Shown: piece after piece, positions 1 through 31,567 of the stretch
Position numbering within the stretch: the first letter of the stretch is position 1
Layout of the letters: every line of letters starts with the position of its first letter
Virus record (IMG/VR): IMGVR_UViG_3300035205_000606
Location: 1-31,567 of that record
Source: a virus
Direction: 5' to 3' (one strand)
Length of the DNA stretch: 31,567 nt
The notes under the pieces: model-generated
Seen by the model: the letters and a program-made list of their open reading frames with translations, nothing else
The model's database searches: none
What the model was told of the DNA's origin: nothing
Program-made: the position numbers and the translations under genes

Positions 1-1
1 C

Positions 2-43
2 AAATATAGGAGAAATAAAATGGATAAAAGGTATAAGAAATGA
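2..43 (+). CDS. 3' end of an upstream gene (partial), or a 7-codon minigene
   Basis: One frame is open from the window edge to the TGA at 41-43 and encodes a very basic tail ending KMDKRYKK. The stop overlaps the ATG of the next gene (ATGA), as is common in this phage, so this is most simply the C-terminus of a truncated upstream gene. Alternatively, the AGGAG at 8-12 could start a 7-codon ORF at the ATG at 20. The window edge prevents a decision. Confidence 0.3.
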   Translation, partial: KYRRNKMDKRYKK

Positions 44-219
44 AAACAATAAAACTAACCACATTTAATGACCTCGGTGATTGTGATAGACAAGATGTTA
101 ATGACCTGATTTCGGCACTCGTAAGAATGGGTTATGAAGTATGGATGGATGACACTTTCGTTTGTTTTCGCATGGGGAATGACGATGTAATAAAGGATGA
201 AAATGGACGAACCACTTGA
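40..219 (+). CDS. Hypothetical 59-residue protein
   Basis: The ORF runs from ATG at 40 to TGA at 217-219 and encodes 59 residues. It begins MKTIKLTTFNDL and contains an Asp-rich stretch followed by MGYEVWMDDTFVCFRMG, a pattern suggesting a small alpha/beta fold. An AAAGG-type ribosome binding site lies about 8 bases upstream. It overlaps the end of the preceding frame and the start of the next gene, fitting a tightly packed early-type phage operon. I do not recognise the family, and no transmembrane segment or metal-binding motif is evident. Confidence 0.55.
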   Translation: MKTIKLTTFNDLGDCDRQDVNDLISALVRMGYEVWMDDTFVCFRMGNDDVIKDENGRTT

Positions 220-442
220 TTTAAGTAAAAAAAGACCAGGCCCGTGGAATAAGAAAATTAGTTCACCAATAGATTCAGTTATAATAGATATGATTTTAAC
301 ACATTACAATATACAATCATTAGAAGGTATGAAATTAATTTTAACGGGTAAAGATTTTGATGAAATAGTAGAAGTAGCAGAAAAAAAATATTATGAAACA
401 ATAATGTATGACACTCCACCAGGCACTGAAGGAGAATCATAA
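203..442 (+). CDS. Hypothetical 79-residue protein
   Basis: A small charged protein beginning MDEPLDLSKKRPGPWNKK. A helical region follows (MILTHYNIQ, then GKDFDEIVEVAEKK) and the C-terminus is acidic. Two ATGs are in frame, at 197 and 203. I prefer 203 because the AGGA at 194-197 then sits 5 bases upstream, whereas it would overlap the ATG at 197. The gene overlaps the preceding 59-residue ORF and ends 6 bases before the IMPDH-family gene, so the three are probably co-transcribed. I recognise no family; the basic, proline-containing N-terminus followed by a helix gives no firm functional clue. Confidence 0.6.
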   Translation: MDEPLDLSKKRPGPWNKKISSPIDSVIIDMILTHYNIQSLEGMKLILTGKDFDEIVEVAEKKYYETIMYDTPPGTEGES

Positions 443-448
443 AGATAT

Positions 449-1648
449 ATGAGACGAACTTTAACATATGATGATGTAAATATAGTTCCGAAATATTCGG
501 AATTAAATTCTCGTGAAGATGTAGAACTTAATACACGATTTACAAAGAATACAGAACTTACTATTCCAATAGTTGCTTCACCTATGGACACAGTTACAGA
601 ATACGAAATGGCAAAAGAAATGATGGAATGGGGTGGTGTTGGAGTTATACATAGATTCCAAAGTATAGAAGAACAATCTCGTATGATGAAGGAATTACAT
701 TATGAATGGGATAGATATTTTGATATTCGTAAAAATATGGGTGGTGATGATGAAGAAAGAACATTAGAAAAAGAATGGCAAGAGTGGTGGGATAATTATA
801 GTAGAAGTAATCCACCAACAAAAGAAGATTGGGATGATTTGAAAGAGAGATTTTGGTGGGCGGATTCAGCAATTCGTGATGAAAAGATTTGGTCAAGACG
901 ACCATTGTGTGCGGCTGTTGGAGTTAAGGGTGATTATTTAGAACGTGCACAAGAATTAGTAAATAACGGATGTAATGTACTATTTATTGATATAGCACAT
1001 GGACATCATAAATTAATGAGTAACGCTATAAGTAAACTTAAAGGAGATACTAATGTCGAAGTCGTCGCAGGGTCAATTGCCACTGCAGAAGGAGTACGAT
1101 TTTTATGTGAACAAGGAGCGGACTCGGTTAGAGTTGGAGTGGGAAATGGTTCATTATGTGAAACAAGAATTAGAACGGGTGTGGGTGTGCCTCAAGTTAG
1201 TGCTTTACTTGACGCTGTCGCCATTGCTGATGGTTATAATACTCCCGTTATTGCTGATGGTGGTGTTCGCACTATTGGTGATGTCTGTAAAGGACTTGGT
1301 TGTGGGGCTGATACGATTATGTTGGGCTCCCTTTTATCTGGTACGAAAGAAAGTCCAGGCGAAATTGAAAAAGTAGGTGAATGGCCTAATGAACAATTAT
1401 TTAAAAAATACAGGGGTTCTGCATCAAGGGATTCAAAAGGAAACGATAAAAATGTCGAAGGCAATCACAAAATTATACCATACAAAGGAAAAGTTAACAG
1501 AATCTTATACGACATTCGAGACGGCATCAATAGTGCATGTAGCTATGTCGGTGCTAGCAATATTAGTGAGTATCATTCTAAAGTAGAATTTGTAGAAGTG
1601 ACACGAGCTGGACAAATAGAAGCTAGTCCACATTTATTAAAGAACTGA
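449..1648 (+). CDS. guaB: IMP dehydrogenase / GMP reductase family enzyme with CBS region replaced
   Basis: IMPDH oxidises IMP to XMP with NAD+ in guanine nucleotide synthesis; GMP reductase runs the related reduction of GMP to IMP. The N-terminus has the family signature [15 protein letters not shown], then [12 protein letters not shown] and GGVGVIHR. The substrate loop reads [20 protein letters not shown], with the catalytic cysteine at residue 237. [20 protein letters not shown] (the phosphate site) and the C-terminal [11 protein letters not shown] follow. Residues about 82-150, where IMPDH carries two CBS domains, hold a Trp- and Glu-rich segment with no CBS signature. The mobile flap between YRGSAS and VEGNHK is short and lacks an obvious Arg-Tyr dyad, so IMPDH versus GMP reductase is not certain. 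At 399 residues it is shorter than a usual IMPDH (about 490). The ribosome binding site AAGGAG at 429-434 is unusually distant (14 bases). It may support guanine nucleotide supply during infection. Confidence 0.85.
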
Positions 1649-1656
1649 TATTTATA
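1649..1656 (+). promoter_or_regulatory. Late promoter-like motif TATTTATA
   Basis: GATATTTATAGTTG begins in the stop codon of the guaB-like gene and ends just before the GGGAG ribosome binding site of the gene at 1672. The same 12-base core TATTTATAGTTG recurs upstream of the gene at 27524. Its repeated placement in the same orientation as the downstream gene suggests a phage promoter element, possibly read by the gp55-like sigma factor encoded in this window. Confidence 0.5.
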
Positions 1657-1671
1657 GTTGGGAGAATTTAT

Positions 1672-2154
1672 ATGGAAATAAATCACATAATATTGGAAAG
1701 AATACGTTCTGCTATATTTGATGCGTCAGCTGATGATGCTAAGGTAGCTTTAACTCTTTTACATAAGGTAGAGGAAGAACAAATCGCAGAAGCTGAAGAA
1801 TTAATTTCACTTGCAGAAGAAGCAATAGAGACTCCAAGAAAACCACTTCCACCAGAAGTTGAAACTATAGTTAAAGACTCAGAAGTAATTCAAATGGTAA
1901 GTGATAATGAAAAAAATGGACTTAATTATACTGTAGAAAAAGGACTTGTTGAGTTAGATACTATTATAGAAACACCAGAACACGAAATAGTTGATAAAGA
2001 AGAAAAAATAAAAGATTTAAAAGATGTTTCTGCTAAATTATTAACTACGGATAAGGGTATGGAAGTAGTTAAAGAAATTGCAGTTGAAATAAAGAGATTA
2101 GAAAAAGAAGTTAGTAAACCTAAAAAACGTAAAAAACGTAGGAGAAGGCGTTAA
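1672..2154 (+). CDS. Helical acidic protein with poly-basic C-terminus (160 residues)
   Basis: The protein starts with a predicted helical hairpin (about residues 1-50: ILERIRSAIFDASADDAKVA, then AEAEELISLAEEAIE), continues with acidic helices, and ends in an abrupt basic tail of Lys and Arg (PKKRKKRRRRR). The N-terminal hairpin aligns with that of the next gene's product, so the two look like paralogues. The basic tail could bind nucleic acid or be a processing or packaging tag. The gene follows the guaB-like enzyme behind a TATTTATA motif and overlaps the next gene by one base (TAATG), so translation is probably coupled. I recognise no named family. Confidence 0.75.
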   Translation: MEINHIILERIRSAIFDASADDAKVALTLLHKVEEEQIAEAEELISLAEEAIETPRKPLPPEVETIVKDSEVIQMVSDNEKNGLNYTVEKGLVELDTIIETPEHEIVDKEEKIKDLKDVSAKLLTTDKGMEVVKEIAVEIKRLEKEVSKPKKRKKRRRRR

Positions 2155-2531
2155 TGAAGAATGTACAAGATGTGATTAGATATGTTCAACGTGCGTTAGA
2201 AACTGGAGACATATCGGATTTACAAGTAGCATATGAAATTGTTACAGAGAATGAAAGAAGAGATGCCGAAGATGTTAATCAACTTACCGAGCGCGCTATA
2301 GAGGTAGATGATTTCGAACAAGATTTTGAATTTGCCGAAAGACAAAAAGAAAAAGAATTACAAAAAATTATTAAGAAAAGAAAAACTTCTAAACTTTCTT
2401 CGGTAGTTGATGTAAGTCGCCCTCACAACCAAGTCGGTGGAGTGTCTTTACCAAAACCAAGAAAGAGACAAACACGAAAGAGAGGTGCTCGTGTTAATGT
2501 TGGAGCACTTATGGCTAGTCGTGGAAGATAA
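2154..2531 (+). CDS. Helical protein with basic C-terminus (125 residues), paralogue of the upstream gene
   Basis: The N-terminal 50 residues (DVIRYVQRALETGDISDLQVA, then AEDVNQLTERAIE) match the layout of the preceding protein: helix, short Asp turn, helix, AEE-type helix ending in AIE. A charged coil (FEFAERQKEKELQKIIKKRK) and a basic Ser/Pro/Arg-rich tail ending GALMASRGR follow. The stop codon lies 3 bases before the tmRNA gene, so transcription of this operon probably runs into the tmRNA. Nucleic acid binding is plausible from charge alone; the specific role is unknown. Confidence 0.75.
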   Translation: MKNVQDVIRYVQRALETGDISDLQVAYEIVTENERRDAEDVNQLTERAIEVDDFEQDFEFAERQKEKELQKIIKKRKTSKLSSVVDVSRPHNQVGGVSLPKPRKRQTRKRGARVNVGALMASRGR

Positions 2532-2624
2532 TATGGGGCCGAAAGGTTTCGACAGGTGTTATTTGACAATTGAGTGCAGCAGAGTTTGAGTAGACTCGTG
2601 AAAAAAGACTCACAAAACCCAAAT

Positions 2625-2741
2625 GGCGATAAATCGCTTGAAGGGTTGGTAATTGATTGGCAATTCGCCAATGCAGAACGGATGTTTGACAATTTTGTTG
2701 AACCCGTAATGGATTACCAACCAACTTACGCTTACGCGTAG
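2625..2741 (+). other. Proposed tmRNA tag reading frame (38 residues, ending YAYA)
   Basis: Starting at GGC (2625), 12 bases after PK1, an open frame runs to TAG at 2739-2741. It begins GDKSLEGLVIDW and ends MDYQPTYAYA. Its end falls in the H5 hairpin, where tag stops normally lie, and its hydrophobic aromatic/Ala end resembles known tags (YALAA). A glycine resume codon is known from Bacteroidota tmRNAs. At 38 residues it is longer than usual. The alternative is GCG at 2626, giving the 8-residue AINRLKGW with TAA at 2650, which ends before H5 and lacks the Ala-rich end. I favour the long frame, but this is not proven. Confidence 0.5.
2644..2722 (+). repeat. 10-bp perfect inverted repeat inside the tmRNA tag region, with a nested hairpin
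   Basis: GGTTGGTAAT (2644-2653) is the exact reverse complement of ATTACCAACC (2713-2722), which abuts helix 5. Nested inside is ATTGGC/GCCAAT closing an AATTC loop (2656-2672). Together they would fold most of the tag-coding segment into a long stem, not typical for a tag ORF. It could be an inserted structured element that lengthened the tag. Confidence 0.6.
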
Positions 2742-2969
2742 GTTACTGAGTTGTCTAACACTCGGTCATAAAATAAGTTAGACAAACAACTCACGTGGTA
2801 GAGTATAAGAGTCACCAGTTGACAATCTGAACAAATGTCCGAATGGTTTGTTAGTATCCTATCGTGATTGGAAACTAAACTAAGCTGTAAATGACTCATT
2901 GAAAAAAACAGACTGGACGGGAGTTCGAATCTCCCCGGCTCCACAAATACTATACGAAAGGAGTATATT

Positions 2970-3497
2970 GTGAATACACAAAATTGGATAGCGTCACTAA
3001 TAGTAGTGACTCTAATACAAGGATTTTTCTCTGTTAACATAATGAAGAAGAATAGAGAAACATATAAAGGTTATATTAATATCTTAACGGATGAAAATAA
3101 ATACTTACATGATGAGTTAAAATCTTTCTATGAACATGGTGTAGTAGTTGATGTTACTATGTATCAACCAGTTTATCCACAAACAGATAAATCACCAGAT
3201 ATAACGGCAGACGGAACAAGAATTCGTATCAGTAAAGCAAGTGATTACAAATATGTAGCACTTTCAAGGAATTTATTGAAACGATGGGGTGGCCCATTTA
3301 ACTATGGAGATTTTATTTTACTAAAGGGAACAGAACATAAAGATGGAGTGTATCAAGTAAGAGATACTATGAATTCAAAGTGGGTAAATGTAGTAGATAT
3401 ATTAGAATCTAAACACGTACAACCATACAAGTATGAAAATGTACATATTTATCCAATGAATTGGCCAGAGAGGATAGAACTTGTATCGAATAGTTAA
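2970..3497 (+). CDS. Membrane-anchored 3D-domain (double-psi beta-barrel) protein
   Basis: The GTG start at 2970 is supported by GAAAGGAG 7 bases upstream. Residues about 6-22 form a transmembrane or signal-anchor helix (WIASLIVVTLIQGFF), followed by a charged coil to about residue 52. The rest resembles the 3D fold found in MltA/RlpA-type peptidoglycan-acting proteins. It opens with VDVTMYQPVYPQ, has TADGT (Asp81), YGD (Asp114) and VRDTMN (Asp132), and ends with VVDI (Asp143), the spaced acidic residues that name the family. It could act in the periplasm as a glycan-cleaving lysis accessory (spanin- or lytic-transglycosylase-like). The family is fairly clear; enzymatic activity is inferred. 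It is the first gene after the tmRNA. Confidence 0.7.
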   Translation: MNTQNWIASLIVVTLIQGFFSVNIMKKNRETYKGYINILTDENKYLHDELKSFYEHGVVVDVTMYQPVYPQTDKSPDITADGTRIRISKASDYKYVALSRNLLKRWGGPFNYGDFILLKGTEHKDGVYQVRDTMNSKWVNVVDILESKHVQPYKYENVHIYPMNWPERIELVSNS

Positions 3498-3527
3498 AAT
3501 AAATTGGAATTTAGAAATATTAAAAGA

Positions 3528-3535
3528 TACTTATT
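3528..3535 (+). promoter_or_regulatory. Degenerate TATTTATT-like promoter motif
   Basis: GATACTTATTAATAA precedes the HD-domain gene, with its core TACTTATT one mismatch from the TATTTATT seen at 6152. It is 14 bases from the ATG at 3550, similar to the spacing at the 1649 site. As a single degenerate match in AT-rich DNA it is weak on its own. Confidence 0.25.
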
Positions 3536-3549
3536 AATAAGAGGTTATA

Positions 3550-4332
3550 ATGAAAATATTAAACGAACAACAAATCCAATCTAATTGGAATCATTTACGT
3601 CAAATAATTAGTGATACATTTGACGGCGAACGTCTTGAAAATCTAAACAAGATGTATGATTACTTTGAAGATAGAATGTGTATGGCACCAGCTAGTGGTA
3701 AAGAACACTATCACAACGCTATGGTAGGTGGTTATGTAGAACACGTATTACACGTAACCAAATTCGCATTAGAGTTAAAAGAACTATGGGAAAAGAATGG
3801 TGCTACTATAGATTTTACTGATGAAGAATTAATATTTGCATGTATACATCACGATTTAGGTAAAGTTGGTGATTTAGACCATGACTATTATATTCTAAAT
3901 GAATCCGAATGGCATCGTAAAAATCAAGGAAAGATTTTTGTTCATAATCCAGAGTTACAATTCATGACTGTTACTGATAGAGCTCTTTGGTTATTACAAC
4001 ACTTTAATATACCAATGAGTCAAACAGAATATCTTGGTTTAAAATTAACTGATGGTATGTATGAGAAAGCTAATGAGAGTTATTTGAAGACATTCCAACC
4101 AGAATTCTCATTACGTTCTAATATAGCTCGTATTTGTCATGCAGCCGATACTATGGCTACATTCATTGAAGGTGACCAATGGAAAAGAACTGAACAAGAA
4201 CAAGAAAAGGTTGTAAATAAATCTGTTAACAATATTAAACAAGCTGTAGGTAGTAAAAAAGAATCAGTAAGAGAAGATGGTCTTTCTAAAAAACATGAAG
4301 ATTTGTTTAATGAATTGTTTGGAGATAAATAA
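3550..4332 (+). CDS. HD-domain metal-dependent phosphohydrolase
   Basis: The 260-residue protein carries the HD superfamily metal-binding pattern. A histidine cluster lies at KEHYHNAMVGGYVEH (His53, 55, 65), the defining HHDLGKVGD at His100-His101-Asp102, and a distal ARICHAAD with Asp200. HD proteins hydrolyse phosphomonoester or phosphodiester bonds in nucleotides or (p)ppGpp-like signals, usually in the cytoplasm. The substrate cannot be read from this sequence. After about residue 210 the protein has a charged tail (EQEQEKVVNKS, then KKHEDLFNELFG) that may be an extension. It overlaps the next gene by one base (TAATG). Its place before the late sigma gene suggests a nucleotide-metabolism or regulatory role. 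Confidence 0.85.
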   Translation: MKILNEQQIQSNWNHLRQIISDTFDGERLENLNKMYDYFEDRMCMAPASGKEHYHNAMVGGYVEHVLHVTKFALELKELWEKNGATIDFTDEELIFACIHHDLGKVGDLDHDYYILNESEWHRKNQGKIFVHNPELQFMTVTDRALWLLQHFNIPMSQTEYLGLKLTDGMYEKANESYLKTFQPEFSLRSNIARICHAADTMATFIEGDQWKRTEQEQEKVVNKSVNNIKQAVGSKKESVREDGLSKKHEDLFNELFGDK

Positions 4333-4601
4333 TGATATTAGAAACAGGATTAGTAATTTTTATTATAGCAGATGTAGTTGGTTGTTATGTAATTTGGAAT
4401 TTAATGAAAAAAACAGAATTACTTGAAACTTGGATTGAAGAAACATCAGAAATGGTTGAAAATACATACGGCGAATTACAAAAGATAGATTCTACTGGAC
4501 ATTTTGAATCTGATGATGAAATCGGTTCAATTTTTGAAGGAATAAAATTAACAATTGAAAATTTAAATGATTATGTAAATGGAGAAAACATTAATGGGTA
4601 G
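4332..4601 (+). CDS. Small membrane protein (89 residues) upstream of the late sigma gene
   Basis: Residues about 5-24 (TGLVIFIIADVVGCYVIWNL) form one transmembrane helix, followed by an acidic cytoplasmic-type helix. The C-terminal part, STGHFESDDEIGSIFEG then LTIENLNDYV, resembles small conserved proteins I associate with T4-like marine phages (the G-x-F-E-x-D-D-E-x-G pattern), but no function is known to me. The start overlaps the HD gene by one base and the end overlaps the sigma gene by 8 bases, so the three are probably translated in a coupled way. Confidence 0.7.
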   Translation: MILETGLVIFIIADVVGCYVIWNLMKKTELLETWIEETSEMVENTYGELQKIDSTGHFESDDEIGSIFEGIKLTIENLNDYVNGENING

Positions 4602-5367
4602 AAAATTAAAAAAAGGAAGTAGTCGTTATTACTTTACACAAATAACAGAAAACGCTATAATTAGATATAATAATTCTGATGACCCGCAGTTAAGAAATAA
4701 AATTTATAATGAACATATTCGTAAAGCATTTGATAAATTATGCGAAAATATAATTCATACATTTAAATTTTATTATTTTGATGTATCAAGTGAAGATGTG
4801 AAAAATGAAGTGGTATCTTTTCTTGTAATGAATATGCATAAGTTTAAAGAAGGTAAGGGAAAAGCGTTTTCTTATTTTAGTATTGTAGCTAAAAATTATT
4901 TAATTTTACATAATAATAAAAATTATAAAACATATAAACAAAAATCAGATGTAGCTGTATTAGATTATGGTGGTAAAACTGGAGCTGATAAAAAAGTACA
5001 AATGGATGATTTCATAGATGAAACTTCACAATTTTTAGATGAAACTTTAAGATTCTGGGATGCAAATTTAAATAAAGTTTTTAAACGACATCGTGATATA
5101 ATGATTGTTGACGCTATTTTAGAATTATTCAGAAGAAGAATGTTTATTGAGAATTTTAATAAAAAAGCTCTTTATATTTTAATTAGAGAAATGACTGGTT
5201 CTAATACACAACATATTACACGAGTTGTCAATACTTTAAAAAAATATCATAAACGACTTGCATATGAATATAATAAATTTGGTCAAATAAATGTTGATTA
5301 TACTGGGTCTTTAATAAATCGAGATATGAATTTTAATAGTGGTGAACCATATAACTTTAGTTTTTAA
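4594..5367 (+). CDS. 55: gp55-like late-transcription sigma factor
   Basis: In T4, gp55 replaces the host sigma and directs RNA polymerase to late promoters. Here residues about 40-105 resemble sigma region 2: a helix with ENIIHTFKFYYFD, a middle helix, then FKEGKGKAFSYFSIVAKNYL, close in pattern to the segment of gp55 and related sigma factors that contacts the -10 region. The C-terminal half (RHRDIMIVDAILELFRRRMF, then REMTGSNTQHITRVVNTLKK) looks like a helix-turn-helix region longer than that of T4 gp55. I chose ATG at 4594, not 4579, because GGAG at 4580-4583 is correctly spaced for it. A terminator follows directly. It is the natural candidate to read the TATTTATA motifs in this window. 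Confidence 0.72.
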   Translation: MGRKLKKGSSRYYFTQITENAIIRYNNSDDPQLRNKIYNEHIRKAFDKLCENIIHTFKFYYFDVSSEDVKNEVVSFLVMNMHKFKEGKGKAFSYFSIVAKNYLILHNNKNYKTYKQKSDVAVLDYGGKTGADKKVQMDDFIDETSQFLDETLRFWDANLNKVFKRHRDIMIVDAILELFRRRMFIENFNKKALYILIREMTGSNTQHITRVVNTLKKYHKRLAYEYNKFGQINVDYTGSLINRDMNFNSGEPYNFSF

Positions 5368-5391
5368 TTATAATATAACACGCCACAAAGT

Positions 5392-5420
5392 AAAAAGGGG
5401 AACATAGTTCCCCTTTTTTT
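5392..5420. terminator. Bidirectional intrinsic terminator
   Basis: AAAAAGGGGAAC (5392-5403) and GTTCCCCTTTTT (5407-5418) form a perfect 12-bp stem with an ATA loop. The T tract on the plus strand and the A tract at its left side let it work in both directions. It sits between the convergent sigma gene (ends 5367) and the minus-strand gene that ends at 5427. Confidence 0.92.
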
Positions 5421-5426
5421 ATGTGA

Positions 5427-5648
5427 CTACTTCTTATATAGTCCTACTAAAAATAGTAAGGCTAGTAATCCAGCGAATCCACTGTTACCAAAACCATTAA
5501 TGATAGCGGTCAAGTTTCCTATCACACTAACACCGAACACTCCAGACCCAAACAGTACTTCAACAATTGCTCCAACAGCAATAAAGTTTAGTAAAGTTGT
5601 AGTTAGACCTGTTATCCATTCGTTTACGGTTGCCATAATCTCTTTCAT
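5427..5648 (-). CDS. Small hydrophobic membrane protein (holin-like?)
   Basis: A 73-residue protein with two hydrophobic stretches: residues about 16-46 (LTTTLLNFIAVGAIVEVLFG, continuing SGVFGVSVIG) and about 55-71 (SGFAGLLALLFLVGLY). It ends in KK. The ATG at 5648 has GGAG 8 bases upstream on the minus strand; an internal ATG five codons in could also be used. Size and topology fit a small holin or pore-like or structural membrane peptide, but there is no family signature. A second holin candidate is encoded at 30601, so a different membrane role is equally possible. It is transcribed away from the tail genes and ends at the shared terminator. Confidence 0.7.
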   Translation of the reverse strand: MKEIMATVNEWITGLTTTLLNFIAVGAIVEVLFGSGVFGVSVIGNLTAIINGFGNSGFAGLLALLFLVGLYKK

Positions 5649-5685
5649 AATGTCTCTCCTTTCGACAAGTTGTTATAGAATACCT

Positions 5686-5693
5686 TATAAATA
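5686..5693 (-). promoter_or_regulatory. TATTTATA motif for the 73-residue membrane-protein gene
   Basis: On the minus strand this reads AGTTATTTATAAGG, an exact TATTTATA, 37 bases before the ATG at 5648. Having the motif in the gene's own orientation on the minus strand argues against a chance AT-rich match. On the plus strand it reads TATAAATA, the T4 late-promoter sequence, but no plus-strand gene starts within 500 bases. Confidence 0.5.
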
Positions 5694-5734
5694 ACTATTA
5701 TATATATTGGATTTAATTAAACTATATATATGTA

Positions 5735-6079
5735 TTAATCATGGTTGTTGTATTTTGATAAATCTAAGTTAGGTAGTGGTTTTTCTATTTTCAAATCTTT
5801 TAATTTAGAATTAGCTACTACTAATTTAGAGCCACCTACGATTTTTCCATTTACGATGTGATAGATAAAGAATACAGTTTTCCATATACCGACTCTTACT
5901 ATACGGCCTGGTGAGCCATCAACTTCAACGACATCATCTTCGTTGTAGTCGTTTCCTAAAAATATCATTAAACCATCAACGGCTTCTTGTATAGTACTTT
6001 GAAATAGAAGGGCTATAATACCCGTAAGAAATAACCAACCATACTCACCGATAAGGTTCTCTATTGTTGTGTTATCCAC
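5735..6079 (-). CDS. Miniature MscS-like mechanosensitive channel protein
   Basis: A 114-residue protein. Residues about 12-34 (EYGWLFLTGIIALLFQSTIQ) form one membrane helix. Residues about 36-95 match the beta domain of MscS channels: GNDYNEDDVVEVDGSPGRIV, then VGIWKT and SKLVVANSKL, the equivalent of MscS GD-x-V-x-V...G-x-V and V-P-N-S-x-L. Typical MscS has three membrane helices and a C-terminal alpha/beta vestibule domain; both are missing here, and only a short KPLPNLDLS tail follows. MscS-family proteins release solutes when membrane tension rises. The GTG start at 6079 has AAGGA 9 bases upstream. It may form a pore or modify a host channel; function is inferred. Confidence 0.75.
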   Translation of the reverse strand: MDNTTIENLIGEYGWLFLTGIIALLFQSTIQEAVDGLMIFLGNDYNEDDVVEVDGSPGRIVRVGIWKTVFFIYHIVNGKIVGGSKLVVANSKLKDLKIEKPLPNLDLSKYNNHD

Positions 6080-6110
6080 GAGTTCATCCTTTTTTGGTTA
6101 GTTTTGTTAT

Positions 6111-6121
6111 TAATAAATATC
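6111..6121 (-). promoter_or_regulatory. TATTTATT motif for the MscS-like gene
   Basis: On the minus strand this reads GATATTTATTA, 31 bases before the GTG at 6079. It mirrors the GATATTTATTA in AGATATTTATTATTGG at 6150-6160 on the plus strand, so the two divergent units carry near-identical motifs about 30 bases apart, back to back. Confidence 0.45.
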
Positions 6122-6149
6122 ATATATATTAATCAATTTTTCATAAAAA

Positions 6150-6160
6150 GATATTTATTA
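6150..6160 (+). promoter_or_regulatory. TATTTATT motif for the tail/baseplate operon
   Basis: GATATTTATTA lies 47 bases before the ATG at 6208 and heads the long tail operon. A T4-type TATAAAT also occurs at 6174-6180, closer to the gene, and is an alternative promoter element; the sequence alone does not decide. Confidence 0.45.
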
Positions 6161-6207
6161 TTGGGTTATAACACTATAAATCATTAAAAATAAAATAGGA
6201 AAAAGCC

Positions 6208-6594
6208 ATGTCTAAAGATTATGAAATATTTGAGGGAAAAACTCTCTCAGATTTATTTGAAGATATTTATAAAAATACAGAGACAAATCGTAAGCAGCTT
6301 GATGTATTAACACGAGAAATAGTACAATTTATTAAAGATGGTGATACAGCATTACAAATAGTTCCAATGATTAAAGAATATTTGGAAATAAATGTTAAAA
6401 ATGATGAGCAACTTGTAAAATTAGCGGCAGTTATTCAAAGATTAATAGCAGCTGAGTCTAAAGTTGGAAGCGAATCGGAATTTGGTTTATCTGATAAAGA
6501 AAAAGAACAACTTATGAGAGGATTACACGATACTGTTGGTGAAATTCAAAAAGAATCGGATGTAATACAAAAACAAATAGAAACTATGGATTAA
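6208..6594 (+). CDS. Helical protein at the head of the tail/baseplate operon
   Basis: A 128-residue, almost entirely alpha-helical acidic protein without cysteine or membrane segments. It begins MSKDYEIFEGKTLSDLFEDI and ends in a heptad-like helix (GEIQKESDVIQKQIETMD) that could form a coiled coil. It is the first gene after the divergent promoter pair and lies one base before the gp5-like hub gene. Its place suggests a tail assembly factor, chaperone or connector. I do not recognise the family by sequence. Confidence 0.75.
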   Translation: MSKDYEIFEGKTLSDLFEDIYKNTETNRKQLDVLTREIVQFIKDGDTALQIVPMIKEYLEINVKNDEQLVKLAAVIQRLIAAESKVGSESEFGLSDKEKEQLMRGLHDTVGEIQKESDVIQKQIETMD

Positions 6595-6595
6595 T

Positions 6596-8035
6596 ATGGC
6601 ATATCACAAGGAAGAAAAGAAAAAAAGTTTACCAACATTACTTGGCGGACTAACAAGCTTTGGTTCTGTTGCTAATTTAATAAAAAATTTAAAATCTGAA
6701 AATGAATTTTATGAATTAGAAGTTGGGGAAGTATTAGATATTCTTTTAACTTATGAAGATTTAAAAGAAAAAAAACCAGTTCTATCTACAGCATCAATAA
6801 GTGGACAAGAAACTGAATTTAAAGACATAGGAATGGCCAAGATTAGATTAATAAAAAGTCAAAACGGTCTTGAAGAGGATATGTGTAATTGGTATTATCC
6901 ATTAGAATCAAATATAAGACAATATCCGTTAAAAGGTGAATATGTTGTTTGTGTAAATTATCTTGGTATGCAATTTTATACACAAACTTTAAATTTTATT
7001 TCACATATTAATACAAATTCTGTGCCTGGATTGAGTGATGTGATTGATAAACCAGACCCAGGAATTTTTTCTACAATGTATTCTTTTATAGATAGTGGCG
7101 AAGAACCACCAAGAGAAGAAAAAGAAGATACATTTTCTCTTGGAGAGTTTTTTACAAGAAATAGGTTAATTAGACAATTAAAACCATATGAAGGTGATAT
7201 TACCATACAAGGTAGGTTTGGTAATACTATAAGACTTGGTAGTAATATATCGGATGATGAAGATTTAGGTACAACTGGTTTACCAGAAGATACATTTGGG
7301 CCTTCTCCAAGTATTAAAATGAGAGCTGGTCAATTAACAGATTATTATAGTCAAGAAGCTGGAATGAAAGGAGATGATAATAGTTCTAAGATAGGAACGT
7401 TTGAAGAAAAGTTTTTTGAATTAGGACATGGACTTGATTCTTATGTAGTAGAAGATATAAATGCAGATGCAACATCAATATATTTGACCACTAATGAAAC
7501 AGTACCATTAAATCCTGTTACAGCAGTTCATAAAGCACGTATACATCACGCTCATTTAGAATATCCACCAACATTTGATGGAAAACAAATAATATTAAAT
7601 TCGGATAAGATTGTTTTTAATACTAAACAAGGTGGATTATATAGTTATACTAATTTGAGTACTTATTTTGCTACTAATACTGCGTTTGTTGTTGATGCAG
7701 AAGCTGGAATTAGTTTAAATTCACCAGGTCTTATTGGTATGCATACAGAAGGACAAGTTCATATTAGAGGTGAAAAGAATATTATAATAGATACTGGAGA
7801 TTCTAAACTTTATCTTGGAACTTCTCCTAAAGATGACCAAAAAGGTGAATTGGAACCAGTTGTTAAGGGTGATGCTCTTGTAGATGCTCTAAAAGAATTA
7901 ACTGATATTATTATGGGATTATTATATCCTGGTACACCTGGTGTTTTAGCAGACCCAAGTAAACTTTTAAAATTTAAACAAGACCTTGAAGACAATGGAT
8001 TTGGGTTTTTAAGTGTAAGAAATAAGACACAATAA
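6596..8035 (+). CDS. 5: gp5-like baseplate hub / spike-base protein without lysozyme domain
   Basis: The N-terminal region (about residues 35-150) is an OB-fold-type domain with YELEVGEVLDILLTYEDL, MAKIRLIKS and the typical LKGEYVVCVNYLG. It is followed by GDITIQGRFGNTIRLGSN (about residues 200-217), a hallmark of gp5-type proteins in marine T4-like phages. The rest contains a short beta-helical stretch (AGISLNSPGLIGMHTEGQVH, then IRGEKNIIIDTGDSKLYLG) like the gp5 needle. T4 gp5 carries a lysozyme domain between OB fold and needle; I see none here. It probably forms the trimeric hub under the tail tube. The gene sits immediately upstream of the genes with GVRG tails, which could attach to its needle or rim. 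Confidence 0.8.
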   Translation: MAYHKEEKKKSLPTLLGGLTSFGSVANLIKNLKSENEFYELEVGEVLDILLTYEDLKEKKPVLSTASISGQETEFKDIGMAKIRLIKSQNGLEEDMCNWYYPLESNIRQYPLKGEYVVCVNYLGMQFYTQTLNFISHINTNSVPGLSDVIDKPDPGIFSTMYSFIDSGEEPPREEKEDTFSLGEFFTRNRLIRQLKPYEGDITIQGRFGNTIRLGSNISDDEDLGTTGLPEDTFGPSPSIKMRAGQLTDYYSQEAGMKGDDNSSKIGTFEEKFFELGHGLDSYVVEDINADATSIYLTTNETVPLNPVTAVHKARIHHAHLEYPPTFDGKQIILNSDKIVFNTKQGGLYSYTNLSTYFATNTAFVVDAEAGISLNSPGLIGMHTEGQVHIRGEKNIIIDTGDSKLYLGTSPKDDQKGELEPVVKGDALVDALKELTDIIMGLLYPGTPGVLADPSKLLKFKQDLEDNGFGFLSVRNKTQ

Positions 8036-8037
8036 TA

Positions 8038-9795
8038 ATGCCTTTAACAGAAAAAATACCAAAATTAAATACAGAAGAGTTTTACAATAAAGTAAAAGAT
8101 TTTCATTTACAAATATCTGGACAAATAGACGGGCCTTTAAAACGAGTTGAAACAGAAAGTATGGATGAGTGGTTAATGAAACTTGCCGATGCTATGTCAA
8201 GATATATACAAGATTATATTGAAAAAGTAGAGATAGTTGGTGATACTACTGCACCAGATACTCAATTAAATCCTGGTGTTCCAGACACTTATGGAGCATT
8301 TACAATGGCACCAGGTCCTGTGGTAACCGATTCTGATAGAGGTAAGTTTGAAGGAACTTTATTACATTTAGTATTTTTACCTGGTATTACTTCTAAGTAT
8401 GGGATGATAAAACAAAATAAAGAAAAAATAAAAAATCAAGGAGAATACTTTATAGAGACAAATTTACCGCCTCCAGTTGAACAACCAGAACCAATAACTC
8501 TTGATAATCCATACTTTAGTAAACCAACGTGGGATGAATATTATGATGATATGAACACTAAGGAAAAAGAATATAACTCTGCAGTAAAGAAATGGGAGGA
8601 TGGTAAAAATGATATAGTAGATAATCAAGCTAAACTGAAAGAGGCAATGGATGCTAGTCTGGTGGAGTGGAACTCTGCTATAAAAAAGTTTAATGACTAT
8701 GATGCTGAGAATCCCGAAATTTTGAATATTGAAGTAGATACTCCGTCAGAACCTGACCGAACAATGGGAAATATAACTGGTATTTATTTACAAGTTAATG
8801 ATAATAGTGGAACAGAATTAGAACTTGAAAGAATTCCACTTGCTACTAAAGTTGAAATAAAAAAAGATAGTTCTACTGGGATGTATATAATAGAAGAAAA
8901 GATTCCAATGGGTGATTATATTTATTTTAAGTTAATACCAGGAGTTGTTGAAGGTTCTTTGATTGAAGCAGGGGCTATTGAGTTAAATTGGGAAGCAGAT
9001 GCTGGTAGTTTAGCTCGAATTCAGTTAAAAGAAGAATTATTTGAGGTTTATAAGTTGAAACCAGATGATTCTCTTTCACATGAAGAAAATATTAGAAAAG
9101 TAGCCGAATTGACGGCGACTGCAATAGATAATTTTGTAGAAAGTGGTGATGTAATTATGCTTACAGATACACCAGATATAAGAATTGATAAAAATATACC
9201 AAGTGTTGGCCCTATTGTAACAACTGGTAAAACAACGAGCGAAGGTATTCCAATGTCTATGACTACAATGGGTATTGGTAAGGGTAAAGTAGTTGAACGA
9301 GAAACACCAAAAGAAACTTTAATTAATAATTTAACATTATATGGTAGACATTTCGGGCCTGAAGTTGGGGTAACTGGAACTATAGACCAAATTTGTTCTT
9401 ACGAATCATATGGATTTGTAGATTCTATTCATAGTTATATAGTAACTTGTTTGGTACAAGGTGAACATATAATACCACTATTAGTATTTATGCCTGGTAC
9501 TACAACAAGTGATACCGTATTGACACCATCGGCTACAGGTGTTACTCCAGTTCCTGGATATGTTGGAGCTACATTAATTCCTTGGCCAATTGTTCCACTA
9601 TCATCAATTGGGGATGTTGGTCATGGGGTATTTGATGGAGCAGATGGTGGATATTCTGTAGATGAAGATTGGACAATTCAACTACCAGAGTTAGATGAAA
9701 TGTGGAAAGAAACTGTTTTCAAAGAGATTGGAAATGTAACTACTTTACAATATGAAGTAGAAAATATAACAGCCGCGTCTGGAGTTAGAGGATAA
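8038..9795 (+). CDS. Virion structural protein with C-terminal GVRG module (585 residues)
   Basis: A large protein beginning MPLTEKIPKLNTEEFYNKVK. It has a long charged helical region at about residues 150-230 (KEYNSAVKKWEDGK, then AMDASLVEWNSAIKKFNDYD), beta-rich mid parts and a Gly/Pro/Thr-rich part near 490-550. Its last 35 residues (LDEMWKETVFKEIGNV, then YEVENITAASGVRG) match the C-termini of the next two proteins. The gene follows the gp5-like hub by two bases and overlaps no gene, but the 36-base repeat covers its end. I recognise no named family. The shared C-terminal module suggests these proteins join the same binding site on the virion, perhaps at the tail tip or baseplate. Confidence 0.8.
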   Translation: MPLTEKIPKLNTEEFYNKVKDFHLQISGQIDGPLKRVETESMDEWLMKLADAMSRYIQDYIEKVEIVGDTTAPDTQLNPGVPDTYGAFTMAPGPVVTDSDRGKFEGTLLHLVFLPGITSKYGMIKQNKEKIKNQGEYFIETNLPPPVEQPEPITLDNPYFSKPTWDEYYDDMNTKEKEYNSAVKKWEDGKNDIVDNQAKLKEAMDASLVEWNSAIKKFNDYDAENPEILNIEVDTPSEPDRTMGNITGIYLQVNDNSGTELELERIPLATKVEIKKDSSTGMYIIEEKIPMGDYIYFKLIPGVVEGSLIEAGAIELNWEADAGSLARIQLKEELFEVYKLKPDDSLSHEENIRKVAELTATAIDNFVESGDVIMLTDTPDIRIDKNIPSVGPIVTTGKTTSEGIPMSMTTMGIGKGKVVERETPKETLINNLTLYGRHFGPEVGVTGTIDQICSYESYGFVDSIHSYIVTCLVQGEHIIPLLVFMPGTTTSDTVLTPSATGVTPVPGYVGATLIPWPIVPLSSIGDVGHGVFDGADGGYSVDEDWTIQLPELDEMWKETVFKEIGNVTTLQYEVENITAASGVRG

Positions 9796-9801
9796 TTATG
9801 G
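9766..9801 (+). repeat. 36-base direct repeat, copy 1
   Basis: This copy is identical to 10134-10169. It spans the last nine sense codons of one gene (encoding ITAASGVRG with the preceding codon), its stop, and the first bases of the next gene. A diverged third copy is at 10490-10525. The segment also contains the AGAGGA ribosome binding site of the next gene. Confidence 0.9.
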
Positions 9802-10163
9802 CAGTAGAAATAGATACAAGAATTCCAACGGGGAAGGTTACTGATATGAAAGGATATCCACGTGTTAATGATGAATTAATCAAACTGGGTCAATATATTT
9901 ATGAGTTGGATTTATTAAGTGGAACTGATAATGACGAGTTAATTATAGCTGGTAAAAAGATGTGGACTTTAGATGTAACAGGTGATGTATTATGTACACC
10001 AACAAAAATAGTATGTAAAGGTAATTTTACTTGTGATATATGGGTGGATGAAGATATAGATGCTATGTTTGATAATACGGTCTGGAATGAGATACCAGAT
10101 ATTGTTGATGCCGAAGGGTATGAAACAGAAAAAATAACAGCCGCGTCTGGAGTTAGAGGATAA
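9798..10163 (+). CDS. Small tandem-paralogue protein A with C-terminal GVRG module (121 residues)
   Basis: A beta-rich protein beginning MAVEIDTRIPTGKVTDMKGY. It contains the pattern GDVLCTPTKIVCKGNFTCD with three cysteines, then IDAMFDNTVWNEIPDIVDAE and the terminal TEKITAASGVRG. The next gene's product has the same layout (GDVSCTPTKL, LEAMWDNVVWEEITDI, ITATAGVRG), so they are tandem paralogues. The last 35 residues also match the C-terminus of the 585-residue protein. The start codon lies inside the 36-base repeat, with AGAGGA inside the preceding gene's coding sequence. The role is unknown; a baseplate or tail-tip component is the contextual guess. Confidence 0.8.
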   Translation: MAVEIDTRIPTGKVTDMKGYPRVNDELIKLGQYIYELDLLSGTDNDELIIAGKKMWTLDVTGDVLCTPTKIVCKGNFTCDIWVDEDIDAMFDNTVWNEIPDIVDAEGYETEKITAASGVRG

Positions 10164-10169
10164 TTATGG
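10134..10169 (+). repeat. 36-base direct repeat, copy 2
   Basis: Identical to 9766-9801 and again placed across a stop codon and the following start codon. The perfect identity, in genes otherwise diverged, points to recent duplication or gene conversion at the junction. Confidence 0.9.
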
Positions 10170-10519
10170 GCGAAAAATTAAAATTAGGAAGTGTTATTGA
10201 TATTAAAGGAAATCCACTTATAATGGGCGAGGTAGCTAAAATGGGTCAAGAAGTATATGAAGGTGAAGATATTATTGGAATTCAAGGTGACATGATAATT
10301 ATTAGTGGAAAGAGTTTATCTATTATAGAAGAAGATGGTGATGTATCATGTACACCAACTAAACTTACAGGTAATAATGATTTTGAATGTGTAATAGAAC
10401 AAGATTTGGATTTAGAGGCGATGTGGGATAATGTTGTGTGGGAAGAAATTACAGATATAGCTGAGGAAGTAGTCTATGAAATTGATAATATAACAGCAAC
10501 AGCAGGAGTAAGAGGATAG
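10166..10519 (+). CDS. Small tandem-paralogue protein B with C-terminal GVRG module (117 residues)
   Basis: Begins MGEKLKLGSVIDIKGNPLIM and shares the order of features with the preceding protein: a beta-rich first half, SCTPTKL then DFECVI, LEAMWDNVVWEEITDI, and the ending DNITATAGVRG. Two cysteines (CTPTK and FEC) are kept where paralogue A has three. It sits two bases after A and two before the FecR-like gene, in the same operon. The C-terminal module is diverged at the nucleotide level but kept at the protein level, which favours selection on the peptide. Function is unknown. Confidence 0.8.
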   Translation: MGEKLKLGSVIDIKGNPLIMGEVAKMGQEVYEGEDIIGIQGDMIIISGKSLSIIEEDGDVSCTPTKLTGNNDFECVIEQDLDLEAMWDNVVWEEITDIAEEVVYEIDNITATAGVRG

Positions 10520-10525
10520 TTATGG
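10490..10525 (+). repeat. Diverged copy 3 of the gene-junction repeat
   Basis: It aligns end to end with the two identical 36-base copies but with several substitutions (GCAACAGCAGGAGTAAGAGG here), changing ITAASGVRG to ITATAGVRG. Start-codon placement at its right end is the same. Confidence 0.8.
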
Positions 10526-10821
10526 CCAAAGCTATTATAATGAAAACATCAGGTATTGTAACTGTAAATGGAAAGAATGTAAAAGCTGGAAAATTTTTAA
10601 ATGATGGTGATGTTGTTAAAACTGGCCCTGAAAGTTTTACCGCTTGGATTTATACTGATGATAAAACTCAACGAAAAATGAGAGAAAATCAAACATGGAC
10701 ATTTACAGATATGACTAATGAAGAAATGAGAGCAGAAGCTTCCATTATTCCAGTGAAAGAAGCTGAAGCTCGTGGATTTGTATTACAAGTTCCAACGGGT
10801 GTAGCTGGAGTTAAAGGTTAA
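10522..10821 (+). CDS. FecR-like beta-domain protein ending in AGVKG (99 residues)
   Basis: Residues about 8-62 follow the pattern of the FecR-type beta domain: SGIVTVNGKNVKAG, then FLNDGDVVKTGPESFTAWI and TDDKTQRKMRENQTWTF. In the family these read G-x-V-x-V-N-G...L-x-x-G-D-x-V-x-T-G...S-x-A-x-L...D-G. The C-terminus ends VPTGVAGVKG, a shortened form of the GVRG tail of the three upstream proteins. Unlike theirs, the next gene's ribosome binding site (TAGGAG, 10822-10827) lies outside this tail, so conservation of GVKG is not explained by overlap. The FecR-like fold is inferred from sequence pattern only; a structural role in the tail is likely from context. Confidence 0.7.
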   Translation: MAKAIIMKTSGIVTVNGKNVKAGKFLNDGDVVKTGPESFTAWIYTDDKTQRKMRENQTWTFTDMTNEEMRAEASIIPVKEAEARGFVLQVPTGVAGVKG

Positions 10822-10833
10822 TAGGAGATTGTT

Positions 10834-11310
10834 ATGAATAAAAAACGATTTATAAACATTATTGAAAGAATAGTAGAAAAGAAAGTTAAAGAAGAACTAC
10901 CAAAACAATTAAAAGAGATATTTATTAAAGAGGACTTTAAAGATGAAACGGTAGATTTAAAATCTTTATCAAAAGAATTTAATCCACCAGATGATAGTGA
11001 AATTAAAGAAGAAGTCACTTATTCAAACAATGAGACTATAAATAAAATTCTTAATGAAACTAAAGGTGGAATTACTAAACCAGGTTTTGAAGAATATCCA
11101 ACTTTAGGTGGTGGTTCATTTGATACCAATCGTGTTGGCGAATTAATGGGATATGGTAAATCAGACGAAGGTAAAAGAGAAATGGGAGCAGTTGATACTA
11201 TAAGAAAAGCGGGTGTTAATGTTGAAGATGTTCCTGACCATGTTCAAAATGCTTTAACAAGAGATTATAGTGAAGTAATGAAAGCTATAGATAATAAAAA
11301 AGGAAAATAG
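10834..11310 (+). CDS. Hypothetical 158-residue protein of the baseplate operon
   Basis: A basic helical N-terminus (KKRFINIIERIVEKKVKEEL, then PKQLKEIFIKED) is followed by a flexible acidic stretch. A second half has a Gly-rich GGITKPGFEEYPTLGGGSFD and ends with DVPDHVQNALTRDYSEVMKA. There are no cysteines or membrane segments. It lies 12 bases after the FecR-like gene with a clear AGGAG, and 4 bases before the gp25-like gene, so it belongs to the baseplate cluster. I do not recognise it; the N-terminal helix could be a coiled-coil docking segment. Confidence 0.75.
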   Translation: MNKKRFINIIERIVEKKVKEELPKQLKEIFIKEDFKDETVDLKSLSKEFNPPDDSEIKEEVTYSNNETINKILNETKGGITKPGFEEYPTLGGGSFDTNRVGELMGYGKSDEGKREMGAVDTIRKAGVNVEDVPDHVQNALTRDYSEVMKAIDNKKGK

Positions 11311-11313
11311 TAA

Positions 11314-11727
11314 ATGGGTGCATTAGAAAATGATTTAAACCCAGATACTTGGATTGGATTATCATTTCCACTTGGTAGGTCTACGTCTGGATTTTTTCAA
11401 CAAACACAAACAACATTAGAACAAACGTCACATAATATAAAAAATTTATTATTGACAATGAAAGGTGAACGACCATTTTTGCCAGAGTTTGGTTCTGATT
11501 TATATTCTATTTTGTTTGACCCAATTCAAAGTGATACAACAATGAAAGTGGAAGATGCTATTAAAGATGCTATAAAAATGTGGTTACCACACGTAGTTGT
11601 TAATAGAATTGATGTTATCGTAGATGAACAGAATCCAAATCAAATTGATGTTTCATTAGAGTTTGGTGTTACTATAGAACCAGGCGTATTTGATTCTTTA
11701 CAATTAACTTTCTTTTCCAATTTTTAG
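11314..11727 (+). CDS. 25: gp25-like baseplate wedge protein
   Basis: gp25 (lysozyme-fold, no lysozyme activity) is part of the inner baseplate and starts sheath assembly in contractile tails. The 137-residue protein carries family features: the early hydrophobic motif WIGLSFPLG, the central helix HNIKNLLLTMKGERPFLPEF, and the diagnostic GSDLYSILFDPIQSD. The beta-strands NRIDVIVDEQNPNQIDVSLE come near the end. The length equals that usual for gp25 (about 130). Its place directly before the gp6-like gene matches the order in many contractile-tail clusters. Confidence 0.9.
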   Translation: MGALENDLNPDTWIGLSFPLGRSTSGFFQQTQTTLEQTSHNIKNLLLTMKGERPFLPEFGSDLYSILFDPIQSDTTMKVEDAIKDAIKMWLPHVVVNRIDVIVDEQNPNQIDVSLEFGVTIEPGVFDSLQLTFFSNF

Positions 11728-11736
11728 GAGATTTAA

Positions 11737-13773
11737 ATGGCTACACCGGCAAAATCAGAAAAAAAAGAAGTAAAATATCTTAGTAAAGATTTTTCAAACT
11801 TTAAAGATAGTTTAATAGATTTTTCTAAAACATACTTTCCTAACACATTTAATGATTTTAATGAGTCAGACCCAGGTATGATGTTTATTGAAATGGCAGC
11901 CTATGTTGGGGATGTATTGTCTTATTATATTGATGATAGGTTCAAAGAATCTTTATTATCTTATGCAGAGGAAATAGAAAATGTTTTTGAAATAGCTCAG
12001 TCATTAGGATATAAACCAAAGTTAGCTACACCATCTTCAACAAAAATAGATTTATTTCAAACTGTACCTGCTATAGGTAGTGGTGATACTATTAGACCAG
12101 ATTATAGATATGCTATGAAAGTATTAACTGGTACTCAAATGAAATCAGCAAGTGGTATTATATTTAGAATGCAAGAAGATATTGATTTTGCACATTCAAG
12201 TTCTATGGCACCACGTTCAACTACTATATATGAAACTTCTGGTGTAGAACCAACTAAATATCTTTTAAAAAAGTCTGCAACTGTATATAGTGGTGATACA
12301 ACAACCGAGACATTTACCTTTGGTACAGCTAAAAAATATGATAGAATTGCTTTAGCTAAACCCAATGTTACTGATATTATGTCTGTTACAGACAGTGATG
12401 GTAATAGTTGGTATGAAGTAGATTTTTTAGCAAAAGATACTGTATTTGATGATATATCTAATGCAGATAGTGCAGACCCAGAGTTATCACAATATTCTGA
12501 TGATGTTCCTTATTTAATTAAATTAATTAAAACACCAAGGAGATTTACAAAGTATGTAAGAACTGATGGTAGGATGGAATTACGATTTGGTGCTGGTGTT
12601 TCTGCTGGAGCTGACGAGGAAATCATCCCAAATCCAGATAATGTAGGTTCTTCTTTACCAGAAGGTGTTTCTATGTTAGATAGAACATTTGACCCTTCTA
12701 ATTTTTTAAAAACAAAAGCGTATGGATTAGCTCCAAGTAATACAACATTAACTATAAAATATGCTCATGGAGGCGGCGTGGGTCATAATGTAGCCGAGGG
12801 TTCTATTGTTGAAATAAAAGAAAAAAATGTTAGTCTAACGTCTACTGGTCTTGATAGTGCTACAGTAACTCAAACAAAAAATTCATTTGGAGTTATTAAT
12901 CCAAATCCAGCACGTGGTGGTAAAAGTAAAGAAAGTGTTGTAGAGATAAAACAAAACGCATTAGCTCATTTTCAAGCTCAAGGAAGAACTGTTACTAAAC
13001 ATGATTATATAGTTAGAGCGTATTCTATGCCTGCTAAATATGGTTCTATATCTAAAGCATATATAGTACCAGATGAACAATTAGAAGGAGCTCAATTTCA
13101 ATTCCAAAAGGAAGTAAATGATGGTACTGGTATTTTTAGTATTGATAAAAGTTTATATGGACAAGATGATTCACCAGAAACTGGTGCTCCAAAAGTTCCT
13201 ACAAGAATTCCAAATCCATTAGCATTAAATATGTATTTACTTGGTTATGATAATAATAAAAATTTAGCTACTACTAATGTAGCTGTAAAGGAAAACTTAA
13301 AAAATTACCTTGGTCAATATAGAATGGTAACTGATGCTATAAATATAAAAGACGCGTGGATTGTTAATATAGGTGTTGATTTTAAAATCATGACTAAGGC
13401 TGGATATAATAAAGAAGAAGTATTATTAAAGTGTATTCAGAAGATTAAATCCTTTTTTGATATTGATAGATGGGAAATTAATCAACCAATAATGATAGCA
13501 GATATATCATATCAGATATCATTGGTTGATGGAGTAGCTCAATTAATACCATTCTCAATTGATTTAGATGGTGATGGCCCTGGTGACCCAGTACAATTAC
13601 CAGTTCGTATAGTAAACAAGTGGAGAACTTCAGATGGTTACTCTGGTCACATATATGATATGGGAGCGGCGTATAAAAATGGTGTAATATATCCATCATT
13701 AGACCCATGTATTTTTGAATTAAAATACCCAGATAGTGACATAAAAGGTCAAGTAGTAGGGAGTGTAATATAA
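11737..13773 (+). CDS. 6: gp6-like baseplate wedge protein (baseplate J family)
   Basis: gp6 forms the iris ring of the contractile baseplate. The N-terminus begins with a strongly family-typical helix-loop: NDFNESDPGMMFIEMAAYVG, DVLSYYIDDRFKESLL, then FEIAQSLGYKP (about residues 40-90). Mid-region features include SDGNSWYEVDFLAKDT and KYVRTDGRMELRFGAGVSAG. The C-terminal baseplate-J-like part (TKHDYIVRAYSMPAKYGSIS, then DVQ-type beta strands) is also present. At 678 residues it is close to T4 gp6 (660). It follows gp25 with AGGAG and overlaps the next gene by one base. The match is good across the whole length. Confidence 0.92.
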   Translation: MATPAKSEKKEVKYLSKDFSNFKDSLIDFSKTYFPNTFNDFNESDPGMMFIEMAAYVGDVLSYYIDDRFKESLLSYAEEIENVFEIAQSLGYKPKLATPSSTKIDLFQTVPAIGSGDTIRPDYRYAMKVLTGTQMKSASGIIFRMQEDIDFAHSSSMAPRSTTIYETSGVEPTKYLLKKSATVYSGDTTTETFTFGTAKKYDRIALAKPNVTDIMSVTDSDGNSWYEVDFLAKDTVFDDISNADSADPELSQYSDDVPYLIKLIKTPRRFTKYVRTDGRMELRFGAGVSAGADEEIIPNPDNVGSSLPEGVSMLDRTFDPSNFLKTKAYGLAPSNTTLTIKYAHGGGVGHNVAEGSIVEIKEKNVSLTSTGLDSATVTQTKNSFGVINPNPARGGKSKESVVEIKQNALAHFQAQGRTVTKHDYIVRAYSMPAKYGSISKAYIVPDEQLEGAQFQFQKEVNDGTGIFSIDKSLYGQDDSPETGAPKVPTRIPNPLALNMYLLGYDNNKNLATTNVAVKENLKNYLGQYRMVTDAINIKDAWIVNIGVDFKIMTKAGYNKEEVLLKCIQKIKSFFDIDRWEINQPIMIADISYQISLVDGVAQLIPFSIDLDGDGPGDPVQLPVRIVNKWRTSDGYSGHIYDMGAAYKNGVIYPSLDPCIFELKYPDSDIKGQVVGSVI

Positions 13774-14903
13774 TGCATTATTTTGAATTTGCTACAAAAG
13801 ATACAACTTTATATGAAGGAAATGCAACATCAAGTCAGAATACTGGTCTTGATGAAATATTAGAAGTACGTAAAGATATGAATGATTCTGGTACACAAAT
13901 AAATGTTTCCAGAACTTTAATTCAGTTTGATTTAACGTATATATCAGAGTCAATTAATAGTGGATTGATACCATCCGATGCTGAATATTATTTGAATTTG
14001 TATGATGCTAATTCACAAGAATTGGGTTCAAGTGATGTGTTATATGCATATCCTGTTAGTCAATCTTGGGAAAATGGAGAGGGTAGATACCTTGATTGGC
14101 CACCAATCACCGATGGTGCGTCTTGGAGATTTAGAACTGGCCCGACAGCGAATGACCAATGGGTTGGTGGTACTAATGATACTGGAGGAACTTGGTTTAA
14201 TGGAACTTCGGCTACACATACGTTAGAAGCTTCTCAATCATTTACTAATGAAGCTAGTGATGTTAGGATGGACGTAACTGGTATTGTAAATAACTGGATT
14301 AGTAGTGGGTCTTCTTATCCGAATGAAGGATTTATATTAAAAAGAAGTGGAAGTGTTGGTAATTCAGATTCTACTTTAGCAGAAGGTAGTACTACTAAGT
14401 TTGGTCATTTTAGATTTTTTTCACGTGAAACTCATACTATATATCCACCAAAACTTGAGGTAGTTTGGAATGATACCACGTGGAATACTGGTTCATTGAG
14501 TCCATTAACTGGTAGTGATTTACATAGTTTAGAAGTGTACATGAAAGAACTTAGACCAGAGTATCAAGAAGATTCTAAAGTTAGATTTAGAGTTGTTGGT
14601 AGAGAAAGATTTCCAGCAAAAACTTGGTCAACAACCACTACAAATCAAGTAACACCAAAATATTTACCAAGTGGTAGTTCGTATTTTGAAATAAAAGATG
14701 CGTATACAGAAGATGTAATTATTCCTTTTGATAGTGGTTCAATTATTGGTTGTGATTCAACTGGAAATTTCTTTGATGTTTGGTTACAAGGGTTTCAACC
14801 AGAAAGAAATTATAGGATTAATTATAAAATAGTAAGTGGTAGTGGAATTGGTGAAGTAGTGCAAATTATAGATAATGATTTTGAATTTAGGGTGATAAGA
14901 TAA
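13773..14903 (+). CDS. Baseplate-associated structural protein with DNRLRE-like domain
   Basis: Residues about 1-215 resemble the DNRLRE (CBM96-like) beta-sandwich: DTTLYEGNATSSQ near the start, SRTLIQFDLTYISE, then VTGIVNNWISSGSSYPNEGF and HFRFFSRET. In cellular proteins this domain sits in secreted and surface adhesins. The remaining 160 residues form a different beta-rich part (LEVYMKELRPEYQEDSKVRF, then RERFPAKTW and QPERNYRINYKI). The gene overlaps the gp6-like gene and the next gene by one base each, so it is probably a baseplate wedge or peripheral fibre-base component, taking the place of T4 gp7/gp8. This position-based role is inferred. Confidence 0.7.
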   Translation: MHYFEFATKDTTLYEGNATSSQNTGLDEILEVRKDMNDSGTQINVSRTLIQFDLTYISESINSGLIPSDAEYYLNLYDANSQELGSSDVLYAYPVSQSWENGEGRYLDWPPITDGASWRFRTGPTANDQWVGGTNDTGGTWFNGTSATHTLEASQSFTNEASDVRMDVTGIVNNWISSGSSYPNEGFILKRSGSVGNSDSTLAEGSTTKFGHFRFFSRETHTIYPPKLEVVWNDTTWNTGSLSPLTGSDLHSLEVYMKELRPEYQEDSKVRFRVVGRERFPAKTWSTTTTNQVTPKYLPSGSSYFEIKDAYTEDVIIPFDSGSIIGCDSTGNFFDVWLQGFQPERNYRINYKIVSGSGIGEVVQIIDNDFEFRVIR

Positions 14904-15856
14904 TGCCATATACTACAAAGGAATTATATAATAATGAATATTTTAAATCACTTGCTAATGCAGACGAGAAAGAGTATGAGATAAAACTTGATTCGGCGTT
15001 GACAAAAGCTAAAATTACAGGTTCGGCACAACCATTTGAAATTGATGGTGAATTACAATCATATGAAGATGTTAGAACTGGAATGGGATTAGAAGCACCA
15101 CATCAATATGTTTATAATAATATGGTTTATAGAAACCATGAGATGAAAAATGAAATTCTTGAAGAAGTTATTGATAGAGATTTTACGTTAAATGATAAAC
15201 CATTTATAACTTTAAAGGATGGAACATTAATAACTAAACCCGCTCATAAGGGGTTGTGTTTATTTCAAGATGATGTAAAATTTCCAATACAAAATATGGA
15301 TTTAGTTTATATGATGGGGTTTAAAAATAAAGATGTCAAAGTCATATCAGCGAATTTATATGATAGTATAAAACAAGGGCCACCAATTACTAATACAAGA
15401 ATGCGTAACGCCGAAGCATTACTTGGTACTCATAGGGATGAAGATTTTTTTGTTCCAACGATGGATAGATTAGATGAAGAAAAATTACAACAGATTAGAG
15501 AAAGATTAGAAGATGGTAAACCAGTTATGGAAACTTTATATAAAATTACTGGTCAAGTAGCTAAATCAGCTCATCAAGTTAGATTATTAGCTAATCAATT
15601 AGTTGGTGAACCAATGTTAGCAAGACCTGGTGATATTAAGAATGAACAAGAAAGAGTTGAATATGAAAATGAAGTTAATAAAGAAATACTTCTCAAGACA
15701 GGTCAAACACTTGAAGAGGCTAAGAACGCTCCTATGCATCATAGAAAATCAGTACCTGGAGAAAATTTAAGTCAGGTTGATAGAACTACATCAAGACCTG
15801 CACCAACAACACAAGAAACAAAATATAATAAAAATCCAGATTTAATAGGGTATTAA
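14903..15856 (+). CDS. Baseplate-region structural protein (317 residues)
   Basis: Starts MPYTTKELYNNEYFKSLANA. It has a mixed alpha/beta middle (PFITLKDGTLITKPAHKGLC, KGPP-type loops), a helical stretch at about residues 195-235 (RLDEEKLQQIRERLEDGK, then KITGQVAKSAHQVRLLANQ) and a flexible Pro/Thr-rich tail ending NKNPDLIGY. It overlaps the preceding gene by one base and is followed after 9 bases by the first WGGKNNT gene. I recognise no T4 counterpart. The low-complexity C-terminus suggests a connector to another tail component. Confidence 0.72.
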   Translation: MPYTTKELYNNEYFKSLANADEKEYEIKLDSALTKAKITGSAQPFEIDGELQSYEDVRTGMGLEAPHQYVYNNMVYRNHEMKNEILEEVIDRDFTLNDKPFITLKDGTLITKPAHKGLCLFQDDVKFPIQNMDLVYMMGFKNKDVKVISANLYDSIKQGPPITNTRMRNAEALLGTHRDEDFFVPTMDRLDEEKLQQIRERLEDGKPVMETLYKITGQVAKSAHQVRLLANQLVGEPMLARPGDIKNEQERVEYENEVNKEILLKTGQTLEEAKNAPMHHRKSVPGENLSQVDRTTSRPAPTTQETKYNKNPDLIGY

Positions 15857-15865
15857 GGAGTTATT

Positions 15866-16201
15866 ATGAAAACTAATAAATTAACGTGGGGTGGAAAAAA
15901 TAATACAAAAGTATTAAGAATGATTTCAGAACAGGATACTTTAAATTATAATATTCAACAGCAAACATCTACTACACAACAAACAACTGAAACATATATT
16001 GAACCTACAGGAGAAACTCAAAATTATCCAATTAATCAAGTGTTAGTTACGCCTGGTAATTTAACTGCGTGGGGTAGTTTAACTATAAATTGGCTTAATA
16101 GTGAAGTTCAACAACAGACACAAGAAGTAGATTCTACTCAAAATTGGGCTGAAGAACAAGAACAAAAATATAATGAACAATCAGATACGGATTATATCTA
16201 A
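15866..16201 (+). CDS. Short Gln/Thr-rich protein with N-terminal WGGKNNT module (111 residues)
   Basis: The first 24 residues, MKTNKLTWGGKNNTKVLRMI followed by SEQD, are nearly identical to the N-terminus of the next gene's product and similar to that of the 2069-residue protein. The rest is low-complexity, rich in Gln and Thr (IQQQTSTTQQTTETY), with one ordered-looking stretch (NQVLVTPGNLTAWGSLTINW) and an acidic Gln/Glu tail. It has a good AAGGAG. The 81-base 5' repeat shows it arose by duplication of a neighbour's start. The WGG motif is probably a docking peptide; function is otherwise unknown. Confidence 0.75.
   Translation: MKTNKLTWGGKNNTKVLRMISEQDTLNYNIQQQTSTTQQTTETYIEPTGETQNYPINQVLVTPGNLTAWGSLTINWLNSEVQQQTQEVDSTQNWAEEQEQKYNEQSDTDYI
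15887..15967 (+). repeat. 81-base 5'-end duplication, copy 1
   Basis: It matches 16230-16310 with about four mismatches, the first 41 bases being identical. It encodes the WGGKNNTKVLRMISEQD module. A shorter related copy starts at 18250 in the 2069-residue gene. Confidence 0.88.
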
Positions 16202-16214
16202 GGAGAAATTGAAA

Positions 16215-17228
16215 ATGTCAAAGTTATTATGGGGTGGAAAAAATAATACAAAAGTATTAAGAATGATTTCGGAACAAGATACTTTAAATGATAATATTCA
16301 ACAACAAACACAAAGTACTGTAATTCCTACTGGGACAACAGAAGTTCCAGTACCAGGTTCTGGTGTAGATTTAAAGATTTTTAAAATAGAAGATAATAAT
16401 CTTGAATTAGTATTTTCAGATGTAGTAGATTCGAGTACTGGATTATATATAGTTTCCGCGGCAGAAGTTGTGGAACTTGGTAATGGTAATTTTAGAGCGT
16501 CAGTTGATGGTGTAATGAGTAATGATTTTTCAATTAATATTCAAACGCAACCACAACCATTACCAGAAGGAACTGTAAATGCAGCTCATTATAAACTTGA
16601 ACCTACAAGAGAAATTGTAGAAACACTTGTTACACAAATTGTTGCTAATGATAATGGTAAAGTTGATGTTCCTGTTTTGTTTGGAGTAGATTATTCAGTA
16701 TTTAATATTGCTCCACCTGGTAATCCTATGGGTGGACAACAAACAATTACTGGAGGATATACAATACCAGCTCCAACACCAACACCAGTTGCTACAGAAA
16801 ATCCAATTTTAACACCAGACCCATTTACATTCCCGTCAGAAAAACTTGATGTATGGTCTCGTCCAAATTGGGCTGAAAGTGCACCACGAACTATATCTGG
16901 TATTAATCAAGAAGTACAAGCTAATGTTAGACAAGGTTCAACAGGTGTTAATACACAATTTAAAGTAAATGATGGTGAATGGGGAGCACAATCTTTATCT
17001 GTTAATGATGGTGATGTTGTACAAGTTAGACTTCAAACGAATAATATTCCTCAAGGTATGGGACAATTCAATACTAAGTTACAGAGTAACGCAGGTATAA
17101 CTGTAACATTAGATGTTGGAAATGGAACATTTACATATAATGTAAGTACACGACATGCCGACCCCTTCGATTTTGCAGAAGATGTCGGTACTACATACAG
17201 CCAAACATCTGACCCCTTCGATTTTTGA
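16215..17228 (+). CDS. Structural protein with WGGKNNT module and DPFDF repeats (337 residues)
   Basis: I chose the ATG at 16215, preceded by AGGAG at 16201-16205 with 9-base spacing, over an in-frame ATG at 16173 inside the previous gene. The N-terminus MSKLLWGGKNNTKVLRMISE matches the upstream neighbour. A beta-rich domain follows (VDLKIFKIEDNNLELVFSDV), then Pro/Thr-rich linkers (PAPTPTPVATENPILTPDPF) and a second beta domain (VNDGEWGAQSLSVNDGDVVQ). The C-terminus carries DPFDF twice, 17 residues apart, as the last residues. An exposed fibre-like or baseplate-attached protein is inferred from the architecture; I recognise no family. Confidence 0.78.
   Translation: MSKLLWGGKNNTKVLRMISEQDTLNDNIQQQTQSTVIPTGTTEVPVPGSGVDLKIFKIEDNNLELVFSDVVDSSTGLYIVSAAEVVELGNGNFRASVDGVMSNDFSINIQTQPQPLPEGTVNAAHYKLEPTREIVETLVTQIVANDNGKVDVPVLFGVDYSVFNIAPPGNPMGGQQTITGGYTIPAPTPTPVATENPILTPDPFTFPSEKLDVWSRPNWAESAPRTISGINQEVQANVRQGSTGVNTQFKVNDGEWGAQSLSVNDGDVVQVRLQTNNIPQGMGQFNTKLQSNAGITVTLDVGNGTFTYNVSTRHADPFDFAEDVGTTYSQTSDPFDF
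16230..16310 (+). repeat. 81-base 5'-end duplication, copy 2
   Basis: Partner of 15887-15967; see that entry for the match. The identity stops where the two proteins diverge into different bodies, so only the docking module was copied. Confidence 0.88.
17160..17225 (+). repeat. Two identical 15-base DPFDF-coding repeats at the gene's 3' end
   Basis: GACCCCTTCGATTTT occurs at 17160-17174 and again at 17211-17225, 51 bases apart in the same frame. The codons CCC and TTC contrast with the AT-rich codon use around them. The second copy is directly followed by the stop codon. Confidence 0.85.
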
Positions 17229-17288
17229 ATGATTTGGCAGTATGGAAATAATATTATTGGAAGCTTAAAATGGCAGTTCATAGATTAA
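17229..17288 (+). CDS. Possible 19-codon minigene
   Basis: Directly after the TGA of the previous gene, ATG at 17229 opens a frame reading MIWQYGNNIIGSLKWQFID. It loosely resembles the W..xNN start of the WGG module proteins, but has no ribosome binding site and overlaps the start of the next gene. It may be a decayed remnant of a module copy or chance. Confidence 0.15.
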   Translation: MIWQYGNNIIGSLKWQFID

Positions 17289-18238
17289 AACCAAAAGATA
17301 AACAACTTTTAGAAGTTGGTGGCAATAGACAAGTAGGTATGCCTGGTTATGATTGGCCTCCATTTTTATCTGGTCAAGGTGGAGTTCATGATTATATTGA
17401 ATGTCACATTTATGACGCTACTGGAAAAAATTTAATTGAAAGTTTTATTACAAAAGATTATACAATAGAAAGTAATAATGTAATAGTAAAACCAGGCAAT
17501 GATTTACGAAGTAAAGGTTATGTGAGAGGTAAATATCAAGTTAGTTATAATTTTTTAAGAGAAGAGTTTGGTACTGATGAAACTATATTAGTTTATGCAC
17601 ATAACAACGAAGTTTATACTGGTCCAAAAAGATTATATCCAGACAACGCCGACTTACCTTGGTATATTGATGATGATAATTTAATTTATAGTGGAGTTAA
17701 GGGCGAAGAAGTTGAACGTAGAAAAGAATTGTTAATAAAAAATAATTCTGCTTGGATACATAAAATTTCAGAAGATAGAAAAGAAATTAGGTTAGTACCA
17801 AATAATATTGATAGTGATAGATTTAAAGAATCTTTTAATAATTTAAGACATACAATAAAACATTGGGGTACTAAAAATTTAAATGTAGATATGACTTTTC
17901 CAGATGGCCCTGGTGGTAAAACAATTAGATTACAAGGATTACCACGAAGTAAACAATTTACAAAAAAATCTGTTGGTGGTGAATTTATTTTCGATAGAGG
18001 TTATATAACACATATTGAACGAAGAGTTTATGAAGAACCAAGATTAGAAAATGGTATTTCAAGAAAAGATATGCCTTTAGCTATTTTAGATGAGATTCCA
18101 CTACCTTCTGAGCCTTTAATTCCATATGAAAAACAAGTTATTCCGAAAGTTAATAAAGCTACACCAAAATATAAACCATCAAGTACAGGTCCAGATGAAT
18201 ATGATTTTGTTACTTCTATGATTGGTAGTGGAGGCTAA
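17270..18238 (+). CDS. Virion structural protein of the tail/baseplate cluster (322 residues)
   Basis: Begins MAVHRLKPKDKQLLEVGGNR. Its first part resembles a beta-sandwich (ECHIYDATGKNLIESFITKD, YTIESNNVIVKPGNDLRSKG, YVRGKYQVSYNFLREEFG). A helical, charged middle follows (WIHKISEDRKEIRLVPNN, RFKESFNNLRHTIKHWG). The C-terminus is Pro-rich and ends FVTSMIGSGG. GGAAG upstream is the only ribosome binding site, somewhat weak. It sits between two WGG-module genes but lacks that module. From order and composition I infer a baseplate or fibre-base component; no family recognised. Confidence 0.75.
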   Translation: MAVHRLKPKDKQLLEVGGNRQVGMPGYDWPPFLSGQGGVHDYIECHIYDATGKNLIESFITKDYTIESNNVIVKPGNDLRSKGYVRGKYQVSYNFLREEFGTDETILVYAHNNEVYTGPKRLYPDNADLPWYIDDDNLIYSGVKGEEVERRKELLIKNNSAWIHKISEDRKEIRLVPNNIDSDRFKESFNNLRHTIKHWGTKNLNVDMTFPDGPGGKTIRLQGLPRSKQFTKKSVGGEFIFDRGYITHIERRVYEEPRLENGISRKDMPLAILDEIPLPSEPLIPYEKQVIPKVNKATPKYKPSSTGPDEYDFVTSMIGSGG

Positions 18239-18240
18239 TA

Positions 18241-21200
18241 ATGATTAGATGGGGTGGAAAAAATAATACATTAATATTAAGGATGCTTGAGGAAGAAGAT
18301 AATTGGCCGTATAATCCTGCCAAGGAAATTGAGAATACAAATCCACCACCAACACAAGATGATACATTCGATGATATTCCAGAAGAAACTAATCCAGTTC
18401 CAGATTCAGAAGACCCACCAGTATCAGCAGATTTACCAGAAGTTTTAGAATATGAACCAGAACCAATTGACCCACCACCTTTACCTGCAGGTGTATTTCC
18501 AAGTGACGCTGATACGTGGGTCAGAGGTACTATTATTGAAAGGAATCAAACAAGGTTAATTAGACTTGATACTTCTTATACATCAGCCGCGTCAGATTTT
18601 TTTGGTGATGATGGTGCGTCTACAGTAGAAGTTCCATCAACACTTAGTTTTAGTGATGGTGAATTTACATTAGTTGGTGTTGGTAATTCTTTTCAAATTG
18701 CAAATACAGCGGCACTTAATGCTGGTGTACCAGAACCATATGTACCTTTGCCTGCAACATATAATATTCAAATAGGTGATACGTTTAGACTTGACAATGG
18801 TGAAGAATATTATGTAGATACTATTGATAATATGGGATTTTCGGCTAATGTACAAGACGAGATTAATGGAATTCAAGCGACAAATTTTGAAATAGATATA
18901 ACTACAGAAGAAGTTGTATTAGACCCAGTTGTAGAAACATATACTGATAATCAAGTTGATTTTTATGAAATAACAAGTACTGGTGAATCACCAATAAATT
19001 TACAAGAAAATACATTACAAGGTCAAGATGGAACTTTTTATGATATAGTACCTGGTGATAGGGTAGATGTAAAATTTTCACCACCAAGCGAAACTACTAC
19101 TCCTAATTGGTTGGGTGCATTTTTTGTTCCCATTCATGATATTAGAGAAGTAGCAATAGGTGATGATTATTTTGCGGCATTAGGTTTAACTCAATTTACA
19201 TTTAGTAATGGACAAACTATTTCGCCCGCTCAAACTCCATTAGAAAATTGGTGGATACAAACTGAATTAAATCTTGGTTCATTAACACCAGCTGATATAA
19301 CTGCGTATAATGAATGGGTAGCTAGTGATTTTAAAATTGCTCCAATACCACAAGTTGCAATAAAACCATTTGTATTTCAAGTTGGTTCTTATGGGCCACC
19401 TGACCCAGAAGACCTTGATATACAAGGTATATCTGAAGGTCTTTTATATGGCCAAAATGATAGTGGTAATGGGTTATTTACATTAGTAGAACAACAAGAG
19501 GCTGGATTTTATAGTGCTGGAAGTATAAATTATGGCACTATAGCTACCGAAAATGGAGTTAGTGTACAGACAGTTATAGACGCACACCAAGATTTATTAG
19601 CACAAATAAATGAATTTAATGCAACAGTAACTCAATTTGAAGAAGAAGTTGTTACGTGGACAGAAATTTATGGGCCAGATTTAATTCCATTATACGATAG
19701 TGACCAAGATAGTGGTACTTATGGTCAAATGTTATCTGATGAATTTCATTCAGCTCATCCTTTATATGATTGGTTTACTCAAGCTATTTCATTAGGACAA
19801 ATTTCACAAGACCAATTAAATGATTATCAAACTTGGTTATCAAGTGGTAGGACAATCTCACCATTTTCTATTGCACAATATCCACCACCACCATTTGTTA
19901 GTGAATTACCAGAATTAAATTTAAATGGGTGTGTTGATGATAGAGCTATGAATTGGCTTCCATGGGCGGCTATAGATGATGGGTCTTGTATGTATATTCC
20001 ACATATAGCTGATAGTATATTATGGCAATGGGGTGATGGTACATACGATGAACAATTACTTGAACCAGGTAATATAGAGCCATATAATCATACTTATACT
20101 CAGCCAGGTATTTATACAGTAAATATGTTTTTACGATATGTTGATGGTGATGTTGACGCATTTCAAACAAAAATTGCTGTAAAAACTGAACCAACTCCAG
20201 TTAAAAATTTATGGGAATGGGGTGATGGTGAGTTTGATGAAACGGAAGGTGAAGATATACCGCCAGGTCATATATATAAATCGCCTGGGTTATATCAAGT
20301 CACATTGACGACTTTATATAGTGATGGTATAGATACATACACTAAAACAACTTCACGTGAAGTAACAATATTTCCAAATGACGCTGCTAAAATTACTATG
20401 TTTGCGTATGGTAAAGAAGAAAATAGTTCTGATATAGAAAATGAAATGACATTTATTATTGGTGCTAGCGATGTTGATGGTCAAATTGTAAAATTCGAAT
20501 TTGATTATGGAGATGGTTCTGATATTATAGAAAGGGATGTTGAGTTAGAAGATAAAAAATACCATGATTCAGAATCTTTTACTGAACGTAAACGATATAG
20601 ACGACCAGGTGTTTATGTAGCCAAAGCTAGTGTAAGAGATAATAGTGGTAATATTAGTACTACACATAAAATTGTTTATATTGATGATGTAAAATATATA
20701 CCAACATACGAACCATATGTTGCACAAATTACTGATGTTATATCACCAACAATTATAGAAGTTGATAGAAGTTGGGCAGAAGAAGCTCAATTTGTTAAAC
20801 ACGTGTGGGGTAATCCTGGTTCACCAGCTCCAAATGAAGCTGAAGATGGTGAATGGGTTCAAGGAAAAGAATGGGAATATCCATTTAAAAGAGCACAATC
20901 TAATTGGAGATTAAAAGAAAAAAGAGATTTGAGAACACTTATAAATTTAGGTGGGGATAAATTTTCATTAGTAACTAATTTTAGAAGTGATAATTTAAGT
21001 TTTAACAATTGGCCAAATTCTGTAGTTTTTAAATTGTATACACCATTACCAACTAATATTAATGAAAAGGATTTTGTGTGGGTTTCGAGAGAAATGTTAC
21101 GACCAATTACAAAAGTTGTTAATTTAATAGATTTTGTTGATGAAAAAATAGATGGTATAGTATTGAGACAACCAGATTATTGGTCTACAGTTCTTCCATT

Positions 21201-24200
21201 TGAAAGTACAAGAACTGATTGGAAAAATAGAGAAAATATTGTATCAAGTAATTCTGATATTTCGAGTGAGTTAGAAGATAAATTTATTAGTCAAAGTGAT
21301 TTGAGTGCTGAATTGAATCATGATTATACTAATTATGAAAATTTTATAAAATTTAGTTCTATACAAAGAAGATATGATAATTTTGAATATAAAATTAAAC
21401 GTATAGAACATTATAATAATTTAAGTTCTTCACTTATACCTATAAGTGGTTCAACATCCGATATAAGAAGTGCAGAAAGAAGTATACGTGAAGTTAAAAA
21501 TAGTTTTGATGGATTTGAAAAGTATATGTATTTTCAATCTTCATCTTATTCAACAAGTTCACTTGGAGAATTTTATGATACTTCTTGGCCAAAAGTAAGT
21601 GGTACAGGAACTTTACTTAGTCCATATGTTTTAGCTCCATCAACGTCAAGTCAATATTTAAGATGGAAAGGTGGAAATGATGAAAGTGCATCTTTACATG
21701 ATAGACAAAATTTAGATAGGTTAGTAAACAATTTACCATTGCATGTTAGAGATGATGATAGAAATGAAGAATTTTTTAAATTTGTAGATATGATTGGACA
21801 CCACTTTGATGATATATGGTTATATACAAAAGCTTTAACTGATATAAATCATCGCACTAACAAAGTTGATGAAGGATTATCAAGAGATTTAGTACATGAA
21901 GTAGCTAAAGGATTTGGTTGGAAAGTTTACGATGGTAAAAATTTAATTAGTTTACCACAACATCAACTTGGAGTAGAAATATCAGGTTCTGATAATGTAG
22001 CAGTACAATCATCGGCTACAGCCGAAAGAGATATTACACGAGAAGTTTGGAATAGAATATTAGTTAATATGCCATATTTTTTAAAGACAAAAGGAACTTC
22101 ACGAGCATTAAAAGGATTAGTTAGTTGTTATGGTTTACCAACAACAATATTACGTGTAAGGGAATACGGCGGGCCTATTTTACCAGAACAAAACCCTGTA
22201 TATGAAATAACTCGTAAATATAGAAGGTCTTTAAATTTCTTTGGTAGTCAACACGTAGAAACAACTTGGACTGATGATACAAATTCTGGTAGAGTACCTG
22301 ATACGGTAGAATTTAGATTCAGAGCAGTACAATCTGGTAGTGGAGAATTTAAACAAGTACTTTACCAAAAAGGTACTGATTGGGCAATTACATTAAAGGA
22401 CGATGGTTCGGCAGATAACAATGGTTATTTAACATTTGCTATAACTGGTAGTTCTTCTAACGCAGAAATATCATCTTCATTATTACCAGTTTTCGATAAC
22501 GAGTTCTGGTCTGTAATGTTAACAAGGAAAAGTGCTAGTCTGGCATCACTGGTAGACGATGATAATAGTCGTAATATTGACTATGAGTTATTTCTTAAAA
22601 AATATGATGCTACAAGAAATAGAATTTACTATCAATCTTCTGCAAGTTTGAATGTAGATGGTCGTGGTGGTGGTGCTCCACAAGGAATGAATAATAGATT
22701 CCAACAAGATGCTGATGCATACATTGGTGGTGATACTTTAAGAACATTTGGTAATCAATTTACTGGTTCAATGATGGAATTTCGTTATTGGAATTCACCT
22801 TTATCACAATCTCATTTCGATAACCATGTTAGAGCTCCAAAAACTTATAATGGTAATCATCCATCAGCGTCTTATACTGATTTAGTTTTAAGATATTCGT
22901 TTGCTAAAGAAATAAATCATGGAACTGGTTCTATTGATATACTTGATACAAGTGCAGACCAAAGTTATTACCAAACTGGTAGTGCTAGAAATTATCCAGA
23001 TAGAAATAGTTACGATTATACCGAAGATGTAGAAGAATTACTCGTTCCAAATTTTGGCCCACAAATGAGACGAGCTACGAAAATAAGAATTGAAGAAAAT
23101 AGATTGATATATGGAAGTAAATTATCAATAGATAGTAGAAATGAAGTTAGTGCATATGATTTGACAAGTACAGATTCAAATAAACTCGGTGTTTTCTTTG
23201 CACCAACTGATGTTATAAATGAAGATATTATGTTTTCGATGGGTAATTTGGATTTTTCAGATTATATTGGTGACCCAAGAGACCAATTTAAAACTTATTA
23301 TAGTGGGTTAAGAAAAATAAAAGATTTATATTGGCAGAAATATACTTCACCTAATAGTTTTTGGGATTATATGAGAATTTTAAAATTCTATGATAAAGCT
23401 ATATTTGACCAAATAAAAACTTTAATTCCAGCTCGAGCTAATGCATCGTTAGGTACTTTAATTGAATCAAATATATTTGAACGTTCTAAAGCTATTATTG
23501 GACAACCACCAGAAATTGAAAATACATATTATGAAGATTCTATTGATTTAAATTATGCAGAATCTGCTAGTGGACAATACCTTGATACTGAAGGATTTAT
23601 TAGTGAATCTATGTACCCAAGTTTTACTGGTACAGAAGATTATTATCAAACATTTATTAGTGAATCGGTATATCCAGGGTTTACTGGTACAAGTGATTAC
23701 TATCAAACATTTATTAGTGAATCTGTATATCCAGGGTTTACTGGTACACAAGATTATTATCAAACATTTATTAGCGAATCTGTTGTTCCTAACTTATTTG
23801 GATTATATATTGATACTGATGGATTCATTAGCGAGTCTATGTATCCAAGTTTTACTGGTGAATATGATAATTATACAAGTAGTATAAATATTTTTTCAGA
23901 TATATTGTCGTGGAGTGGTACTTATGAAGATTTTTCAACAGTATCTTTATATGGCCCTAATTCTTCTACTACAGTAGATACTTTTGATACATTTAATATG
24001 CCATCATTATATAGTTTTACTAATAATGCAAGAGGTGATAACATATATAGTGGTTCTTATATAGCAGGTCACAATGGTGGATATTCTGGTGGACAAGATG
24101 GTAAGAGTATTTTTGAAGAAGTAACTGTACCTATGATTAGTAGTTCGAGACTATCAGAATATCATAAGATAGAAGAATATTTTTATAATACTAAAGAAAG

Positions 24201-24450
24201 TTTTTATAGGGGTGGTAATATGAATGTTAAAGAACATCAAAGATATCATTCAAATTCTTCTTCGTTGAGTCCTGCAGAAATAACACCACTTTATGAGAGT
24301 ACTACAGCTTTAAGAAATTTATTATTTGATGGTTGTAAACAAACGGATGATACAACACCAGATGGTAAAGAATCAGTAGAAGTAATTATAACTTCACCAA
24401 CTATTTTAACAACAAAAGAATCAGGCGATTCTAAATTAAGTGTAGAATAA
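18241..24450 (+). CDS. Giant baseplate/tail protein with PKD domains and 19-residue repeats (2069 residues)
   Basis: It begins MIRWGGKNNTLILRMLEEED, the docking module shared with two upstream genes, then a Pro/Asp-rich linker. A cysteine motif LNGCVDDRAMNWLPWAAIDD (GSC follows) lies near residues 561-583. Three PKD-like domains follow: WQWGDG at about 595, WEWGDG at about 657 and FDYGDG at about 754. PKD folds are surface adhesion domains. Residues about 1167-1310 (DDDRNEEFFKFVDMIGHHFD, then RILVNMPYFLKTKGTSRALK and CYGLPTTILRVREYGG) resemble large tail/baseplate proteins of related phages. A LamG-like beta sandwich spans about 1357-1530. Five tandem 19-residue repeats (FISES-Y-P-FTG) fill 1786-1880. 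It is probably a peripheral baseplate organiser that also displays binding domains; the exact role is inferred. Confidence 0.85.
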   Translation: MIRWGGKNNTLILRMLEEEDNWPYNPAKEIENTNPPPTQDDTFDDIPEETNPVPDSEDPPVSADLPEVLEYEPEPIDPPPLPAGVFPSDADTWVRGTIIERNQTRLIRLDTSYTSAASDFFGDDGASTVEVPSTLSFSDGEFTLVGVGNSFQIANTAALNAGVPEPYVPLPATYNIQIGDTFRLDNGEEYYVDTIDNMGFSANVQDEINGIQATNFEIDITTEEVVLDPVVETYTDNQVDFYEITSTGESPINLQENTLQGQDGTFYDIVPGDRVDVKFSPPSETTTPNWLGAFFVPIHDIREVAIGDDYFAALGLTQFTFSNGQTISPAQTPLENWWIQTELNLGSLTPADITAYNEWVASDFKIAPIPQVAIKPFVFQVGSYGPPDPEDLDIQGISEGLLYGQNDSGNGLFTLVEQQEAGFYSAGSINYGTIATENGVSVQTVIDAHQDLLAQINEFNATVTQFEEEVVTWTEIYGPDLIPLYDSDQDSGTYGQMLSDEFHSAHPLYDWFTQAISLGQISQDQLNDYQTWLSSGRTISPFSIAQYPPPPFVSELPELNLNGCVDDRAMNWLPWAAIDDGSCMYIPHIADSILWQWGDGTYDEQLLEPGNIEPYNHTYTQPGIYTVNMFLRYVDGDVDAFQTKIAVKTEPTPVKNLWEWGDGEFDETEGEDIPPGHIYKSPGLYQVTLTTLYSDGIDTYTKTTSREVTIFPNDAAKITMFAYGKEENSSDIENEMTFIIGASDVDGQIVKFEFDYGDGSDIIERDVELEDKKYHDSESFTERKRYRRPGVYVAKASVRDNSGNISTTHKIVYIDDVKYIPTYEPYVAQITDVISPTIIEVDRSWAEEAQFVKHVWGNPGSPAPNEAEDGEWVQGKEWEYPFKRAQSNWRLKEKRDLRTLINLGGDKFSLVTNFRSDNLSFNNWPNSVVFKLYTPLPTNINEKDFVWVSREMLRPITKVVNLIDFVDEKIDGIVLRQPDYWSTVLPFESTRTDWKNRENIVSSNSDISSELEDKFISQSDLSAELNHDYTNYENFIKFSSIQRRYDNFEYKIKRIEHYNNLSSSLIPISGSTSDIRSAERSIREVKNSFDGFEKYMYFQSSSYSTSSLGEFYDTSWPKVSGTGTLLSPYVLAPSTSSQYLRWKGGNDESASLHDRQNLDRLVNNLPLHVRDDDRNEEFFKFVDMIGHHFDDIWLYTKALTDINHRTNKVDEGLSRDLVHEVAKGFGWKVYDGKNLISLPQHQLGVEISGSDNVAVQSSATAERDITREVWNRILVNMPYFLKTKGTSRALKGLVSCYGLPTTILRVREYGGPILPEQNPVYEITRKYRRSLNFFGSQHVETTWTDDTNSGRVPDTVEFRFRAVQSGSGEFKQVLYQKGTDWAITLKDDGSADNNGYLTFAITGSSSNAEISSSLLPVFDNEFWSVMLTRKSASLASLVDDDNSRNIDYELFLKKYDATRNRIYYQSSASLNVDGRGGGAPQGMNNRFQQDADAYIGGDTLRTFGNQFTGSMMEFRYWNSPLSQSHFDNHVRAPKTYNGNHPSASYTDLVLRYSFAKEINHGTGSIDILDTSADQSYYQTGSARNYPDRNSYDYTEDVEELLVPNFGPQMRRATKIRIEENRLIYGSKLSIDSRNEVSAYDLTSTDSNKLGVFFAPTDVINEDIMFSMGNLDFSDYIGDPRDQFKTYYSGLRKIKDLYWQKYTSPNSFWDYMRILKFYDKAIFDQIKTLIPARANASLGTLIESNIFERSKAIIGQPPEIENTYYEDSIDLNYAESASGQYLDTEGFISESMYPSFTGTEDYYQTFISESVYPGFTGTSDYYQTFISESVYPGFTGTQDYYQTFISESVVPNLFGLYIDTDGFISESMYPSFTGEYDNYTSSINIFSDILSWSGTYEDFSTVSLYGPNSSTTVDTFDTFNMPSLYSFTNNARGDNIYSGSYIAGHNGGYSGGQDGKSIFEEVTVPMISSSRLSEYHKIEEYFYNTKESFYRGGNMNVKEHQRYHSNSSSLSPAEITPLYESTTALRNLLFDGCKQTDDTTPDGKESVEVIITSPTILTTKESGDSKLSVE
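23596..23880 (+). repeat. Five tandem 57-base repeats (19 residues each)
   Basis: Units start at 23596, 23653, 23710, 23767 and 23824, all exactly 57 bases apart, each opening with a TTYATTAGYGARTC-like sequence encoding FISES. The first three and the last keep Y-P-x-FTG; the fourth has diverged (VVPNLFGLYIDTDG). Units 2 and 3 are nearly identical at the DNA level, so copy number may vary between related phages. Confidence 0.93.
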
Positions 24451-24474
24451 AAACACAAAAAACTAAAACAATGA

Positions 24475-24482
24475 TATTTATA
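24475..24482 (+). promoter_or_regulatory. TATTTATA motif, first of a pair
   Basis: ATATTTATATATGAA at 24474-24488 is repeated exactly at 24526-24540. It sits in the only sizeable gap (118 bases) in the tail region and heads the transcription unit starting at 24569. Confidence 0.5.
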
Positions 24483-24505
24483 TATGAACGAAAAAGTTAT
24501 TTTAT

Positions 24506-24520
24506 ACCAAAAATTTTGGT
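24506..24520. promoter_or_regulatory. Perfect dyad ACCAAAAATTTTGGT between two promoter motifs
   Basis: Seven-base arms ACCAAAA and TTTTGGT flank a single A. With a one-base centre it is better suited to a dimeric DNA-binding protein than to an RNA hairpin. It lies between the paired TATTTATA motifs. An operator or a weak terminator are both possible. Confidence 0.3.
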
Positions 24521-24526
24521 GACGAA

Positions 24527-24534
24527 TATTTATA
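24527..24534 (+). promoter_or_regulatory. TATTTATA motif, second of a pair
   Basis: Second copy of ATATTTATATATGAA (24526-24540), 34 bases before the ATG at 24569. Its distance to the start is close to that at 27479 and 5686 (37 bases each). Confidence 0.5.
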
Positions 24535-24568
24535 TATGAATACAGAAATTAATCACTGGAGATAAAAC

Positions 24569-25222
24569 ATGGGATTTTTAGACAATTCTTCAACAACCGT
24601 AGATGCTATCTTAACTAAAAAAGGTCGAGAGTTATTAGCTCGTGGTAGAAATGAATTCAAAATTAGTAAATTTGCATTAGCAGATGACGAAGTTGATTAT
24701 ACATTATGGGATGTAACAAATTCTCTTGGTTCTAACTATTATGGTGTAGTTATCGAAAATATGCCATTGATAGAAGCAGTACCAGATGAAAATCAAGTAA
24801 TGAGATATAAGTTGACTACGTTACCTAAGAATACGGCTAAAATGCCTATTCTTGAACTTACTTCAACTTCACTTGAATTTAAGAAAGCTGGTGTTAAACA
24901 AACAATTACACCAAATACAAGAAATGCGTCAGATGCGACTCTTGGATATACTTTTGTATTACATAATTCTGATGCGTGTAGAATGATGGTATCTGCTGGG
25001 GGCGAAGTATCATCTCAAGGAGCTACAATACCAACTTTTATTGGTGATGATGATAGAAAGAATTCAATTAACGTAGTAGCCAAAGCAGTTGATTTAATCG
25101 CAAGAACATTATCTTCCGATATTAATTCACAACTTACTATTGTGGGTAATGAAACTGGTGCTACATATACTATTCCGATAACTGTTAGTGCTGATGTTCC
25201 AGTAAATGTAACTGCTGAGTAG
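24569..25222 (+). CDS. Virion structural protein (FLDNSS/LTKKGRELLA family, 217 residues)
   Basis: Starts MGFLDNSSTTVDAILTKKGR, then ELLARGRNEFKISKFALADD EVDYTLWD. I recognise this N-terminal pattern (FxDxS...LTxxGRxxLA...ISKFALxDDEVDY) from structural proteins of marine and Bacteroidota-type phages, though its exact place in the virion is not known to me. The rest is beta-rich, with LTTLPKNTAKMPILELTSTS and a C-terminal Ig-like run (NSQLTIVGNETGATYTIPIT). It has GGAG 8 bases upstream and is first in a three-gene unit behind the paired promoter motifs. A high-expression tail or capsid-decoration role would fit that position. Confidence 0.75.
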   Translation: MGFLDNSSTTVDAILTKKGRELLARGRNEFKISKFALADDEVDYTLWDVTNSLGSNYYGVVIENMPLIEAVPDENQVMRYKLTTLPKNTAKMPILELTSTSLEFKKAGVKQTITPNTRNASDATLGYTFVLHNSDACRMMVSAGGEVSSQGATIPTFIGDDDRKNSINVVAKAVDLIARTLSSDINSQLTIVGNETGATYTIPITVSADVPVNVTAE

Positions 25223-25232
25223 GAGATAAATC

Positions 25233-26408
25233 ATGGCTAAAGGAAAAAAGAAAAAGGGATTATCCACACAAGAAATTATACAGATAGAAGATGCTGTAAA
25301 GTCTGGAAAAGGAATTGGTGGTTTATCAGTTGCATCTAAACTTCTTGGTAAGAGTATTGGTAGACCCGCACCAATAACAAAACCAAGTATCTATACGGTC
25401 TTTGACCCAGATAATGATATACTTGAAAATATGAAAGCGGTGGTTTCATCCCCACTATGGTCTGGAAATACTGGTAGTTTAGATACATATTTCACTTCTT
25501 CGGCACAAAGTGCGTCAAGTGGTGAGTATTATAATGATATTTATTCAGTAGACCCAAGTGATGATACAGCTCAAGTTCAATTTGGTATTGCGTATGGTCA
25601 TTATGCTGGTAGTGGTTCTAAAGCGGCTGGTGGTGACAATGCTGCTTCTAAAGCTATGTATTCACAATTTAGAAATATTTTATTAACACCGAATGATAGT
25701 AAATTTACAATGGCGGGTAGTGTTGATTCAGATGATGTTTATATAATTTCTGCTAATAGAGCACGAATTCGAGAAAAAGTTGACCCAGGTAATTGGGAAC
25801 TTTGGTTAAGTGGTAGTAGTGGTGTAGATACAACTGGACAAACCTACTGGAAACTAATTGATGATAGTGGTGCAACAGTTGACCCATCAGTAAATAAGGG
25901 TGGTAGAGTTTTTAATATTGTTACTGGTTCATTATCAAGTGGTACTGCGGAAACATCAATAGCGGCAACAAGTCAAGCGAATGGTGGACTTGGGTTGTTT
26001 TATCCAGATTTAGGTATTTGGATTATAAGTGCTGCTCAAGCTGATGGTTCTGGTTCACTTGGTACTGATAGAGGAATAACAGGTGCCGAAGACAACAACC
26101 AAAAGTTTTATAACGCGTTAGTTGGTGGTGGAAAGTTTCAAGCTCGTAGAGAAGAAAATATTTCTTCAACACATTATTTTTGTAGAATAAGGAATAAGAG
26201 ATATAATTTTAGTAATAATCCTACATTCTTTACACAATCTGATGGTTCGTTTACTAATCCATCATTTCATAAAGACCCAAAGACGTATATTACTACTGTT
26301 GGGATGTATAATGATGAAAATGAACTATTAGCTGTTGCTAAACTGAGTAAACCTTTATTGAAATCTTACGCAAGGGAAGCTATTATCAAAGTCAAATTAG
26401 ACTTTTAG
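25233..26408 (+). CDS. Virion structural protein (391 residues) sharing a C-terminal module with the next gene
   Basis: Begins with a Lys-rich MAKGKKKKGLS, a helix (TQEIIQIEDAVKSGKG), then beta-rich parts rich in Ser, Gly and Asp. It has NDIYSVDPSDDTAQVQFGIA YGHYAGSG followed by a region like tail-fibre or decoration proteins. The last 90 residues (RIRNKRYNFSNNPTFFTQSD, then YITTVGMYNDENELLAVAKL) align with those of the next protein. It sits 10 bases after the 217-residue gene with a strong AGGAG. The shared C-terminus suggests that both plug into the same site or form a mixed assembly. Specific function is unknown. Confidence 0.78.
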   Translation: MAKGKKKKGLSTQEIIQIEDAVKSGKGIGGLSVASKLLGKSIGRPAPITKPSIYTVFDPDNDILENMKAVVSSPLWSGNTGSLDTYFTSSAQSASSGEYYNDIYSVDPSDDTAQVQFGIAYGHYAGSGSKAAGGDNAASKAMYSQFRNILLTPNDSKFTMAGSVDSDDVYIISANRARIREKVDPGNWELWLSGSSGVDTTGQTYWKLIDDSGATVDPSVNKGGRVFNIVTGSLSSGTAETSIAATSQANGGLGLFYPDLGIWIISAAQADGSGSLGTDRGITGAEDNNQKFYNALVGGGKFQARREENISSTHYFCRIRNKRYNFSNNPTFFTQSDGSFTNPSFHKDPKTYITTVGMYNDENELLAVAKLSKPLLKSYAREAIIKVKLDF

Positions 26409-26428
26409 TCTAAAGGAGAGGGTCATCT

Positions 26429-27463
26429 ATGATATTTAAAAATCTCGACCCACAAGACGCGTTAATATCACCCTTTAAAACATTTAAAGATTTCACATTC
26501 ACAAATGTTGATAGCGGCAGTGGTGTTTATGCGATAGAAGGGTTATCTGGAAGTTGGCACAACTTCAATACATCAACCGCCGAATCACATTCATTTGGAG
26601 ATTATTCCACTATTTCTGCTAGTTTAGGTAAAGACCCTTGGAGTCTTGGTACTTGGTATAAGATTCCAACTTATTGGTCTATGAGACACTTGTATTATAG
26701 AGATGGTAATAAACCACTTCATAGTTTTGGTAATACAGATACCAACAAATGTTATAGAGACTTACATAATAGAGTAAATGTTATATCAATACCCCAGAAA
26801 TTTTATAGCGAAGGTATAAGACCTAATAGTGTTAAATTAACAGACGATAGCACTGATGTAACTTATACAATATATGATGATGGTCAAGGTAATTTATATG
26901 ATAATACTTATTCTGCTAGTTTTGCGGCATTTAAAAGTAGTAGTTGGGATGGTTCAAGTTTAACTGCAGAGGGTAGTGGTAGTTCAATAGGTAATGTTTT
27001 TTATGAACATGGTGTTATTACAATTACAGATACTGGTTCTTATAGTCAAGTAGGACTTGGAACTGGTACAGATGGTTGGGAATTAGATTTTAAAGCTACT
27101 CATACTATATATGAACATGAGTATATGTGTACTATAGGTAAAACAGAATTTAATACGACAACTAATATTAGTGCTACTTCTGGTAGAAGTGGTAGTATAA
27201 GTGTTGCTCCAAATTCACCAGATGCGTGGAGAATATTTGCACCTGGTGATAATCCAGGTGGTGGAAGTGGTTCTGTAAGAACAAGTTATAATGCTACAGA
27301 ATTTGCTATTAATCATACAACCCATTCTGATTTTTCGCCGTATGTTACTACTGTTGGTTTATATAATGATAACAATGACCTTTTAGCAATTGGTAAGTTA
27401 GGTAGACCTATTAAACGTGATAAAGATGAAGAATTTTCAATTGTAGTTAGGTTTGATGTATAA
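26429..27463 (+). CDS. Virion structural protein (344 residues) sharing a C-terminal module with the previous gene
   Basis: Starts MIFKNLDPQDALISPFKTFK and is rich in Ser, Gly, Tyr and Trp, as in beta-structured virion proteins. Motifs include WYKIPTYWSMRHLYYRDGNK and NVISIPQKFYSEGIRPNSVK, followed by a strand-rich TYTIYDDGQGNLYDN. The C-terminus (YVTTVGLYNDNNDLLAIGKL, GRPIKRDKDEEFSIVVRFDV) aligns with the preceding protein. It has a very strong AAGGAGAGGG and is last in its unit; the next gene starts from its own promoter motif. The phage-typical ending TTVG(L/M)YND has been seen by me in other large phages' structural proteins. Confidence 0.78.
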   Translation: MIFKNLDPQDALISPFKTFKDFTFTNVDSGSGVYAIEGLSGSWHNFNTSTAESHSFGDYSTISASLGKDPWSLGTWYKIPTYWSMRHLYYRDGNKPLHSFGNTDTNKCYRDLHNRVNVISIPQKFYSEGIRPNSVKLTDDSTDVTYTIYDDGQGNLYDNTYSASFAAFKSSSWDGSSLTAEGSGSSIGNVFYEHGVITITDTGSYSQVGLGTGTDGWELDFKATHTIYEHEYMCTIGKTEFNTTTNISATSGRSGSISVAPNSPDAWRIFAPGDNPGGGSGSVRTSYNATEFAINHTTHSDFSPYVTTVGLYNDNNDLLAIGKLGRPIKRDKDEEFSIVVRFDV

Positions 27464-27478
27464 AATATTCTAAAGTAA

Positions 27479-27486
27479 TATTTATA
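27479..27486 (+). promoter_or_regulatory. TATTTATA motif for the accessory (H-NOX/holin) operon
   Basis: TAATATTTATAGTTG precedes the ATG at 27524 by 37 bases and shares ATATTTATAGTTG with the site at 1648-1660. All genes from here to the window end run in the same direction with short gaps, so this may drive the whole operon. Confidence 0.5.
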
Positions 27487-27523
27487 GTTGTATAGATAGA
27501 ATAAAAATATTAGGAGAAATTAA

Positions 27524-28819
27524 ATGTTCAAAAACATCTTTATAGGACTATTATTGTCTACTTCTTTGTTTGGCCAAGATGTTATATTAAACTTTTTTAA
27601 ATATTCAACTGCATATGCGAGTTTTAGTTTAAATGCACCACGACATCAAGATGATAGGTTTAGTATTGTTGGTGGATTGAATACTGGTGATTTAGAAGTT
27701 GAAAGGGAAGAAAGAGAATTAAAAGCTGATTTTCAAAAATCTTTTGGATTGAGAAAGATTGGTCGTTTTAAGTATGAACCAAAACGAGGTGTGAAAAATG
27801 CTGGTGAAGGTGGAACTTGGTATGATGGTTCAGAAAAAAATGCGAATGAAAATGCAACATTTGGTCCAGTTAAAGGTTGGGAATATTTAATAAAATGGAC
27901 TGAAGGTCGTCAATGGGGAAATGAATACTTGAATCAAGAATATTGGTTGAGATATACTGGTAATTGGTTCATGGCTAAAGTAGGTTGGACGGAACTTGGT
28001 TTAGAAGAGATAACTTATGGTCAAGGTGATTTAAGATTAAAATGGTCACCAGATTTTCTAAATAATCAGCTAACATTTAGTGTTGGTGCAAAACATAGAC
28101 AACATCCTGTATATGGATTTGATGCTATGATATTAGATACAACTTGGTATAGAGGTTCTTGGTGGGATTTTGCTGAAGATGCTTTCGGTATGGATGACAA
28201 AAGATGGTATATAGTTGATGAAAATTTCGAAACTCATGAAGGTCACTTAGTATATTACGACGCAGAGTCAGATACTTGGATTGATGTACCTGGTGATGGC
28301 CCATTCTTTAATGGAGATGGTGAATTTATTGGGTATGATTATATGTGGGAAACTTCCGATGGAGAAATTATTGCATGGACGGATAGAGAATTTTTTGTTT
28401 ATCATTTTCCTGGTATGTTAGAATCATATATGAACAAACTACAGAAAAATTTAGGATATCAAAAAGAAACATCTTTAGTAATAGGTACTGATTATTATCA
28501 TTACGCTGAAAATTGGTGGGTACACGCATGGGGTAATTGGTTACCTTATCATTATGGTCATGATAAATATTCATATCACAACGCGTCTTCTTATATAGAC
28601 CATGTAGATGAAGGTAAAGAACCTTCTGATTTTATGTTTGTGGAGCCAATGTGGATGAGTTGGAATGACTATGATTTTGGTGCAATTTTTGGAATTAAAG
28701 TACAGGAAAATTTAGGACTTTTTGCGGAAGGCCGTTATTTATATTATTGGGAACGACCAGCGTATGATTTTAAAGTTGGTTTAAATTATCAATTTGTAGG
28801 ATTTAGTAATGCCGAATAG
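27524..28819 (+). CDS. Exported protein, putative outer-membrane beta-barrel (431 residues)
   Basis: Residues 1-18 (MFKNIFIGLLLSTSLFGQ) are a signal peptide typical of Bacteroidota-like bacteria. The mature part is rich in Trp, Tyr and Gly and in alternating hydrophobic/polar strands (YLIKWTEGRQWGNEYLNQEY, WLRYTGNWFMAKVGW, DYDFGAIFGIKVQENLGLFA, DFKVGLNYQFVGF). This matches the look of outer-membrane barrels, with the last strand ending in an aromatic FVGF close to the C-terminus. A middle segment (WYIVDENFETHEGHLVYYDA, GDGPFFNGDGEFIGYDYM) may be an extracellular plug or loop. No family is certain. Phage outer-membrane proteins can block further infection or alter permeability; that role is inferred. 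It is the first gene of the operon that includes the H-NOX protein. Confidence 0.7.
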   Translation: MFKNIFIGLLLSTSLFGQDVILNFFKYSTAYASFSLNAPRHQDDRFSIVGGLNTGDLEVEREERELKADFQKSFGLRKIGRFKYEPKRGVKNAGEGGTWYDGSEKNANENATFGPVKGWEYLIKWTEGRQWGNEYLNQEYWLRYTGNWFMAKVGWTELGLEEITYGQGDLRLKWSPDFLNNQLTFSVGAKHRQHPVYGFDAMILDTTWYRGSWWDFAEDAFGMDDKRWYIVDENFETHEGHLVYYDAESDTWIDVPGDGPFFNGDGEFIGYDYMWETSDGEIIAWTDREFFVYHFPGMLESYMNKLQKNLGYQKETSLVIGTDYYHYAENWWVHAWGNWLPYHYGHDKYSYHNASSYIDHVDEGKEPSDFMFVEPMWMSWNDYDFGAIFGIKVQENLGLFAEGRYLYYWERPAYDFKVGLNYQFVGFSNAE

Positions 28820-28955
28820 AAGAGCAAAAGATAGAAAAATTAAGAGACGTAGACTTAATGAGAGATGGAAGAAGGAAGGTAGAACTGCCGTTCAACATAA
28901 GAAATGGGCGAAGAAGAACAAAGATAATCCAATTAAAAATATATATGGTAGATAA
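28809..28955 (+). CDS. Tiny basic protein (48 residues)
   Basis: ATG at 28809 overlaps the end of the previous gene and has AGGA 7 bases upstream; the TAA is at 28953-28955, two bases before the H-NOX start. The 48 residues are strongly basic (MPNRRAKDRKIKRRRLNERW, then KKEGRTAVQHKKWAKKNK), with a predicted helix. The ribosome binding site, coding fit and tight packing support a real gene. It could bind nucleic acid or ribosomes, but no family is recognised. Confidence 0.65.
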   Translation: MPNRRAKDRKIKRRRLNERWKKEGRTAVQHKKWAKKNKDNPIKNIYGR

Positions 28956-28957
28956 TA

Positions 28958-29509
28958 ATGTATGGAATGATAAATAAAGCAATAAGAACTTTAGTTACGC
29001 GTGAAGCGGGCGAAGAAGTTTGGGAACAAGTTCTTATAGCATCTGGTATAGACGAGGATGTATATGAAGATTTAGAATCTTATGATGATAGTGTAACATT
29101 CTCATTGGTGGGAGCAGTTTCAGAAACATTAGATATTCCTGCCGGAGATGTATTAGAAATGTTTGGTGTTTATTGGGCAACTGATGTCGCACCAAAAGGG
29201 TATGGTGAGTACTTTGAAGCGTTTGGTAATGACTTTCAAAGTTTTGTAGCAGGATTAGATGAAATGCATGTACGAATTACAAAAATGTTACCAAGTTTAG
29301 TTCCACCTTCATTTAAAATAGAAGAACTCGGTGAGAATCATTTTGAAATTCATTATGTATCACAGAGAGATGGATTAGCTCCATTGGCAGTTGGAATGTT
29401 AAAAGGAGTGGCTCAACACTTTGGTGGTGAGGCAGATATAACACAAATAGAATATAAAGGAACTGATGACCACGATGTGTTTGATGTTCAATTTAATGAG
29501 AGCGAATAA
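28958..29509 (+). CDS. H-NOX haem-binding nitric oxide/oxygen sensor protein
   Basis: H-NOX domains bind haem and sense NO or O2; in bacteria they usually regulate histidine kinases or cyclic-di-GMP enzymes. The full 183-residue protein is a single H-NOX domain of usual length (about 180). It begins MYGMINKAIRTLVTREAGEE like known family members and has the proximal haem ligand in GLDEMHVRITKMLP (His104). It ends with the haem-propionate motif Y133-V-S-Q-R137 followed by DGLAPLAVGMLKG. The position equivalent to Tyr140 of the O2-binding thermophilic H-NOX is Pro142, so the distal pocket looks non-polar and NO-selective, as in many facultative bacteria. The start is two bases after the tiny basic gene; the end overlaps the next gene by one base (TAATG), so the MshEN partner is translationally coupled. 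Confidence 0.93.
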   Translation: MYGMINKAIRTLVTREAGEEVWEQVLIASGIDEDVYEDLESYDDSVTFSLVGAVSETLDIPAGDVLEMFGVYWATDVAPKGYGEYFEAFGNDFQSFVAGLDEMHVRITKMLPSLVPPSFKIEELGENHFEIHYVSQRDGLAPLAVGMLKGVAQHFGGEADITQIEYKGTDDHDVFDVQFNESE

Positions 29510-30168
29510 TGGCATTGAATGGAAAAAGATTAGGCAACCTTTTAATGGACGCCGATATCATAACAAAGAGACAACTTGCACAAGCTTGTGCGAAACAAGG
29601 ACAAGGCGATAAAAGAAAGTTAGGTGAAATTCTTGTTGAAATGGGTTATGTTACTGTAGAAGATTTAACAGAAGTTATGATGGAACAAGCTAGTAGAGCC
29701 GTAGACGAAGCAGAAAAAGGTAAACGAGATAGATTATTACAAAAACAAATTTCAAAATCAAAGAGTAAATCGAAACCAGTTATACAGGAGAAAAAAGTGT
29801 CCAAACCAAAAGAATTAAGTGAAGAAGCAGTACTAAGTACTAAGTTCACTTTATCAGTACAAACAATGATTGGTGCGGCAACAGGTATCGCATCTTTTGT
29901 AGGGATGTGGTATATGTTACAAGCAGATATACAAGAAGCTAAAGAGCTTCCATCATTAAAATCATTATATGAAGGAGAGTATCCATCAAAGGCACCAGGA
30001 TATAATTGGCCAACTTCATATGAACAATATAAAAATCAAGTTGGTACTCTTCAAAGTGATATGGATGAAGTATTAGATAAATTAGATGAATTTGATGAAG
30101 TTATTGAAGATTTGGAAAAAACTGTAACTGATTTAAGAATTAAGTTGGCTAATAAGAGAGATAAATAG
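29509..30168 (+). CDS. MshEN-domain membrane protein with coiled coil (219 residues)
   Basis: Residues 7-30 and 37-60 are two tandem 24-residue motifs starting RLGNLL and KLGEIL, each with the conserved Leu/Ile spacing and final Gln (Q30, Q60). This is the pattern of the MshEN domain, which binds cyclic-di-GMP in type II secretion/MSH pilus ATPases. A charged Lys/Ser-rich linker (to about 112), one transmembrane helix at about 117-137 (VQTMIGAATGIASFVGMWYM) and a long acidic coiled coil at 186-215 follow. No ATPase domain is present. The gene overlaps the H-NOX gene and is 11 bases before the thioredoxin-like gene. A plausible role is a membrane scaffold that answers to cyclic-di-GMP or to the H-NOX protein. 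The MshEN call rests on motif spacing; ligand binding is inferred. Confidence 0.75.
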   Translation: MALNGKRLGNLLMDADIITKRQLAQACAKQGQGDKRKLGEILVEMGYVTVEDLTEVMMEQASRAVDEAEKGKRDRLLQKQISKSKSKSKPVIQEKKVSKPKELSEEAVLSTKFTLSVQTMIGAATGIASFVGMWYMLQADIQEAKELPSLKSLYEGEYPSKAPGYNWPTSYEQYKNQVGTLQSDMDEVLDKLDEFDEVIEDLEKTVTDLRIKLANKRDK

Positions 30169-30179
30169 GAGCAAATGTT

Positions 30180-30590
30180 ATGAGTAATATAATCAAAAGA
30201 GGATTCTATTGGTTGTTTGGATTATTTTTATTTTGTGGTTGGACTACTATAGTATGGGGCCAAGATGCAACAGATAAAAATTTTAAGGAAAAAACTTCAA
30301 AAGGATTTGTAGTTGTTAAATTCACTTCAAAATGGCAAGGTAGTAAATTGGATGATAAATTATTTGATGGAGTTAAAGGACATGAAGATGCTAAGATTTT
30401 AATAGTTGCATCAGAAGATGCGAAAAAAGTTTGTAAAAAGTTAAGATTGAGAAATTTTCCATCTATAGTTTTATTTCACAATGGTAAAAAGAAAGAAGTT
30501 TGGAAAGCCGATATGGATGGGAAGGTTGATATAACCAATAAAGATATTAAAAAAGCAATATCAGACGCTATGAGCGGTGATGTTTATTAG
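30180..30590 (+). CDS. Exported thioredoxin-fold protein lacking the CxxC motif
   Basis: Residues about 8-27 (GFYWLFGLFLFCGWTTIVWG) form a signal or anchor helix, so the protein acts in the periplasm. The rest has thioredoxin order: a strand GFVVVKFTS, the active-site turn, a helix, KILIVASEDAKKVCKKL, then FPSIVLFHNGKKKEVW with the cis-proline (Pro94). The site that normally reads W-C-G-P-C is here W52-Q53-G54-S55-K56, with both redox cysteines lost. It therefore cannot be a standard thiol oxidoreductase and may be a binding or chaperone protein. It lies between the MshEN and holin genes, with AGGAG upstream and TAGGAG after. The thioredoxin-fold call is fairly clear; partner unknown. Confidence 0.75.
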   Translation: MSNIIKRGFYWLFGLFLFCGWTTIVWGQDATDKNFKEKTSKGFVVVKFTSKWQGSKLDDKLFDGVKGHEDAKILIVASEDAKKVCKKLRLRNFPSIVLFHNGKKKEVWKADMDGKVDITNKDIKKAISDAMSGDVY

Positions 30591-30600
30591 GAGATAAGTT

Positions 30601-31005
30601 ATGGGAGTTGTAAGTACAATAACAGGTTTTTTAAGTGGTGGTGATGTAATAAAAGATATTGGTGGAGTATTAGATAATTTACATACATCAGGTGAAGAAA
30701 AAGCCGAAGCAGAACAAAAGATAACACAAATATTAGCAACAGCCGAACAAGCCGCACAAGCACAAGTATCTGCTCGTTGGGAAGCTGACATGAAACATGG
30801 AAGTTGGTTAAGTAAAAATATTAGACCTTTGACCTTAATTTTTCTTACAGCGGTATTTGTTATATTAAGTGTATTTGATGGAAATATGGGTGATTTTACA
30901 ATAGGAGCGGCGTATGTTCCAGTTTATCAGACATTATTGATGACTGTATATGCGGCTTATTTTGCAGGTCGTTCTATAGAAAAGGTTAAAAAAGTAACAA
31001 AATAA
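30601..31005 (+). CDS. Holin (Holin_3TMs-like)
   Basis: Holins form lethal membrane lesions that let lysis enzymes reach the peptidoglycan and set lysis time. The 134-residue protein has the layout of the Holin_3TMs family: an amphipathic N-terminus (MGVVSTITGFLSGGDVIKD), an Ala/Gln-rich helix with KITQILATAEQAAQAQVSAR, and the typical WEADMKHGSWLSKNIRPLTL. Two membrane helices follow, at about 74-92 and 103-123, with FAGRSIEKVKK at the end. Such proteins occur in gene-transfer agents and marine phages. It has TAGGAG at correct spacing and overlaps the next gene by one base. It is in the same operon as the H-NOX and MshEN genes, which suggests a link between those signals and lysis. That link is inferred. 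Confidence 0.85.
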   Translation: MGVVSTITGFLSGGDVIKDIGGVLDNLHTSGEEKAEAEQKITQILATAEQAAQAQVSARWEADMKHGSWLSKNIRPLTLIFLTAVFVILSVFDGNMGDFTIGAAYVPVYQTLLMTVYAAYFAGRSIEKVKKVTK

Positions 31006-31337
31006 TGGCGGCGACTGGAGATTGTTATAGAGCAAATGGACGCATTGTAATGGAGAAGATGGGTGCGTCAGATGAAAAGAAATGGAAACTTTGTCATGGA
31101 GTGGGTATTTTACAAACAGACGGAAAACCATTTGGACACGCTTGGGTAGAACATGGTAGTAGGTGTATTGACCAAAGTAATGGACAAGATATAAATTTTC
31201 CAAAACAATTATATTATGCTTTAGGTAACATTCCAGTTAAAGGATATAAGATTTATAAATACAGTCCTGAGGAAACAGGAATTACTATGATAAGAAATAA
31301 ACATTGGGGGCCTTGGGATTCCAAACCACCGAGATAA
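31005..31337 (+). CDS. Hypothetical 110-residue protein with possible Cys-His-Asp triad
   Basis: Begins MAATGDCYRANGRIVMEKMG. A GHAWVE motif (His45) and CIDQSNGQ (Asp56) follow the N-terminal GDCY (Cys7). This order and spacing resembles small papain/NlpC- or transglutaminase-like folds, though far shorter than typical members, so it is a suggestion only. It follows the holin with a one-base overlap (TAATG), where phages often place a lysis enzyme. There is no signal peptide. It has been seen by me as a conserved phage hypothetical. If it is catalytic, it could cleave peptide cross-links or modify a host protein. Confidence 0.7.
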   Translation: MAATGDCYRANGRIVMEKMGASDEKKWKLCHGVGILQTDGKPFGHAWVEHGSRCIDQSNGQDINFPKQLYYALGNIPVKGYKIYKYSPEETGITMIRNKHWGPWDSKPPR

Positions 31338-31340
31338 GAC

Positions 31341-31567
31341 ATGGTTAAACTAAAAGATTTAATATTTGAGGCTAAACAAGTTGGAATAATTTATCATTTT
31401 ACTTCAATAGAAGCATTGTATAGAATACTTGAAACAAATAAAATGAAATCTAATTTAGGACACATATCATTTTCACGAAATGCAAGGTTGGGTTATATGA
31501 ATGCTGATGTTAGAATAGCTTTTGATGGAAATAAAATGTCTAATAAGTTTAAATTTCAACCACATAT
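31341..31567 (+). CDS. Partial gene, possible ADP-ribosyltransferase-like or related phage protein
   Basis: ATG at 31341 opens a frame that leaves the window after 75 codons. The visible part reads MVKLKDLIFEAKQVGIIYHF, then TSIEALYRILETNKMKSN, ISFSRN and DVRIAFDGNKMSNK. The order YHFTS...L..IL..., then ISFSRN, loosely recalls the N-terminal strand-helix of DarT/ART-like phage proteins, but the catalytic part lies beyond the edge. No clear ribosome binding site precedes it (GAGATAAGACATGG is weak). Family assignment is tentative. Confidence 0.6.
   Translation, partial: MVKLKDLIFEAKQVGIIYHFTSIEALYRILETNKMKSNLGHISFSRNARLGYMNADVRIAFDGNKMSNKFKFQPH

Follow-up and report, generated by a model that had tools for sequence, protein, structure and literature searches.

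The reading frame that follows a small basic protein gene in the window (the whole 31,567-nucleotide stretch of viral DNA analysed here) encodes a genuine, intact H-NOX of the NO-binding type, an identification that we regard as near certain. It is a real and apparently undescribed phage-encoded H-NOX, located within a mobile, conserved module together with a partner of a new type. The first-pass annotation had claimed a complete and intact H-NOX at this position, and had proposed a profile search and a structural overlay as checks; both gave clear support. A Pfam profile search matched the 183-residue product to PF07700 (HNOB) over residues 2–162 (2e-46) with a score of 158 bits, the cut-off being 25.5 bits. 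The AlphaFold2 model (pLDDT 85, pTM 0.82) superimposed on the Nostoc H-NOX structure 2o09 with a TM score of 0.91 and an rmsd of 1.8, and human sGC beta1 was also matched. The nearest solved proteins were Nostoc Alr2278 (38% identity), followed by human sGC beta1. Like Alr2278 and other stand-alone bacterial H-NOX proteins, the phage protein thus has the full fold, the proximal histidine, the YxSxR motif, a distal tryptophan and a non-polar pocket. The features of the region are collected in Table 1.

Table 1. Positions in the window of the H-NOX gene, its partner gene and their neighbours.
Feature	Position	Strand	Remarks
Outer-membrane-like protein (OMP)	27524..28819	+	Signal-peptide-like start; upstream neighbour in group A
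Small very basic protein, 48 aa	28809..28955	+	Variable slot between OMP gene and H-NOX
H-NOX gene	28958..29509	+	183 aa, ATG start, no internal stop
H-NOX distal Trp73 codon	29174-29176	+	Alignment to Alr2278
H-NOX His104 codon	29267-29269	+	Haem-ligand position
H-NOX Tyr133-Ser135-Arg137 codons	29354-29368	+	YxSxR motif
H-NOX distal Leu143 codon	29384-29386	+	Alignment to Alr2278
Partner gene	29509..30168	+	219 aa; MshEN domain, linker helix, probable transmembrane helix and coiled coil
MshEN domain, partner residues 7-60	29527..29688	+	PilB/MshE N-terminal, c-di-GMP-receptor-like; profile, fold, motif scan
Linker-helix segment, partner residues 66-84 (DEAEKGKRDRLLQKQISKS)	29704..29760	+	H-NOX-linked partners only; candidate H-NOX docking site
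Probable transmembrane helix, partner residues 113-137	29845..29919	+	Background-specific output part starts here
Exported thioredoxin-fold protein	30180..30590	+	PF00085 1.9e-6; directly after MshEN gene
Holin	30601..31005	+	phrog_3427 1.1e-26; PF11351 weak

With regard to the haem pocket, alignment placed phage His104, Tyr133, Ser135 and Arg137 on Alr2278 His105, Tyr134, Ser136 and Arg138, in agreement with the proximal histidine and YxSxR motif named by the annotation. The annotation had taken a loss of these residues in phage homologues as grounds for rejecting its claim; they are unchanged in the nine full-length viral H-NOX copies. It had also predicted NO sensing from a non-polar distal residue, Pro142. 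The non-polar character stands, but the residue concerned is Leu143, one position off, which aligns with Alr2278 Met144 and with the position of Tyr140 in O2-binding H-NOX; Trp73 likewise occupies a pocket position. A distal tyrosine is present in O2-binding H-NOX and missing in NO-binding H-NOX of facultative anaerobes (PMC8738867). Since the alignment to Alr2278 revealed no distal tyrosine in the phage pocket, we assign the protein to the NO type, and it is predicted to bind both haem and NO.

A viral-database search, which had likewise been proposed, detected H-NOX in 14 further IMG/VR contigs (77–95% identity, some of them near-duplicates), and the H-NOX contigs span at least three unrelated tailed-phage backgrounds. 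Group A (the window, L002, L003, L011 and their kin) has a GC content of about 31–32%, group B (G005 and G007) has 41–44% GC and carries head, tail-spike and endolysin genes, and a further contig, G008, has 38% GC with a tape-measure gene upstream. H-NOX and the next gene are essentially the sole genes common to the different groups. The window is an IMG/VR record that encodes the baseplate wedge proteins gp25 and J as well as a holin, which fits the described placement of H-NOX among phage structural and lysis genes; H-NOX belongs to a late-gene region there, close to the holin. Its baseplate protein is similar (40–46%) to that of large phages of Microcystis and Flavobacterium, so the window probably comes from the genome of a large phage with a contractile tail. 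The annotation knew of no described phage H-NOX, and consistent with this, none was found in 50,697 phage records, no viral homologue in PHROGs or BFVD, and no description of a viral H-NOX in the open-access papers that were examined.

It is exceedingly improbable that the gene lies on host DNA misbinned or misclassed as viral. IMG/VR records are predictions and the completeness of the window is unlisted, but H-NOX is flanked by baseplate, holin, head, tail and endolysin genes in independent contigs, which rules out host contamination. In addition, the viral copies form one clade (support 100/100) apart from all cellular ones.

In contrast to the known bacterial H-NOX proteins, the phage copy is thus virus-encoded and belongs to a clade of its own, with at most 43% identity to any cellular protein found (a value from a seed-limited scan of genome contigs; closer cellular relatives may exist). 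The dN/dS values of viral H-NOX were about 0.03–0.12, and synonymous sites were near saturation between groups. Viral H-NOX is under strong purifying selection. As the proteins are still 77–93% identical between groups in spite of the near-saturated synonymous sites, their conservation is not due to chance, and together with the low dN/dS it indicates that H-NOX has long been maintained in phages. The same synonymous saturation and the distance to the nearest cellular protein found rule out that phages took up the gene only recently from a known cellular source.

Wherever a contig extends beyond H-NOX, unrelated backgrounds included, the partner gene overlaps or directly abuts H-NOX (in the window its start overlaps the H-NOX stop, as TAATG). 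The pairing is obligate; it is the most telling feature of the locus, and the annotation had overlooked it. A profile-to-PDB search matched the N-terminal domain of the partner to PilF (1.8e-11), PilB (1.6e-10) and MshE (5htl, 1.5e-5), whereas a single-protein Pfam scan reported no MshEN domain. The domain has the four-helix fold of MshEN, and its top Foldseek matches (5htl, 9g1w and 8pfa; probability 0.99–1.00, with weak E-values of 0.05–0.3) were the c-di-GMP-bound domains of MshE and PilF, with an rmsd of about 1.4. MshEN domains bind c-di-GMP through two 24-residue motifs (PMC5013675). According to a motif scan, motif I of the window partner, RLGNLLMDADIITKRQLAQACAKQ, fits apart from Gly10 to Asp and Leu21 to Cys, and motif II, KLGEILVEMGYVTVEDLTEVMMEQ, fits the published motif; group B partners lack the motif II Gln. 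The partner thus resembles the MshEN/GSPII domains of V. cholerae MshE and T. thermophilus PilF in its four-helix, tandem-motif domain (superimposing over about 54 residues) and, in the window copy, in keeping most key c-di-GMP motif residues, and binding of c-di-GMP is plausible as judged by these motifs. Unlike MshE and PilF, it has Asp at motif I position 10 and no ATPase, and carries instead a linker helix, a probable transmembrane helix and a coiled coil. The hydropathy of the transmembrane helix is modest (1.37 over 19 residues); the protein is predicted to have an inner-membrane anchor and a cytoplasmic MshEN domain.

All H-NOX-linked partner proteins (12/12) contained the linker pattern EKxKRDxxLQxQI, against 0/28 of those without H-NOX (8/8 versus 0/17 with near-copies removed), an association that is phylogenetically non-independent and would equally arise from a single shared ancestry of the module. 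A single branch (98/99) sets the N-domains of H-NOX-linked partners apart, while the tree of the transmembrane region, which is poorly resolved, tracks the phage background. The module is mobile, and since the N-domains group together and the membrane part goes by background, what travels seems to be H-NOX with the MshEN domain and linker, to which each background adds a local membrane output. The MshEN-transmembrane protein is also common in marine phages without H-NOX (28 cases) and therefore has a function independent of H-NOX.

Some H-NOX-free relatives carry other genes in this neighbourhood. Small proteins like the very basic one in Table 1 fill the same slot. Three relatives (L021, L031 and L042) encode a membrane protein with Popeye and cNMP-binding domains about 0.4–0.7 kb after the MshEN gene; the one scored, that of L021 (Popeye/POPDC 2.8e-14, cNMP-binding 2.1e-15), is a cyclic-nucleotide receptor. 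In three others (L020, L040 and L041), proteins of about 211–219 residues that look pseudopilin-like by eye lie downstream of a PilB-type MshEN gene, and Pfam gave no pilin match for them.

Bacterial H-NOX proteins are partnered by a kinase, cyclase or phosphodiesterase, whereas the partner of phage H-NOX is the MshEN membrane protein; genetic partners of the usual kinds (kinase, GGDEF/EAL or MCP fusion, which are common but not defining) were not found in the phages. None of the cellular H-NOX relatives has an MshEN neighbour. H-NOX and the MshEN membrane protein likely function as a sensor pair. One could instead suppose that viral H-NOX plugs into H-NOX-responsive kinases or diguanylate cyclases of the host, altering biofilm or motility, and that the MshEN neighbour is incidental. 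Such a role would accord with the kinase or GGDEF genes that adjoin cellular H-NOX genes and with the action of cellular H-NOX via c-di-GMP (PMC8738867). However, the genes beside viral H-NOX included no recognisable kinase or cyclase, and the MshEN neighbour is constant across unrelated phages. The candidate host argues in the same direction. A contig from a Candidatus Marinimicrobia MAG stops within H-NOX (26 aa, 92%), directly after a tape-measure gene, and a second contig of the same MAG starts within the partner gene. MAG binning thus weakly supports a host that is probably Marinimicrobia-like; no host flank was seen beside the module in these contigs, and the OMP gene was rejected as a host marker, as it gave 0 matches in 244 Marinimicrobia-phylum genomes in a search whose empty outcome, lacking a positive control, carries no weight. 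GGDEF cyclase proteins occur in 162/199 genomes of this phylum, but H-NOX in only 2/245, both distant, so cognate host partners are unlikely to exist. We therefore consider a role through host partners fairly improbable.

Still less probable, in our judgement, is a role without signalling, in which H-NOX would protect replication by scavenging NO, CO or haem or acting as a sink for them. H-NOX does bind NO tightly. Marine viruses are known to carry the NO-metabolism genes nirK and norB (PMC8115048). These auxiliary genes resemble phage H-NOX in dealing with nitric oxide, but their products are enzymes and H-NOX is a sensor. A stoichiometric sink would moreover be inefficient, and the near-invariance of the whole protein and its association throughout with one particular linker segment better fit protein–protein signalling.

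We favour, with moderate confidence, the reading that the two genes form a phage-borne, horizontally mobile gas-sensing switch, in which H-NOX docks on the MshEN membrane protein and the output reaches the envelope late. The occurrence of the MshEN protein in H-NOX-free phages, the non-independence of the linker association, the motif deviations and the modest hydropathy of the membrane helix count against it. H-NOX would load host haem in the infected cell, and binding of NO would break the bond between His104 and iron and turn the distal subdomain, by analogy with known H-NOX. This turn would alter the grip of H-NOX on the linker helix, which connects the MshEN domain to the membrane helix and which we infer to be the docking site, and the MshEN domain could supply c-di-GMP as an additional input. 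The combined state would then pass through the membrane helix and the background-specific coiled coil to the envelope, late in infection. The most likely output would be holin or endolysin timing, followed by control of pili or of superinfection.

Lysis control, one of two roles suggested by the annotation (the other being a change in host biofilm behaviour), is the leading candidate among the possible outputs; both roles are hypothetical. A stricter form, in which the MshEN membrane protein relays the NO (and c-di-GMP) state to the holin in the manner of a cytoplasmic and a membrane antiholin, is conceivable but on balance unlikely. The T4 antiholins RI and RIII are phage proteins of the membrane and the cytoplasm that tune lysis in response to signals; the phage pair resembles them in this two-part arrangement (a likeness of design), but they are not known to have a haem or second-messenger domain. 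A holin gene lies 1.1 kb downstream in group A and an endolysin gene about 1.4 kb downstream of the module in group B, the partner has a membrane-plus-coiled-coil design, and three members show weak similarity to XhlA. On the other hand, the coiled coil is far shorter in group B, and in the Marinimicrobia-MAG phage the module lies between the tape-measure gene and structural-looking genes, with a lysozyme-like gene about 9 kb upstream.

More tentatively, the module may be a mobile coincidence detector in which H-NOX (for NO) and MshEN (for c-di-GMP) act on one membrane protein to decide a late step such as lysis, a reading that we consider on balance unlikely. Under it, the Popeye-domain cyclic-nucleotide receptor would appear to replace H-NOX in the same gene neighbourhood of the relatives.

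Several further genes of the window were characterised. The thioredoxin-fold protein lacks a CxxC active site in the window, as do all 44 of its equivalents (0/44). The holin gene is followed by one for a 110-residue protein (31005-31337) with weak transglutaminase-like similarity (0.023). Elsewhere the window contains an IMP dehydrogenase/GMP reductase family gene (449-1648, 1.4e-102) and encodes a 2069-residue protein with PKD domains (18241-24450), possibly a giant adhesin or tail component. The T4-type late promoter TATAAATA had 12 matches versus 8.3 expected, none of them directly upstream of H-NOX; as 10/100 shuffles gave as many, the count was uninformative and the promoter was set aside as a regulatory signal.

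Cellular H-NOX is a textbook example of a gas sensor, and the MshEN domain binds the second messenger cyclic-di-GMP in bacteria. The presence of the pair in unrelated ocean phages suggests that a phage can sense both kinds of signal, gas and second messenger, in the cell that it infects. According to a review, an H-NOX has yet to be solved at high resolution together with its partner (PMC8738867). The phage pair, a small stand-alone H-NOX/partner system, offers a short helix as candidate docking site and could open this question to a direct test. If the coincidence-detector reading were true, host second messengers and gas would govern phage infection. With a strongly selected, mobile H-NOX and a new type of partner, phages may be able to track NO, and perhaps also c-di-GMP, in the cells they infect.
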